From Synechococcus sp. HK01-R (lineage in GTDB: Bacteria; Cyanobacteriota; Cyanobacteriia; PCC-6307; Cyanobiaceae): a stretch of DNA of 64,000 nt. Shown here piece after piece: positions 1 through 64,000 of the stretch. The stretch spans positions 1,116,001-1,180,000 of the forward strand of contig NZ_CP059059.1 of NCBI RefSeq assembly GCF_014217855.1, given 5' to 3'. Each line of letters starts with the position of its first letter. Positions within the stretch are counted from its first letter, which is position 1. The position numbers and the translations under genes were made by a program. The notes beneath the pieces were generated by a model that was not told the DNA's origin, made no database searches, and saw only the letters and a program-made list of their open reading frames with translations.

Positions 1-132
1 GCTGCGGCAGGCAGCACCAGCACCTCGGTGGCCAAGCGCATGGCCAAGGCAGCGGGGCGTCTGGCCAGCGGCGGCAGCTTGCTGTCGACCACCGCTGGAA
101 GCAACGGGATCAATTCTCCGGCCCGTAGCTAA
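1..132 (+). CDS. C-terminal tail of an unidentified protein (partial)
   Basis: An open frame enters the window from the left and ends at TAA 130-132, giving 43 residues rich in Ala, Gly, Ser and Thr with a few Lys and Arg. It stops 3 bp before the convergent aroC stop codon. Composition looks coding, but the tail is too short and low in complexity to assign a family. The 5' part lies outside the window. Confidence 0.55.
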   Translation, partial: AAAGSTSTSVAKRMAKAAGRLASGGSLLSTTAGSNGINSPARS

Positions 133-135
133 GCG

Positions 136-1227
136 TCACGCCAGCAGGCTGCACTGACCCTGTTGGCGCAAGAGGTGATCGGCTAACACCAGATTCACCA
201 TCGCTTCCACCATCGGTACGGCCCTTGGCAGCACGCAGGGGTCGTGCCGTCCCTTTGCAGCCAGGGTCGTGGCCTGGCCGGCGGCATTGATCGTTTGTTG
301 TTCCTTGCGGATGGTGGCGGTGGGTTTGAAGGCCACCCGGATCAGAATCGGTTCGCCGTTGCTGATGCCTCCCTGGATCCCACCGGAGTTGTTGGTGGCA
401 GTGCGCAGGCGACCATCGTCTGTGGGCAGAAAGGCATCGTTGTGCTCGCTGCCTTTGAGCAGAGTCCCGGCGAAGCCCGATCCGATCTCGAATCCCTTCG
501 TGGCGGGTAGCGACATCACCGCCTTAGCCAGGTCGGCCTCAAGCTTGTCGAACACCGGCATCCCCAGCCCCACAGGTGGCTGGCGCACGATGCATTCGAT
601 CACGCCGCCACAGGAATCGCCATCCCGTCCGATCGCCTCGATCCGCTCGATCATCCGCTCGGCCATCAGCGGATCAGGGCAGCGAACGATGTTGGCCTCC
701 ACCGCATCGGCCTGAACGCTTGCAGGATCGATGCTTGCCTCCAAATCATGGATCCGTTTCACCCAGGCGATCACTTCCGTTCCATGGGTTTTGCGAAGTA
801 ATTGACGAGCGATCGCGCCGGCGGCCACGCGACCGATGGTTTCCCGCGCCGAAGCGCGACCGCCACCGCTCCTGGCTTGGATGCCGTATTTCGCCTGGTA
901 GGTCGCATCGGCATGGGAGGGCCGGAAGGCCACTTCCATTTCCTTGTAGTCCTGCGGACGCTGGTCCTTGTTGCGCACCACCAAGGCAATGGGTGTTCCA
1001 AGGGTGACGCCATCCAGCAGTCCACTGAGGATCTCGACCCGGTCGTCCTCCTTGCGCGGCGTGGTGATTTTGCTCTGCCCCGGTTTACGCCGGTCGAGCT
1101 CCGCTTGGATGGCCTCAAGATCCAGTTCCAGCCTCGGTGGGCAGCCATCGACGATCACGCCGACGCCTCCCCCATGGGATTCACCGAAGCTGCTGATGCG
1201 GAAGAGATCGCCGAAACTGCTGCCCAT
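136..1227 (-). CDS. aroC: Chorismate synthase
   Basis: This enzyme converts 5-enolpyruvylshikimate-3-phosphate to chorismate, the last step of the shikimate pathway, using reduced FMN; it is cytosolic. The 363-residue length fits the family. The N-terminal GESHG signature is near residue 16, the Arg/Gly-rich flavin segment [12 protein letters not shown] near 119-130, DSCGG near 204 and the IQGGISNG block near 283. The ATG at 1227 places the conserved [15 protein letters not shown] opening correctly. Its product feeds prephenate dehydratase encoded at 16670-17515. Confidence 0.97.
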
Positions 1228-1264
1228 GGGGGCTCCTTGCTAGCAAGAGCGTAAAGACTCGTCT

Positions 1265-2548
1265 TCAGGCTGCGGGTGCGGCGGCAGGCCGAGGGCGTCG
1301 AGCTGTGGCGGGACGATGGCGCAAGGTCGGCCGTTGATGCAGGGCTGTGATGCTGGAGCTCTTGATTGATCCAGCTGCTGCCAGATCGTTTTGCAACCCA
1401 TGGGTGCAGCTGACCAGACGCGACCAGCTAGGGAGCTGATGGGCGACTGGCGTCTCCATCAGCTGGTGGATTCCAGGCTTCAGCAGAGTGGCAAAGCTCT
1501 GGAGCGCGAGCTCTTCGCTGTGGCGGTCGTAGGGAAGACGATTAATCGCTGAATCCAGTCCGAACTGCCGCACCCGGTCTTCTCCCACCCTGCGGTACAG
1601 CACTTCGAGGGTGGCTAATTCTTCCGGCGCCAGGCTGCGTCCTTCATGCTCCATGACTCCGCGAAGCACGGTGCGCAGGATTTCAGCCGCCATCCGCTGC
1701 AGTCCTTCCGCAGGGGTGGCACCAAGGGTTTTGTGTTTGTGATCAAACAGTCCCAGGTCCACTTGGGCGATTCGGCTGGACGCCACGTGGCGATAAACCT
1801 CAGAGAGAAGACCGATCTCCAGCCCCCAGTCGGAGGGGATCCGCAGGTTCATGGCCAGATCGCGGCTGAAGGCGAATTCACCTGCGAGCGGGTAGCGGAA
1901 GCCCTGGAGGTAGCGCAGATAAGGCAGTGGCCCGAAGATCTGTTCCAGGCTCGCCAGCAGAGGACCAACGAACAGCCGTGTCGCACGTCCCTGCAGGGCT
2001 TGTGTTTCCAGGGAGAGCCTGCTGTAGAAGGCTTTGACATAGGCCACGCCGTGGGAAGGGTCCAGGAGTGGCCTCAGCATTCGCTCGGGGTAGGCCGGAG
2101 AGAAGGTGCGAATGTCGGCATCAAACAGGCCGATCACCTCCGCTTGACGGCAGGCCACCCCCAGACCCTGCCAAACAGCCCAGCCTTTACCTGCCGGTCC
2201 AGTGACGTCGAGGCCCAGCTCGCGCATCGACTCCAGCAATTCACGAACGGCTGGTCCATTGGTCCAATGCACACGCACCGGGAAGGGCATGCCGCTGAAG
2301 AAGGCTTCGGCTGCGGCGACATCCTCCGGGCTGTCTGCTGCAAGGGCAATCACCAGTTCATGGAGCCCTTGCAGTTCCCCGAGCACGTCACGGATCAAGC
2401 CCAGGGCCGGCCGGCTGAATTCCTCCATCAGACAGGGGATCAGTAGGACTGTAGGGCGTTGCTGGAGCTGGCGCCGGAAGCCGGGAAGATCCAGATTGCC
2501 AAGCCCGTAGTCATGAATGGTGGCGATCAACCCCTGCTGAAAATCCAT
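1265..2548 (-). CDS. gpgS: Glucosyl-3-phosphoglycerate synthase (GT81 family)
   Basis: The family transfers glucose from a nucleotide sugar to 3-phosphoglycerate, the first step of glucosylglycerate synthesis, a compatible solute reported in marine cyanobacteria. The fold is GT-A, with the metal-binding DAD motif at residues 143-145 (LFDADIRTF) and a GPAGKGWAVW block at 117-126. I chose the internal ATG at 2548 (MDFQQG), not the 14-codon longer frame, because it matches the usual N-terminus and clears the divergent gene. About the last 45 residues are Ala/Pro/Arg-rich and look like a lineage-specific tail. It faces the GH13/gpgP pair, so the three genes form one solute module. The mannosyl version of the reaction cannot be excluded by eye. 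Confidence 0.88.
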   Translation of the reverse strand: MDFQQGLIATIHDYGLGNLDLPGFRRQLQQRPTVLLIPCLMEEFSRPALGLIRDVLGELQGLHELVIALAADSPEDVAAAEAFFSGMPFPVRVHWTNGPAVRELLESMRELGLDVTGPAGKGWAVWQGLGVACRQAEVIGLFDADIRTFSPAYPERMLRPLLDPSHGVAYVKAFYSRLSLETQALQGRATRLFVGPLLASLEQIFGPLPYLRYLQGFRYPLAGEFAFSRDLAMNLRIPSDWGLEIGLLSEVYRHVASSRIAQVDLGLFDHKHKTLGATPAEGLQRMAAEILRTVLRGVMEHEGRSLAPEELATLEVLYRRVGEDRVRQFGLDSAINRLPYDRHSEELALQSFATLLKPGIHQLMETPVAHQLPSWSRLVSCTHGLQNDLAAAGSIKSSSITALHQRPTLRHRPATARRPRPAAAPAA

Positions 2549-2615
2549 GTGGTGATTAATGCGACAACAGGTCGTAGAGCGCTGTCCCATACCTGGGGCA
2601 GTTGCCGATGGATCG

Positions 2616-4358
2616 ATGCAGCAGCAGCAGCGGATGCAGCATCAAACGTTGCCATCGCTTCTCGCGGATCTCTACGACCAGCATTCTTCGGAAGAACTCG
2701 AGACGCTGTCGTCGCAATTGCTGCATTCCCGAGTGGCGTCAGGAAATGGCCATGCCGAGATTGCTGCCGAACGCCGCTGGAACGGTGCCACGTGTGTCTT
2801 GATCGCCTACGCCGATGCGGTGACGGCGGAGGGTGAGCCTGGCCTGCGCAGCTTGAAGCGGTTGATCGACGATCATCTCGCCCCCCTCGCCACGGTTCTG
2901 CATGTGCTGCCGTTTCTGAGGTCCACCAGTGATGGTGGCTTCGCCGTCTCGAGTCATGAGGAGCTGGAGGATCGCTTCGGTTCCTGGAGTGATCTGGCGG
3001 CGCTTGCCAACGGGCGTTGCTTGATGGCCGATCTCGTGCTGAACCATGTGTCCGCCTCCCATCCCTGGGTTCGGGGTTTTCTGCGTGGCGCGCAACCTTC
3101 CGCGCGCTGTGTTCTGGCCGCTTCACCCAACCCCTGCTGGGATCGAGTGGTGCGTCCACGCAGTTCGTCGCTGTTCACCACCCTGGCGACGGATCATGGG
3201 CCGGAAACGGTCTGGACCACGTTTGGGCCCGATCAGGTGGATGTGAACTGGCGGGATCCGGAGGTGCTGCTTGGCTTCAACCGTCTCTTGGAACGTCTCT
3301 GCAGCCATGGCGTCGGCTGGCTGCGCCTGGATGCGGTTGGTTTTGTCTGGAAAGAGCCCCACACCGACTGCATCCACCGTCCTCAGGCCCATCGGTTGGT
3401 GGAGATCCTGAGGCTCCTGCTGGAGGCGCGCTGTGTGGACGGGGTGGTGGTGACAGAGACGAATGTTCCTGAGCAGGAGAACCTTTCTTATCTGCAATCT
3501 GGGACTGAAGCCCATCTCGCCTACAACTTTCCACTGCCGCCCTTGCTGCTAGAGGCCAGCCTCAGTCGGCGGGCTGATCTGCTCAACAGCTGGTTAGCGC
3601 GTTGGCCTCAGCTTCCGCCGGATACGTCCATGCTCAATTTCAGCGCCTGTCATGACGGAATCGGTTTGCGCCCCCTTGAGGGCTTGATGGAGCCTGATCG
3701 ATTGCTGCAGTTCCTGCAGCAGTGTGAGCAGCGAGGCGGGCTGGTGAGCCACCGCCGTCTTGAGGACGGTCGCGAGGTGCCCTATGAAATCAACATCAGC
3801 TGGTGGAGCGCCATGGCTGATGCTGGTATCGACGCCTCACGCCTGCAGCGTCAGCGTTTCTTGCTGACGCAGCTGCTTGTGCTCGCCCTTCCGGGGGTGC
3901 CCGCCTTCTACCTTCCGGCGCTGCTGGCCAGTCCAAACGATCGCGCCTCGTTTCGGCGCACGGGCCATCGGCGCGATCTCCACCGAACGCGGTATTCAGT
4001 GGATCACCTGCAGCGGCTTCTCGCTGACCCAACGACTGAGGCCAGCAGGGTGTTGTTCGCTCTGCGTCAGGCGATGAAGGTGCGAGCTGAGCAACCAGCC
4101 CTACAGCCTTGGGCACCGATGCACGTGCTTAGCCAGGGGCGTTCCGATTTGGTGATCCTTCAGCGGGGCGAAGGAGCAGAAACGCTGCTTGCTGTTCACA
4201 ATTTCAGTGATGCTCGACTGAGTGTTCCCTTGCGCGCTTTGATCGCTACCCCTCCTGGGTCCCGATGGCAGGATTTGCTCTCCGGTCAGACCTTTTCCGA
4301 GGCCCAACAGGCCTTTGATCTGGAACCTTTTGCAGCGCACTGGTTCACGACAGCATGA
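2616..4358 (+). CDS. GH13_18 sucrose phosphorylase-like enzyme (probable glucosylglycerate phosphorylase)
   Basis: This is an alpha-amylase clan protein of the sucrose phosphorylase subgroup. The three catalytic carboxylates are visible: nucleophile Asp239 in GWLRLDAVGF, acid/base Glu281 in VVVTETNVP and the transition-state Asp347 in SACHDGIG. The ADLVLNHVS block (about 138-146) is region I of GH13. Relatives include sucrose phosphorylase and glucosylglycerate phosphorylase. Sitting between gpgS and gpgP argues for glucosylglycerate as substrate, which is inference. The start is uncertain: ATG at 2559, 2616 or 2634 are all in frame; 2616 leaves room for divergent promoters. It overlaps gpgP by 4 bp (ATGA), so the two are translationally coupled. 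Confidence 0.85.
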   Translation: MQQQQRMQHQTLPSLLADLYDQHSSEELETLSSQLLHSRVASGNGHAEIAAERRWNGATCVLIAYADAVTAEGEPGLRSLKRLIDDHLAPLATVLHVLPFLRSTSDGGFAVSSHEELEDRFGSWSDLAALANGRCLMADLVLNHVSASHPWVRGFLRGAQPSARCVLAASPNPCWDRVVRPRSSSLFTTLATDHGPETVWTTFGPDQVDVNWRDPEVLLGFNRLLERLCSHGVGWLRLDAVGFVWKEPHTDCIHRPQAHRLVEILRLLLEARCVDGVVVTETNVPEQENLSYLQSGTEAHLAYNFPLPPLLLEASLSRRADLLNSWLARWPQLPPDTSMLNFSACHDGIGLRPLEGLMEPDRLLQFLQQCEQRGGLVSHRRLEDGREVPYEINISWWSAMADAGIDASRLQRQRFLLTQLLVLALPGVPAFYLPALLASPNDRASFRRTGHRRDLHRTRYSVDHLQRLLADPTTEASRVLFALRQAMKVRAEQPALQPWAPMHVLSQGRSDLVILQRGEGAETLLAVHNFSDARLSVPLRALIATPPGSRWQDLLSGQTFSEAQQAFDLEPFAAHWFTTA

Positions 4359-5152
4359 GCATGCCTGCCTCCTCGTCATGGTCTTGGTGGGTGGTGAGCG
4401 ACCTCGATGGAACCTTGATGGACCATCGCTACGACTGGCAGCCTGCTCGGGAGACGATTGGCTGGTTGCAGGATCGAGGGATCCCTCTGATCCCTTGCAC
4501 CAGTAAGACGGCTGAGGAGGTGCGCCTCTTTCGAGCGGAGGCTGGTCTGCACGATCCCTACATCGTTGAGAACGGTGGGGCCGTGCATGGCGAGTCCATG
4601 GATGGCCAGCCTTGGACCTTGGCGCTGGGCGTGCCTGCAGCTGATCTGCGGCCCGTGTTGCTCGAGCTGGAGCATCGTCTCGGCACATCGTTGCCAGCGA
4701 TTGATGGTCTTTCAGGCATGGAAGCCCGCGCTTTGCTTGGTTTGGAGGGGGAGGCGTTGCGTCTGGCCTGTTGCCGGAGCTGGAGTCTCCCGTTTGTTCC
4801 GCCACCGCAGGATGAGCGCGCGCGTCTGTCGGAGTTGGCGCAGTCTCTTGGTGTGGCGGTGGTGCAGGGGAACCGCATGGGGCACCTGCTGGGTGCGGGG
4901 GTGAGCAAGGGGCGAGCACTACGCGCTTTGCAGGATCACCTGCAGCCCCCCAGGGCCAAGGTTTTGGCCCTTGGGGATTCCCCAAACGATTTACCGCTTC
5001 TGAATGCAGCGGATGTTTCCGTTGTTGTCCCCGGGCCAGCGGGTCCTCATCCAGTGTTCGCTGAGGCTCTCGATTCAGGCCGCTTCCTGCTGGCGGAAGC
5101 ACCCCACGCAACTGGGTGGGCGTTAGCCGTGCGCAGCGTGATTGCAGCCTGA
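4355..5152 (+). CDS. gpgP: Glucosyl-3-phosphoglycerate phosphatase (MPGP-type HAD hydrolase)
   Basis: This HAD-superfamily phosphatase of the mannosyl-3-phosphoglycerate phosphatase group dephosphorylates glucosyl-3-phosphoglycerate to glucosylglycerate. HAD motif I is VSDLDGTL with nucleophile Asp16 and Asp18; motif II is the CTSKTAEE Ser/Thr near 49-56; motif IV is LGDSPNDLPLL near 208-218. The 265-residue length fits. The start ATG overlaps the stop of the GH13 gene by 4 bp. Its partner kinase-like step is GpgS at 1265-2548. Confidence 0.88.
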   Translation: MSMPASSSWSWWVVSDLDGTLMDHRYDWQPARETIGWLQDRGIPLIPCTSKTAEEVRLFRAEAGLHDPYIVENGGAVHGESMDGQPWTLALGVPAADLRPVLLELEHRLGTSLPAIDGLSGMEARALLGLEGEALRLACCRSWSLPFVPPPQDERARLSELAQSLGVAVVQGNRMGHLLGAGVSKGRALRALQDHLQPPRAKVLALGDSPNDLPLLNAADVSVVVPGPAGPHPVFAEALDSGRFLLAEAPHATGWALAVRSVIAA

Positions 5153-5175
5153 GTGTCCAAGCCAAGAAGCGCACA

Positions 5176-5203
5176 ACAAAAAGCCCCCTCCGAAGAGGGG
5201 GCT
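5176..5203 (-). terminator. Intrinsic terminator of psbA
   Basis: A 9-bp perfect stem (5182-5190 with 5195-5203, loop CGAA) is followed on the minus strand by TTTTTGTT. It lies about 40 bp past the psbA stop. A short CTTTCC on the plus-strand side could also help end gpgP transcripts. Confidence 0.85.
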
Positions 5204-5242
5204 TTCCGGTTCAGTTGACCTGAACCTGTTGTTGATTCCAGA

Positions 5243-6322
5243 TCAACCGATGGCGGGAGCTTGCAGAGCCACGGGGGTGGACTCAGCAGCAGCCAGGTCG
5301 AGGGGGAAGTTGTGAGCGTTGCGCTCGTGCATCACTTCCATGCCGAGGTTGGCGCGGTTCAGCACATCAGCCCAGGTGTTCAGGACGCGGCCCTGACCAT
5401 CAAGGATGGACTGGTTGAAGTTGAAACCGTTCAGGTTGAAGGCCATGGTGCTGACGCCCAGGGCGGTGAACCAGATGCCGACCACAGGCCAGGCAGCCAG
5501 GAAGAAGTGGAGGCTGCGGCTGTTGTTGAAGGAGGCGTATTGGAAGATCAGGCGACCGAAGTAACCGTGGGCAGCCACGATGTTGTAGGTCTCTTCCTCT
5601 TGGCCGAACTTGTAGCCGTAGTTCTGGGACTCGCTCTCAGTGGTCTCGCGGACCAGGGAGGAGGTCACCAGGGAGCCGTGCATGGCGGAGAACAGGGAGC
5701 CACCGAACACACCAGCCACACCCAGCATGTGGAAGGGGTGCATCAGGATGTTGTGCTCAGCCTGGAACACCAGCATGAAGTTGAAGGTGCCGGAGATGCC
5801 GAGGGGCATGCCGTCAGAGAAGGAACCCTGACCGAAGGGGTACACCAGGAACACAGCAGAAGCAGCAGCCACAGGAGCGCTGTAAGCAACGCAGATCCAG
5901 GGGCGCATGCCGAGGCGGTAGGAGAGTTCCCACTCGCGGCCCATGTAGCAGAAGATGCCGATCAGGAAGTGGAACACAACCAGCTGGTAAGGACCGCCGT
6001 TGTAGAGCCACTCATCGAGGGAGGCCGCTTCCCAGATGGGATAGAAGTGCAGGCCGATGGCGTTGGAGGAAGGAACAACAGCACCGGAGATGATGTTGTT
6101 GCCGTAGATCAGGGAGCCAGCAACAGGCTCACGGATGCCGTCGATGTCGACGGGGGGAGCTGCGATGAAGGCAACGATGAAGCAGGTGGTGGCAGCCAGC
6201 AGGGTGGGGATCATCAGCACACCGAACCAGCCCACATAGAGGCGGTTGTTGGTGGAGGTGACCCACTCGCAGAAGGACTGCCAGCCATTGGCGCCGGAGC
6301 GCTGCTGAATGGTGGTGGTCAT
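5243..6322 (-). CDS. psbA: Photosystem II reaction centre protein D1, Glu-130 isoform
   Basis: D1 is a thylakoid membrane protein with five helices that binds P680, pheophytin, QB and the Mn4CaO5 cluster. In 359 residues I can read Tyr161 (TyrZ), Asp170, His198, His215, Ser264, His272, His332, Glu333, His337, Asp342 and Ala344, after which the C-terminal extension of 15 residues is cleaved. Residue 130 is Glu (CYMGRE), the state typical of the high-light D1:2 form, whereas D1:1 carries Gln. Upstream there is a plausible sigma-70 promoter at 6386-6415, and downstream a strong terminator. The divergent neighbour is a radical SAM protein. Confidence 0.99.
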
Positions 6323-6361
6323 GAGAACGGGAAAAGATGCTCCGAAGAGCGGTTACGGAAG

Positions 6362-6378
6362 GGCAGGGATGCCCTGCC
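6362..6378 (-). promoter_or_regulatory. Hairpin at the 5' end of the psbA leader
   Basis: GGCAGGG (6362-6368) and CCCTGCC (6372-6378) form a perfect 7-bp stem with a 3-nt loop. If the promoter at 6386-6415 is used, the hairpin sits within the first nucleotides of the mRNA, where 5' stems commonly affect stability. No Shine-Dalgarno sequence is close to the psbA ATG; a GGAG lies about 17 nt upstream. Confidence 0.5.
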
Positions 6379-6385
6379 ACGCACG

Positions 6386-6415
6386 ACTGTAACGGAACAT
6401 TGAGCTGTGTGTCGA
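6386..6415 (-). promoter_or_regulatory. Putative psbA sigma-70 promoter
   Basis: On the minus strand a -35 like TCGACA (6410-6415, 5 of 6 to consensus) is followed by an 18-bp spacer and a -10 like TACAGT (6386-6391). The predicted start near 6379 gives a leader of about 57 nt. GTTACAGT overlapping the -10 matches 7 of 8 positions of an RpaB HLR1 half-site; I see no convincing second half-site. Confidence 0.5.
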
Positions 6416-6498
6416 CGGCTTTGTGAAGCTGTTGTGAAGAAGCTTGAAGGGGCGTTGCGGCCTCGGTGGTTGTTAGCGTCCTGCCAATGGGCCGATCC

Positions 6499-8103
6499 AT
6501 GTCGCTGTCACCCTTTGCGCTTCAGCCCCCCGCTGCGGGTGAGCGCGTGCTGCTGGTGCGATTGCCCTGCAACCCCATCTTTCCGATCGGGCCGATCTAT
6601 TTGGCCGATCACCTCCACAAGTGTTTCCCTGGCCTGCCTCAGCGGATCCTCGATCTAGCCGCTTTGCCGGTGCTGGATGTGGAGCGCGTCTTGCTGGCTG
6701 TCATCGACCAGTTCCAGCCGACGTTGCTGGTGTTCTCGTGGCGCGATATTCAGATCTACGCCCCCGTTGATGGCCGCGGAGGCAACCCTCTTCAGAACTC
6801 CTTCGAGGTTTTTTACGCGCGCAATCCGCTGAAGCGTCTGCGAGGTGCCCTGGGTGGCGTCCGGCTGATGGCGAGTCACTACGGGGAGCTTTGGCGTAAC
6901 CAGCGCCTTGTGCGTCGGGGACTAGCGCGGGCTCAGCGCCACCGCTCGACGGCCCGGGCCGTGCTTGGTGGTGGCGCCGTCAGTGTTTTCTATGAGCAGC
7001 TTGGCCGTTCCCTCCCTAAGGGCACGATCGTTTCCCTCGGCGAGGGTGAACCCTTGCTGGAAAAGCTTCTGCTCGGGCATTCGCTGCAAAGCGAACGCTG
7101 CTACGTCGTTGGTGAGCCCCCCCGGCCAGGACTGATCCATGAACAGCCTGAAAGTCGCCCGAAGACGGCTTGCGATTACGCGTACATCGCTTCGATTTGG
7201 CCTCAGCTCGACTGGTATCTCGACGGAGGCGACTTCTACGTCGGCGTTCAGACCAAGCGGGGCTGCCCCCATAACTGCTGCTACTGTGTTTACACGGTGG
7301 TCGAGGGCAAGCAGGTGCGCCTCAACCCTGTGGAGGAGGTTGTGGCAGAGATGCGTCAGCTCTACGACCGAGGTGTGCGCGGTTTCTGGTTCACCGATGC
7401 CCAGTTCATTCCAGCCCGGCGTTACATCGACGATGCCAAGGAGCTGCTTCGGGCCGTGAAGGCCGAGGGGCTCACCGGCATCCGCTGGGCGGCTTACATC
7501 CGTGCCGACAACCTGGATGCCGAGCTCGCTGAGCTGATGGTAGCCACCGGGATGAGCTACTTCGAAATCGGCATCACCTCTGGCTCCCAGGAACTCGTGC
7601 GCAAGATGCGCATGGGCTACAACCTGCGCACCGTGCTCGAGAGCTGTCGGATGTTGGCAGCAGCCGGTTTCCGCGATCACGTGTCGGTGAACTACTCCTT
7701 CAACGTGATCGACGAACGCCCGGAGACGATTCGTCAGACCGTGGCGTATCACCGCGAGTTGGAGCGGATCTTCGGGGCTGACAGGGTGGAGCCCGCGATC
7801 TTCTTCATCGGCCTGCAGCCCCACACCCACTTAGAGCAGTACGGCTTTGATCAGGGGCTGCTGAAACCTGGCTACAACCCAATGAGCATGATGCCCTGGA
7901 CGGCGCGCAAGCTGCTCTGGAATCCGGAGCCGATGGGCAGCACCTTCGGGAGGATCTGTCTTGAAGCGTTTGACCGCAATCCAGGAGATTTCGGTCGCAC
8001 GGTGATGGATCTATTGGAGCGTGATTACGGCGTTGCGCCGTTGGATCAAGCGCTGCGCGCGCCGGTAGAGGGACGGGCCGCCTTGGCTAAAGCCGTGAGC
8101 TGA
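6499..8103 (+). CDS. Radical SAM protein of the PSII high-light acclimation family
   Basis: The N-terminal third resembles a cobalamin-binding-type Rossmann region (opening ERVLLVRLPCNPIFPIGPIYL). The middle holds the [4Fe-4S]/SAM signature CxxxCxxC, read as CPHNCCYC with Cys256, Cys260 and Cys263. The family name I recall for cyanobacterial homologues near psbA is 'photosystem II high light acclimation radical SAM protein'; the reaction is unknown to me. The gene is divergent from psbA with a 176-bp spacer. ATG at 6499 or 6487 is possible and neither has a clear ribosome site. Its 3' end overlaps the convergent CPBP gene by 58 bp. Confidence 0.85.
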   Translation: MSLSPFALQPPAAGERVLLVRLPCNPIFPIGPIYLADHLHKCFPGLPQRILDLAALPVLDVERVLLAVIDQFQPTLLVFSWRDIQIYAPVDGRGGNPLQNSFEVFYARNPLKRLRGALGGVRLMASHYGELWRNQRLVRRGLARAQRHRSTARAVLGGGAVSVFYEQLGRSLPKGTIVSLGEGEPLLEKLLLGHSLQSERCYVVGEPPRPGLIHEQPESRPKTACDYAYIASIWPQLDWYLDGGDFYVGVQTKRGCPHNCCYCVYTVVEGKQVRLNPVEEVVAEMRQLYDRGVRGFWFTDAQFIPARRYIDDAKELLRAVKAEGLTGIRWAAYIRADNLDAELAELMVATGMSYFEIGITSGSQELVRKMRMGYNLRTVLESCRMLAAAGFRDHVSVNYSFNVIDERPETIRQTVAYHRELERIFGADRVEPAIFFIGLQPHTHLEQYGFDQGLLKPGYNPMSMMPWTARKLLWNPEPMGSTFGRICLEAFDRNPGDFGRTVMDLLERDYGVAPLDQALRAPVEGRAALAKAVS

Positions 8104-8852
8104 CGCACCAGGAGGGCGCTGAGGGCCAGGATTCCGACGACTCCGCCGAGGGGATTGCCACCAGGACCTGTCAGCCATTGCGGTGAAAGGGGAGACCACT
8201 GAATCAGTCCCGACTGCAGGGCAAACCAGCCACCCACCAGTCCGCCGTGGAGGCCGACGCACCCCCAGAGAGATCCCTGATCGAGCCGCCGGCGGGTTGC
8301 CAGGGCTATCCCCAGTAGAAACAGCCCGATCAGCAAGCCCAGCATCGGCCAGAAGCCAAGGTTGAAGCGGGTATGCACCAGGCTGAAGATCAGCGCCTGA
8401 CCCGGAAGGGCCAAGCGCGGGCCAATGAGGTGGTTGAGCTCTCCCCAGAGCCAGCCTCGGAAGAGCAGTTCTTCCGCCAGGCCGACCCCAAGGCAGAGCA
8501 CTACGGCATTCAGGAGCTCCGCGAGGCTTAGATCCCCCAGCCACTGACCCCAGCCACCCGCCAGGCTGAGCCCTGTGATCAACAGCAGCAGAGCGAAGGC
8601 CCAGCCGAGGCCGCCGCGGAGTCGTGCACCTGGCCCTTCGCTGCGCTGAGACGACCTAACGCCCAGGGTTTGCCAGGGATGGGCGCTGTCCCAACGGATG
8701 CGCACCCAACTCGGCAGAACCAGCAGAAACAGCAGTTCGCTGACGAGGGTGCCCATCAGGTCTCTGGAGGCCAGCGGGATGCTCGGGAAGAGCCAGCTGA
8801 TCGGTTGGATCAGAAGCCAGCCCAGGCCATAGAGGGCTGGAATCAACAGCAC
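8046..8852 (-). CDS. CPBP (Abi) family intramembrane metalloprotease
   Basis: This multi-spanning membrane protein of about 268 residues has the CPBP glutamate motif EELLFRGW near residues 126-133 and a later hydrophobic segment FSLVHTRFN supplying a conserved His. Relatives process prenylated or other membrane substrates; the substrate here is unknown. The start GTG at 8852 is the first usable codon, but the frame stays open upstream through RRRWLP into the clpS 3' end without ATG or GTG, so the N-terminus is uncertain. It lies 74 bp after clpS on the same strand. Confidence 0.8.
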   Translation of the reverse strand: MLLIPALYGLGWLLIQPISWLFPSIPLASRDLMGTLVSELLFLLVLPSWVRIRWDSAHPWQTLGVRSSQRSEGPGARLRGGLGWAFALLLLITGLSLAGGWGQWLGDLSLAELLNAVVLCLGVGLAEELLFRGWLWGELNHLIGPRLALPGQALIFSLVHTRFNLGFWPMLGLLIGLFLLGIALATRRRLDQGSLWGCVGLHGGLVGGWFALQSGLIQWSPLSPQWLTGPGGNPLGGVVGILALSALLVRQLTALAKAARPSTGARSA

Positions 8853-8926
8853 GGTCGGTAGCCAGCGACGGCGCTGCCGCAGCCAGTCCTGCCAGCGGGC
8901 AGCGACAGACCGGCGGGCTGGAGTGC

Positions 8927-9241
8927 TCAGCTCTCTGGCTCCAGAGTGCTGGTCAGCCCTTTGGCCCTGAGGGTTTCGCAGTAAAACTCCGCCGGTTCGA
9001 GATCGCAGACGATCACCAGGCCAACCCCGGTGTTGTGCGCTTCGAGCATCACAGCCATGGCGTCCTGCTCGCTCAGCTGCGGCACCACCTGCTGCAGGGT
9101 CGTCACCACGTATTCCATGGTGTTGACCGGGTCATTGTGGAGAAGCACTTTGTAGCGGGGCGAGCGCTTGCGCACCCGTTCGCTCTGCTTCTCGATCACG
9201 GCGGCGCCGCCGGGGCTGGGGCTGGAGGTGTTCACCACCAT
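8927..9241 (-). CDS. clpS: ATP-dependent Clp protease adaptor ClpS
   Basis: ClpS delivers N-degron substrates to ClpC/ClpA. The core reads YKVLLHNDPVNTMEYVV, with the DP...T/M region lining the N-degron pocket, then AHNTGVGLVIVCDLEPAE. I chose ATG 9241 (MVVNTSS) for a 104-residue protein; a GTG at 9286 overlaps the dapL stop as GTGA and would add 15 residues. The order dapL-clpS-CPBP on one strand suggests co-transcription. Confidence 0.93.
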   Translation of the reverse strand: MVVNTSSPSPGGAAVIEKQSERVRKRSPRYKVLLHNDPVNTMEYVVTTLQQVVPQLSEQDAMAVMLEAHNTGVGLVIVCDLEPAEFYCETLRAKGLTSTLEPES

Positions 9242-9282
9242 GACCAAGGATCTCGGCTCTGGGCAATGTAAAACCGACACGG

Positions 9283-10509
9283 TCACAGACGACGAATGCG
9301 CGCCATCGCTTCGTCCACATTGGCGCGGCTGTTGAAGGCGGAGAGTCGGAAATAACCCTCACCGGCGGCGCCGAAGCCGCTGCCAGGGGTACCCACCACA
9401 TGAGCTTTGTTGAGCAGGTGGTCGAAGAAGCCCCAGGAGTCCTTCCCAGCCGGGGTTTTCAGCCAGACGTAGGGAGCATGTTCACCGCCATGCACCTCGA
9501 TGCCTGCAGCACTCAGTTCCCGGCGAATGATCGCGGCGTTCTCCATGTAGAAGCTCACCAGTGCCTTGATCTCTTGTTGGCCCTGGTCGGAGTACACCGC
9601 TTCAGCACCACGCTGGATGATGTAGCTGACGCCGTTGAACTTGGTGCTCTGACGGCGGTTCCAAAGGCCCCAAAGCTCCACTTCGGAGCCGTCATCGGCC
9701 TTGCCTTTCAATCCCTTCGGCACCACGGTGAAGGCGCAGCGGGTTCCGGTGAAGCCGGCGTTCTTCGAGAAGGAGCGGAATTCGATGGCGCAGTCACGGG
9801 CGCCTTCGATCTCGTAGATCGAATGGGGGAGTTCAGGGTCCTGGATGAAGGCCTCATAGGCCGCATCGAACAGGATCAGGGAACCATGGGCGCGGGCATA
9901 GTCGACCCAGGCCTTGAGCTGAGCCCTGGTGGCCACCGCCCCAGTGGGGTTGTTGGGGAAGCACAGATAGATCAGATCCACTGGCTCGCTAGGGATCTGA
10001 GCTGTAAAGCCATTGTCGGCACTGATCGGCAGGTAGGTCAGTCCGCCGTAGCGGCCGTTGTCACCGGCCTCTCCGGTGCGGCCCGCCATCACGTTGCTGT
10101 CGACATAGACGGGGTACACCGGGTCGGTGACGGCGATGTGATTGCCGCTGCCGAGGATGTCGAGGATGTTGCTGCTGTCGCACTTGGAGCCATCGGAGAC
10201 AAAGATTTCCTCAGCGCTGATCGCACAGCCGCGCGCTTGGAAATCGTGCTTGGCAATCGCTTCGCGCAGCCAGCCATAGCCCTGCTCCGGGCCATAGCCA
10301 TGGAATCCCGCGTTGGTTCCCATTGCATCGATGGCGGCCTTCATTGCCTCCCGGCAAGCAAGGGGCAGAGGCTCGGTCACATCGCCGATCCCCAGGCGGA
10401 TCAGGGCCGCCTCAGGGTTTGCCTCGCTGAAGGCCTTCACCCGACGAGCGATTTCCGGAAACAGGTAGCCGGCCTTGAGTTTGAGGTAATTGCTGTTGAC
10501 CAGAACCAC
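9283..10509 (-). CDS. dapL: LL-diaminopimelate aminotransferase
   Basis: This PLP enzyme converts tetrahydrodipicolinate directly to LL-diaminopimelate, the lysine and peptidoglycan route used by cyanobacteria and plants. The class I/II aminotransferase fold is recognisable: the opening [20 protein letters not shown], the NNPTGA block, and the PLP lysine in [14 protein letters not shown] chose GTG 10509 because it gives the usual short N-terminus and a 408-residue protein; longer frames add about 39 unconserved residues. Confidence 0.95.
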
Positions 10510-10562
10510 GGGAAAACGAAGCACGTTGCTGGGGGGCATCCTGCTACGCGGCCGGGAGCTTT

Positions 10563-10576
10563 GGAGGGATCCCTCC
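10563..10576. promoter_or_regulatory. 14-bp perfect palindrome between dapL and a radical SAM gene
   Basis: GGAGGGATCCCTCC is a perfect inverted repeat with no spacer, in the divergent dapL/radical SAM interval. A -10-like TACGAT (10578-10583, plus strand) follows by one base, so the palindrome would sit in the -35 to -10 spacer of a promoter for the radical SAM gene. An operator role is inference. Confidence 0.35.
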
Positions 10577-10604
10577 ATACGATGCGAGAAGTGCCCCGGT
10601 GGCC

Positions 10605-13292
10605 ATGACCGTTGCGACGCCATCACCCAGTGCCGGATCCGACCACGCGTCGGAGGCCTGGCCGCCGGTTCCTTTCGAGAGCCTGGTGAACGAAGGGATC
10701 AATCGCCCCGCTCGCTACATCGGTCATGAACTCGGTGTGGAGCGGCGTGACTGGTTGGCTGCCAGGGTGCGCTGGGCGCTCACGTATCCCGAGATCTATG
10801 AAGTGGGCTCGAGCAATCTCGGCCACATCATTCTCTATTCGATTCTCAACGCCGTTCCGGGGCAGCTCTGCGACCGTGCCTACTTGCCAGCCGCCGATCT
10901 GGCCACGCGTCTGCGTGAGCTGAAGCAGCCTTTGTTCGCTGTGGAGAGTCGACGACCTCTCCCCGCCTTCGACATCCTTGGCTTCAGCCTCAGCTATGAG
11001 CTCGGCGCCACCAACATCCTCGAGATGCTGGATCTTGCGGGCATTCCCCTCCGTGCCGCCGATCGGGGCGATTGGCCTCTGAATGCTCCCGAGGCGATGC
11101 CACTGATTTTTGCCGGTGGCCCCACCGCCACCAGTAATCCCGAGCCTTACAGCCCCTTTTTTGACTTCATCGCCCTGGGGGACGGGGAGGAGTTGCTACC
11201 TGAGATCGGTCTTGTGGTGGCGGAGGCCAAGGATGCCGGCCTGACTCGCTCAGCTCTGCTGAGGGACCTGGCTCAGGTTCCAGGGGTCTATGTGCCCTCG
11301 CTTTATGCCCCAGCGACCGACGGGGTCACCCTCGAACCCATCCACCCGGAGCTGCCCCGCAGGCTGTTGCGGCGGGTCGCTACCCCCATGCCCCACTACG
11401 CCATGGGCTTGGTGCCCCACGTGGAAACGGTCCACGACCGGCTGACCGTTGAGATCCGGCGCGGGTGCACCCGTGGGTGTCGCTTCTGTCAGCCCGGCAT
11501 GCTGACGCGTCCAGCCCGTGATGTGGAACCGGAAGCGGTCATCGAGGCCGTGGAGACCGGCATGAAAACGACGGGCTACAGCGACTTCTCTCTGCTGTCG
11601 CTGAGTTGTAGTGATTATCTGGCGCTTCCGGCGGTTGGGGTCGAGTTGCGCAACCGACTGGCCGATCGGAACGTCACCCTGCAGCTCCCGAGCCAGCGGG
11701 TGGACCGTTTTGATCAGAACATTGCTCACATCCTGGGCGGCGGCCGTCAAGCCGGCTTGACCTTCGCGCCGGAAGCCGGCACCCAGCGCCTGCGCGACAT
11801 CGTCAACAAGGGACTGACTGACGACGACCTGCTGAATGGCATCCGCACCGCCATGGAGAACGGCTATCGCAAGGTGAAGCTGTATTTCATGATCGGTCTG
11901 CCGGGTGAGACCGACGCCGATGTGCTCGGCATCGCCGACACCTGCGTGATGCTTCAGCAGCGCTGCCGCGATCTGGGCCGCCTGAATCTCAACATCACGA
12001 TCAGCAATTTCACCCCGAAGCCGCACACGCCCTTCCAGTGGCACAGCGTTTCCACAGCTGAATTTCAGCGCCGCCAGCAGCTGTTGCGGGATGCCTTCCG
12101 GCAACTGCGGGGCCTGAAGGTGAACTTCACCGACGTGCGCCTGTCGGCGATGGAAGATTTCGTGGGTCGCAGTGACCGCCGCCTGGCGCCGGTGATTGAA
12201 GCCGCCTGGCGTGCCGGTGCCGGAATGGATGCCTGGTTTGAGTCGCTCGACCGCACCTACGAGGCCTGGACCGGGGCGATCGCGGCCGCGGGATTGGAGG
12301 GGCGCTACCGGGAGATGGAGGTGGGCAGTTGGAGTGCGGTCACGGCCCTCAGTCGCGATGACCTGGAGGCGTTCTGCCGCCAGCCGCTGCCCTGGGATCA
12401 CATCGATACAGGGATTGATAAGGCCTGGCTTGCGGAGGACTTGCAGCGGGCTCTGGCGGCGGCGGTGGTTCCTGACTGCTCTTTCGAGGGCTGCAGCAGT
12501 TGCGGCGTCTGTGGTCCGGATCTGGGCCACAACGTGGTGGTCCCGCCACCGCCCGTGCCGACCCAGCAGCCCTCCGTGCCACCCCCCAGCGCCCGGGTCT
12601 GTCGCCTGCGTTTCCGCTTCAGCAAAACCGGCGCCATGGCGCTCCTGAGCCATCTCGATGTGGTGCGGATGCTGGAGCGGGCCCTGCGGCGCAGCGGTTT
12701 GCCGGTGAGTTACACCGGCGGCTTTCACCCCCTGCCACGACTGCAACTCGCCCTCGCGTTGCCCCTTGGCGTCGAGGCTCACGGCGAGTGGATGGACCTC
12801 GAATTTCTCGAATCCGTTGATCCAGAAGCGGTCCTGGCGGCCTGGCAGCCCACGCTTCCTGAGGGATTCCGGCTGCTTTCAGCCGAGGAGGTCCCCGTGT
12901 CCGAGCCCAGCCTGTCCCAGCGGCTGGAGGCCGCCGAGTGGCGGTTCTGGCTCAAGGTCGTGGAGGGTGAGAGACCAGAGCCATCGCATTGGCAAGAGGC
13001 CATTGCTGCCTTGATGGCACGCACGGAACTGCTTTGGCATGACACGGATAAAAAGGGCCGTCCTCGGGTGCGCGACTGCCGACCCTGCCTGCAGGATCTC
13101 CAGCTCAGCCAAGCCCATGGTGATGGCGTCAGGCTGAACCTTTCGGCAGCCATCGATCCCCAAGGCCGCAGTCTCAAGCCCGCGCAGATTCAGTCCTGGT
13201 TGGGGGATGCACTGGGCTGCTCTCTGCAGCTGCAGCATGTGGAACGCGTTGCACTTCGCCTGCAGGACGTGATCAAGCCAGTGCTAAATTGA
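10605..13292 (+). CDS. TIGR03960-type radical SAM protein fused to DUF2344
   Basis: The protein has about 895 residues: an N-terminal cobalamin-type region, then a radical SAM core with CxxxCxxC read as CTRGCRFC (Cys288, 292, 295), a Cys-rich stretch [13 protein letters not shown] near 630, and a C-terminal DUF2344 domain (from about 662, [20 protein letters not shown]). The reaction is not known to me. In other bacteria this family tends to lie beside RNase E/G and ribosomal protein L21/L27 genes, and here it precedes rne by 249 bp. ATG 10605 is preferred; a GTG at 10599 is also in frame. Confidence 0.88.
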
Positions 13293-13541
13293 TCCCAAGT
13301 CAACACCCCCTGAGCACTGCGCTACGGGATTGACCCGGTCTTCTCGCTCCCAGATCCTGAGGAAACGGAGGCCTGTTGCCTCAGCTCCATGCGTCCTGAT
13401 TCACGTCGTCTGTGAGCTCCATAGGAGTTAATCCTCCGCCCTCTTCTTGAACGGCCCAGGCCGAACACGTTGTTTCCGTGCAGTGGACCGGCAGGTCTCT
13501 GATCGGATTTACGCCCTAAGGGGCGCTCTCTGACCTTCTCC
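13293..13541 (+). promoter_or_regulatory. Long leader region upstream of rne
   Basis: 249 bp without a gene separate the radical SAM stop from the rne ATG. Possible structures are CTGAGG/CCTCAG arms near 13356-13385 and a short GCCC/GGGC hairpin near 13512-13523, just before the start codon. No Shine-Dalgarno sequence is visible. RNase E genes commonly have long leaders used for autoregulation by cleavage; that role here is inference. Confidence 0.4.
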
Positions 13542-15485
13542 ATGCCCCAACAAATTGTCATCGCCGAGCAGCTGCGGATCGCCGCAGTGCTCACCGATGA
13601 GCGCGTTGATGAACTGATCGTTGCGCAGGGTCGATATCAGATCGGTGATGTCTATCTCGGGACCGTGGAAAACGTGCTGCCTGGGATTGATGCAGCCTTC
13701 GTCAACATCGGTGAAAGCGAAAAGAACGGCTTCATTCATGTCACTGATCTCGGCCCCCTGCGCCTGAAGAAAGGGGCCGCCGGCATCACCGAACTGCTGG
13801 AGCCCCGTCAGCGTGTGCTCGTGCAGGTGATGAAGGAACCGACGGGCACCAAAGGGCCACGCCTCACTGGAAATCTGGCTCTTCCTGGTCGTTACCTGGT
13901 GCTCCAACCCAGCGGCCAGGGGGTGAACATCTCCCGCCGGATTGGTTCAGAGGGTGAGCGCAATCGCCTGCGTGCCTTGGGCGTTCTTGTCAAACCGCCT
14001 GGAGCTGGTCTGCTGATCCGCACCGAGGCGGAGGGGGTGAGCGAAGAGCTTTTGATCGATGACCTCGAATCGCTGCTTCGCCAGTGGGAGGCCATTCAAC
14101 GGGCGGCAGAAACGGCCACTCCTCCGGTGCTTCTCAACCGTGATGAGGACTTTATTCACCGCATCCTGCGCGATCACACCGGTCCGGATCTCAGCCGGGT
14201 GGTGGTGGATGACCCCGCCGCGGTGGAACGGGTTACGGGTTTCCTCGGTGAGGAGGGTGCTGCCGTTCAGGTCGATGCCCATCCTGAGCCAGCTGAGCTG
14301 CTTGAGCATTTCAAGGTCAATGCCGCCATCCGCGATGCCCTCAAGCCCCGGGTGGATCTCCCTTCCGGGGGTTACGTGATCATCGAGCCCACTGAGGCGC
14401 TCACGGTCATCGATGTCAATTCGGGCTCCTTCACCCGATCGGCCAATGCTCGGGAGACCGTCCTGTGGACCAACTGTGAGGCGGCCGTCGAAATTGCCCG
14501 CCAGTTGAAGCTGCGCAACATCGGTGGGGTGATCATCGTCGACTTCATCGACATGGACTCCCGCCGCGATCAGCTGCAGTTGCTCGAATATTTCACTGCG
14601 GCCATTCGTGATGATGCGGCTCGTCCGCAGATTGCACAGCTCACTGAGCTTGGTCTGGTGGAACTCACCCGCAAGCGGCAGGGGCAAAACATCTACGAGT
14701 TGTTCGGCCGCGCCTGCCCAAGCTGTGGTGGTCTGGGGCATGTGGCCGTGCTGCCCGGTAAGGACCTGCTCCAGCCCCTAGCCACCGCGACCGGTTTGGT
14801 GCGATCGGCCGCTTCTGCCCGCGCTGAAGTGGCGCCTCCCTCTGAATCCAGTGGTGGCCGCCGCCGCCGAGGCGGCAGAGGGCGAAGTGCCGCCGCTGTG
14901 ATCAGCGACGACACCGATGCCAGCCTGGCGGTGGATGCCGACGTGAGCGAAGCGGTGGCGGCTCCTGAGACGGCGGCCCGTCGTCAGGACCCTGAGCTGT
15001 TGGCTGTGCCGATGACCGAGCAGCAGGAGGAGGTCTATGGCTGGCTTGGCCTAAGTCCGGCTCTCCTGCTTGAGGAACCCCCGGAAAGCGACAACCTGCT
15101 GGTGCGGGTGGTGCGTCCTGGCGAAGACGCCGACGCAGTGCTGGAGGAAGCTCGTCAGCAACTGGCGGCTTCCAGTGGTCGTCGTCGCCGTCGCGGCAGT
15201 CGCGGGGGTAGTCGTGGCGGAGGCCGATCCACGGCTGCTTCAGACGACAACGGCAGCTCGGACGCAGTGGCCGAGACCTCAACCCAAGCCGATTCTGCGC
15301 CGCTGTTGGTTGAGATCACGCCCCTGGAGATCACCCCATTTGAGCCGGTGGCTGTGGTTGCGGCAGAGCCCCCCGCAGAGGCCCAGGCTGAGCCTGTGCC
15401 GGTGGCAGCCGGTTCCGATGGCTCCGACGATGATCAAGAACCACGCCGCCGCCGCCGCCGTTCCTCGGCCGCCAGCGCGGACTGA
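13542..15485 (+). CDS. rne: Ribonuclease E (cyanobacterial Rne/Rng type)
   Basis: This endoribonuclease starts decay and processing of many RNAs. The S1 domain covers about 35-115, catalytic Asp291 (IDVNSGSFTR) and Asp334 (VDFIDMD) are present, and the Zn-link is CPSCGGLG (Cys392, Cys395). The C-terminal 240 residues are disordered, with Arg/Gly clusters near 445-453 and 545-560. The last 13 residues contain RRRRRRSSA (635-643), the nonapeptide reported to bind PNPase in cyanobacterial RNase E. rnhB follows after 18 bp, suggesting co-transcription. Confidence 0.96.
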   Translation: MPQQIVIAEQLRIAAVLTDERVDELIVAQGRYQIGDVYLGTVENVLPGIDAAFVNIGESEKNGFIHVTDLGPLRLKKGAAGITELLEPRQRVLVQVMKEPTGTKGPRLTGNLALPGRYLVLQPSGQGVNISRRIGSEGERNRLRALGVLVKPPGAGLLIRTEAEGVSEELLIDDLESLLRQWEAIQRAAETATPPVLLNRDEDFIHRILRDHTGPDLSRVVVDDPAAVERVTGFLGEEGAAVQVDAHPEPAELLEHFKVNAAIRDALKPRVDLPSGGYVIIEPTEALTVIDVNSGSFTRSANARETVLWTNCEAAVEIARQLKLRNIGGVIIVDFIDMDSRRDQLQLLEYFTAAIRDDAARPQIAQLTELGLVELTRKRQGQNIYELFGRACPSCGGLGHVAVLPGKDLLQPLATATGLVRSAASARAEVAPPSESSGGRRRRGGRGRSAAAVISDDTDASLAVDADVSEAVAAPETAARRQDPELLAVPMTEQQEEVYGWLGLSPALLLEEPPESDNLLVRVVRPGEDADAVLEEARQQLAASSGRRRRRGSRGGSRGGGRSTAASDDNGSSDAVAETSTQADSAPLLVEITPLEITPFEPVAVVAAEPPAEAQAEPVPVAAGSDGSDDDQEPRRRRRRSSAASAD

Positions 15486-15503
15486 AGCACGCCGCATGAG
15501 CCG

Positions 15504-16112
15504 ATGACTGACTGGGTCGCCGGTGTCGATGAAGTCGGGCGAGGCTGTCTCTTCGGCCCTGTGTTCGCCGCAGCTGTGGTGCTTGATGAAGACGCCGCTC
15601 ATGGACTTCTTGCTCAGGGGTTGACCGACAGCAAGGCCTTGACCCCTCGGCGTCGAGCACGCTTGGTGCCTCTGATCGAAACGGTCGCTGCAGCCTGGGG
15701 ACTCGGTCAGGCCTCAGCACGGGAGATTGATGCGATCGGAATCCGCGGCGCCACCGAGCAGGCCATGCTTCGGGCGCTGCAGCGGCTGCCCCAGCAGCCC
15801 GCTCTAGTGCTGGTGGATGGGGTGCTTCCCCTTCGGCCCTGGCCCCATCCACAGCAGACGATTGTGCGGGGGGATAGCCAATGCGCAGCGATTGCTGCGG
15901 CCAGCGTGCTGGCCAAGGAGGCCCGTGATGCGTTGATCCGCCGGCTCGCGCAACGGTTCCCTGGTTATGGGCTGGACTCCCATGCCGGTTACGGCACAGC
16001 ACGGCACCGACAGGCACTCATGGCTGAAGGTCCGACGCCTTTGCATCGCCGGAGTTTTCTGCGCACTATCCCTTGGCCTGAGGAGGTTGTCCCTGCCTCA
16101 GGCGGGTTCTGA
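15504..16112 (+). CDS. rnhB: Ribonuclease HII
   Basis: The enzyme removes ribonucleotides from RNA-DNA hybrids. The 202-residue protein opens with the catalytic GVDEVGRG motif (Asp9, Glu10), has LVDGV near 99-104 with a third Asp, and DSHAGYGT near 159-166, with C-terminal RRSFL. It starts 18 bp after rne. The 3' end overlaps the convergent DUF1997 gene by 15 bp. Confidence 0.95.
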
Positions 16113-16640
16113 ACTCTCACACCAGCGCTCGAAATCGCTCACCAGTTGACGTCCGACCCTGCCCTTGATGGTCAAGAGGATGCCGTTGAGGATCGATTCG
16201 CCGGTGCTTTCGAGCACCCTGCGGGGGATCAGTCGAAGCAACGGGGGCTGGCTCACTTCTACCCCCAGGGTGGCTAAACCCTCCAAGCCGGAGCTACGCG
16301 CTTCGAGGACCGCTTCGAGGGTGAGCTGAAAGTCATCCACGAGCCCCAGCCCCTCAAGGTTGGCGTCAAGCGCGCGCATGGTCAGTCGATTGTCCTGATG
16401 GGTCACCTCCAGGCAGACCACAGGTTTCACCTGCAGTTGGAACACCTGCAGGGTCGTGACGGTGTATTGGTATCGGCCTGGGGCCAGCAGGCTGAGCTGG
16501 CTCGGATCCAGAAGGGCCTTCACCACCCGATCCTCTTCTTGCAGATAGGCCGGCAGCGCATCCGCCCGATGGTTCACCGTGAGGTTCAAGTGCTGGCTGG
16601 CGCTGAAGGCCAGGGGCATGAGCGGACGCTGACGCGCCAT
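16098..16640 (-). CDS. DUF1997 family protein
   Basis: The 180-residue protein matches the cyanobacterial/plastid DUF1997 family as I recall it, with a polyketide-cyclase-like or lipid-binding pattern of alternating strands ([39 protein letters not shown]) and a C-terminal helix ([16 protein letters not shown]). No catalytic motif is obvious and the function is unknown. ATG 16640 is 29 bp from the divergent pheA start, and its upstream frame continues into non-conserved Arg/Pro-rich sequence antisense to pheA, so that extension is not used. Confidence 0.75.
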
Positions 16641-16669
16641 GATCCTATCGAGTGTTTGCAGGGCGATTG

Positions 16670-17515
16670 ATGACCACGCGCGTGGCTTTCCTCGGGCCGC
16701 AGGGAACCTACGGCGAGCGAGCGGCCCGCGCCATGGTGGAGCTCGAGGCTCTGGATCCGGTGGAGTTGCTGCCCTGCCCGGGGTTGCGTTCCGTCGTCGA
16801 TCACGTCGCGGATGGTCGCTGCGAGGCGGCGGTGGTGCCCGTGGAGAATTCCGTGGAAGGTGGAGTGACCACGAGTCTCGATGCACTCTGGGCCCATCCG
16901 GATCTCTGCATCCGGCGTGCTCTGGTGTTACCAATCCGGCATGCGCTGCTCAGCAGCGGTCGTCTTGATCAGGTGTCTGAGGTGCTGTCGCACCCCCAGG
17001 CTTTGGCTCAGTGCAGCGGTTGGCTGGCGCGTCATCTTCCCAATGCCCTTCAGCTACCCACCAGCTCCACCGCAGAAGCGGCCCGCATGGTGCGGGGCAG
17101 TCAGTTCCGCGCGGCGATTGCGAGTCGTTCCCTGGCAGAGGAGGGAGTGTTGGAGTCACTTGCTTATCCGATTAACGATGCCAGCGGAAACTGCACCCGA
17201 TTCCTGCTGCTGCAGCGTGGCGAGCGGCGCTTGGAGGGAGATGTCGCCAGCCTTGCCTTCTCTCTGCACCGCAATGCACCAGGTGCCTTGCTGGAGGCCC
17301 TCACTGCGGTAGCAACGCTTGGGCTGAACATGAGCAGGATCGAGTCGCGCCCCTCAAAACGGGAGCTTGGGGAATATGTGTTCTTCATGGATGTGGAGCT
17401 TCCTGCAGAGCAGGGAGGAGAGGTGCTCCGCCAACTCACTGAACTTCTGACCCCTCTTTGTGAGCACCTGGCTCAGTTCGGCGCTTACCCCAGTTCGGAG
17501 TTGGCTGCGGATTGA
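16670..17515 (+). CDS. pheA: Prephenate dehydratase
   Basis: This enzyme turns prephenate into phenylpyruvate for phenylalanine synthesis. The 281-residue monofunctional form has the opening RVAFLGPQGTYGE, the NSVEGGV block, the catalytic TRF motif (NCTRFLLLQ) and a C-terminal ACT domain (GALLEALTAVATLGLNMSRIESRPSK split here only for length) for phenylalanine feedback. ATG 16670 is chosen over 16652 because MTTRVAFLG is the normal opening. The 3' end overlaps the convergent methyltransferase by 31 bp. Confidence 0.95.
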   Translation: MTTRVAFLGPQGTYGERAARAMVELEALDPVELLPCPGLRSVVDHVADGRCEAAVVPVENSVEGGVTTSLDALWAHPDLCIRRALVLPIRHALLSSGRLDQVSEVLSHPQALAQCSGWLARHLPNALQLPTSSTAEAARMVRGSQFRAAIASRSLAEEGVLESLAYPINDASGNCTRFLLLQRGERRLEGDVASLAFSLHRNAPGALLEALTAVATLGLNMSRIESRPSKRELGEYVFFMDVELPAEQGGEVLRQLTELLTPLCEHLAQFGAYPSSELAAD

Positions 17516-18465
17516 CCCCCACTGGGGCTGATTCTGAAGACGCCGAACTGCATCAAACCAGTGGCGAAGGCCCAGTGCATGAGCAGCAGGGTGGGAGTTT
17601 CGCGGAGGCCTTGGAGGATTGCCCTGGGGCCAAGGCTGAGAACGGCCCAGGGTCTGCGCAGCCCCTCTCCAATGGAGTCGATCCAGGAGGGCAGTGTTGC
17701 CCGGGTCCAGTCATCCGTCTCCAAGACGCCCCTTTGATGGGGGCTGGCGGCGATGTTGCTGGCAAAACCTTTGATGCTGGCGAATTCGGGATGGGCCCAC
17801 TGGGTGAGCAGCTGATGCATCACACGCTTCTCCACGCCATTCATCTCGCCATCTGATGGATCGCGGCGGTTCCAGTCCGCGACCGCCAGCACGCCGCCCT
17901 GGCGGAGTACCCGCAGGAGTTCGTCGGCATAGCGCTGCTTGTCGGGCATGTGGGGGCCGGCTTCAACACTCCAGACAGCATCGAACTGTTGATCGGCGAG
18001 TTGAAGATCGAGGGCGTCCATCACTGCGAATTGGCAGTGGATGCCTTCAGGGGTCAGGGCTGTGGCACGGGCCACCTGGGCTGGGCTGATGCTGATACCC
18101 AGCACCTCAAAGCCGTAGTCGCGGGCAAGGATCCTGGCGCTGCCACCGATGCCGCAGCCCACATCCAGGATGCGAGAACCAGGTGGCAGTTGGTCGAGTC
18201 CGCTCCAGTGCACCAGGGCGTGCACAAAGTCTGCCTTGGCGGCACGGAAATCCCGCCGCCGCGGTGGATCGCCGTAGTAGCCGAGGTGCACATGGTCACC
18301 CCAGAGATTTTCAAGCAGGCGATCGTCGGTCCAGGCGTCGTAGGCGGCCGCGACGCTGGCGCTGGAGTGATAAGCGCGATTGCGGCGGGTCCAGAGGCTG
18401 AAAGTAATTGCTCCGACGCCAATGGCAAGGACGGCGGCCAGGCCCAGGGCTGTAGCGCTCAGCAT
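17485..18465 (-). CDS. MPBQ/MSBQ methyltransferase (tocopherol/plastoquinone type)
   Basis: This SAM-dependent methyltransferase closely resembles the Synechocystis Sll0418 protein, which methylates 2-methyl-6-phytyl- and solanesyl-benzoquinol. It has an N-terminal membrane anchor (about residues 3-25), YDAWTDDRLLENLWGDH, motif I LDVGCGIGGSAR near 98-109, and WSVEAGPHMPDK. It is likely bound to thylakoid or inner membrane. The ATG lies inside the 3' end of the LON-domain gene (7-bp overlap), so the two are coupled. Confidence 0.85.
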   Translation of the reverse strand: MLSATALGLAAVLAIGVGAITFSLWTRRNRAYHSSASVAAAYDAWTDDRLLENLWGDHVHLGYYGDPPRRRDFRAAKADFVHALVHWSGLDQLPPGSRILDVGCGIGGSARILARDYGFEVLGISISPAQVARATALTPEGIHCQFAVMDALDLQLADQQFDAVWSVEAGPHMPDKQRYADELLRVLRQGGVLAVADWNRRDPSDGEMNGVEKRVMHQLLTQWAHPEFASIKGFASNIAASPHQRGVLETDDWTRATLPSWIDSIGEGLRRPWAVLSLGPRAILQGLRETPTLLLMHWAFATGLMQFGVFRISPSGGQSAANSELG

Positions 18466-19115
18466 TCCTCGGTGTTCGCGAGGGTGTCACGTAAGACCGT
18501 GCGAGCTGCCAGCTGGCGACGGGTTTCATCGAGCATGGCGTATTCCTGTTCAAGGCGTTCGCGGGTGCTGGTGAGTTCCAGCAGTTCCTGCTGTTGATCA
18601 GCAACAGGGCCTCCCAGATGGGCTCCGATCCAGAATGAGAGTTCCCTAGGGAGATCGGGTAAGTCGTCAGGCAGGGAGGCGGGTGAACCGGTCAGCTTGC
18701 CGGTGAGTTCAACAACGTCACGCAGGGCCTGATCGACCGATTGGGTGAGGGTTTCGAGCGCATCGGGAGATTCGAGCGGCTCATCTTCGATCCAGCTCAC
18801 AAGTGCTGTGCGGTAAGGCGCCTCCCGCACCACATCAAGCACTCTGAAGCGCTGCTGACCGAGGGTCACAATGTTGCTTCGACCATCCTCGCCGGTTTGA
18901 TGCTGCAGAACTTCGGCGCAGCAGCCAACTGGGGCCACGGTTTGATTCTGAGGATCCCAGCGGATCACTCCGAAGCGACGATCATCTTCAAGAACGCTGC
19001 GGAGCATCATCCGATAGCGCGACTCGAAGATGTGCAGAGGGAGCACTTCCCTTGGAAACAGAACAACATCCGGCAGGGGGAACAGGGGTAATTCCCTGAC
19101 GGACAGGTCAGCCAC
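18459..19115 (-). CDS. LON substrate-binding domain protein
   Basis: A 218-residue stand-alone LON N-terminal domain: LPLFPLPDVVLFPREVLPL, HIFESRYRMM, then FGVIRWDPQ and VGCCAEV. It lacks the AAA+ and protease domains of Lon. A coiled-coil-like C-terminus (QQQELLELTSTRERLEQEY) follows. The start is GTG at 19115. Function is unproven. It lies after rpsJ on the same strand and overlaps the methyltransferase start. Confidence 0.85.
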   Translation of the reverse strand: MADLSVRELPLFPLPDVVLFPREVLPLHIFESRYRMMLRSVLEDDRRFGVIRWDPQNQTVAPVGCCAEVLQHQTGEDGRSNIVTLGQQRFRVLDVVREAPYRTALVSWIEDEPLESPDALETLTQSVDQALRDVVELTGKLTGSPASLPDDLPDLPRELSFWIGAHLGGPVADQQQELLELTSTRERLEQEYAMLDETRRQLAARTVLRDTLANTEEC

Positions 19116-19172
19116 GCAGCACGATCTCAGTGGGATAAATCCTAGGCAGCTGACCGCTGGGGCGGGTGCGCC

Positions 19173-19493
19173 TCAGAGCTTCACTTCGATGTCAACTCCG
19201 CTTGGCAAATCAAGCTTCATCAGGGCGTCGATTGTTTTTGCCGAGGGGCTGTAGATATCGATAATCCGACGGTGGGTGCGTGTTTCGAAATGCTCCCGTG
19301 AATCCTTGTCAACGTGGGGAGAACGCAGGACGCAGTAGATCTTGCGCTTGGTGGGAAGAGGAATGGGACCGATGGCAGTTGCTGCCGTGTTGTCGGCCGT
19401 TTCAATGATCTTGTCGCAGGAGAGATCCAGCATGCGGCGATCAAACGCCTTGAGGCGAATGCGGATCTTCTGCTGAGCGATTGCGGTGGACAT
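19173..19493 (-). CDS. rpsJ: 30S ribosomal protein S10
   Basis: The 106-residue protein carries the S10 pattern [43 protein letters not shown] and RRIIDI. It is the last ribosomal gene of this str cluster, as usual in cyanobacteria where S10 follows EF-Tu. A strong hairpin with a T-tract (19553-19596) separates it from tuf. Confidence 0.98.
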
Positions 19494-19552
19494 GGAATGC
19501 GCAGAGGAAGCCCCCGAGGGGATCGGAGACGGTGAATTGTCGAGGTTCGATT

Positions 19553-19596
19553 TAAAAAGTGTAGGGGATGGCCCGGCCGCGGCCGAACCATCCCCT
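19553..19596 (-). terminator. Intrinsic terminator or attenuator between tuf and rpsJ
   Basis: AGGGGATGG (19563-19571) pairs with CCATCCCCT (19588-19596), with an extra GC-rich inner stem. On the minus strand it is followed four bases later by TTTTT. It lies in the 122-bp tuf-rpsJ spacer. Confidence 0.65.
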
Positions 19597-19615
19597 GACG
19601 ATCATCGCTTGATGA

Positions 19616-20815
19616 TCACTCGATGATCTTGGAGACCACGCCAGCACCGATGGTGCGGCCGCCTTCGCGGATAGCGAAGCGCATGCCCTGCTCGATGGCC
19701 ACGGGGCAGATCAGCTCACCGGTCATCTTGATGTTGTCGCCGGGCATCACCATCTCGACGTTGGAGCCATCTTCCGCGGTGAAGGCGGTGATCTGGCCGG
19801 TCACGTCGGTGGTACGGATATAGAACTGCGGGCGGTAGCCAGCGAAGAAGGGGGTGTGACGGCCGCCTTCTTCCTTCTTCAGCACGTACACCTGACCCTC
19901 AAACTTGGTGTGAGGGGTGATGGAGCCGGGCTTCACGAGCACCATGCCGCGCTCGATGTCTTCCTTCTGGATGCCGCGAAGCAGGAGGCCGACGTTGTCG
20001 CCAGCCATGCCCTGATCGAGCAGCTTGCGGAACATCTCCACACCGGTAACGGTGGTCTTGCGGGTGTCTTTGATGCCGACGATTTCGATTTCTTCGCCGA
20101 CTTTGACGATGCCGCGCTCAATACGGCCGGTGGCCACGGTGCCACGACCGGTGATGGAGAACACGTCTTCGACGGCCATCAGGAAGGGCTTGTCGATTTC
20201 GCGCTCGGGCTCGGGGATGTTTTCATCGACGGCCTTCATCAGCTCTTCGACCTTGGCTTCCCACTCGGCATCGCCTTCGAGGGCCTTCAGGCCGGAGACC
20301 TGCACCACGGGGATATCGTCGCCAGGGAAGTCGTAGCTGGAGAGCAATTCGCGGATCTCCAGTTCCACCAGTTCGATGATCTCCTCATCATCGACCATGT
20401 CGCACTTGTTGAGTGCAACCACCAGAGCGGGCACGCCCACCTGCTTGGCCAGCAGGATGTGCTCCTTGGTTTGGGCCATGGGGCCGTCGGTGGCGGCACA
20501 CACGAGGATGGCGCCGTCCATCTGAGCGGCACCGGTGATCATGTTCTTCACGTAGTCCGCGTGACCGGGGCAGTCAACGTGGGCGTAGTGACGGGAATCG
20601 GTTTCGTACTCAACGTGGGCGGTGTTGATGGTGATACCGCGCTCGCGCTCCTCGGGAGCACCGTCAATCTGGTCATAGGCCTGAGCCTTGGCTTGACCCT
20701 TCTTGGCGAGCACATTGGTGATCGCAGCGGTGAGGGTGGTTTTGCCGTGGTCAACGTGGCCAATGGTGCCGATGTTGACGTGGGGCTTGTTCCTTTCGAA
20801 CTTCTCGCGAGCCAT
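19616..20815 (-). CDS. tuf: Elongation factor Tu
   Basis: The GTPase brings aminoacyl-tRNA to the ribosome. The P-loop [10 protein letters not shown] is at about 18-27, DCPGHADY at 80-87, NKCD at 135-138, and domains 2 and 3 follow to residue 399. The cyanobacterial length is normal. The gene lies 42 bp after fusA and is the most strongly biased in codon use of this cluster. Confidence 0.99.
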
Positions 20816-20857
20816 TTTTTTAAAAGAATCGGGGGTGGATTTAGGGGAGGGTAGAGA

Positions 20858-22933
20858 TCAGGAATTGCCCTGATTCTTGGAGATGATGGCTTCAGCGACG
20901 TTGCGAGGAACATCCTCGTAGTGGCTGAATTCCATCGAGAAGATACCCCGACCCTGGGTCATGGATCGGAGCTCGGTGGCGTAGCCGAACATCTCGGCCA
21001 AAGGCACCTTGGCCGAGACCTTTGACGTGCCATCGTCAATGGCCTGACCTTCCACCTGTCCTCGACGGGAAGACAGGTCACCGATGATCGAGCCGAGGAA
21101 ATCCTCGGGAACCTCGACCTCGACCTTCATCATCGGTTCAAGAAGTACAGGATTGCACTTCTTGACCGCATCCTTGAAGGCCATGGAGCCGGCGATTTTG
21201 AACGCCATTTCTGACGAGTCCACGTCATGGTACGACCCGTCAACCATGCTGACTTTGATGTCGATCATCGGGTATCCAGCAATCACGCCGGATTCACAGG
21301 TCTCCTTCATGCCCATCTCTGAGGGCTTGATGAATTCCTTGGGAACAACACCACCAACAATTTTGTTGACGAATTCAAATCCGGATTCGGGCTCGCCCGG
21401 CTCCATTTCAATCACCACGTGGCCGTATTGGCCCTTGCCACCGGTCTGACGGGAGAACTTCCCTTCACCCTTGGCTGAGCCACGGATGGTTTCGCGGTAG
21501 GACACCTGAGGGGCGCCGATATTGGCCTCCACCTTGAATTCGCGCAGCATGCGATCCACCAGGATCTCCAGGTGCAATTCGCCCATGCCGGCGATCACGG
21601 TCTGACCGGTTTCGGCGTCCGTGTTGACCCGGAAGGTGGGATCTTCCTCTGCCAGAGACACAAGAGCCTTGGAGAGTTTCTCCATGTCTCCTTTTGTCTT
21701 CGGCTCCACAGCCACGGAGATCACCGGTTCAGGGACGAACAGGGTCTCAAGAACGATGGGATCTTCGGAAGAGCAAAGGGTGTCACCGGTGGTGGTGGCT
21801 TTCAGGCCTAGAACCGCTCCCAGGTCGCCAGCGCGCAGTTCATCAACCTCTTCCCGGTCGTCCGCCTTGAGCACCACCAAACGGGAGATGCGCTCTTTCT
21901 CGCCCTTGGTGGAGTTGAGCACATAGCTGCCCTTTTCCAGGACGCCGGAATACATGCGCACGAAGGTGAGCTTTCCGTAGGGGTCAGCCATCACCTTGAA
22001 GGCCAGGGCGCTGAAGGGAGCCTTGTCGTCGGAGGGACGCACGGCTTCCTTGCCATCGGGGAGCACACCCTGAATCGGGGGCACATCCACGGGGGCGGGC
22101 AGGTAGTCAACAACGGCATCAAGAACCAGCTGCACACCTTTGTTCTTGAAGGCGGAGCCGCAGAGCATCGGAACGAGACCGTGCTTCAGGACGCCATCAC
22201 GGATGCCCTTCTTGAGCTCTTCATCGCTGAGCTCGCCAGTTTCCAGGAACTTCTCGATCAGGGCTTCGTCGGTTTCGGCAACCGCCTCCATCAAGACCGT
22301 GCGCCACTCGGCTGCCTGATCGGCCATGTCGGCAGGAATGTCGGTGACTTCGATGTCCTTACCGAGATCGTCCTTATAGATGTGAGCCTTGTTGGCCACG
22401 AGGTCGATGATGCCGCTGAGATCGCCCTCGGCACCAATCGGCAGCTGGATCGGCACGGCGTTGGCCTTGAGGCGATCCTTGATTTGGCCATGCACCTTGA
22501 GGAAATCGGCGCCGGTGCGGTCCATCTTGTTGACGAATACCATCCGGGGCACGGAGTAGCGGTCGGCTTGGCGCCAAACAGTCTCCGACTGAGGCTGAAC
22601 GCCACCCACGGCGCAGAACACAGCGATCACACCGTCGAGAACCCGCATGGAACGTTCCACCTCGATGGTGAAATCCACGTGGCCGGGGGTGTCAATGATG
22701 TTGATCCGATGGTCATTCCAGCTGGTGGAAATGGCCGCAGCGGTGATGGTGATTCCACGTTCACGCTCCTGGGCCATCCAGTCGGTGACAGCGGCGCCGT
22801 CATGCACCTCACCGATCTTGTGCACCACACCTGAATAGAACAGGATTCGTTCGGTGGTGGTGGTTTTACCAGCGTCAATATGAGCGGCAATACCGATATT
22901 TCTGACGCGTTCCAGGGGAAAGGCGCGAGCCAC
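20858..22933 (-). CDS. fusA: Elongation factor G
   Basis: The translocase GTPase has 691 residues: P-loop [13 protein letters not shown] near 17-29, DTPGHVDF near 82-89 and NKMD near 136-139. Domains II to V include [13 protein letters not shown] and the C-terminal [15 protein letters not shown]. It sits between rpsG and tuf in the classical str order. Confidence 0.99.
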
Positions 22934-22982
22934 AGGAAACTCCGGGGTGGGGCGTTAAAAGGCGGGTGAGACTCTACAGGTC

Positions 22983-23012
22983 CGCCCTGAACAGCCGAGA
23001 GCGTTCAGGGCG
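22983..23012. promoter_or_regulatory. 10-bp hairpin in the rpsG-fusA spacer
   Basis: CGCCCTGAAC (22983-22992) and GTTCAGGGCG (23003-23012) are perfect inverted arms around a 10-nt loop. No T-tract follows on either strand, so it is not a standard terminator. An mRNA stability or translational role is possible. Confidence 0.4.
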
Positions 23013-23020
23013 AGGGAGAG

Positions 23021-23491
23021 TCAGTAGCGGTAGTGGGCGAAAGCCTTGTTGGCTTCGGCCATCTTGTGGGTTTCTTCGCGCTTGCGAACGGCGTTGCCGG
23101 CCTCGTTGGCGGCATCCATCAATTCACCGGCGAGCTTCTGGGCCATGCTGCGGCCGTTGCGGGAACGGGAGAAGCTGACGAGCCAGCGCAGGGCCATGGC
23201 TGTGCCGCGCTCCTGGCGCACTTCCATGGGCACCTGGTAGGTCGCACCACCGACTCGACGGGCTCGCACTTCCACCAGAGGCGTGGCGTTCTTCACGGCC
23301 GTTTCGAACAGCTCGAGGGGATCACCGCCGGTGCGCTCGCCGATCAGGCTGAAGGCATCGGACAGGATCCGCTGGGCGGTGGATTTCTTGCCGTGCTTCA
23401 TCAAGCGCACCACCATCATCGTGGCGAGGCGGCTATTGAACTGGGGATCGGGAAGAATCGGGCGCTTCTCGGCGGCGTTACGGCGGGACAT
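23021..23491 (-). CDS. rpsG: 30S ribosomal protein S7
   Basis: The 156-residue S7 shows [22 protein letters not shown], the [17 protein letters not shown] block and the C-terminal [14 protein letters not shown]. It lies between rpsL and fusA. Confidence 0.98.
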
Positions 23492-23563
23492 GAACCGTGG
23501 GTAAGAGAGAAAGGGGAAAAGGGTGGTTTCAGGATTGGGGCGTCAATGAGAGACGCACTGCCA

Positions 23564-23938
23564 TCACTCCTTAGGAGTCTTGGCGCCGTACTTGGAGCGC
23601 GACTGGCGACGATCCTTCACGCCGGCGGTGTCAAGCGTTCCGCGGATGATGTGATAACGGACACCAGGCAGATCCTTCACACGACCGCCGCGGATCAGCA
23701 CAACAGAGTGCTCCTGGAGGTTGTGGCCGATGCCACCGATGTAGGCCGTCACTTCGAAGCCCGAGGTGAGGCGCACACGTGCCACTTTGCGCAGAGCCGA
23801 ATTGGGCTTCTTGGGCGTGGACGTGTACACGCGTGTGCACACTCCCCGGCGCTCGGGACATGAGCGCAGGGCTGGAGACTTGGTCTTCGCCTTGAGGGTC
23901 TGGCGCTCGTGACGGATCAGCTGTTGGATGGTTGGCAT
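23564..23938 (-). CDS. rpsL: 30S ribosomal protein S12
   Basis: The 124-residue S12 opens [12 protein letters not shown] and contains [18 protein letters not shown] and [16 protein letters not shown], including the usual streptomycin-site lysines. ATG 23938 gives the standard start; the longer frame upstream is not conserved. It is the first gene of the str cluster. Confidence 0.98.
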
Positions 23939-24012
23939 CGACGGTCGGGATGCGGCCGGTACCCCGACCTGGTTCGACAATCCACCACCATACCGGGTCG
24001 CCTGCAGTGTCC

Positions 24013-24339
24013 TCAGAGGCGTGTGAAAGCACTGCCGCAAGGGCAGCAGCGAATGCCGCTGCGGGCGGTCACCAGAAAGCCGCCACCGCTGAGATCGCCG
24101 CGGTAATCAAGGCAGAGCCCCTCCAGCTGGCCCGCCTGGCCTGCGGGAGCATGCAGGGTGATGCCATCGGCGCGGGCCACCGGCACTCCTCCCATTGGTC
24201 CCGGTTGCAGCCGGATCACATGGGTTTCACAGCTGCCATCCAGCAGATCAAGATGCATCTGACCTGGTGTTCCGGCAACAGCGGCCTGGCGGCCAAGCTC
24301 TGCAGCGGCAGCCGGCGTGATCAGCAGGTTCGTGCTCAT
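24013..24339 (-). CDS. IscA/HesB-like (A-type) Fe-S carrier homologue
   Basis: The 108-residue protein opens [15 protein letters not shown] like A-type carriers and ends with a Cys cluster RCCPCGSAF. Cys37, Cys99 and Cys101 match the spacing of the three ligand cysteines of IscA (35, 99, 101), but the usual GCSG loop is DGSCETH. An extra Cys76 and Cys98 are present. Fe-S binding is therefore plausible but unproven. It lies upstream of rpsL on the same strand. Confidence 0.6.
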
Positions 24340-24365
24340 GGCTCCGGATCTGATCGTGAGGCTGC

Positions 24366-26063
24366 TCACTCTGGCACCAGTCCCAGGGCGTTCTGCACCC
24401 GCGGTGGGAAGGACCGCCCGCTCATGACAAGCCTGTTGGCGACCAGGAGTGACGTGGAGCTGCCTCCGTCGAGGTTCAGGGCCTCGTCCAGTCCAAGTTG
24501 GCGCAGGGCCAGGCTGGTCTCGAGCAGGGTGGGATCGCTGCCGCCGGCACCCTCCAGGGTCAGTAGCCAAAGCCGATCGCGGTCTTGCGCCACAACCGTC
24601 CGCGGTGCCGCCAGTGCCATAAAGCCCGCGCTGAACCCCTCCGCACGACCATTGAGAACAACCCGGCCCCCCTGGAGTAACAGTGGGCCACCGCCCATGA
24701 CTTGCCTCCGATTGCCGAGCGGATTGGAAGCCTCAGAGCGCAACTCAACGCGATCTCCAATCTGGGCCGGTAGTGGTGCGCCCCCCCGGGCCACGATCAG
24801 ATCGACACCACTTGCGAGGGGCACCCCCCTGGCCAGGGCTGCGGTGCCATGAACGGCAAGCACGCGTCCATCGTCAATGCTCAGGGCCTGCTCTTGGCCG
24901 CTGAGCGCTTGGTAGACCGGCCCCCAGGCACGGGTGTAGCGACTCAGTCCCTTCTGCACATAGCCGCTGTTGAGGCTGGTCAGCCCCCAGCGCTGTCCAC
25001 CGGAGACCACAAGCTCCTGATGCAGCTTCAGGCGTCCAAAGTTCAGCCGGCCGCCGCTGTCCCAGCCGACGGCCCCCCTGTTCAGGATCGGGCCTGACAG
25101 CCAGGTGCCGTCCAGACGAACCGCCCCGAGCGGAAGCTGCCGCACCCTGTTGAAAAAACCGCCGTTCACCGCGAGCAGTGCCCCGGCCGGTTGCGAGAGC
25201 TGGTTGAGGAAGCGGAGTCCTTGCTGGGCATGTAAAGGGGCAAGGGGTTGCAGGCGCAGGCCCTGCTGCAGAGGGTTGCTGCCAACCCGATAGATCCGCA
25301 GCGGTTTCACCCCCACGGTCAGCGAGCGGCGATCGAGCACGAGCCCATCGCGAATCAGCGCCTGGATCCGGGGATCGACCAGTGCTGCTGCAAGGGGGTC
25401 ACGGCCTTGGCTCCTTCCACCGCCCTCGCCCGAACGGACCCCATCCAGAACGATCCGCCAGGGCTCGGCCAGCGTGAGGGTGGACAAGCTCTGCCCCGCG
25501 CCGATCAGAGTGAGTTGCAGCCGCTGACGCTGGATCCGCAGTCCCATCCCCCGCAGCTGTCCGGCCTGGGTTGGGGTGGTGCTGATTCGGAGGATCAGAT
25601 CATTGCCCTGGCGCTGCACCAGCGCTGGTCCCGAGAGGTCAAAAACGAGTCGGTTGGCTGTGCTGCCCTTCCCCCGTCGCAGTCGCTGTAGGCGCGGGGA
25701 GGCCAGGGTCAGGCGCAGGGTCTGCTCCGAGCGCGACAAACCCACGCCGGTGCTGCTCAGCCACTCCGCCACCTCGATCGCCACCTCGTCGTCAAGGCTG
25801 CGTTGGGGCAGGCTCCGCAGGCTTGCCCTGCGCCCGTACCACTCCAGTTGCGGGCCGTCTGCTGCTTCGCTTCGCTGGAACCCGAGCTTGTTCACAAGAA
25901 GCTCGAGGGGAAGCCAAAGTTGCGTCGGCTGGGTTCGACCGCCCCCGACCCAGAGCCAGGGACTGTTCAGGTCCATTCCCGCCAGGCGGATGCGATCGCC
26001 CTTGATCGATCTGGCGACACGCACCTCGGCGACGGGCGCTGGCGGCAGCGGTGGATCAACCAT
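24366..26063 (-). CDS. Phosphodiester glycosidase (NAGPA-like) family protein
   Basis: The C-terminal half matches the NAGPA/DUF2233 fold: AVNGGFFNR near 305-313, VMGGGPLLLQGGRVV, and the terminal LNLDGGSSTSLLV. The N-terminal half has AMIN-like strands (VFDLSGPALV, LRISTTP) often linked to cell-envelope targeting. I see no clear signal peptide from ATG 26063; an alternative GTG at 26099 adds 12 residues without supplying one. It ends 27 bp before the IscA-like gene, so the two are probably co-transcribed. The substrate is unknown. Confidence 0.75.
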   Translation of the reverse strand: MVDPPLPPAPVAEVRVARSIKGDRIRLAGMDLNSPWLWVGGGRTQPTQLWLPLELLVNKLGFQRSEAADGPQLEWYGRRASLRSLPQRSLDDEVAIEVAEWLSSTGVGLSRSEQTLRLTLASPRLQRLRRGKGSTANRLVFDLSGPALVQRQGNDLILRISTTPTQAGQLRGMGLRIQRQRLQLTLIGAGQSLSTLTLAEPWRIVLDGVRSGEGGGRSQGRDPLAAALVDPRIQALIRDGLVLDRRSLTVGVKPLRIYRVGSNPLQQGLRLQPLAPLHAQQGLRFLNQLSQPAGALLAVNGGFFNRVRQLPLGAVRLDGTWLSGPILNRGAVGWDSGGRLNFGRLKLHQELVVSGGQRWGLTSLNSGYVQKGLSRYTRAWGPVYQALSGQEQALSIDDGRVLAVHGTAALARGVPLASGVDLIVARGGAPLPAQIGDRVELRSEASNPLGNRRQVMGGGPLLLQGGRVVLNGRAEGFSAGFMALAAPRTVVAQDRDRLWLLTLEGAGGSDPTLLETSLALRQLGLDEALNLDGGSSTSLLVANRLVMSGRSFPPRVQNALGLVPE

Positions 26064-26133
26064 GGGCAAGACGCTAGCCGGATCCTGAACAGGCACCACG
26101 CGTCCTTAAGATCTGAGATCGCGTCGTCGGGTT

Positions 26134-29100
26134 ATGACACACCTTTCCGGCCCCTTCTGGCCTTACTGCGACAGCAGTGCTCCAGCGGCAGTGGCCGGTG
26201 AGAAGGACGCCTGTGGTGTGGGTTTCCTGGCACAGCTTCAAGGTGAGGCCAGCCATTGGCTCCTTCAGCAGGCCCTGCGCGGTCTCGGCTGCATGGAACA
26301 TCGCGGCGGGTGCGGCGGTGATGGCGATTCCGGCGATGGAGCCGGAGTGCTCTGCGGGATCCCCTGGGGTTATCTGGCGGCCGTCTGGCCCGAGGTGGCA
26401 GAGGTCACTGGTGGTCGTGGTCTGGGCATGATGTTCATGCCTGCAGACCCCAGTCGCTGCGCCGAGGCACAGCGATTTGCGGCGGAGGAGGCAGAGGCCC
26501 TCGGCTTGCGCTCCTGCGGCTGGCGTGAGGTACCGGTGGACCCATCCGTGCTCGGCCCCCTAGCGCGCGAGACCGCTCCGGCGATTCACCAGTGGCTCGT
26601 GGCAGCTGATCAGTCTGGCGATGAGCTGGAGGCCCTGCTTTTCCGCTTGCGGCGTCGGATCGGTGATCGCGCCCGCCAGGTCTGGGGGGCTGAGGCGGCT
26701 CGGGATCTCTATGTGGCCTCCCTCAGCAGCCGCACCGTTGTGTACAAGGGCATGGTGCGGTCGGAGGTGCTCGCTGCCTTCTTCGCCGATCTCCGCGATC
26801 CGCGTTTTGCGGTGAGTTTTGCGGTTTATCACCGCCGCTTCAGCACCAACACCCTGCCCCGCTGGCCCCTTGCCCAGCCCATGCGATTGCTGGGCCACAA
26901 CGGGGAAATCAATACGCTGCTGGGCAACCTCAACTGGGCCCGGGCCTCCGAGTCCCGCTTGCATGAGGTCTGGGGTGAAGCTGCGGGTGACCTCAACCCA
27001 GTGGTCAATCCGGCCTTTAGTGATTCAGCCAACCTCGATGCCACCCTCGAGTTACTCGTCCGCAGTGGTCGTTCGATCACGGACAGCTTGATCACCCTGG
27101 TTCCGGAGGCCTTCCGTCACCAGCCTGAGCTCGAAAGTCGGCCTGCTGTGCAGGCCATGTATGAGTTCAATGCCGGCATTCAGGAGCCCTGGGATGGCCC
27201 AGCGCTTCTCGTGTTTGCCGATGGCAAGCGGGTGGGCGCCACCCTCGACCGCAACGGCCTCCGCCCGGCCCGCTGGTGCACGACCAGCGATGGCTTCGTG
27301 ATCATGGGCTCGGAGACCGGTGTGGTGGACCTCAGCGGCAAAACCGTGGTCAGCCGTGGCCGCCTTGGCCCGGGGCAGATGCTGGCCGTGGATCTCGAGC
27401 GGGGCGAGCTGCTCGAAAACTGGGCTGTGAAAGAAGACGCGGCATCACGCCATCCCTACGCCAGCTGGCTTGAGCAGCATCGCCGCCACCTTGATGCCCA
27501 GGCCTGGACGCAGGACCGTCAGCTCGGTGATCTGGATCTGCTGCGTTTGCAGACAGCGACTGGTTTCACCGCCGAAGATCTCGAGCTGGTGATCGAGGAC
27601 ATGGCGGGTGCCGGTAAGGAGCCCACCTACTGCATGGGAGATGACATCCCTCTGGCGGTGCTCTCTGACAAGCCGCATCTGCTCTACGACTATTTCAAGC
27701 AGCGCTTCGCTCAGGTCACCAACCCGCCGATTGATCCCCTGAGGGAAAAGCTGGTGATGAGCCTTGAGATGCATCTCGGTGAACGCCGCCCCGCCCTTCG
27801 CCCCCAGGCGGAGGCCGCAGCTCTGGTGCACCTCGACTCGCCGGTGCTGAATGAAGAGGAGCTTCGGGCTCTGGCGCAGCAGGGTCTGCCTTGCACGACC
27901 CTGTCGACGCACTTTGATCCCACGGCTTCGGCTAACAGTCTCCCGGAGGCTCTGGATCGGCTCTGTGCCGCTGCCACCGCTGCCGTTGAGTCCGGGACGC
28001 AGATCCTTGTGCTCAGCGATCGCCATGGCCTGGCCGGCATGCCTGCTTCGCTTGAGGCCACCGCTGCCGCCTTGCCACCCCTACTGGCTGTTGGTGCCGT
28101 GCACCATCACCTGCTTCGGACGGGCCAGCGCCTGCGCTGTTCTCTGGTGGTGGAGACCGCCCAGTGCTGGAGCACCCATCACCTCGCTTGTCTGATCGGC
28201 TACGGCGCTAGTGCCGTCTGCCCCTGGCTCACCTGGGAGACCACCCGCCACTGGCTGGCCCATCCCAAAACTCAGAAGCGAATCGAACAGGGCAAACTGC
28301 CTGCCCTCACCCCTGGAGACGCCCAGGCGAATGTGCGGATCGCCCTGGAGAACGGTCTCCGCAAGATCCTCTCCAAGATCGGAATCTCCCTGCTCGCCAG
28401 TTATCACGGTGCTCAGATCTTTGAGGCGATCGGTCTCGGTGCCGACGTGGTGGAGCGCTCCTTTGCAGGGACCACCAGCCGGGTGGCGGGCCTCTCCATG
28501 CGCGAGTTGGCCAGGGAAACGCTTCTGCTCCATGCCAAGGCCTTCCCCGAGCTCAACCGCAGCAAGCTCGAGTTCATGGGCTTTGTGCAGTACCGCACTG
28601 GCGGTGAATACCACCTCAACAGCCCGGAGATGGCGAAGGCGCTGCACAAGGCCGTCCATGAAGGCCCCGGTTATGACCACTTCGGCACCTATCGCACGCT
28701 TCTGGAGAACAGGCCGGTGACCGCCTTGCGGGACCTGCTTGAGTTCAGGACTGCGTCCACGCCCCTCCCCCTTGATCAGGTGGAGAGTGTGGAAAGCATC
28801 TGTTCCCGCTTTTGTACCGGCGGTATGAGCCTTGGAGCTCTCTCCCGGGAAGCCCATGAAGTCCTCGCCGTGGCGATGAATCGCATTGGCGGCAAGAGCA
28901 ACAGTGGCGAGGGCGGTGAGGATCCGGCCCGTTTCCGTCCGCTCAATGATGTGGATGCTGAGGGGCGTTCGGCGACTCTCCCGGCCATTAAGGGACTGCG
29001 CAACGGCGATACCGCCTGCTCAGCCATCAAGCAGATTGCTTCAGGCCGCTTTGGTGTGACGGCGGAATATCTGCGCAGCGGCAAGCAGTTGGAGATCAAG

Positions 29101-30741
29101 GTGGCCCAGGGGGCCAAGCCCGGCGAGGGCGGTCAGCTGCCCGGCCCCAAAGTGGATGAGTACATCGCCTGGTTGCGCAACAGCAAGCCCGGGGTGGCGT
29201 TGATTTCGCCACCACCTCATCACGACATCTATTCGATTGAGGATCTCGCGCAGTTGATCCACGATCTGCACCAGGTGCATCCGAGCGCCAAGGTGTCGGT
29301 GAAATTGGTGGCTGAGATCGGCATCGGCACGATCGCTGCCGGAGTGGCCAAAGCCAATGCCGATGTGATCCAGATTTCAGGTCATGACGGTGGCACGGGC
29401 GCCTCACCTCTGAGCTCGATCAAACATGCCGGTGGTCCCTGGGAACTCGGTCTTACCGAGGTCCATCGCAGCTTGATGGAGAACGGCTTGCGCGATCGCG
29501 TGCTCCTGCGTGCCGATGGCGGCCTCAAAACAGGTTGGGATGTGGTGATGGCAGCGTTGCTGGGCGCTGAGGAATTCGGTTTCGGATCGGTGGCGATGAT
29601 CGCCGAAGGCTGCATCATGGCTCGCGTCTGTCACACCAATAATTGCCCCGTTGGTGTGGCCACCCAGAAGGAGGCCCTGCGTCAACGCTTCACAGGGCTG
29701 CCTGAGCATGTCGTCAATTTCTTCTTCTACGTTGCCGAAGAGGTGCGTCAGCTGCTGAGCGTGCTGGGTGTGGCACGTCTCGAGGATTTGATCGGTCGCA
29801 ATGAACTGCTTCAGAGGCGGCAGGTGAAACTCGAGAAGACGGAGTCCCTGGATCTCACCACCCTGCTGGCTCCGGTGGCAGGCACGGACAATCGCTGTTG
29901 GCTCACCCACGCTGCCGATGCCCATGGCAATGGAGCGGTGCTCGAGGATCAGCTGTTGGCCGATGCCGAGCTGATGGCGGCGATTGAGAGCCACGGCACG
30001 ATTCAGCGCAGCATCGAGATCGTGAACACCGACCGCAGCGTCTGCGCTCGTCTTGCCGGTGAGATTGCTGCTCGCCACGGCAACCGCGGTTTTAACGGTC
30101 AGTTGCAGCTCCATTTCCAGGGTGCTGCAGGCCAGAGCTTCGGGGCCTTCCTTGTCCAGGGCATGGATGTACGCCTGCAGGGCGAAGCCAATGACTACAT
30201 CGGCAAGGGAATGAACAGTGGTCGGATCGTGCTGGTGCCGAACCCAGGCACCCCGTCTCCTGGGGACCAGGTCATTCTTGGCAACACCTGCCTGTATGGC
30301 GCAACAGGGGGTGAGTTGCTGGTGCATGGCCGCGCCGGCGAGCGGTTTGCGGTGCGGAACAGCGGTGCTCGCACCGTGGTCGAAGGCACTGGTGACCACT
30401 GCTGTGAATACATGACCGGTGGCGTGGTGGTCGTGCTTGGCAGCACTGGCCGGAACGTCGGCGCTGGCATGACGGGTGGGGTGGCCTTCATCCTCGATGA
30501 GTCGGGTGGCCTGGTGGACCGGGTGAACCACGAGATCGTGGAGATTCGTGCCGTCGACACCAGCGAGCAGGAAGCTGTGCTCAAGCCCTTGCTGGAAGCC
30601 CATCTGGCCTCCACAGGCAGTGAGAAAGCCGCGGCGATCCTCTCTGACTGGAGCAGCTGGAAGAGCCGCTTCAAGCTGCTGGTCCCTCCCAGCGAGCGGG
30701 CGGCTATGGGTCTGGTGGATCGCACGGCCGTTGCGGCCTGA
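26134..30741 (+). CDS. glsF: Ferredoxin-dependent glutamate synthase
   Basis: Fd-GOGAT makes two glutamates from glutamine and 2-oxoglutarate with reduced ferredoxin, the main ammonium assimilation step here. It has 1535 residues. The glutaminase domain nucleophile is Cys27 (DACGVGF), exposed after removal of the leader. The FMN/synthase domain has the 3Fe-4S cysteines Cys1160, Cys1166 and Cys1171 (GCIMARVCHTNNCPVG). A C-terminal beta-helix of G-rich repeats ends the protein. No NADPH-type small subunit lies beside it, which fits the ferredoxin type. Confidence 0.95.
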   Translation: MTHLSGPFWPYCDSSAPAAVAGEKDACGVGFLAQLQGEASHWLLQQALRGLGCMEHRGGCGGDGDSGDGAGVLCGIPWGYLAAVWPEVAEVTGGRGLGMMFMPADPSRCAEAQRFAAEEAEALGLRSCGWREVPVDPSVLGPLARETAPAIHQWLVAADQSGDELEALLFRLRRRIGDRARQVWGAEAARDLYVASLSSRTVVYKGMVRSEVLAAFFADLRDPRFAVSFAVYHRRFSTNTLPRWPLAQPMRLLGHNGEINTLLGNLNWARASESRLHEVWGEAAGDLNPVVNPAFSDSANLDATLELLVRSGRSITDSLITLVPEAFRHQPELESRPAVQAMYEFNAGIQEPWDGPALLVFADGKRVGATLDRNGLRPARWCTTSDGFVIMGSETGVVDLSGKTVVSRGRLGPGQMLAVDLERGELLENWAVKEDAASRHPYASWLEQHRRHLDAQAWTQDRQLGDLDLLRLQTATGFTAEDLELVIEDMAGAGKEPTYCMGDDIPLAVLSDKPHLLYDYFKQRFAQVTNPPIDPLREKLVMSLEMHLGERRPALRPQAEAAALVHLDSPVLNEEELRALAQQGLPCTTLSTHFDPTASANSLPEALDRLCAAATAAVESGTQILVLSDRHGLAGMPASLEATAAALPPLLAVGAVHHHLLRTGQRLRCSLVVETAQCWSTHHLACLIGYGASAVCPWLTWETTRHWLAHPKTQKRIEQGKLPALTPGDAQANVRIALENGLRKILSKIGISLLASYHGAQIFEAIGLGADVVERSFAGTTSRVAGLSMRELARETLLLHAKAFPELNRSKLEFMGFVQYRTGGEYHLNSPEMAKALHKAVHEGPGYDHFGTYRTLLENRPVTALRDLLEFRTASTPLPLDQVESVESICSRFCTGGMSLGALSREAHEVLAVAMNRIGGKSNSGEGGEDPARFRPLNDVDAEGRSATLPAIKGLRNGDTACSAIKQIASGRFGVTAEYLRSGKQLEIKVAQGAKPGEGGQLPGPKVDEYIAWLRNSKPGVALISPPPHHDIYSIEDLAQLIHDLHQVHPSAKVSVKLVAEIGIGTIAAGVAKANADVIQISGHDGGTGASPLSSIKHAGGPWELGLTEVHRSLMENGLRDRVLLRADGGLKTGWDVVMAALLGAEEFGFGSVAMIAEGCIMARVCHTNNCPVGVATQKEALRQRFTGLPEHVVNFFFYVAEEVRQLLSVLGVARLEDLIGRNELLQRRQVKLEKTESLDLTTLLAPVAGTDNRCWLTHAADAHGNGAVLEDQLLADAELMAAIESHGTIQRSIEIVNTDRSVCARLAGEIAARHGNRGFNGQLQLHFQGAAGQSFGAFLVQGMDVRLQGEANDYIGKGMNSGRIVLVPNPGTPSPGDQVILGNTCLYGATGGELLVHGRAGERFAVRNSGARTVVEGTGDHCCEYMTGGVVVVLGSTGRNVGAGMTGGVAFILDESGGLVDRVNHEIVEIRAVDTSEQEAVLKPLLEAHLASTGSEKAAAILSDWSSWKSRFKLLVPPSERAAMGLVDRTAVAA

Positions 30742-30758
30742 TCGGCCAGGCCCCAGGC

Positions 30759-31100
30759 GTGCCCCTCTTCATCAAGCACGAGACGTTCACTGCCGCGACG
30801 GCGACACTCCCTGTGGAGCAGCGCCGAAGCCATCTGGAAGCCCATGGCCAGTGGGTTGAGCAACTCCGGGCGGCGGGGATGGTGATCTCGAGTGGCTTCC
30901 TTGTGAATCGTGAGGGCCAACCTGGCGGCGGGGGGCTGTTGGTGCTGAAGGCTGAGAGCTATGACCAAGCCCTGGCCCTTGTGCAGAAGGATCCGATGAT
31001 TGCCCGCGGCCTTGTGCACTGGACCTTGGAGGAATGGCGGCCGGTGGCGGGGCTGCCGCTCATTGACGCCCCGTCTCCAGCTCCAGGCCGGCCCGACTGA
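30759..31100 (+). CDS. YciI-like (YCII domain) protein
   Basis: The 113-residue protein has the YCII pattern: R-x-HLEAH-x-x-W near 23-32, GMVISSGFLVN, GGGGLLVLKAESYDQALALVQKDPM and a closing GLVHWTLEEW. Relatives are small dimeric enzymes of mostly unknown role. The start is GTG, 17 bp after the Fd-GOGAT stop, so it is likely co-transcribed. Its 3' end overlaps tolC by 41 bp. Confidence 0.8.
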   Translation: MPLFIKHETFTAATATLPVEQRRSHLEAHGQWVEQLRAAGMVISSGFLVNREGQPGGGGLLVLKAESYDQALALVQKDPMIARGLVHWTLEEWRPVAGLPLIDAPSPAPGRPD

Positions 31101-32496
31101 GATTCCATTGCTGGATCGCCGTGGCTTCAGCGCTGCGGGCCGCTTGCAGATCGCGTTGGGCCAGCAGCAGCTCGGTGACCGGCGCGATGCCAGCGCGATA
31201 GCGCAGCTGGGCATCCCGCACCGCTTCTTCGGTGGCGATCACGGCTTCCCGGCTTGAGACCATGGCGGCCTTGGCGCTGCGGTGGGTGTGCCAGAAGGTC
31301 TCCACCGCCTGGATGATCGTCTGTTTGCGTTGTTCCAGCAGCAAGCGTTGTTGGTCGACCTGACTGCGCGCCAGGGCTGCACTCTGGGCTGACAGCCCCC
31401 CGTCGAACAGGGGTTGGCGCAGGGTGAGCAACACGCCGTAGTCGTAAAAGCTGCCGCTGGCATTGCCGCTGCTGTTCAACGTTGGCAACTCCAGTTCACC
31501 GGCGACGGGCACATTGCTGACGCGGCCACCGCTGTTGAGCACCGGCACATTCAGGTTGTCGCCACTGATGCCGCCGCCGAGCAGGAGCCCCACCCGCGGC
31601 AGCATCGTGCCCTGGGCTGCTTGCACTTTCGCTTCCGCAGCAGCCTGTGCCTGCGCGATCACCTCCAGCGCCGGGCGATTGCGGGTGGCGGCCTCGATCG
31701 AGGCCTGCAGCTGCAGCGGCCATGGCGACTGGGCCAAGAGGGGATCGCTGGCTTCCACCCTCTGATCGGCCGGAAGGTTGAGCAATCGGGCCAGGGCGCT
31801 GGCGGCGATCGCCCGGGCCGAGCGGGCGGCGCTGAGTCCGCGCTGGTCGGTGGCGAGCAGGGCACGAGCGCGGAACACATCGATGCGTGCGCCCAGTCCT
31901 CCATCCCGCAGCGCTTCCGCATCCTTGAGCAGTTCGCCGGAGAGGGCGATCGATCGCTGCCACACGGGGATCAGCGCATCGCTGAGCTGCAGGTTCAGGT
32001 AGGCATTGGTGATGGCGAACCGGCTCTGTCGCCGCTGCTCGGCGATCCGTGCCGCGGCGGCCTGATCGAGGGCCTTGGCCGCCGACAGCAGTGGTCCCCG
32101 CTCGAAGTCGATCAGGGGGTAGGTGAGTGCGAGCCCGAGATTGCCGAAGCTGTTTTGGATGACTGCGTAGCCATCACTGCCCAGATCAAGATTCAGGTCG
32201 CCGATGGTGGGCAGATTGGAAATAAAGCCAACCGAGCTGCCCACTTGAGCCCAGCTGCCGAGGCCCACAACATCGAGCTTCGGCAGAAACAGGCTGCGGC
32301 TGAGTCCCACCCCAGCCGTGGCGGCTTCCTTCTCGGCCTCTGATTGTTGGAGGGCGAGCGATGCATCCATGCCTCGCTCGAGGGCCTGATCAAGGCTGAG
32401 GCCAAGCGGTTGCGGCTCGGCATTGGCGGGCAGACAGGTCGAGGCCGCCATGAGCAGGGAGGCCAGGACTCGTCGTCGGAGCATGCCGGTTGACAT
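31060..32496 (-). CDS. TolC-family outer membrane efflux protein
   Basis: The 478-residue protein has a signal peptide (about 1-26, cleavage after ANA). Two homologous TolC halves follow, with helices rich in Ala/Gln (QSEAEKEAATAGVGLSRS; AEAKVQAAQGTMLPRVGLLL) and beta segments (ALTYPLIDFERG; LLTLRQPLFDGG). It would form the outer membrane channel of a tripartite pump. It is divergent from the HlyD adaptor with a 62-bp spacer, so both probably serve the same pump. Confidence 0.9.
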   Translation of the reverse strand: MSTGMLRRRVLASLLMAASTCLPANAEPQPLGLSLDQALERGMDASLALQQSEAEKEAATAGVGLSRSLFLPKLDVVGLGSWAQVGSSVGFISNLPTIGDLNLDLGSDGYAVIQNSFGNLGLALTYPLIDFERGPLLSAAKALDQAAAARIAEQRRQSRFAITNAYLNLQLSDALIPVWQRSIALSGELLKDAEALRDGGLGARIDVFRARALLATDQRGLSAARSARAIAASALARLLNLPADQRVEASDPLLAQSPWPLQLQASIEAATRNRPALEVIAQAQAAAEAKVQAAQGTMLPRVGLLLGGGISGDNLNVPVLNSGGRVSNVPVAGELELPTLNSSGNASGSFYDYGVLLTLRQPLFDGGLSAQSAALARSQVDQQRLLLEQRKQTIIQAVETFWHTHRSAKAAMVSSREAVIATEEAVRDAQLRYRAGIAPVTELLLAQRDLQAARSAEATAIQQWNLSRAGLELETGRQ

Positions 32497-32500
32497 GTCA
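32491..32500. promoter_or_regulatory. TGACATGTCA palindrome over the tolC start codon
   Basis: This 10-bp perfect palindrome contains the tolC start codon (minus strand, 32494-32496) and lies at the edge of the 62-bp divergent tolC/hlyD spacer. A repressor site for both genes is possible, but chance occurrence is not excluded. Confidence 0.25.
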
Positions 32501-32558
32501 GGGGAGGCGCTGAGCCATCCGAAAACGGCGTTACCCTACGCGCGGTTTTCAATCGCAG

Positions 32559-33794
32559 ATGGGTGCTCTGCTGCATCGGTGCTGGCCCATTGCTCTCGTC
32601 AGCGGAGCGACGGCCGTGTGGGCGGTGTTACCCGCGATCGATGTTGAGGTATTCGGTGCGGCTGTGTTGTTGGCCCCTGGCAATCGACGGGGGCTTTACA
32701 GCCGCACTCCAGGCCAGGTTCTGGATCTGAGCGTCCCAGTCGGTGCTCGTGTTGCCCGCGATCAGTTGCTCGCCAGGCTCGATCGCATCGATCAGGCTGC
32801 TGGCGGTGGCCCTGTTCCCAAGGGGCAGCCTCAGGCGCTCGATCGTCAGCTGGAGGCTAATGCTGAAAAACAGCGGGGTTTGGTTGACCAACTGTCCGCC
32901 AACAGTTCGGAGCTGGTGGCTTTGCGCCAGCAGATCGGCACCTTGCAGGTGAGTAATCAACCTGTGGGGGAGCAACTTGCTGCGCTGGAAAGCCTTCGCC
33001 AGAAGAAGGTGATCCCCACCTACAGCCCCCTCTGGGTGGCCGCGCAGGATCTCTACCTGGGCAACAAGGCAGCGATCCGCTCGCTGGAAGCCAAGATGGC
33101 TCAGTTGCAGGCTAATCGAGGGCTCCTTCAGGCACAGCAGGCCCAGTTGCGGGCGACCCGGGCAGAACTGGAGGCTCAGAATCAGGCGCTTGAGTTGCGT
33201 GCTCCCGCGGCTGGCCGACTGGTGAGTTGGGCTGTGGAGGAGGGGCAGCCCGTGCTCCCTGGTGAGCGTCTTGGAACGCTGGCACTGGAGCAGTCCCGCT
33301 CGGCTTCTCGGCAGGCGATGGCCCTGTTCACAGAGGCTGATGCAACGCGGCTTCGGATCGGCGAATCGATCGAGATCGAACCGATCCTGCAGAGCCGCAA
33401 TCAATACGGCGGCACGGCCCAGCGCTACGGCGGCGTCGAAGGAACGATCAAGGCGATTTCGCCCACACCGCTGGATTCGGCCGCCCTCGCCAGTGTGGTG
33501 GGCGAAGCGGACCTGGCGGTGTCGCTGGTGGCGCGGGCCCGGCAGGAAGCCTATGGAGAAGGTGGTGATCCGCTGGCGATTCTTCCGGGTAAGGCCACGG
33601 CGCCTCTGATGCTCGTGCGAGTGGAACTGGAATCAGCCAGCACTCCCTCAGGATTGCGCTGGAGTGGCGGCCGGGGCCCGGATCTGCGGTTTGAGGCCGG
33701 TCAGCCCGCAGAAGCTAAGGCTTCAGTTGAACGACGTTCTCTGTTGAGCTACGCCCTGCCGTTTCTGCGCTGGATTGCCGGCTTCAATCGCTGA
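32559..33794 (+). CDS. HlyD/AaeA-type membrane fusion adaptor
   Basis: The 411-residue protein starts with one membrane helix (about 10-27). Lipoyl-like half-motifs are TPGQVLDLSVPVGARV near 49-64 and LRAPAAGRLVSWAVEEGQPV near 213-232. Between them lies a long Gln/Leu-rich coiled coil (about 90-210) of the type that contacts TolC. It would bridge the FUSC-type inner membrane protein to TolC. Confidence 0.88.
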   Translation: MGALLHRCWPIALVSGATAVWAVLPAIDVEVFGAAVLLAPGNRRGLYSRTPGQVLDLSVPVGARVARDQLLARLDRIDQAAGGGPVPKGQPQALDRQLEANAEKQRGLVDQLSANSSELVALRQQIGTLQVSNQPVGEQLAALESLRQKKVIPTYSPLWVAAQDLYLGNKAAIRSLEAKMAQLQANRGLLQAQQAQLRATRAELEAQNQALELRAPAAGRLVSWAVEEGQPVLPGERLGTLALEQSRSASRQAMALFTEADATRLRIGESIEIEPILQSRNQYGGTAQRYGGVEGTIKAISPTPLDSAALASVVGEADLAVSLVARARQEAYGEGGDPLAILPGKATAPLMLVRVELESASTPSGLRWSGGRGPDLRFEAGQPAEAKASVERRSLLSYALPFLRWIAGFNR

Positions 33795-33817
33795 ATCTTT
33801 GATCTCCCAGCCTCCCC

Positions 33818-34021
33818 ATGTCCCGTCGTTCCCTTGCATCATCCAGTTGGTTGAACGCCCTGCGTCAGCCGGCGCCGTGGATCGCCCTCGTGTTGCTCGC
33901 GATCACGGTGTTCAGCACGGCACCAAGGCTCTGGTTCTGGTTGGCGCTGCTGATGATTGTGCTGCTGGTGGGCTGGGTGCAGGCGCTCAAGCATGACCCG
34001 GCCGATCCCCATGGCGACTGA
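33818..34021 (+). CDS. 67-residue two-helix membrane protein (AaeX-like by size and position)
   Basis: The protein has two hydrophobic segments at about 20-33 and 38-57, and basic ends. It begins 23 bp after the adaptor and overlaps the FUSC gene start. AaeX/DUF1656 proteins of aaeXAB operons have the same size and neighbours. I cannot confirm sequence homology by eye. Confidence 0.7.
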   Translation: MSRRSLASSSWLNALRQPAPWIALVLLAITVFSTAPRLWFWLALLMIVLLVGWVQALKHDPADPHGD

Positions 34022-35120
34022 GGCCCAGTGGCTCGGTTTGCGGGCGGCGCTGGCGATCGGTCTGGCTGCGAGCATCACGCGGCTGATCTGCCTCACGCTC
34101 GGTCTGGGCGACATCCCCGCCGCCTACGGCGTGGTGGTGGGCGTGTTGGTGGTGCGTCCTGATTTCTGCCGTTGGCCTGCGCTGATCTACCCGGTTCTGC
34201 TGGTGATCGCTGGTGTCGCGATGGCCGTTGGGCTCAGTGTGCGCATGATGTTTCCCGATGCCCCCCAGGTGTGGTGGTTCGGCCTCGTTGGGGTGGTGAT
34301 GCAGCTGTTGGCGGTGGCGCTGCCAGCCAAGCTGGCGTTGCTCACCAATGTGGTGGCCGCTGCAGGGGTGCTTCCCCTGCTTGATCTGTCCGCCTCGTGG
34401 GCTGACTGGGGCCATCAGATGGAGGCGATTGCCATGGGTCTGGCCATTGGCACTGCTCTGCAATGGGGTCTGACGCCATCCGGTTACGGCGCTCCGGCAC
34501 CGCCCAGTGGGCCGGAAGGAGAGGATCTGCCCCTGCCGGAGCGGTACCGGTTGGCTTTCACAAGCTGGAGCTTTTGGCGCAAGCTCGTGCTGGCGGCGTT
34601 CGCCCTAGCGATTGGCGTCGGCCTTGGAACGCAGACGCCGAAGTACCTCTATTTCGGTGTGGTGTTGCTGCTCAACGACAGCATCGGCGCGACCCTCGCT
34701 CGAGTGCGTGATCGGATGGTGGGTGTCAGCCTCGGGGTGCTGATGCCCCTGCTGGTGTTCAACAGCATCGGTCTCAACAGCGTGGGGGTGGCCCTGGCGA
34801 TGGGCGGGACCGCTGCCCTTGTGGCTGCCTTGAATCTTGGCCCCTACCTGCGCACGGCGCTGATTTCGAGCGGTGTGGCTTTTGCCGGCTATGGGCCGCT
34901 CGTGGCCTGGTACATCCCGAATCGGTGGATTGATTACTTGATCGGTAGCGGCCTCGCCCTTGTTTCAGGGATTCTTCTTTTCCCCCATTCGTCGCTCAGC
35001 CGATATCGGCGGCTACTGGAGGTGTCTGACAACGACAGCCATGAACAGCTTCGCCGTTTATATCCGGCGGCAAGGGAGGAAGCGGCCTGGCTCGGTCAGC
35101 GCCTTCCGCCTGTCGATTGA
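33993..35120 (+). CDS. FUSC-type aromatic acid exporter family membrane protein
   Basis: A 375-residue inner membrane protein with two sets of about four to six helices split by a polar loop (PPSGPEGEDLPLPERYR). The first set opens LGLRAALAIGLAASITRLICL and has YGVVVGVLVVRPDF. The second has the FUSC-like GVVLLLNDSIGATLARVRDRMVG, where the Arg/Asp pattern is typical. It likely exports small, perhaps aromatic, anions. ATG 33993 overlaps the small gene by 29 bp; ATG 34011 is an alternative. Confidence 0.78.
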   Translation: MTRPIPMATEAQWLGLRAALAIGLAASITRLICLTLGLGDIPAAYGVVVGVLVVRPDFCRWPALIYPVLLVIAGVAMAVGLSVRMMFPDAPQVWWFGLVGVVMQLLAVALPAKLALLTNVVAAAGVLPLLDLSASWADWGHQMEAIAMGLAIGTALQWGLTPSGYGAPAPPSGPEGEDLPLPERYRLAFTSWSFWRKLVLAAFALAIGVGLGTQTPKYLYFGVVLLLNDSIGATLARVRDRMVGVSLGVLMPLLVFNSIGLNSVGVALAMGGTAALVAALNLGPYLRTALISSGVAFAGYGPLVAWYIPNRWIDYLIGSGLALVSGILLFPHSSLSRYRRLLEVSDNDSHEQLRRLYPAAREEAAWLGQRLPPVD

Positions 35121-35148
35121 ACAGGCTGTCTGACTCGCGCCCATGCCT

Positions 35149-36027
35149 TCAGCGCGGATGCGATGCCATCAGTTTCCTCACTTCGCCCGCGTGATAACTG
35201 CTGCGGGTGAGTGGTGTGCTCACCACCTGCAGGAAGCCGAGCTCCTCTTCGCCATGGCGGCGGAACGCTTCGAACTGCTCTGGCCGTACGAAGCGGTCCA
35301 CCGGTAGGTGTTTGGGGCCAGGGGAGAGGTACTGGCCGATGGTGACGATGTCGACGTCATGGCGGCGTAGGTCGGCGAGGGTCTCGAGCACCTCTTGATC
35401 GGTTTCGCCCAGACCCACCATCAGCCCTGACTTGCTGTAGACCCTTGACCAACCATGGCGAACCCGTTCCAGCAGTTCCAAGGATCGGCTGTAGACACCC
35501 TGGGGCCGGGCTTTGCGATACAGGCTGGGAACGGTCTCGATGTTGTGGTTGAGCACGTCTGGACCAGCGTCCAAGACCGTGGCCAGTGCCTCCCAGTTGC
35601 CGCAGAAATCGGGGATCAGCAGTTCGATCGTGGTCTGGGGTGAGCGTTGCCGCACCTGTTCGATGCAGGCCACGAACTGGCTGGCCCCGCCGTCGCTGAG
35701 ATCGTCGCGGTTCACTGAGGTGATCACCACGTGCTTGAGGCCAAGCCGCGCCACGGCTTCCCCGAGGCGCTCGGGCTCGGTGGGATCCAGCTCTCGAACA
35801 CTTTTGTCGAAATCAATGTCGCAGTAGGGGCAAGCGCGGGTGCAGCCGGGCCCCATGATCAGAAACGTGGCGGTGCCGCCGGCGAAGCATTCGCCGATAT
35901 TCGGGCAGCTGGCCTCCTGGCAAACCGTATTGAGCCTGAGGTCGAGAAGCAGGTCAGCAACAGCGCCGATGCGCTCGCGCTGCGGCGCTTTCACGCGCAG
36001 CCACTCAGGTTTCAAGGTGGAGGTCAT
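35149..36027 (-). CDS. lipA: Lipoyl synthase
   Basis: This radical SAM enzyme inserts two sulfurs into octanoyl groups of lipoate-dependent enzymes. The auxiliary cluster motif [12 protein letters not shown] and the radical SAM motif CTRACPYC are both present. The C-terminal RSSYHAGE supplies the conserved Ser ligand. It has 292 residues and the ATG at 36027 gives a normal start. Confidence 0.96.
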
Positions 36028-36045
36028 CTTCTACAGTCGGGCCAT

Positions 36046-36119
36046 CGGGATGTAGCGCAGCTTGGTAGCGCACTTCGTTCGGGACGAAGGGGCCGCAGGT
36101 TCGAATCCTGTCATCCCGA
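36046..36119 (+). tRNA. tRNA-Pro (anticodon CGG)
   Basis: A full cloverleaf of 74 nt reads CGGGATG acceptor paired with CATCCCG, a D-arm GCGC/GCGC, an anticodon arm CTTCG/CGAAG with loop TTCGGGA, and a T-arm GCAGG-TTCGAAT-CCTGT. The discriminator is A. The CCA end is not encoded. It starts 18 bp beyond the lipA ATG on the other strand. Confidence 0.97.
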
Positions 36120-36164
36120 CTGCATGAGTCATGCCCTTCGAGGTCAGGAGTTGGGCTCTCTTTT

Positions 36165-36188
36165 CTGACGATCCCTAGCGATCGTCAG
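36165..36188. repeat. 9-bp hairpin at the cobJ stop codon
   Basis: CTGACGATC (36165-36173) and GATCGTCAG (36180-36188) are perfect inverted arms with a 6-nt loop, spanning the cobJ stop codon (36185-36187) and the region past tRNA-Pro. A TTTT precedes it on the plus strand; neither strand has a T-tract after it, so it may block exonucleases rather than terminate. Confidence 0.45.
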
Positions 36189-37993
36189 CTCAGGCTGGCG
36201 CCCGGATAGCCCCGTGGGGTGACCATCGTTCCGGCTTTCGCATAGGTGGTGCTGTTCCCGATCAGCACCACCGTGAGCATGTCGACATCACAGGGATTCA
36301 GCGCTTCCAGCGTGGTGTGTTGGATCGTCTCGTCAGCCCTGCCCAGCTGCCTGGCCAAGACCACAGGGGTGCTGCCCTCTCGTTCGGTTCTCAACAGCTC
36401 GATGGCTCGCGCCAGCTGCCAATCGCGCCCCTTGGAGCGGGGGTTGTAGAGCGCCACGACGAAATCGCCTGCCGCCGCTCCCTCCAGGCGCCGTTCGATC
36501 ACTGCCCAGGGGGTGAGCCGGTCGCTCAGGCTGATGGTGCAGAAGTCGTGCATGAGCGGAGCGCCCGCCCGAGCCGCTGCCAGCTGCAGGGCTGAGATTC
36601 CTGGATGCACTTGAAAACTGGGCCGATGGCCTTCGGGTTGTTGCAACCAGAGCTCGAGGGCCAGGCCTGCCATGCCGTAGATGCCGCTCTCGCCTGATGA
36701 GATCAAGGCCACCTTCACCCCCTGCTGTGCCAGGTCGAGGGCCTCGGCGCAGCGCTCCCATTCGCGGGTGAGCTGGCCGTCAAGGCGGGCCTGGTCGCTC
36801 CGGCGCAGGGGCTCGAGCAGATCGAGGTACAGCCCGTAGCCCACCCAGACGGCACAGCGTGCCAGGGCGCGACGGGCATCAGCGGTGAGCAGGCTCAGGT
36901 CTCCGGGGCCGCTGCCAATCAGATGCAATTCCCCCCGTTGAGGTGCATAGGGCTGTCCGCCAAGGGCGATCGCCACCGTGGCCGCTCCCCGTTCCTCCGG
37001 GCCAAGCGGCTTCTCAATGCTTTTCGCTCGGACCAGGCGCCCTTCGGCTCCAGCCGCCAGGAGGGCGGCGGCTTCCGCCACCGATGGGGTCCCCATTTCT
37101 GCTTCTACAACGGGGGATGGGGTGGGGACTTCAACAGCAGCCAAGGCTTCTGGCTCGAAAAGCTGGAGAGGCCACCCTTGTTCCGCAGTGATCTGGAGCA
37201 GGGCTGGTTCATCCCCCTTGCGCGTGATGGTGCTCAGCCCTGCCACCGCCTCGGGGGCGAGTCCTGCCTGGCGCAAGGCCCGGTCGATCGCGCGAAGCAC
37301 AAGGCTTGGGCTGGTGTTGCGCTCACAGCCGATCCCCAGCCAGAGACAGGCCGGATGCCAGCGACAGCCATCAGCAGGGCAGGCCTCCGCGGTGACTGTG
37401 AGATCGGCATACGCTTCGTCTTCCGCTTTACAACAGTGATCTGCCGCTCCTGGCAGTTGACGCCACAGTTGGCTGCCGACCGATTGGCGGATGGTGCTGG
37501 TCTCGCCCCCGGCTTGGCGGATCATGAGGTCATGCCAGGCCCCCGTGGGACCTCCCCGCCGCCAGCCCCAGGCTTCCCCGAAGGCATCAAGGGCCAGGCG
37601 TCCCTGGCTGGCAGCATCGCCGGTGAGCACTGCCTCACCTCCTAGTTCTGCCGCCAATTCGCGGGCTTGCTGTTCAGCGCCTGCGATGTGGCTTCCCAGC
37701 AGGGGGATGACAACGCGTCCGTGGGCATCGAGCACCAGCACAGCTGGATCCTGATCTTTATGGGTCAGCAGGGGTGCCACCAAGCGAGTGACGGCTCCCA
37801 ACGCGCCGATCACGATCAGGGTGCTGCTGCGCGCCCAGTGTTCGTTCAGGAGGTCTGCGGCACGACCAATCTGGAGATCGGCAGGTTGCTCCTCAAGCCC
37901 TGAGGCCGCTTGAACGGTCAGGGCAAGGGTGTCGACGTAACCGCCTTGCTTGAGGCGTTGCAGCAATGGCCAGGCGCTGGCGGAAAGCCCCAT
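36185..37993 (-). CDS. cobJ: CbiG-CobJ fusion: cobalt-precorrin-5A hydrolase and precorrin-3B C17-methyltransferase
   Basis: The 602-residue protein fuses two corrin-ring steps. Residues about 50-330 are CbiG-like (IGALGAVTRLVAPLL, LWLGIGCERNTSPSLVLRAI). Residues about 355-602 are a CobJ/CbiH TP-methylase (LHLIGSGPGDLSLLTADA, GESGIYGMAGLALE, QVHPGISALQLAAARAGAPL split by length, DFVVALYNPRS). Such fusions are known in cyanobacteria, whose product is pseudocobalamin. Confidence 0.93.
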   Translation of the reverse strand: MGLSASAWPLLQRLKQGGYVDTLALTVQAASGLEEQPADLQIGRAADLLNEHWARSSTLIVIGALGAVTRLVAPLLTHKDQDPAVLVLDAHGRVVIPLLGSHIAGAEQQARELAAELGGEAVLTGDAASQGRLALDAFGEAWGWRRGGPTGAWHDLMIRQAGGETSTIRQSVGSQLWRQLPGAADHCCKAEDEAYADLTVTAEACPADGCRWHPACLWLGIGCERNTSPSLVLRAIDRALRQAGLAPEAVAGLSTITRKGDEPALLQITAEQGWPLQLFEPEALAAVEVPTPSPVVEAEMGTPSVAEAAALLAAGAEGRLVRAKSIEKPLGPEERGAATVAIALGGQPYAPQRGELHLIGSGPGDLSLLTADARRALARCAVWVGYGLYLDLLEPLRRSDQARLDGQLTREWERCAEALDLAQQGVKVALISSGESGIYGMAGLALELWLQQPEGHRPSFQVHPGISALQLAAARAGAPLMHDFCTISLSDRLTPWAVIERRLEGAAAGDFVVALYNPRSKGRDWQLARAIELLRTEREGSTPVVLARQLGRADETIQHTTLEALNPCDVDMLTVVLIGNSTTYAKAGTMVTPRGYPGASLS

Positions 37994-38056
37994 GGCCAGA
38001 GAGTGGGGAGCGTTAGAGGCGGGCGTTGCGGCGTTCAGAACGTCAGGCTCAAAGGA

Positions 38057-39433
38057 TCAGCGCTGGGTGCCATCGGCGTTCAACAGCTCCCGAGCTGATC
38101 CTCCCAGGCTGGTGGTGGGGGCGAGCGGCGGCGGCTCGGCCCGGGGGATCAGACGGGTTGCAGGTTGCTCCTTAGAAGGCTGTTCTCCAGGAGGTTGTTG
38201 TGGGGAAGCCTTTGGAGAAGAAGGCTGTTCTTCCCCAGGATCTGTCCCGTCGGGTTGGGCAGCACGTGCGTCTTCGGCCGGTGCGTTTTGCGCGGGTGGT
38301 TCTGCTGTGGATGCGTTCTCCGTTGGCCCGTTCCCTGTTGCCGCTTTCGCAGGGCTTGCTGCTTGTGGAGCAACCGCTGGGGCGTTCGGCGTCTGCTCTG
38401 ATGATGGGGCGACGATTGGATCGGCCTCAGGCTCTGCAATGGCGGCTGGTTTGGGGGCTGGCTCCTGTTCGGGACGTGCCTGGCCCAGGAGTCGCGCCAG
38501 CTGCTGACCACTCAGGTTGGATTGCATCCAAACGGGCCTTTTGCCTCGGCTGTTGGTCACGACCCGCAGTTGATTGTTAAAGACGGGAGTGATCGGCTCG
38601 CCCAGGCTGTCGAGCAGTTCCATCTGCACCTCCTGGTTCCCGCTGCCCTGGCCACGAATCCAGAGAGCCTCCTGGCGATCCATGAGGAAGCTGTCGCCGT
38701 TGAGGGTGAGTCGCAGACGCCAGCGCGCATCCCCTGCGCGCAGGTTCTGGAGCGGTGCATTCCAGATGAGCCAGTCGAGCAGCAGCGGCTCGCCTGCGCT
38801 GAGTTCTGATGGGCTGACGAGCTCCAGCCAGGGGGCGTTTTGCTCCGGTTGGGTGCCTTCGAGAGCCTGGGCTTGATGGAGCCGCCAGTTCAGGCTGGCG
38901 CCAGGGGTCTTCACCGCTTCCCCCCACGGATACGCGGCGTAGGCACTGAGCCTGTGACTGCCAGGGCTGAGGGCTGGCAGCTGAGCCTGCAGATGCCCGT
39001 TGCTCAGTTGGCTGAAGCGCTGAGGCGGTGACCCATCGATTTGCAGAGCGATGTGGGCACCGAGGCCGAGCTCTGGATCCGAGGCTGCAGGCCAGTCCTC
39101 CACCCTGAGCTTCAGGGTCCAGGTCTCTCCATTGAGCACGCTGTCGTTGCTAGGCCCTTCAAGGCTCAGGCGAGGCTGGTGGCTCGCAAGCTCTCGCCGC
39201 AGCTGCTGGACGGCCCCTGGTGCGGCGACCTCCTGTAGTCGGCCTGAGGGACCGGCTGCGGGCAGCGTCACTGGCTCGCGATCAGTCGTCCCCCGTGACC
39301 AAGGCAGGCTGAGGGCCTGTGCCGGGGCTGGGACCTCTAGAAGGATCAGCACAGAGATCAGGCCCGCCATCAGGCCTGTCATCAGGCCCGTCATCAGGAC
39401 AGTGATCAGGCGGCGCAGAGCCGAGTCCCCCAT
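38057..39433 (-). CDS. Secreted proline-rich protein of unknown function
   Basis: 458 residues from ATG 39433. An N-terminal hydrophobic segment built of five four-residue repeats (about 7-29) ends at a likely signal cleavage near APAQA. A beta-rich middle (about 80-300) has Ig-like phrases such as LNGETWTLKLRVEDW and SPGSHRLSAYAAYPWGEAV. The last 150 residues are Pro/Ala/Gln/Glu-rich and look disordered. I recognise no family. It lies between cobJ and psaA, divergent from psaA. Confidence 0.7.
   Translation of the reverse strand: MGDSALRRLITVLMTGLMTGLMAGLISVLILLEVPAPAQALSLPWSRGTTDREPVTLPAAGPSGRLQEVAAPGAVQQLRRELASHQPRLSLEGPSNDSVLNGETWTLKLRVEDWPAASDPELGLGAHIALQIDGSPPQRFSQLSNGHLQAQLPALSPGSHRLSAYAAYPWGEAVKTPGASLNWRLHQAQALEGTQPEQNAPWLELVSPSELSAGEPLLLDWLIWNAPLQNLRAGDARWRLRLTLNGDSFLMDRQEALWIRGQGSGNQEVQMELLDSLGEPITPVFNNQLRVVTNSRGKRPVWMQSNLSGQQLARLLGQARPEQEPAPKPAAIAEPEADPIVAPSSEQTPNAPAVAPQAASPAKAATGNGPTENASTAEPPAQNAPAEDARAAQPDGTDPGEEQPSSPKASPQQPPGEQPSKEQPATRLIPRAEPPPLAPTTSLGGSARELLNADGTQR
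39350..39409 (-). repeat. Five 12-bp tandem repeats within the signal-peptide helix
   Basis: Five imperfect copies of a CTGATGACGGGC-like unit run on the minus strand and encode LITV-LMTG-LMTG-LMAG-LISV, the hydrophobic core of the secreted protein at 38057-39433. Because the unit is a multiple of three, copy-number change would keep the frame. Confidence 0.8.
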
Positions 39434-39849
39434 GGACGGTGCGGCGGATAGAAGGCATTCTGGTCGGAAGGCGCACAGGTGCCCAGTCGCCAGGGTTTGT
39501 GTTAGCGGCTGGGAAATGTTTTTCCGAATTGATAAAACAAGCGCGATCAATCTTCTCGGATTTGCTGTTAATCAGTCTTCCGCAGACCCCGTGCCACGAC
39601 TGGTGCGCTGAGGGATTGAACCTTTGTAACTCCCGTGCCGAGTGGCGGATCTCCGCCTCTATGCTTCCGCCAGCGGTCCCCTCTTTGGGGCCCAATGCTC
39701 CAGTGAGAGTCAGGGGTTTCCGCCTCTGAAAACCACTGGCGCCCGGGTGTGGTGAAGCCTTGCTGCGCTGCATCCGGGGCCCCGATGAACCTCCGGTTTG
39801 TCGGAGGGGTGGCCCTCCACCTCGACCCCGTCCCTCGAGGAACGACTCG
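39434..39849 (+). promoter_or_regulatory. psaA: 416-bp psaA upstream region
   Basis: This divergent interval holds no gene I can support. GAGGA (39837-39841) lies 8 bp before the psaA ATG as a ribosome site. A stem GAGGG-GTGG-CCCTC lies near 39799-39813. A perfect 8-base HLR1 half-site GTTACAAA is read on the minus strand at 39623-39630, with no clear second half. A TATGCT near 39659 could be a -10 box but I see no good -35. Confidence 0.4.
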
Positions 39850-42153
39850 ATGACCATCAGCCCACCAGAGCGTGGGAGCACCGCGAAGAGCCAGGTCGAA
39901 AAGGTCGACAATCCAGCGACCTTTGAACTGTTCGGCAAGCCCGGACATTTCGACCGTGCCCTCGCGAAAGGTCCCAAAACCACCACCTGGGTTTGGAACC
40001 TCCACGCCAACGCTCACGATTTCGACAGCCACACGAGTGACCTTGAGGAGGTCTCTCGGAAGATCTTCAGTGCTCACTTCGGCCACTTGGCCGTGATCTT
40101 CATCTGGCTGAGCGGCGCTTTCTTCCATGGCGCTCGCTTCTCCAACTTCTCCGGCTGGCTTGCCGATCCCACCCACGTGAAGCCCAGTGCTCAGGTGGTG
40201 TGGCCGGTGTTCGGCCAGGAGATCCTCAATGGCGATATGGGTGCCGGTTTCCAAGGCATTCAGATCACCTCCGGTCTCTTCCACGTCTGGCGTGCCTGGG
40301 GCATCACCAACGAGACGCAGCTGATGGCCCTGGCCATTGGCGCCCTGGTGATGGCCGGCTTGATGCTGAACGCCGGCGTTTTCCACTACCACAAGGCAGC
40401 TCCAAAGCTGGAGTGGTTCCAGAACGTTGAGTCCATGCTCAACCACCACCTGGCCGGTCTTCTCGGCCTGGGGTCACTGTCCTGGACCGGACACCTTCTG
40501 CACGTGTCTCTGCCCACCACCAAGTTGATGGATGCCATCGACGCCGGCCAGCCGCTGGTGCTCAACGGCAAGACCATCGCTTCCGTGGCTGACATTCCCC
40601 TGCCCCACGAGTTCTTCAACCAGGATCTGCTTGCGCAGCTCTATCCCGGATTCAGCGCCGGCATCGGTGCCTTCTTCCGTGGTGACTGGGCCGCCTACAG
40701 CGATTTCCTGACCTTCAAGGGTGGCGTGAACCCCGTCACCGGCAGCATGTGGATGAGCGACATCGCCCATCACCACCTGGCCATCGCGGTGCTGTTCATC
40801 GTGGCCGGTCACATGTACCGCACCAACTGGGGCATCGGTCACTCCATCAAGGAGATCCTCGAGGGTCAGAAGGGTGACCCCCTGCTGTTCCCCGCCTCCA
40901 AGGGCCATGACGGCCTGTTTGAGTTCATGACCACCAGCTGGCATGCACAGCTGGCCGTGAACCTCGCCCTTCTGGGCTCCCTGAGCATCATCGTTGCTCA
41001 GCACATGTACGCGATGCCTCCCTATCCGTACATGGCGATCGATTACCCCACCCAGATCGGTCTGTTCACCCATCACATGTGGATCGGTGGCTTCCTGATC
41101 GTCGGTGCCGCCGCTCACGGCGCGATCGCGATGATCCGCGACTACGACCCCGCCAAGCATGTCGATAACGTGCTCGACCGGGTGCTCAAGGCTCGCGATG
41201 CCCTGATCAGTCACCTGAACTGGGTCTGCATCTGGCTGGGCTTCCACAGCTTCGGCCTTTACATCCACAACGACACCATGCGTGCCCTGGGCCGTCCCCA
41301 GGACATGTTCAGCGACTCTGCGATTCAGCTGAAGCCCGTCTTCGCGCAATGGATCCAAGGCCTCCACGCCGCCGCTGCTGGTAGCACTGCTCCCAACGCT
41401 CTTTCCAGCGTGAGTGAAGTGTTCAACGGCACTGTCGTGGCTGTGGGCGGCAAGGTCGCCGCTGCCCCGATTCCTCTGGGCACCGCCGATTTCATGGTGC
41501 ACCACATCCATGCCTTCACGATTCACGTGACGGTGTTGATCCTGCTCAAGGGTGTTCTCTACGCCCGCAGCTCCCGTCTCGTGCCCGATAAGGCCAACCT
41601 GGGCTTCCGCTTCCCCTGCGATGGCCCCGGTCGTGGTGGCACCTGTCAGGTGTCCGCCTGGGACCACGTGTTCCTGGGTCTGTTCTGGATGTACAACTCC
41701 CTGTCCATCGTGATCTTCCACTTCTCCTGGAAGATGCAGAGCGATGTGTGGGGCACGGTGAATGCTGACGGTTCCGTCCAGCACATCACCAACGGCAACT
41801 TTGCCAACAGCGCCATCACCATCAACGGCTGGTTGCGTGACTTCCTGTGGGCTCAGGCCGCACAGGTGATCAACAGCTACGGCTCCAACACCAGTGCCTA
41901 CGGCCTGATGTTCCTTGGTGCTCACTTCGTCTGGGCCTTCAGCCTGATGTTCCTGTTCAGCGGCCGCGGCTACTGGCAGGAGCTGATTGAGTCCATCGTC
42001 TGGGCTCACAACAAGCTGAAGGTGGCTCCCGCCATCCAGCCCCGTGCGCTGTCCATCACCCAGGGCCGTGCCGTGGGTGTTGCCCACTACCTCCTGGGCG
42101 GCATTGCGACCACCTGGGCCTTCTTCCACGCCCACATCCTTGTGGTCGGCTGA
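39850..42153 (+). CDS. psaA: Photosystem I P700 apoprotein A1
   Basis: PsaA is half of the PSI heterodimer core in the thylakoid and binds P700, A0, A1 and one side of the FX cluster. It has 767 residues and eleven helices. FX ligands are in [12 protein letters not shown]. The His-rich antenna helices are clear ([19 protein letters not shown]). ATG 39850 ([10 protein letters not shown]) is right because of the ribosome site and family length; the frame upstream is not conserved. psaB follows after 21 bp. Confidence 0.99.
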
Positions 42154-42174
42154 TCTCCACCTGTCTTTTCCCTA

Positions 42175-44385
42175 ATGGCAACGAAATTTCCTTCGTTCAG
42201 CCAGGGTCTGGCACAGGACCCGACAACCCGTCGTATTTGGTACGGCATCGCCACGGCTCACGACTTCGAGAGCCATGACGGAATGACGGAGGAGAAGCTT
42301 TATCAAAAGCTCTTCTCCACCCATTTCGGTCACCTGGCGATCATCGGCCTCTGGGTTTCGGGCAACCTGTTCCACATCGCCTGGCAGGGCAACTTCGAGC
42401 AGTGGGTCGCCGACCCCCTGCACGTGCGCCCCATCGCTCACGCAATCTGGGATCCCCACTTCGGTCAGGGCGCGATTGACGCCTTCACCCAGGCGGGTGC
42501 TTCCTCCCCGGTGAACATCGCCTACTCAGGCCTTTATCACTGGTTCTACACAATCGGCATGAAGACCAATGCCGAGCTGTATCAGGGTTCCATCTTCATG
42601 ATGATCCTGTCGTCTTGGGCCCTCTTCGCCGGCTGGCTGCACCTGCAGCCCAAGTTCCGTCCCTCCCTGGCTTGGTTCAAGAACGCTGAATCACGCCTCA
42701 ACCACCACCTGGCCGTTCTCTTCGGCTTCAGTTCGATCGCTTGGACCGGTCACCTGGTTCACGTTGCGATCCCTGAATCCCGCGGTCAGCACGTTGGTTG
42801 GGACAACTTCCTCAACGTGATGCCTCACCCCGCCGGTCTGGGACCTTTCTTCACCGGCAACTGGGGGGTGTACGCCCAGAACCCCGACTCCATGGGTCAG
42901 GTGTTCGGCACCGCTGAAGGCTCAGGCACCGCGATCCTGACCTTCCTGGGTGGTTTCCACCCTCAGACGGAAGCCCTCTGGCTCACCGACATTGCGCATC
43001 ACCACCTGGCCATCGGCGTTCTGTTCGTGATCGCCGGTCACATGTACCGGACCAACTTCGGTATTGGCCACTCCATCCGCGAGATCCTCGAAGCCCACAA
43101 CCCCCCCAAGGGCACCCCTGGTGACCTGGGCGCTGGCCACAAGGGTCTTTACGACACCATCAACAACAGCCTGCACTTCCAGCTCGGCCTCGCTCTGGCT
43201 TCCCTCGGCGTGGTCACCAGCCTGGTGGCGCAGCACATGTACTCGATGCCCTCGTATGCCTTCATCGCGAAGGACTACACGACTCAGGCAGCCCTGTACA
43301 CCCACCACCAGTACATCGCCATCTTCCTGATGTGCGGTGCCTTCGCCCACGGTGCGATCTTCTTCATCCGTGACTACGACCCCGAAGCCAACAAGGACAA
43401 CGTCCTGGCCCGGATGCTCGAGCACAAGGAAGCGATCATCAGCCACCTGAGCTGGGTCTCCCTGTTCCTCGGTTTCCATACCCTCGGCCTCTACGTCCAC
43501 AACGACGTGGTCGTGGCTTTCGGTACTCCTGAGAAGCAGATCCTGGTGGAGCCCGTCTTCGCTCAGTTCGTCCAGGCCGCTTCCGGCAAGGCGATCTATG
43601 GCTTCGACGTGCTGCTCTCCAACGCTGGCGGTGTGGCTGCCAACGCCAACGCTGCCTACATGGGCGGTTGGATGGATGCCATCAATAACGGTGGAAACGA
43701 CCTGTTCCTTCCCATCGGCCCTGGTGACTTCCTGGTCCACCACGCCATCGCTCTTGGACTCCACACCACCACCCTGATCCTTGTGAAGGGTGCGCTGGAC
43801 GCCCGTGGTTCCAAGCTGATGCCTGACAAGAAGGACTTCGGCTACTCCTTCCCCTGCGACGGCCCCGGCCGTGGCGGTACCTGCGACATCTCGGCCTGGG
43901 ACGCCTTCTATCTGGCCGTCTTCTGGGCTCTGAACACCGTGGGTTGGCTCACCTTCTACTGGCACTGGAAGCACCTCGCCATCTGGCAGGGCAACGTGGC
44001 TCAGTTCAACGAGTCCAGCACCTATCTGATGGGTTGGTTCCGCGATTACCTGTGGCTCAACAGCTCGCAGCTGATCAACGGCTACAACCCCTTCGGCAGC
44101 AACAACCTCGCCGTCTGGTCCTGGATGTTCCTGTTCGGCCACCTGGTGTGGGCGACAGGCTTCATGTTCCTGATCTCCTGGCGTGGTTACTGGCAGGAGC
44201 TGATTGAGACCATCGTCTGGGCTCATCAGCGCACGCCTCTGGCCAACTTGGTTGGCTGGCGCGACAAGCCTGTGGCTCTGTCAATCGTTCAGGCCCGTGT
44301 GGTGGGTCTCGCCCACTTCACGATCGGCTACATCCTCACGTATGCCGCCTTCCTGATCGCCTCCACATCCGGCAAGTTCGGCTGA
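42175..44385 (+). CDS. psaB: Photosystem I P700 apoprotein A2
   Basis: PsaB pairs with PsaA. It has 736 residues, opening [20 protein letters not shown], with the FX motif [13 protein letters not shown] and Leu/His-rich helices through the C-terminal [18 protein letters not shown]. It is co-transcribed with psaA and followed by a strong terminator at 44430-44459. Confidence 0.99.
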
Positions 44386-44429
44386 TTGCTCAGCTGAATC
44401 CATCTGGATTCCCCAAGAGTCGTTCCTCG

Positions 44430-44459
44430 ACCCCGTCCGGTTCACCGGGCGGGGTTTTT
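44430..44459 (+). terminator. Intrinsic terminator of psaAB
   Basis: An 11-bp stem with one G-T pair (44430-44440 with 44445-44455, loop TTCA) runs straight into a TTTTT tract. It lies 45 bp after the psaB stop. Confidence 0.93.
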
Positions 44460-44554
44460 ACTTGGGATCCAAAGTTGACGGGGCCTTGTGTGGTCGACAG
44501 TTGCAGCGCTCTCATCGCTGAAGGCTTAGCGTCACGATCCTTTCGATCTCATCG

Positions 44555-45310
44555 ATGACGAGTCAGTGGGAGAACTTTCTGCGCAATCTTGGTGAGTGGC
44601 ATGGCACCTTTGCGTCACTTGATTCTTAGCAGCGAGAGTTGTCTCGTACCAGTTCGATTCTCACCTTGGAGCAGGGAGATGATGAGCGTTTGGTGCGCTT
44701 TGGGTTGCAGCGCTGGGAGGACCCGGCGCTGTCCGGCTCGGCGGCTGATCGCGGCGCACCCACTAGCTCCATGCAGCAGGACTATCGAACACTGGGGCGT
44801 CAGGTTGTCTTCTTCCCTTCAGGCACATTCTGCAAGGGGTCCCAGCAGCTTGCTCCTGGGACTGCTTTTGGAGGCGAATTCGGTTTTATCGACGCCAACC
44901 GGCGTCATCGCCTGGTGATTCTTTTTCGTGAGTCCGGAATATTTGAGCGATCTGTTCTGATTCGGGAGTTTCGAGCCGGTACTGATGTGCCTGAGCGCCC
45001 ATCCCTTTCGCCTGAGCAGCTGACTGGTGAATGGCATGGCGAGGAGCTGACGATCACGGCGGACTGGCCTGAACCATCGCTGGCCTCTGTGCAGTTGTGC
45101 CTTGGAGTTCAGGATCTTGCTGGAGTCCGTTGGCTGCCCGATGGCGGTGCTTTTCGCGTGCCTGAGCAAGTCAGCCATCGCGCTTCTTTTTGCGTGGAAG
45201 CCTTGTGGATGCAGGCTGATGGACAGCTTGAGCAGTTGATCCGTCGCTATGACAGCTCTGGTGCCTGGCAGTCAGTCACCCAGCGGCGTCTCCGTCGCCA
45301 GACCCCCTGA
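44555..45310 (+). pseudogene. DUF3598 family gene with an in-frame amber codon
   Basis: From ATG 44555 the first 24 codons give MTSQWENFLRNLGEWHG and TFASLDS, the usual DUF3598 opening. Codon 25 (44627-44629) is TAG. The same frame continues at once with QRELSRTSSILTLEQGDDE and stays open to TGA 45310. No frame change is needed, so one base would restore a 251-residue protein. Translation could restart at TTG 44639 (223 residues), dropping the conserved start. Sequencing error cannot be excluded. Function of DUF3598 is unclear; the fold is thought lipocalin-like. The 3' end overlaps the cupin gene by 39 bp. Confidence 0.75.
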
Positions 45311-46234
45311 GCTGCTGAACAGGATGTCGAGAGTGCGCAGATAGGTGTGCAGGCCGGCATCTTGAATGGGAAGTACATAGGCATCGGCTCCTGATTCGTT
45401 GTGGTGCGAATGCCAGTAGCCGGGCGGTGTCACAAAGGAGGCGCCTTCAAGCCAATCCTCCCGATGGGGATTGAGAATCCTGCCATCACGATCCAGCTGC
45501 GTGCCGATCAGGGTGTAACAGCCTGGTTGGCAGGCCACGGCGAAATCAAGCGCAATGGATTGGTGGCGGTGTGGCTTCTGCTCCTGTCCCGCCGGCAGGA
45601 TCCCCAGCATGGCCCAGAGTGTGTGGCTCACCGTGCGCGTCTGAGGGAAGGCGCTGTTGCCCAGGAGCACGCTCACCCGATTGGCCTTGGCACCGGAGGG
45701 ACTTTCGGCGATTTCAGCTAGATGACGCTGACTGTCGCGGTGGCTGTAGAAGGTTGGTTTAAACCGGCTTTCGCTTGGTGTGACTCCGAGATGACGCAAC
45801 AGTGGTGCGTCGTGAACCCAGTAGATGGCAGCCTTGTGGGCGCAGGTGTGGATGGCGTCTCCGCCGGCCGGCAGCACAAGGATGTCGCCTTTGCTCCAGG
45901 CGAAGCGTTCACCACAGGCCGCGGTTTCTCCCTCGCCCTCGGCCACGAAGAACAACTGGCTGGTCGCTACGGCGGCGGTTCGCAACTCGCCTTGATCCAG
46001 GCGGATGAAGTTGGCACACAGAGACGGACCTGTGGCGGGGCCTGCGCAGCCCAGCTCCTCACTCAAATCCAGCGGCAGCAACGCGCTACCAGGCTCCTGG
46101 AAGAAGGCAGGTGAGAAGGATCGATAGGGCACCAACGCTGTCAGGCCACTGCGAATCGGGTTGGCGGCTTCGCCATAGGAAAAGAATTGCGCCTGCTTCG
46201 AGGAGGTGCGCTGGGTCGATGCACTGCTGACCAT
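45272..46234 (-). CDS. Bicupin, gentisate 1,2-dioxygenase-like protein
   Basis: The 320-residue protein has two cupin-like domains. The first has FAWSKGDILVLPAGG and AIYWVHDAPLL; the second has PHRHQSIALDFAV, with His ligands, and a closing FVTPPGYWHSHHNES. The layout resembles gentisate/1-hydroxy-2-naphthoate dioxygenases, but picocyanobacteria lack obvious pathways for these, so substrate is open. ATG 46234 (MVSSAS) is chosen over a longer frame. Confidence 0.7.
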   Translation of the reverse strand: MVSSASTQRTSSKQAQFFSYGEAANPIRSGLTALVPYRSFSPAFFQEPGSALLPLDLSEELGCAGPATGPSLCANFIRLDQGELRTAAVATSQLFFVAEGEGETAACGERFAWSKGDILVLPAGGDAIHTCAHKAAIYWVHDAPLLRHLGVTPSESRFKPTFYSHRDSQRHLAEIAESPSGAKANRVSVLLGNSAFPQTRTVSHTLWAMLGILPAGQEQKPHRHQSIALDFAVACQPGCYTLIGTQLDRDGRILNPHREDWLEGASFVTPPGYWHSHHNESGADAYVLPIQDAGLHTYLRTLDILFSSSGGLATETPLGD

Positions 46235-46679
46235 GACGGACACACCCCACGACAAAGAGCTTTACACCTTACGAATCGCTGCACCCTGGTTCCGTATGCA
46301 TCGCGTCACTGTTGGGTGGCGATTCAGTCACATTTGGGCCTTGGCTCCGCGCTCCACTGGGCAGAGCCTGCGCAGTTGCTTGTCCATGTTCCCTTCCCGC
46401 TGGCCATCGATTCCTCCCAAGCTCGAGTTGGTGCTTCTACTGGCTGCCGCCACCACCACGTACAACCTGACCATGCAGATGCTGCCCAGTCAGCGCATCG
46501 ACCTCGCGCAGGTCAGGCTTGATGAACCGGTTGCTGCCCCATCAAGAGTGGCAAAGGCTCCAGGCGTGAGCTCCGTTGTCCATGCCTTCAGGCCTAAAGA
46601 ACTCCCGGACGCTGGTCCCTGCAGGGTTCCGCCCGGGGGTGGTCCTGCTCTGAATGCCCGCTTTGAGCCCTGCTGAGGA
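46235..46679. other. 445-bp interval with one weak reading frame
   Basis: Between the cupin start and the RND stop I find no RNA gene, hairpin terminator or repeat. The one candidate gene is the small plus-strand frame listed at 46386-46676. The rest presumably holds the cupin promoter. Confidence 0.4.
46386..46676 (+). CDS. Possible small membrane protein, hypothetical
   Basis: A 96-residue frame has one hydrophobic stretch (about 13-25, LELVLLLAAATTT) after a short basic/Pro start, then a polar Pro/Arg-rich tail. The frame extends open upstream to 46206. No family is recognised, no clear ribosome site is seen, and it ends 3 bp before the convergent RND gene stop. It may be only a chance frame in GC-rich DNA. 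Confidence 0.35.
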   Translation: MFPSRWPSIPPKLELVLLLAAATTTYNLTMQMLPSQRIDLAQVRLDEPVAAPSRVAKAPGVSSVVHAFRPKELPDAGPCRVPPGGGPALNARFEPC

Positions 46680-49600
46680 TCATCCATCCAACTGCGGAGC
46701 AGGCTCCTGCCGCACTCCGCGCCAGCGCTTCAGGAGCAGATACATCGCCGGCACAACAAACAAGGAGAGCAGGGTGGACACGAGCAGACCACTGAAGACC
46801 ACCGTGCCGATGCTGAGACGACTGGCGGAGCCAGTGCCGCTCGCCAGGAGCAGTGGCAGGAAGCCCGCCAGAGAGGTGACCGCCGTGAGCAGGATCGGTC
46901 GCATGCGGTTGATCGCGGCTCCTTCGATCGCATCAAGCAGAGCCATCCCCTGCTCCAGCCGCTGGTTGGCGAATTCCACGATCAGGATGCCGTTCTTGGC
47001 AGCCAGGCTCACCAGCACCAGCATTCCCATCTGCCCGTAAACATCGAGGGGCAGTCCGCGCAGCTTGAGGCCGATCAGTGCTCCAAGCAGGGCCATCGGC
47101 ACCGTGAGCAGGATGATCAACGGATCGAGGAAGCTTTCGTAGAGACCGGCCAGCAGCAAATACACCACCAGAATCCCCATGCTGAAGAGGATCCATGACA
47201 CGTCTTCTGCCTTGGTTTCCTCCTTGGCTAAGCCCGTGAATGCCAAGCCAAGACTGGTGCCGCCCGTGCGCTCACTGATGTCTTGCAGCAGGTCGATCGC
47301 CTGACCGCTACTGACGCCATCGCTTGGAATCGCCGTGATGCTGATGGATCGGTTCTGGTTGTAGTGGTTGATGCTGTTGGCACCTTCGGCCGGCTTGAGT
47401 TGGGCCACGTTGGCGACCGAGACCAGATCTCCTTGGCGATTGCGCACCATCAGGCTGGTGAGATCTCCTGGATCACGGCGGTTGGCTGCATCGAGCTGCA
47501 GATAGATCGTGCGGATCTGCCCGCCTTCGAAGGTGTCATCGATGTAGCGGCCGCCGATGGCCGTGCCGATGTCCCGCAGGGTCCGCCCAACGGGTAGGTC
47601 GAGCGCTGCCATCTGGCTGCGGTCGATCTCCAGGCGCCAGCGCGGTGAGCTGGCATCGAAGCGGGTGCTCACCCGCTCGAAATCTCCAGTGGCCTCGGCA
47701 GCGCGGATGAAGCGCTGGGCCTGCTCCTCAAAGTCCGCCAGGCTGAGCTGGCCGGCGCTGCGATCGAGCAGCTCCAGCTGAAGGCCCGACTCACTACTGA
47801 AGCCACGCACTGTGGGGGGGGTGGTGACCACCACGCGGGCATCCTTGATGCGCCGTCGCAGGGCCCTGTTCAGGCGTTCCTTCACGGCTTCGCTACTGTT
47901 CACTGCCCCCGGTCGATCCTTCAGAGGCACCAGCCGCAGATAGAAGGATCCCTTGTCTTCACCACTTTGTCCGAAGGATCGTCCCGCGTAGAAGTTGCCG
48001 GTGCGAATCAGCGGCTCGCCAGCCACCACCTGTCGGATCTGTTCCATCACCGCTTCGGTGCGCTCCAGGCTGGCTCCGTCTGGGAGGGTGAAGTAGCCAC
48101 GCACCTGACCCTGATCTTCATCGGGGATGAAGGCGGTGGGCATCGTCGCCAGCCCAATCCCTGTGATCATCAGGCCCGCCAGCAGCAGGGCGATCACCAT
48201 GCGTCCCCGGGGGAGCCAGATTGCCAACAGGCGTCCATAGCGCTCTTGCAGGTTGCTCATCCCTCCACGCAGGCTGGCGCTGAGCCGTTGAATCGGACCG
48301 GGCAGTCGGCCGCCACCGGGGCCGAGCACCCTGGCGCAGGCCATCGGGGTGAAGGTGAGTGCATTGAAAGTGGAGAACAGGATCGCGCCACTAATCGCCA
48401 ATGCAATCGGCTGATAGAGGCGGCCGATGGAGCCAGGAATCAGCAGCACCGGCACGAAAACGGCCGCCAACACCAGCGAGGTGGCGATCACAGCACCGGC
48501 AAGTTCTGCCATCGCATCTTCTGCAGCCCCCTGAGGTTCTGCGCCCCGCTCAATGCGACCAGCGATGTCTTCACTCACCACGATCGCGTCATCGACCACG
48601 ATGCCCGTGGCCAGCACCAGGCCAAAGAGGATCAGGCTGTTGAGGTTGGAACCGCTCAGTTTCACGATCACCAAACTGCCAACCAGGGCCACCGGCACGG
48701 CGATCCCAGGGATCATCGCTAGACGCCAGCGGCCAAGAAACAGCACCAGCACCACCAGCACCAGCAGCACCGCATCCCTCAGGGTGTCGGTGGTGCGGTC
48801 GAGGTTGGCCTGAACCGTCTCGGCCACATCCACGATCACCTGCATGCTGAGCCCTGGGGGGAAGTTCTCCTGCAAACGGGTCAGCTCGGTTTGCACCGCT
48901 CGGCTCACCTCAAGAGCATTGGCACCGTCGCGCTGATAGATCCCCACAGCCACGGCACTCTCTCCCTGGAGATTCATGGCGCTGCTTCCGTAATTCTCTT
49001 TGCCGAGTTCCACCCGGCCCACATCCTTCAGTCGCACGAGCCCACCGGCGGCGGTGCGTTTCACGACCATGGCCTCGAAGTCAGCCTTGCTGAGTAGTCG
49101 GCCTTCCGCATCCACCGGAAGGCTCAACATCTGGCCGGCAGGAGCCGGCGCCTCGCCCAGGCTGCCCAGGGCGGCCAGCACGTTTTGCTCGGCCAGGGCT
49201 TCGGTGATGTCGTTGCTCGTGAGGTTGTATTGCTCGAGCTGTGCGGGGTTCAGCCACAGGCGGAAGGCCAGTTCGCTGCTACCGAAGACCCGGATATCGC
49301 CAACTCCCGGCGTGCTGCGCAGCGACTCACGCAGGGTCTGGTCCAACCAGCCCCCTACGAAGGTGGGGGCATAAAGATCTTTGGGGGCACTGAAGCCAAG
49401 GATCAGCAGGATGTCATCCGACGATCTGCGCACGTTGAGCCCCTGACGGGTCACGGCCTGCGGCAGTCGACGATTCGCCAGGTTGACCTCGTTCTGAACC
49501 TTGATCGCATTGAGCTCCGGGTCTCCCCCTTCAAAGCGCAGAGAGATGCTTGCGCCTCCTTGGCGACTGCTGGAGCTCATGCTCTCGAGACCCTCCAGTC

Positions 49601-49820
49601 CGTTGAACTGTTTCTCGAGCACGGCGGTCACGCTCTGCTCCACCACCTCCGGCCCTGCGGCTGGGAAGGTGGCGCTGACACTCACGCGGGTGGGGGCAAG
49701 CTGGGGGAGATCCTCCAGTCCAAGACCCACCAGGGCCACCAGGCCGGCCAGCAACACCAACAGGCTGCACACGATCGTGAAGACAGGCCGGCGCAGAAAC
49801 GGCTGTGAGATGGACCGCAA
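46680..49820 (-). CDS. RND efflux transporter permease (HAE1 family)
   Basis: The 1046-residue inner membrane pump of AcrB type has a cytoplasmic N-terminus (FLRRPVFTIVCS), two large periplasmic loops, and twelve helices. The proton-relay Asp pair is in TM4 (GIVVDDAIVV) and the Lys is in TM10 (SLAAKNGILIVEFANQ). No adaptor or TolC gene is adjacent; the closest are at 31-34 kb. Substrate is unknown. Confidence 0.93.
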   Translation of the reverse strand: MRSISQPFLRRPVFTIVCSLLVLLAGLVALVGLGLEDLPQLAPTRVSVSATFPAAGPEVVEQSVTAVLEKQFNGLEGLESMSSSSRQGGASISLRFEGGDPELNAIKVQNEVNLANRRLPQAVTRQGLNVRRSSDDILLILGFSAPKDLYAPTFVGGWLDQTLRESLRSTPGVGDIRVFGSSELAFRLWLNPAQLEQYNLTSNDITEALAEQNVLAALGSLGEAPAPAGQMLSLPVDAEGRLLSKADFEAMVVKRTAAGGLVRLKDVGRVELGKENYGSSAMNLQGESAVAVGIYQRDGANALEVSRAVQTELTRLQENFPPGLSMQVIVDVAETVQANLDRTTDTLRDAVLLVLVVLVLFLGRWRLAMIPGIAVPVALVGSLVIVKLSGSNLNSLILFGLVLATGIVVDDAIVVSEDIAGRIERGAEPQGAAEDAMAELAGAVIATSLVLAAVFVPVLLIPGSIGRLYQPIALAISGAILFSTFNALTFTPMACARVLGPGGGRLPGPIQRLSASLRGGMSNLQERYGRLLAIWLPRGRMVIALLLAGLMITGIGLATMPTAFIPDEDQGQVRGYFTLPDGASLERTEAVMEQIRQVVAGEPLIRTGNFYAGRSFGQSGEDKGSFYLRLVPLKDRPGAVNSSEAVKERLNRALRRRIKDARVVVTTPPTVRGFSSESGLQLELLDRSAGQLSLADFEEQAQRFIRAAEATGDFERVSTRFDASSPRWRLEIDRSQMAALDLPVGRTLRDIGTAIGGRYIDDTFEGGQIRTIYLQLDAANRRDPGDLTSLMVRNRQGDLVSVANVAQLKPAEGANSINHYNQNRSISITAIPSDGVSSGQAIDLLQDISERTGGTSLGLAFTGLAKEETKAEDVSWILFSMGILVVYLLLAGLYESFLDPLIILLTVPMALLGALIGLKLRGLPLDVYGQMGMLVLVSLAAKNGILIVEFANQRLEQGMALLDAIEGAAINRMRPILLTAVTSLAGFLPLLLASGTGSASRLSIGTVVFSGLLVSTLLSLFVVPAMYLLLKRWRGVRQEPAPQLDG

Positions 49821-49860
49821 GGCAGCACCTGCTGCAGAAGCGCAACGATCTTGACAGCGA

Positions 49861-49898
49861 AAAGCCCCTGATGGAGGCCAAGACCTCCATCAGGGGCA
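49861..49898 (-). terminator. Intrinsic terminator of psaI-psaL
   Basis: A 14-bp perfect stem (49865-49878 with 49885-49898, loop of 6 nt) is followed on the minus strand by TTTT. It lies about 45 bp past the psaL stop and also separates psaL from the RND gene start. Confidence 0.92.
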
Positions 49899-49942
49899 AT
49901 CAAGGAATGAACAGGGATGACTGGAAAGTCAGACTGATCTGA

Positions 49943-50434
49943 TCAGCTGACGCTCCAGACGCCACCAGCGATGTTGACCAGGGGGGCAACGATGGCAGTG
50001 CCAGCCAGGAACCAGGCGAAGGCGGCACCGCCGCAACCACCCAGCCAGAAGCCGCTGGCGAACTCAGCCCAGCCGGCCTTCGTGAACAGATCGGCAGGGG
50101 GGTTGTCGATGGTCGCGTCGGCAGGCTGCACATTGGGGCCGTTGCCGGCGGTGCCGTAGATCGACAGGCAGACGGTCAGGATCGAGACCAGACCGATGGC
50201 AGCCAGCAGACCTGCGGTGGCGGCGTAGTCGGTGTTGCGCAGGGGGCCGCAGACGGCGAAGGGGCCGTAGAGGAAGAAACCATGGGCCATGCCCACTTCC
50301 AGGCCACGGCGGTTGGGGGACAGGGCCGGACGGTAGGCGGGCAGCGCGTTGAGGAAGGCCTTGGCGAAATAGCTGCTGTTCACCGGGGTGGCCAGGTTGC
50401 CGACGGTGGGATCGGCGACGGGGGTCACAGTCAT
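49943..50434 (-). CDS. psaL: Photosystem I subunit XI
   Basis: PsaL holds PSI trimers together. In 163 residues it shows [40 protein letters not shown] and two to three helices ending [14 protein letters not shown]. It follows psaI by 42 bp and has its own strong terminator. Confidence 0.98.
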
Positions 50435-50476
50435 GGGAGGAATCGGAATGACGGTTTGGGAAGCGAGCGGTGCGAC

Positions 50477-50593
50477 TCAGTCGCGAGCTTCGATCACGTT
50501 GAAGAGCAGTGCCATGGCCACAGCCGGGCCCATGATTCCCACCAGGGGCACGAACACGGAGGGCATCCAGGCGGCGACGAAATCTCCAGTCAT
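50477..50593 (-). CDS. psaI: Photosystem I subunit VIII
   Basis: The 38-residue protein MTGDFVAAWMPSVFVPLVG (start) continues into a single membrane helix and ends FNVIEARD, as usual for PsaI. It lies directly upstream of psaL in the same direction, the standard cyanobacterial pairing. The codon frame runs from ATG 50593 to TGA 50477-50479. Confidence 0.95.
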   Translation of the reverse strand: MTGDFVAAWMPSVFVPLVGIMGPAVAMALLFNVIEARD

Positions 50594-50693
50594 GGCGACG
50601 GCCTAAGCCAAAAAGGTCCGCCGTTACTGTAGGGATCGCTTTTCTTAGCGCCCGCCGCCGGCTTTCGCGGCGACATAAAAGTTCAATCCCCCG

Positions 50694-51161
50694 ATGTCTC
50701 AGTTCTTTGCTAGTGGCGCTGCCATCGTTCTTGCGCTTCTGCTCTGGGGAATGGGCCGTCGGCCCCGCAAGACCCTGTTGCGAAGCACCGACGCGGCTGC
50801 CGTCGCCGCCCTTAATCGCGCTCAGGTGGAGCTTGTGCAACAGGCGCAGGCTGAGCTGGAGCCGGTGGGCCTCGATGGTGAGCCTTGGTCGCTGCCATCC
50901 ACAACGGCGGAACGTCTGACCCTGGAAACCGAGCTACGCCGCCTGATGTCCGGTGACCCGGAGCAGCGGATGGAGGCGGTGCGCCTTGCGGCCCTGTGGG
51001 GGCACAGGGCAGGACTGCCTGTGTTGCGGCGAGGGCTTCGCGATCCCGATCAACGCATCGTGGAAGCGGCTGCAGCGGCGATGGAGCGCCACCGCGGCGC
51101 TCCAGGGCGCCGCAGCGTTCAGCTGGCGCGCCTGCCGCGCAACGTGGCCCGGATGCGATAG
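50694..51161 (+). CDS. Membrane-anchored HEAT-repeat-like protein
   Basis: The 155-residue protein starts with one helix (about 3-20) and basic residues, then a linker, then two alpha-helical repeats (about 85-140, MEAVRLAALWGHRAGLPVL and QRIVEAAAAAMERH) of HEAT type. Function is unknown. It is divergent from psaI. The 3' end overlaps the GT2 gene by 43 bp. Confidence 0.7.
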   Translation: MSQFFASGAAIVLALLLWGMGRRPRKTLLRSTDAAAVAALNRAQVELVQQAQAELEPVGLDGEPWSLPSTTAERLTLETELRRLMSGDPEQRMEAVRLAALWGHRAGLPVLRRGLRDPDQRIVEAAAAAMERHRGAPGRRSVQLARLPRNVARMR

Positions 51162-52123
51162 ATCGGCCGACCCTGGCTTTCGTGATACGTGCGGATCAGT
51201 AGCTCTGCCAGCAGGCCGAAGCAGAACAGCTGCACGCCCGTGAGCCCCAGCACCACCGCGAGGGTGAGCAGGGGGCGGTTGCCAATGTCGGCACCCATCA
51301 GCTTGATGGCCAGAAGGTAGGCGCTGGCCACAAGGCTGGCGGCGATCGCCACCAGGCCACCGAAGCCGAAGACATACATCGGTCGGGTGAGGAATCGCTT
51401 CATGAACCAAACCGTCAGCAGGTCCATCAGCACGCGGAACGTGCGGTCGATTCCGTATTTGCTGCTTCCGTACTGACGGGCGCGGTGGTTGACCTTCACC
51501 TCTGTGATCCGGGCTCCTTCAATGAAGGCCAGGGCGGGCAGGAAGCGGTGCAGCTCGCCATAGAGACGCATGTCGCTGAGCACTTCGCGGCGATAGGCCT
51601 TGAGTGAGCAGCCGTAGTCATGCAGGCGCACGCCTGTGACCCGCCCGATCAGGCGATTGGCGATTTTCGAGGGCAGCTTGCGTTGCAGTGCTGCATCTTG
51701 GCGCTGATGCCGCCAGCCGCTCACCAGGTCGAAGCCCTCGCGCAGGGTGGCGAGCAGCAGCGGGATATCGGCGGGATCGTTCTGGAGATCACCATCCAGA
51801 CTCACGATCACTTCGCCGCGTGCCACGTCGAAGCCGGCCGCCATTGCTGCGGTTTGGCCATAGTTCTTGCGCAGCAGCACCCCCACCAGCTCTGGAATCT
51901 CCAGGCTCAGATCCTCCAGCACCTGGGCCGTGCCATCGCTGGATCCATCGTTGACCAGCACCAGCTCGAAACGTTCGCCTGTGGGGCGTAGGGCCGTGAG
52001 CAGCTGCTCCACCAGCTCAGGCAGGCTTTCCTCTTCGTTGTAGAGAGGCACCACCACCGAGAGATCGAGCGGAGCCTCGCCCGCATCGAGGGCAGTGGCT
52101 GAGGGTGCGGCGCTGAGGGACAT
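51119..52123 (-). CDS. GT2 glycosyltransferase, DPM1/GtrB-like
   Basis: The 334-residue protein has a GT-A domain: SVVVPLYNEEESLPELVEQL (split), LVNDGSSDGTAQV, VSLDGDLQNDPADIP with the DxD motif, and SGWRHQRQD. Two C-terminal helices (about 245-310) anchor it. This layout fits dolichyl/undecaprenyl-phosphate hexose synthases. ATG 52123 is the conserved start; the frame upstream lies antisense inside the NlpC/P60 gene and is spurious. Confidence 0.88.
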   Translation of the reverse strand: MSLSAAPSATALDAGEAPLDLSVVVPLYNEEESLPELVEQLLTALRPTGERFELVLVNDGSSDGTAQVLEDLSLEIPELVGVLLRKNYGQTAAMAAGFDVARGEVIVSLDGDLQNDPADIPLLLATLREGFDLVSGWRHQRQDAALQRKLPSKIANRLIGRVTGVRLHDYGCSLKAYRREVLSDMRLYGELHRFLPALAFIEGARITEVKVNHRARQYGSSKYGIDRTFRVLMDLLTVWFMKRFLTRPMYVFGFGGLVAIAASLVASAYLLAIKLMGADIGNRPLLTLAVVLGLTGVQLFCFGLLAELLIRTYHESQGRPIYRIRATLRGRRAS

Positions 52124-52205
52124 CCCGGTGCGGTTCGGTGGGGGCAACCTAGATCGGGCTGCTACGGCAGAGGCTGCTCGGCCGAGCCTGTGATGGCTGG
52201 GGCTG

Positions 52206-52946
52206 TTACGGCAATGAGGTTCCGTCATGGCAGCGATGCACGCGGCCGGCCCCGCGCAGTTCCGCCCGGTAATGGCAGGCGACCGGGTGCTGATCACGGG
52301 GATGAATGCAGTCGCTGCCGATTCCGTTGCGGCCATGTTGCTGTCCTGAGCTGTGCCAGTAATGGCCTCCACCCCTGTGAATTCCCACATGGGTGCAGCG
52401 CTGAGGTGTGCCGAAGAACAGCAGGTCCCCGGGGCGCAGCAGCCTGTCATCCCCGGCGCGCACGGCGACTGGCATGCAGAACCGCTCCTGCTGATAGGCG
52501 TCCCGTGGCAGCCAAATTCCGGCGCTTGCAAAGGCCGTTTGCACCAACCCTGAGCAGTCAAGATTTGGCCCGACCGTGCCACCCCAGAGATAGACATTCG
52601 GCCTGGCCGCAGCAGCGGTGATCCAGCTGAGCACTGCCGGCAGCCGGTGGACGATCGCCTTCTCATCGAGCAGCGTCGGTCTCCATGGGGCGCTGCTGCG
52701 GGCCTGGCCGACGATCTCTGTCAGCGCCATCCAGCAGGGATAGCCATCCTCCAGCAGCACAACGCGCAAGCGCCCAGGGTGGGCCTGTTCTGGGCTGTCC
52801 AGCACCCGGAATCGGCGGCCCGCCGCTGCTTGGGTCGCCAGACCATCGCCTGCAGCACGGGCGTAACCGTTAACGCTTCGCGTCAGTTGCCAGACGCTTC
52901 CTGCTTGGAGCAGTTCAGGGGCGAGTGGGGTGCCTAGGGTCGGCAT
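52206..52946 (-). CDS. NlpC/P60 (C40) peptidase with N-terminal SH3b-like domain
   Basis: The 246-residue protein has an SH3b-like region (about 15-80) and a C40 domain with catalytic Cys131 (NLDCSGLVQ) and His186 (CTHVGIH). The HYWHS block near 195-199 may supply the third residue. Such enzymes cleave peptidoglycan stem peptides. No signal peptide is evident. It is divergent from the beta-lactamase-fold gene. Confidence 0.88.
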   Translation of the reverse strand: MPTLGTPLAPELLQAGSVWQLTRSVNGYARAAGDGLATQAAAGRRFRVLDSPEQAHPGRLRVVLLEDGYPCWMALTEIVGQARSSAPWRPTLLDEKAIVHRLPAVLSWITAAAARPNVYLWGGTVGPNLDCSGLVQTAFASAGIWLPRDAYQQERFCMPVAVRAGDDRLLRPGDLLFFGTPQRCTHVGIHRGGGHYWHSSGQQHGRNGIGSDCIHPRDQHPVACHYRAELRGAGRVHRCHDGTSLP

Positions 52947-52964
52947 GGTTCAGCGGCCAGCTTC

Positions 52965-53861
52965 ATGGCGTTCTACCGTCCCGACCCGGCGATGCAGGAG
53001 CATCTGTCCTCCCTGTTGCGCCGACTGGAGTCGGAGGGCCGGCCTGGACTCACTGAGCAGGTGGCCATCACTTGGGTGCGCTACGACCAGCAGGCTCCGG
53101 CTGCCGGCACTGGCCTCGGAGCGGCCTGGGCGGATCAGCGTCTCCTCTATCCCGCCAGTGTGGTGAAGCTGTTTTATGCGGTGGCGGCTGAGGATTGGCT
53201 GCAGCGCGATCTCCTGGTGGACAACGACGAATTGCGTCGGGCTCTGCGGGACATGATCGTGGACTCAGGCAACGACGCCACCGGTCTGGTCGTGGATCTG
53301 CTCACGGCTACCACCAGCGGCCCCACCTTGCGGGGGCAGGCCTGGAGCCAATGGCAGCAGCAGCGGCAGTTGGTCAACACCTGGCTGCAGACGATCGGAT
53401 GGCCTGAGCTGGAACGCATCAACTGTTGCCAGAAAACCTGGAACGAAGGGCCCTATGGCCGCGAACGTGACTTCTATGGGGTCATGAATGACAATCGCAA
53501 TGCCCTCAGCACGGCCGCTACGGCCAGGGTGCTGGAGGCTGTGATGACCGATGCGCTGCTGTCCCCTCCGGCCAGCCGTCGTTTACGCGATCTGCTGGAG
53601 CGTTCCCTCGATCTGGCCCAACGGGCCGCCGATCCTGAGAATCAGGTGGATGGATTCCTGGGGGAAGGGCTGCCTGCAGAGAGCAGGGTCTGGAGCAAGG
53701 CCGGCTGGATGAGTCAGGCCCGTCACGATGCCGCCTGGTGGAGCTTGCCTGATGCCTCACCGTCCCTCTTGGTGGTGTTCAGCGACGGCCAGGAGCGTGC
53801 GCAGGACACAACATTGCTTCCTGCTCTGGCAAGAGAGCTCGCTGCGTTTGCGATCGATTAA
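52965..53861 (+). CDS. Class A beta-lactamase-fold serine hydrolase
   Basis: The 298-residue protein has SxxK (Ser65-x-x-Lys68 in YPASVVKLF), SxN (Ser101-Gly-Asn103 in DSGNDATG) and KAG (SKAGWM, near 240). There is no signal peptide, so it is probably cytoplasmic or non-classical, and a true resistance role is unlikely. Its start is 18 bp from the divergent peptidoglycan peptidase, hinting at cell-wall work. The stop is 5 bp from tRNA-Ser. Confidence 0.82.
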   Translation: MAFYRPDPAMQEHLSSLLRRLESEGRPGLTEQVAITWVRYDQQAPAAGTGLGAAWADQRLLYPASVVKLFYAVAAEDWLQRDLLVDNDELRRALRDMIVDSGNDATGLVVDLLTATTSGPTLRGQAWSQWQQQRQLVNTWLQTIGWPELERINCCQKTWNEGPYGRERDFYGVMNDNRNALSTAATARVLEAVMTDALLSPPASRRLRDLLERSLDLAQRAADPENQVDGFLGEGLPAESRVWSKAGWMSQARHDAAWWSLPDASPSLLVVFSDGQERAQDTTLLPALARELAAFAID

Positions 53862-53866
53862 GTCAA

Positions 53867-53955
53867 CGGAGAGGGAGGGATTCGAACCCTCGACAGAAGT
53901 TGCCTCCTGTAACTCCTTAGCAGGGAGCCGCTTTCAACCACTCAGCCACCTCTCC
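53867..53955 (-). tRNA. tRNA-Ser (anticodon GCT)
   Basis: An 89-nt class II tRNA on the minus strand has acceptor GGAGAGG paired to CCTCTCC with discriminator G, anticodon loop CTGCTAA, a long variable arm and T-arm GAGGG-TTCGAAT-CCCTC. CCA is not encoded. Confidence 0.96.
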
Positions 53956-53994
53956 AGCGGCTCGCCCACCTTACCAAGGAGTGGGCCCAGAAGG

Positions 53995-55146
53995 TCAGAT
54001 CACCACCCTTGGCAGACGGTGTTTGAAACCGCACAGCACCTCCCAGGGGATGGAGCCGCTTTGCTCACTCCAATCACGGGGGGTGATCCTCTCAGCACCG
54101 TCTTGGCCCAGCAAGGTCACCACGCTGCCGGCTTCCAGCTGGGGATGGTCGGTGGCATCGAGGATCAGTTGATCCATGGTGATCGCTCCAACCTGGGGTA
54201 GACGCCGACCCTGGTGCAGGGCGGCGATCCGACCCGAGAGCGCTCGGCTCACGCCATCGGCGTAGCCAATTGCCACCACGGCCAGTCGGCTGGGGCGCTG
54301 GGTGATGAAGCGATGCCCGTAGCTGACCCCAACGCCGGCGGACACCTGGCGAATCAGTGTCACGCGTGCTTTGACGGCCATGGCCGGCTCCAGGGCTAGG
54401 GCTCCATCCAGATGCGGGCTTGGGCAATGGCCATAGAGCGCCAGGCCAACGCGGACCAGGTCGTGATGGAGAGCCTGGCTGCGTAGCGTCCCGGCCGAGT
54501 TGGCGAGATGACGCAAGGGGCCGCCGGCGGGCAGGTGTTGCAGAACCGTTTCAAACCGTTGTTGCTGCAGGGCTGTGACCCGGTCACCCTCGCCTTCAGG
54601 CTCGCCATCGGCGAGGGCCAGGTGGCTGTAAACCCCGCTGAGTTGGATCTGATCCAGCTGCCCAATCGCCGCTGCCAGCCGTGGTCCTTCTTCCCAGTCG
54701 CAACCCAGGCGCGTCATCCCCGTGTCAAGTTTCAGCTGGACACGGAAAGGACGCCCACTGCCACTGGCGAGGTTTTGGCAGAGCAGCGCTTCGCGCATGC
54801 TGCTCAGGGTTGGCATCAGTTGCCAGTGCAGGCAGGCTCGCAGCTCCTCCGGTTGGGTGAGGTTTCCCAGCACTAGAACGGGCTGATCCAGTCTGGCCTT
54901 CCTGAGTTCGATCCCTTCCTGCAGCGTGGCCACACCGAGCTGGCTGGCGCCGCCCACTAGGGCCGCACGGGCCACGGTGACGGCTCCATGGCCATAGCCA
55001 TCGGCCTTCACGACCGCCATCAGCGCGCAGGATGGCAGCAGCAGGCCGCGAAGGGACCGGGCATTGGCTTCGATGGCCGCTGGTGATACCTCCAGCCAGG
55101 CCCTCTGACGGGGATCGGGCGCTTCCGTGTCCCGCAGGGGCGTCAT
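53995..55146 (-). CDS. alr: Alanine racemase
   Basis: The PLP enzyme makes D-alanine for peptidoglycan. The PLP Lys47 lies in VVKADGYGHGAV and the catalytic Tyr in VSYGHRFI; the fold 3 motif GYADGVSRALSG and the closing domain follow. ATG 55146 gives 383 residues; an in-frame GTG at 55167 would add 7. It lies 39 bp beyond tRNA-Ser on the same strand. Confidence 0.95.
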   Translation of the reverse strand: MTPLRDTEAPDPRQRAWLEVSPAAIEANARSLRGLLLPSCALMAVVKADGYGHGAVTVARAALVGGASQLGVATLQEGIELRKARLDQPVLVLGNLTQPEELRACLHWQLMPTLSSMREALLCQNLASGSGRPFRVQLKLDTGMTRLGCDWEEGPRLAAAIGQLDQIQLSGVYSHLALADGEPEGEGDRVTALQQQRFETVLQHLPAGGPLRHLANSAGTLRSQALHHDLVRVGLALYGHCPSPHLDGALALEPAMAVKARVTLIRQVSAGVGVSYGHRFITQRPSRLAVVAIGYADGVSRALSGRIAALHQGRRLPQVGAITMDQLILDATDHPQLEAGSVVTLLGQDGAERITPRDWSEQSGSIPWEVLCGFKHRLPRVVI

Positions 55147-55217
55147 TGGCTCGGTCGTGAAGGACACCTTGACAGGGGTTGGATGCCGATAGCATGCCGC
55201 TTAATCAGGGGGCTGGC

Positions 55218-55718
55218 ATGGGCCAGGTTCTCGTTCTCAATGCGTCCTACGAGCCGCTGAATATCACCACCTGGCGTCGCGCCATGGTGATGTTGCTCAA
55301 AGGAAAGGCCGAGGGCCTGGAACATGACCCTGACCACTGCGTGCGTGCCGACCTGCTGGTGCCGACGGTTATTCGTTTGCGCCAGTTCGTGCGCGTTCCG
55401 TTCCGTCAGTTGCCGCTGACCCGCCGCAACCTGTTTCAGCGCGACAACCATTGCTGCCAATACTGTGGAAGCCGTGGCGATCAGCTTTCGATCGACCATG
55501 TTCTGCCCCGCAGTCGCGGTGGGGACGACACCTGGGAGAACGTGACCACCGCCTGTTTGCGCTGCAATGTGCGCAAGGGAAACCGCACTCCTCAGGAGGC
55601 GAACATGCCCCTGCGCCGGGTGCCGCGTCGGCCCTTGAGCAGCCTAAGCTTTGAGGCCACCCGTCAGATTGATTCAGGCCGTCGCAGCGAGTGGGCCAAA
55701 TATGTGATCGGTGCCTGA
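55218..55718 (+). CDS. HNH endonuclease family protein
   Basis: The 166-residue protein opens GQVLVLNASYEPLN and has a zinc-ribbon HNH motif: CxxC (CQYCG, Cys80/83), DHVLPRSRGG (His94) and CLRCN (Cys113/116, Asn117). This compact family is widespread and not tied to inteins or introns; its role is unknown. ATG 55194 is an alternative start. It stops 3 bp from prfA. Confidence 0.88.
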   Translation: MGQVLVLNASYEPLNITTWRRAMVMLLKGKAEGLEHDPDHCVRADLLVPTVIRLRQFVRVPFRQLPLTRRNLFQRDNHCCQYCGSRGDQLSIDHVLPRSRGGDDTWENVTTACLRCNVRKGNRTPQEANMPLRRVPRRPLSSLSFEATRQIDSGRRSEWAKYVIGA

Positions 55719-55721
55719 GTC

Positions 55722-56819
55722 TCAGGCGTCCGTGTCGTCACTGAGGGCCTCGAGCTTGGCGCGCTGTTCCTCAGCGATGCAGGCGCCGATCACGTCTTCT
55801 AACTGACCCTCCAGCACCGGATCAAGACTGAAATTGCGCCCAAGCCTGTGGTCGGTCACTCGGTTGTCCTTGGCGTTGTAGGTGCGAATTTTTTCGCTGC
55901 GATCGCCTGTCCCCACCTGAGCCCTGCGGGCTGAGCTCTCCTTTGCGTTCGCTTCTGCCAGCTGTCGCTCATAAAGCTTGGCGCGCAGGATCTCCATGGC
56001 CCGTTCCCTGTTCTGAAGCTGGGAGCGCTCCTGGGTGCAGAACACCCGGATCCCAGTCGGTTTATGGAGCAGGTCCACGGCCGTTTCCACCTTGTTGACG
56101 TTCTGGCCGCCGGCTCCGCCTGAGCGCGCTGTGCTGATCTCAAGTTCGGTGGGATCGATCTGCACCTCCACCGGGTCCGCTTCTGGCATCACGGCCACAG
56201 TGGCGGTGGACGTGTGCACACGGCCCTGGGATTCGGTGGCGGGTACCCGCTGCACGCGATGGACCCCAGCTTCGAATTTCAGCTGGCTGAACACCGCATC
56301 CCCCTTGACCGAGAGGATGAGTTCCCGATAGCCGCCGAGATCGGCGATGTTCGCGCTGACCGGTTGCACGGTCCACTGCCGGCGGCTGCCATAGCGCTCA
56401 TACATCCGAGCCAGATCGCCTGCCCAAAGGCAGGCCTCATCGCCGCCGGCACCGGCGCGAATCTCCAGCATCACGCTGCGCTCATCCCGTGGATCGCGGG
56501 GAAGCAACGCCAGGGTGACCCGTCTGACCAGCTCGTCATGGCGGTCCTGGAGGGCCTGCAGCTCCTGCTGAGCGAGCTCCTCCATGGCGGTATCGCCGCG
56601 GCTGTCCCGCAGGAGCGCACGGGTCTGGTCGAGCTCCGCCTCGATCTGATTCAGGCTCGCGTAATCCTGCACCAGGGGTTCCAGTCGCGCGCGCTCCCTG
56701 GCAATCGTCTCCAGGCGTTTGGGATCTGCAGCCACATCTGGATCCGCCAGCTGACGCTCCAGGGTTCGGAAGCTGGTTCTGGCGGCTTCCAAGCGGCTGA
56801 TCAGGGTTGAGCTGTCCAT
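55722..56819 (-). CDS. prfA: Peptide chain release factor 1
   Basis: RF1 ends translation at UAA and UAG. It has 365 residues, the PAT codon-recognition motif (RVPATESQG) and the GGQ hydrolysis motif (GAGGQNVNK). It is the last gene of the ribosomal run, 105 bp after rpmE. UAG recognition by RF1 matters for the amber codon at 44627. Confidence 0.98.
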
Positions 56820-56840
56820 CCCCTCAGGCAGGCGGTGATC

Positions 56841-56881
56841 AAAAGACCCCCGACCTCAGACGCTTGTCCGGGGCCGGGGGT
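56841..56881 (-). terminator. Possible terminator between rpmE and prfA
   Basis: ACCCCCG (56846-56852) pairs with CGGGGGT (56875-56881) around a 22-nt loop, followed on the minus strand by CTTTTG. The large loop makes it weak. Confidence 0.4.
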
Positions 56882-56924
56882 GGTGAATGCAGGTGTCATC
56901 AGACCCTGGACAGGGAGGCCTTGT

Positions 56925-57218
56925 TCAGGCGTCGGCAGCAGCTTCGTCCTTGCTGGCAGCATCGGATTTGGAGCTGTCAGCGGCTTTCTTTTCGCCAGCA
57001 GCCTGTCCGGCGCCACCCATGCCGTATTTGCGCATGAAGCGGTCCACACGGCCCTCGGTGTCGAGGATCTTCTGGGTTCCGGTGAAGAAGGGATGATTGC
57101 CGCTCCAGACGTCGACGTGAATCTCCGGCTGGGTGGAGCCAGTGGTCATGACCACCTCTCCATTGCAGATCACCTTGGCGTCGGGATACCAGGTGGGATG
57201 AATCTCGGGCTTGGGCAT
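56925..57218 (-). CDS. rpmE: 50S ribosomal protein L31
   Basis: The opening PEIHPTWYPDAKVICNGEV and the SGNHPFFTG block identify L31. Only one Cys (Cys18) is present, so it is the zinc-free form. The last 27 residues are an Ala/Lys/Ser/Asp tail; 97 residues is long for the family. It follows rpsI by 8 bp. Confidence 0.95.
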   Translation of the reverse strand: MPKPEIHPTWYPDAKVICNGEVVMTTGSTQPEIHVDVWSGNHPFFTGTQKILDTEGRVDRFMRKYGMGGAGQAAGEKKAADSSKSDAASKDEAAADA

Positions 57219-57226
57219 GACAGGGA

Positions 57227-57631
57227 TCAGCGCTTGGAGAACTGAGGAGCCTTGCGGGCTTTCTTGAGGCCGTACTTGCGACGTTCCTTGGCACGGGGGT
57301 CGCGGCTGAGGTGACCCTCAACTTTGAGGGGCTTGCGGTTGTCCGCCGACAGCTCGCAGAGGGCTCGGGCTGCACCCTGCTTGATGGCGTCGGCCTGACC
57401 GGTGAGGCCACCACCACGGACATTCACCAGCACGTCATAGTCGGCGGTGAGGCCGAGGGTCTGCAGAGGAGCCTTGACGGCGGCGATGTAGGCCGGGTTG
57501 TAATTCAGATAATTGTCACCCGGGCGACCATTGATGGTGATCGTGCCGTTGCCGGGGACCAGGCGGACGCGGGCCACGGAGGTCTTGCGGCGACCAGTGC
57601 CCCAGTAGACGACGGAATTAGAAGTGCTCAT
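57227..57631 (-). CDS. rpsI: 30S ribosomal protein S9
   Basis: The 134-residue S9 has [26 protein letters not shown] and the C-terminal [17 protein letters not shown], which reaches the P-site tRNA. Its ATG overlaps the rplM stop by 4 bp. Confidence 0.98.
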
Positions 57632-58083
57632 TGGGCGGAAGCGGCGGGATCGAGCGCGAGGGGCTTGGGCTGCTGAGCTGCATGGGGATGCTCGCTGCCT
57701 TTGTAAACCTTGAGCTTGCGGAACAGCTGGCGGCCCAGAGCGTTGTGGGGAAGCATGCCCTTGATGGCTTTCTCCACGATGCGCTCAGGCAGGCGCTCCT
57801 GCAGGTGAGCGAAGGTTTCAACCTTCATGCCGCCCGGACGTCCGGAGTGACGGCGATACAGCTTCTGCTGGGGCTTGTTACCGCTGACACGCACCTTGTC
57901 GGCATTGATGACGACCACAAAATCGCCAGTGTCGAGGTGTGGGGTGTAGCAGGCCTTGGTCTTGCCGCGCAGGACAGATGCCACCTCGGTGGCGAGTCGG
58001 CCGAGGGTCTGATTCTCAGCGTCCACCAGATACCACTGGCGTTCGATCGAATCGATGGAGGGAACGGATGTCTTGTTCATCAC
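57628..58083 (-). CDS. rplM: 50S ribosomal protein L13
   Basis: The 151-residue protein carries the L13 pattern [42 protein letters not shown] and [10 protein letters not shown]. It is coupled to rpsI by a 4-bp overlap. Confidence 0.98.
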
Positions 58084-58284
58084 GCCGGCATGCCGGTTCG
58101 GGTATGCCCCACCTGAGCTGGCGGAGCTGGGCAGATGGGATCAGATTGCGTCACCGCCCTCTGATCCGAGCTCAAACAAAGAGCTTACCTCGTCGTGGAT
58201 TCCTCCCTGGAACAGGGCTGATTGCTGATGAGGTGGCGGGCCGTCCTGGCCGGTGCAGCGAACGAACACTGCTTCCGGAATGGT

Positions 58285-59109
58285 TCAGTGGCGTTCTGGC
58301 ATGGAAGGAGGATCCGGTGGCGGATCGCTCGATGCCAGAAAATACCGCGGTTGGCAATCGTACCACCCGCCCTCACTGAAGATTGCCTCGGCATACCCAG
58401 CTCGCAGCAGGCAGAGGCCCTGGGATGGCGCGGCCTCTTTGACTTCGTGGCGACGCCGTTCCCGCCAGCGTTGTTCGAAGGCGGAAGGGCTGAGTCGATG
58501 TTCTCCCACTGCCACGAGTTGTGCGGTGAGCAGTCGCACCATTCCATAGAGAAAACCACTGGCCTGGATGTCCATGACCACCAGGTCCCCTTGCCGTTCC
58601 AGATTCACATCCTGAATCGTGGTGCGGGCATGGGCGCGGCGGCTGCCGGCACGCATGAAGGCTGAAAAGTCATGCAGTCCCAGCATTCCCTCCAATGCCT
58701 GGGCCATCGCGCTCTCGTCGAGGCGCAGCTGGTAGCGGTGCCACGTCCAGGGGCTGAGGAACAGGTTCGGACGGCGCCCGTTGTAGATCGTGTAGCGATA
58801 GCGCCGGTAGGTGGCTGAGTGGCAGGCATGCCAGTCCAGAGGGCGTTCCACGGCTTCACGCACGCGGATGCTCTTGGGGAGGCGCCCATTGAGTGCCGGC
58901 GCCCAGCGGCTCGCAGGAATCGGTCCGCAGCAGTCGAAATGCACCACCTGGCCAGCGGCGTGAACTCCTGCATCGGTACGACCGGCAGCAACGGCCTGGA
59001 TCGGGCGGAAGGGATCCAGCTCAGCGATCGCGTTCTCCAGGACCCCTTGCACGCTGGTGCCTTGGCGTTGCCGCTGCCATCCACAAAACAGGGAACCCTC
59101 GTACTGCAC
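58285..59109 (-). CDS. truA: tRNA pseudouridine synthase A
   Basis: TruA modifies U38-40 in tRNA anticodon arms. The catalytic Asp is in GRTDAGVHA, and FCGWQRQ and [10 protein letters not shown] are present. GTG 59109 is the first standard start, but the frame stays open upstream and reads [14 protein letters not shown], the first strand expected of TruA, with no ATG, GTG or TTG up to the rplQ stop near 59199. The real start is therefore likely upstream at a rare codon (CTG, ATT or ATC). Confidence 0.92.
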
Positions 59110-59198
59110 ACTGATGGCGATCCGTTTCCGGATGGGGCCGTCAGAGACAGACGAGGGTTCGACAGTCGAGGGTTCGGAGAACAGCGCTGATGTCTGGA

Positions 59199-59549
59199 TC
59201 AGACCAATTCGATGATCGCCATCTCGGCGTTGTCTCCACGACGGGGCACCGTGCGGGTGATTCGGGTGTAACCCCCGTTCCGGTCGCCGTAGCGATCCTG
59301 AGCCTTGTCGAACAGGGCATGAACGAGTTGCTTGTCAAAGATGTAGCCGATGGCGCGGCGGCGGGCTGCGAGGCTGCCGTCCTTGGCCAGCGTGATCATG
59401 CGCTCGGCCTCATCACGCAGGGCTTTGGCACGGGCCTTGGTGGTGGTCACACGACCCTCACGAATCAGCTGGGTGGTGAGGCCACGGAGCATGGCCTTGC
59501 GCTGGTCAGCCGGACGACCCAGCTGGGGAACTCGACATTGGTGACGCAT
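59199..59549 (-). CDS. rplQ: 50S ribosomal protein L17
   Basis: The 116-residue protein opens [17 protein letters not shown] with [21 protein letters not shown] split across, a typical L17 N-terminal pattern, and ends [21 protein letters not shown]. It follows rpoA by 34 bp. Confidence 0.98.
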
Positions 59550-59583
59550 GGTTCAGGTGCGGAGGTGGGACGAACGGATGGAA

Positions 59584-60522
59584 TCAGGCGCTGGTGCGGC
59601 TCTGGGGGATCGAGATGCCGATGCGCTCGAGGGCTTCGATCACCTCATCGGCTGACTTGGAGCCGAAGTTCTTGATCTCAAGCAGGTCTTCGTAGCTGAA
59701 GCCCATGAGATCGGAGACGGAATTGACCTGGGCACGCTTCAGGCAGTTGTAGGCCCGAACCGAGAGGTTCAGTTCCTCGAGGGGGATCTGGGCCTCTGCG
59801 GATGGCTCGGGCTCGAGTCCGGGCTCCTCCACCATCGTGACCGTGGCCAGAGGCTGGAAGAGTTCGATCAGCTGGTTAGCCGCCTGAGCAATGGCGTCAT
59901 CGGGAGTGATCGAACCGTCGGTGACCACCTCCATGCGCACCCGCTCACGAGCAGATCCACCTTCGGCAACGGCTGTTTCATCGATGCTGAAGTTCACCCG
60001 TTGCACGGGCATGAACACGGCATCGATCTGAAGCAGATCGATGGCACTGGTGTCTTCGTTGTGGCGGTCAACGGGGCGATAGCCGATGCCGCGCTCCACA
60101 TGGACTTCCAGCTCGAGGCTGTGACCATCACTCACCGTTGCGATCGGTCGCTCCGGATCCACCACCTGCACCTGGGAGGAAAACTGCAGGTCACGGGCCT
60201 TCACCTCAGCGGGACCAGAGACAACAAGCCGACCGATTTCCAGCTCGCTGGTGCGGCTGTTGACGCTCAGCTGTTTGCAGTTCAGGAGGATGTCGAGAAC
60301 GTCCTCTCGAACTCCGGGAACGGTGGCGTACTCATGGTTGACGCCGGCGATGCGTACCGCGGTGACGGCGCTGCCTTCCAGGCCTCCCATCAACACCCGA
60401 CGCAGGGCATTGCCGAGGGTGGTTGCCTGGCCACGCTCCAGGGGACCGATGAGAAATACACCGGTCTGAGCGCGATCATCAGCGATCTGATGCTCGATAC
60501 GGTCGATCTGGTATTGCAGCAC
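59584..60522 (-). CDS. rpoA: RNA polymerase alpha subunit
   Basis: 312 residues with the N-terminal dimer domain ([20 protein letters not shown] split by length) and the C-terminal DNA-binding domain ([23 protein letters not shown] split by length; ending [11 protein letters not shown]). Both domains contact promoters, sigma or activators in bacteria generally. Confidence 0.99.
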
Positions 60523-60569
60523 GGTCTGTAGCGGGGAGGAGGGAAGGAAACCTGGGGGCGGAACGTCGC

Positions 60570-60962
60570 TCAGACGCGACGGCGCTTGGAACGGCGGCAG
60601 CCGTTGTGGGGAAGCGGCGTGACATCGCGGATCAGGGTGATCTCCAGCCCGGCCACTTGGAGGGCGCGGATGGCGGTTTCACGGCCTGAACCGGGGCCAC
60701 GCACCAGCACCTCGATCTGACGCATGCCCTGCTCGAGAGCACGGCGGGCGGCTGCTTCGGCAGCGGTCTGCGCTGCGAAAGGTGTGCCTTTGCGCGCGCC
60801 TTTGAAACCGCTCGCTCCAGCCGACGACCAGGAGATGACCTCGCCGGTGGTGTCGGTGATCGAAACGATCGTGTTGTTGAAGGTGCTTTGGATGTGTGCA
60901 ACGCCGTTCGGGACGTTGCGCTTGGCCTTCTTGGGGCCTGATTTCTTGGCGGGTTTGGCCAT
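60570..60962 (-). CDS. rpsK: 30S ribosomal protein S11
   Basis: The 130-residue S11 has [19 protein letters not shown], the [17 protein letters not shown] block and terminal [18 protein letters not shown]. Confidence 0.98.
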
Positions 60963-61039
60963 GGGCTGGGGCCTGGAGGCGAATAGGGGGAGATGTCAGG
61001 GGCGGGCGGTCGTTGACGACGGGCGTCAGCGGCTTCGCC

Positions 61040-61405
61040 TCACTTCTTCTTGCCAGCGACGGTTTTGCGCGCGCCACGGCGGGTGCGGGCATTCGTGCGA
61101 GTGCGCTGGCCGCGCACAGGAAGACTCATGCGGTGGCGACGGCCACGGACGCAGCCGATGTCCTGCAGGCGCTTAAGGGCCATGCCCTCCTGACGCCTCA
61201 GATCACCTTCGATTGTGTAGGCCTCGGTGGCGCCGCGCAGTTTCTGCACATCGCCATCCTCCAGATCCTTGACGCGGATGTCAGGGTTGACACCGGTCTT
61301 GGACAGGATGGTCCGGGCCCGGGTGGGGCCGATTCCATAGATGTAGGTGAGGGCGACTTCGATCCGCTTGTCGCGGGGAATGTCGACGCCAGCAATCCTT
61401 GCCAC
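61040..61405 (-). CDS. rpsM: 30S ribosomal protein S13
   Basis: The 121-residue S13 opens [19 protein letters not shown], with YGIGPTRA, and has the C-terminal [19 protein letters not shown]. Placement rpmJ-rpsM-rpsK-rpoA is the usual alpha-operon order. Confidence 0.98.
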
Positions 61406-61512
61406 TGAGCAATCAATCGAAGGGGGGACGGGGGCCGACGGTGTCGGCAGTTGAGGCGATGGCCTGAGGGGCTCTGCTGTCAGAGCTGAACCTCAGGTCC
61501 GGCAGCTGGGGA

Positions 61513-61626
61513 TCAGCCCTGGCGCTGCTTGTGCTTGGGGTTGGTGCAGATGACCATGACCCGGCCGTGGCGGCGAATCACACGGCACTTGTCGCACATT
61601 TTCTTGACCGAGGCGCGCACCTTCAT
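61513..61626 (-). CDS. rpmJ: 50S ribosomal protein L36
   Basis: A 37-residue protein with [19 protein letters not shown], then [13 protein letters not shown]. Cys11, Cys14 and Cys27 with His32 form the zinc site of L36. The gene sits between adk and rpsM as expected. Confidence 0.98.
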
Positions 61627-61677
61627 GGGGTGTGGCTCTCCAAAATTCCAAACAGCTAACCTATCACAGCGGGTCTA

Positions 61678-62235
61678 TCAAGACCCTTGAAGCGCTTGTT
61701 CGATCCGCTCGGTGATCGCCTCGACGCTGCCCTGGGCCTCGACCGAGAGCAGTAAGCCCTGCTGGCGGTAGTGGTCAATCAGTGGAGCGGTCTTCTCGCG
61801 ATAGACCTCGAGCCTGTGGCGGATCACGTCTTCAGTGTCGTCAGCGCGGCCGCGGGCGAGCATTCGTTCAATGAGCACCGCGTCATCAAGCTCCAGAAGC
61901 ACCACGGCTTCGAGGGGTTGCTTGAGTCCGTCGAGCAGTGGTGCCAGGGCCTCGGCCTGAACAACGGTGCGAGGAAAACCGTCAAGCAGCCAGCCCCCGC
62001 CATCCAGGCTGCCGAGCTGGGCCTTGACGATGGCGAGCACCAGGGTGTCGCTGACCAGTTCTCCCCTGTTCATGGCCGCTTCGGCTTCCTTGCCCAGGTC
62101 GCTGCCGGCGGCTACCTCGGAACGGAGCAGATCTCCGGTGGAGAGGTGCTTCATGCCGTGGCTTGCGCAGAGGCGTGCTGCCTGGGTTCCCTTGCCGGCG
62201 CCGGGGGGGCCGAGGAAGAGGAGGCGGTTCTTCAT
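61678..62235 (-). CDS. adk: Adenylate kinase (short form)
   Basis: The P-loop FLGPPGAGKGTQA is at about 7-19, GFPRT near 86-90 and the short LID of the 185-residue form carries no zinc cysteines. It converts AMP and ATP to two ADP. It lies between secY and rpmJ, with a hairpin terminator-like element at 62284-62305 upstream. Confidence 0.97.
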   Translation of the reverse strand: MKNRLLFLGPPGAGKGTQAARLCASHGMKHLSTGDLLRSEVAAGSDLGKEAEAAMNRGELVSDTLVLAIVKAQLGSLDGGGWLLDGFPRTVVQAEALAPLLDGLKQPLEAVVLLELDDAVLIERMLARGRADDTEDVIRHRLEVYREKTAPLIDHYRQQGLLLSVEAQGSVEAITERIEQALQGS

Positions 62236-62283
62236 GGCTGTAGTCGTGGGAAGAGGGGGATCAGGGAATCGGGGGTGTATCAG

Positions 62284-62305
62284 GCAAAAAGCACGTTACC
62301 GTGCT
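62284..62305 (-). terminator. Terminator-like hairpin between secY and adk
   Basis: On the minus strand AGCACG-GTAA-CGTGCT (62290-62305) is followed directly by TTTTGCC (through 62284). The T-tract can also pair with the upstream A-tract at 62311-62322 (GCAAAAAACACG against CGTGCTTTTTGC, 11 of 12 pairs), giving a rival structure. It may terminate or attenuate transcription into adk. Confidence 0.65.
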
Positions 62306-62337
62306 CAATGCGTGTTTTTTGCGTATCGAGAACGTGC

Positions 62338-63657
62338 CTATTGCCGCACAAGTCCTTCGTAGCGCTGGGAGATCACGTAGGTCTGAACTTGCTTGGCGGT
62401 GTCAATCGCCACGCCGACCAGAATCAGGAGCGAGGTGGCACCCAGGCCCTGGAAGGTCGTGACTCCTGTGGCTCGCTCCACCGCGGAAGGGATGATCGCC
62501 ACCGCACCAAGGAAGAGGCCCCCCAGCAAGGTGAGTCGGTTTTGCACCCCAGAGAGATAGGTCGCCGTGGCACTGCCTGGTCGCACCCCTGGAATCGCCA
62601 CGCCTCCCTTTTTGAGATTGGAGGCGATATCGCTTGGATTTACGGTGAGCGAAGCGTAGAAATAGGCAAATCCCAGGATCAATGCGAAGAAGAGCAGGGC
62701 ATAGGGCCAGGGATTCGGAGCGCCAGGGCTGAGGGCGCTGGAGGCGCGGATCAGCAGCGGATTCTTGGTGAAATTGGCGATGGTGATCGGCAAGAAGATC
62801 AGTGCCGAGGCAAAAATGATGGGCATCACGCCACCGGCATTGAGCTTCAGAGGCAAATAGCTCTGACGACTAGGGAGCAGGGCGGTGCCGCCCACCTGGC
62901 GCTTGGCGCTCACAATCGGCAGTCGACGGGCGCCCTCCTGCACGAAAATGATGCCCACGATCGTGACCAGGAACACCAGTACCAGAACAATGATGCCCAG
63001 GACATCATTGCGGTCTCCGGTCTGAGCCTTTTCGATCGTGGCCCCGAGCGCCTGGGGCAGGGTGGCCACGATGTTCAGGAAAATCACAAGCGAGGCGCCC
63101 TGACCGATGCCCCGTTCGGTGATGACCTCACTGATCCACATCACCACCATCGATCCCGTGACCAGTGCCAGGGCGGTCTGAACCACGAACACCGTCTCGC
63201 TGAGACCTTCCACTGCGTACTGGCGCAGGATCATTGCGAAGACGATGCTCTGCAGCAGTCCCCAGCCCAGAGCCACATAGCGGGTGATCTGGGCGATTTT
63301 GCGTCGCCCGGCCTCGCCCTCATTTTTCTGAAGGTCCTCGAGTTGCGGCAGCGCCGCTGTCAGCAGCTGAAGGATGATCGAGGCATTGATGAAAGGCAGG
63401 ATCCCCAGGGCGAAGACGCCCAGGGTGGAGATGCCTCCTCCGGTGAAGATGTCGAGGAAGCCGATCAGCTGGCCGCCTTGCTTCAGGAAGTCCTGGAAGG
63501 CCACCCGGTCGATGCCGGGCATGGGGATGTAAATCCCAAGGCGCACGAGCATCAACAGACCGAGGGTGGTGAGCACTCGACCGCGCAGCTCTTTGTTCTG
63601 CACCAGCTGGGTGATCACCTCTCCGGCGCTGGGATTGCGACCCCGACTGACGAGCAT
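62338..63657 (-). CDS. secY: Preprotein translocase subunit SecY
   Basis: The 439-residue protein has ten helices. The signature RGIGQGASLVIFLNI near 207-221 and the ALGILPFINASIILQLL block near 80-96 (plug region) identify it. It exports proteins across the plasma and thylakoid membranes. It is preceded by a strong terminator-like hairpin at 63688-63724. Confidence 0.98.
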   Translation of the reverse strand: MLVSRGRNPSAGEVITQLVQNKELRGRVLTTLGLLMLVRLGIYIPMPGIDRVAFQDFLKQGGQLIGFLDIFTGGGISTLGVFALGILPFINASIILQLLTAALPQLEDLQKNEGEAGRRKIAQITRYVALGWGLLQSIVFAMILRQYAVEGLSETVFVVQTALALVTGSMVVMWISEVITERGIGQGASLVIFLNIVATLPQALGATIEKAQTGDRNDVLGIIVLVLVFLVTIVGIIFVQEGARRLPIVSAKRQVGGTALLPSRQSYLPLKLNAGGVMPIIFASALIFLPITIANFTKNPLLIRASSALSPGAPNPWPYALLFFALILGFAYFYASLTVNPSDIASNLKKGGVAIPGVRPGSATATYLSGVQNRLTLLGGLFLGAVAIIPSAVERATGVTTFQGLGATSLLILVGVAIDTAKQVQTYVISQRYEGLVRQ

Positions 63658-63687
63658 GGATGAATGGAAATGAAAGGGCTTGATGCC

Positions 63688-63724
63688 AAAAAGCCGTCCG
63701 CAGACCAGGGGACTGCGGACGGCT
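63688..63724 (-). terminator. Strong terminator-like hairpin between rplO and secY
   Basis: A 12-bp perfect stem (63692-63703 with 63713-63724, 9-nt loop) is followed on the minus strand by TTTTTGG. It lies inside the ribosomal operon between rplO and secY, so partial termination or attenuation is likely. Confidence 0.8.
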
Positions 63725-63760
63725 CAGACCTTAGATCTGCACTGGCGGATCCGTGAGGAT

Positions 63761-64000
63761 TCAGTCGAGCAGTTCGCAGCTGCCGCCAGCGGCTTCAATC
63801 TTGGTGCGGGCGGAGGCGGTGAAGGCCGCAGCCTGAACGGTGAGTTTCACCTTCAGCTCACCATTGCCAAGGATCTTGAGCGGATGCTTGGGGCTGGTCA
63901 CAACCCCTTCCTTGACCAGGGAGTCGAGGTTGACGGTGCAGCCGGCCTTGAGCTCATTGAGGGCAGACACGTTCACCACAGTGAAGAACTTTGGGTTCAC
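63761..64000 (-). CDS. rplO: 50S ribosomal protein L15 (partial, 3' end)
   Basis: The C-terminal 79 residues of L15 are in the window: [29 protein letters not shown] (about residues 30-48 of this part) and ending [20 protein letters not shown]. The 5' part continues beyond the right edge. Its position upstream of secY supports the call. Confidence 0.95.

Follow-up and report, generated by a model that had tools for sequence, protein, structure and literature searches.

We propose that four adjacent genes of Synechococcus sp. HK01-R, tolC1, hlyD1, sm1 and fusC1, encode a dedicated TolC-adaptor-FUSC exporter that would carry small organic anions across the whole envelope, a reading to which we assign a probability of roughly 75%. 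In the window, i.e. the whole analysed stretch of 64,000 nucleotides from a 2.48 Mb single-contig genome, the gene order is gltB, yciI-like, tolC1 (reverse), hlyD1, sm1, fusC1, lipA (reverse), with the following features:

30759..31100, plus strand: yciI-like gene (PF03795, 44.5 bits), left border of the insertion site
31060..32496, minus strand: tolC1, outer-membrane efflux channel, 478 aa, signal peptide-like N terminus
32497..32558, no strand: divergent intergenic region of 62 nt, presumed shared promoter region
32559..33794, plus strand: hlyD1, periplasmic adaptor, 411 aa
33818..34021, plus strand: sm1, 67-aa two-helix membrane protein with the motif APRLWFW, not DUF1656
34011..35120, plus strand: fusC1, compact FUSC-type transporter, 369 aa, two predicted six-helix bundles
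35149..36027, minus strand: lipA, lipoyl synthase (Radical_SAM, 88 bits, and synteny), right border of the insertion site

The four open reading frames reported in the earlier note (channel, HlyD adaptor, 67-aa two-helix protein and FUSC-type protein) were all present at the place claimed. Its parts list thus stood, but tolC1 lies on the minus strand, divergent from the hlyD1-sm1-fusC1 operon with 62 nt between both start codons, and the start proposed for fusC1 (33993) had to be replaced. This gene most likely begins at the ATG at 34011, a start that is conserved in close relatives and gives an 11-nt overlap with the sm1 stop codon; a longer reading frame beginning at 33957 has only a TTG start. 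The 3' ends of tolC1 and the yciI-like gene overlap as well. The region between tolC1 and hlyD1 shares the conserved core GAGCCATCC.AAAACGG.G.TACCCTA.GCGCG with two relatives, and a promoter scan of it found no sigma-70 consensus.

The domain content of the channel and the adaptor would suit a TolC-dependent pump. TolC1 contains the two OEP repeats of a TolC-type channel (167.6 bits, Pfam cut-off 22), its score against TIGR01844 being 105.9 bits, under the cut-off of 225, and the host genome has just one further full OEP protein; the cassette has its own outer-membrane channel despite the presence of this second one. HlyD1 matched both Biotin_lipoyl_2 and HlyD_3 over the Pfam cut-offs. Its AlphaFold model (pLDDT 77.7) displays the features of an HlyD/MFP adaptor, namely an N-terminal anchor helix, lipoyl and barrel domains and a helical hairpin with long helices at 93-148 and 157-210 (about 55 residues per arm), and a C-terminal hydrophobic helix is conserved. 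In a Foldseek search with this model MacA and EmrA, which are adaptors of TolC pumps, were the best matches (E to 3.7e-18).

FusC1 belongs to the FUSC superfamily according to a FUSC_2 domain (PF13515) over the curated cut-off, with a modest score of 30.2 bits (cut-off 25.6) that covers residues 198-318 in the C-terminal half; ArAE_1 reached 9.8 bits, below its cut-off. FUSC_2 was matched in all 12 family members tested (E<=1), and FusC1 is the only FUSC_2 match in the host genome. The assignment of the membrane protein to FUSC in the earlier note was thereby borne out, and of the profiles it had expected in the four proteins, FUSC_2, HlyD_3/Biotin_lipoyl_2 and OEP were found over cut-off but DUF1656 was not.

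FusC1 is compact and devoid of the large soluble domains of larger FUSC relatives of 690-746 aa. Its length is 347-394 aa in every intact relative, compared with 690-703 aa in annotated proteobacterial FUSC proteins and 718-746 aa in FUSC proteins of other cyanobacterial families. An AlphaFold model of moderate confidence from 12 sequences (pLDDT 73.9, pTM 0.71) predicts two times six helices joined by a short linker. The C-terminal half has its FUSC_2 match independently of the structural comparison and also matched half-size FUSC proteins by profile with a probability of 93-96%. By hhalign the N-terminal half could not be matched to FUSC families (probability 2-3%), and homology between the two halves was not detected (1.7%). 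Plain Foldseek of the model against the PDB gave nothing significant, the top rows being MFS transporters with TM-scores <0.2 that are not meaningful, and phmmer found no match among PDB sequences. VIA structural matching of each half of the model among the Foldseek candidates placed plant ALMT anion channels in all eight best positions, followed by RND pumps and an SLC9 protein at Z 6.2. Residues 1-160 aligned with 7voj (Z 9.4, 3.6 A, 156 residues) and residues 172-369 with 7vq7 (Z 7.7, 4.8 A, 195 residues), Z values that helical bundles may reach by chance. In the model each half thus looks most like an ALMT channel, and since such Z values are attainable by chance and plain Foldseek gave no significant match, the ALMT/FUSC assignment of the N-terminal half is tentative. 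An ALMT subunit is one bundle plus a cytosolic helical domain, and two identical subunits form a dimer, whereas FusC1 would be a fused tandem without that domain.

ALMT proteins are channels, and the resemblance of both modelled halves to them would suit a channel or envelope-stress device instead of a pump, in which FusC1 serves as an ALMT-like anion channel and lets organic acids, e.g. excess photosynthate, leave passively via HlyD1 and TolC1. The lack of an ATPase, of an RND-like periplasmic domain and of the soluble domain of larger FUSC proteins would agree with this. However, bacterial FUSC systems have been described as efflux pumps (PMC7682875) and an ungated passive leak through the envelope would be costly, and we consider such a channel unlikely. 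In the exporter that we favour, FusC1 would form its own pseudo-dimer from two ALMT/FUSC-like six-helix bundles and move small organic anions out of the cytoplasm. Fold and synteny suggest that the long hairpins of HlyD1 could build a periplasmic tube docking on a TolC1 trimer, through which the substrate would be released outside.

The small gene sm1 is protein-coding on comparative grounds, because Sm1 shares 53-96% protein identity with 11 relatives and dN/dS was <1 in every pair compared. No Pfam family was found over cut-off in Sm1. It consists of two hydrophobic helices, whose hydropathy peaks near residues 19-35 and 38-54, folded into a hairpin; the turn carries P-R-x-W-F-W, which is near-invariant, and the family motif is PPxLWFW. 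With the Sm1 profile a second family, Sm2 (motif NPPELWFW), was found in many genomes, and the two are homologous (hhalign 96.8%, E 3e-10). Judged by sequence, Sm1 belongs to an unnamed family specific to cyanobacteria. The AaeXAB-like reading of the earlier note pointed to DUF1656/AaeX for the 67-aa protein, an identification that failed: no HMM match was obtained (a DUF1656 control protein gave 76.8 bits), and hhalign comparison with aligned sequences of AaeX plus 11 other DUF1656-type proteins gave a probability of 0.3%. DUF1656 (PF07869) was found in none of 292 cyanobacterial genomes, with E. coli as the positive control. The length of 67 aa that Sm1 shares with AaeX is a coincidence, since its relatives vary in length between 51 and about 75 aa.

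This bears on the description of the locus as AaeXAB-TolC-like. TolC, HlyD, a two-helix protein and FUSC do occur in one conserved locus, but a relation to AaeXAB beyond the FUSC fold was not supported. Up to E 10 no match of the locus to the AaeA (NF007850) or AaeB (NF007916) models was listed, and the AaeX model was likewise unmatched, while an Azospirillum FUSC/HlyD/DUF1656 operon, used as proteobacterial control, matched all three (256 bits for AaeA, 174 bits for AaeB). As the three models fail here and succeed in the control, the locus is, as far as profiles can tell, AaeXAB-like by analogy only, alike in anatomy and not AaeXAB by membership. The likeness to the E. coli p-hydroxybenzoate exporter consists in a small two-helix protein, an HlyD adaptor and a FUSC-superfamily transporter. 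The small protein of the cassette, however, is unrelated, the adaptor is longer and from another branch, the FUSC protein has about half the size, and the order is hlyD-sm-fusC with its own divergent tolC. A true AaeXAB relative that exports p-hydroxybenzoate and carries a diverged AaeX would account for the matching set of parts and the FUSC_2 domain, and FUSC pumps are known to take aromatic acids (PMC7682875), but with an Sm1 that scores 96.8% against Sm2 and 0.3% against DUF1656, the unmatched models and a FusC1 of about half the AaeB-type size we regard it as improbable. MdtNOP models did not fit the locus either (MdtN NF007785 30.1 bits against a cut-off of 376; MdtO NF008510 no match).

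Among characterised systems, FUSC pumps like bucl8-fusCDE come nearest, and four-component FUSC pumps are already known. In bucl8-fusCDE, which gives resistance to fusaric acid and is induced by p-hydroxybenzoate, a FusC of 733 aa and an adaptor are joined by an outer-membrane channel and a small protein of 67 aa (PMC7682875). The earlier note had stressed that TolC is part of the same locus; this is correct but not special, because both fuaABC and bucl8-fusCDE have been described with a local outer-membrane channel (PMC7682875). With these fusaric-acid pumps the cassette shares a dedicated channel, an adaptor and a FUSC transporter in one locus, and with bucl8-fusCDE it further shares a small protein of 67 aa, encoded by a gene that overlaps the one for FUSC, but it is without their DUF small protein, 733-aa FusC and adjacent LysR regulator. 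The small DUF protein of bucl8-fusCDE is presumably a DUF1656 protein.

HlyD1 is, in profile comparisons, nearer to cyanobacterial adaptors modelled as TIGR03794 (NHLP bacteriocin secretion) than to AaeA. TIGR03794 was its best NCBIfam match with 87.6 bits, below the cut-off of 156.2, which is exceeded by sibling adaptors with a small protein. This raises the possibility that HlyD1 serves an ABC exporter in secretion of NHLP/Nif11-type RiPP peptides and that the FUSC gene is an unrelated neighbour, the more so as marine Synechococcus possess such systems (G026; PMC2887384). Against it, none of the TIGR03797 matches listed for the genome places an NHLM-type ABC exporter near 1147-1151 kb, and among the adaptors over the TIGR03794 cut-off (n=16, from 13 genomes) only 2 adjoin NHLM-type ABC exporters, compared with 14 that have a small-protein gene following them; we therefore hold peptide secretion to be very improbable. 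Apparent true NHLP loci with the order ABC, HlyD, ABC were seen at G026:C1:2387983-2392951 (L170) and G269:C1:767768-776793, and the remaining adaptors over the TIGR03794 cut-off in these genomes were mostly FUSC- or tolC-linked. True NHLP adaptors lie beside peptide ABC exporters without a small protein (one case, L170), whereas HlyD1 pairs with FUSC. Since TIGR03794 was built from NHLP clusters (PMC2887384), an exact functional use of its name in cyanobacteria is doubtful. The naming is probably too broad, and for many of the cyanobacterial adaptors over its cut-off a function in efflux is likely.

The exporter reading agrees with the conservation of the locus as a unit. Among the 31 genomes of the genus, 6 have a FusC1 homologue of >400 bits, and such homologues are also present elsewhere in the family, in other genera. 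The order tolC1 (reverse)-hlyD1-sm1-fusC1 was found in all 30 genomes with enough flank, which represent 12 genera of one family; sm1 was detected by profile only in four of them. An arrangement kept so widely is far beyond chance, and the expectation that the four genes would stay together in related genomes was confirmed. Two of the 30 have a disturbed tolC-hlyD border, with a 2.5-kb gap in L079 and transposase-like genes inside tolC1 in L081. In one metagenome contig (L038:6517-6892) tolC1 and fusC1 meet at their 3' ends, as though the genes between them had been lost or misassembled. Besides the four genes no neighbours common across genera were found, so that the flanks give no hint to the substrate.

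Four ARRANGEMENTS (A-D) involve the adaptor and the small protein, the present cassette being A. In B, which occurs in most members of the genus and is missing from the genome of the window, hlyD2-sm2 stands opposite tolC2, in most loci with one or more half-size FUSC genes nearby; in L070 these encode 378 and 321 aa with an own FUSC_2 match each. The B loci (L070-L074, L076, L078, L080, L082, L105-L118, L122) are paralogous to the cassette and often lie 1-4 kb from a second lipA-like gene. C consists of hlyD-sm and tolC with no FUSC in the flanks (L119, L120, L121, L158, L174), located between mutS2 and hemB in L120 and L174, and D, seen in three further cyanobacterial families (L155-L157), of hlyD-sm-FUSC in which FUSC is full-length. 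Adaptor and small protein are thus the constant pair across arrangements, and on this ground the small protein is presumably a partner to the adaptor. Sm1 would be a standing inner-membrane partner of HlyD1 that probably places or stabilises the adaptor on the transporter, similar to the presumed role of AaeX/FusD in proteobacteria, though the families are separate. More generally, we lean slightly towards the view that the PPxLWFW microproteins act as the obligate fourth subunit in one cyanobacterial adaptor clade, that they have an origin separate from AaeX/DUF1656, and that they track the adaptor and not the transporter, serving FUSC proteins (full-length, split or compact) and at least one other inner-membrane partner.

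Comparative genomics further indicates that the cassette is a horizontally mobile accessory unit that moves as one, since empty sites exist and a lipA remnant accompanies a relocated copy. Nine relatives (G006, G008, G010, G011, G019, G021, G022, G024, G027) have the empty site gltB-yciI-lipA with yciI directly by lipA, and the cassette sits exactly between yciI and lipA in G000, G018, G026 and G028. G008 carries it at another place, beside a decayed lipA fragment (residues 205-282; L168:4043-4276, identical to L032:9143-9376), with an intact lipA at the usual place; the most economical explanation is that a piece of the old neighbour travelled along with the cassette. In three genomes of two other genera (L075, L081, L094) it lies between genes that we take to be hoxY and hoxH of the bidirectional hydrogenase, and the fusC1 of L094 is broken into two frames. 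The Azospirillum HlyD-FUSC-DUF1656 operon (L125:1381-7180) is located just upstream of hydrogenase genes (HupU, nickel hydrogenase), which is probably a coincidence.

Cassette identity within the genus is patchy, about 74-96% between strains, which is a sign of recombination. Window positions 31000-32200 and 33400-34200 show 90-96% identity to G018 over a background of 74-86%, a mosaic of homologous recombination. Between close strains dS was 0.06-0.11 in sm1 compared with 0.6 in fusC; selection on RNA was considered as the cause of the low sm1 dS and rejected, as sliding identity shows patchy recombination tracts.

Its mobile accessory nature is easier to reconcile with a role of the cassette in tolerance of toxic acids, whether from the environment or self-made, than with housekeeping export. 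Aromatic or amphipathic carboxylates might be the substrate, a first guess for which the odds are a little short of even. Our literature search found no paper on FUSC pumps in cyanobacteria, nor was one combining HlyD, TolC and marine Synechococcus found in the open-access literature, and picocyanobacterial efflux seems little studied.

While four-component FUSC pumps as such are known, the cassette with its compact FUSC transporter and unrelated small partner is a new form of them. The compact FusC1 may be a minimal FUSC form that suits structural work. Our work also defines an unnamed small-protein family, whose recurrence as a partner unrelated to AaeX is, beside the compact transporter and in place of any likeness to AaeXAB, the point of interest. 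It suggests that FUSC/adaptor pumps have gained a small inner-membrane partner at least twice, and they may therefore need one.
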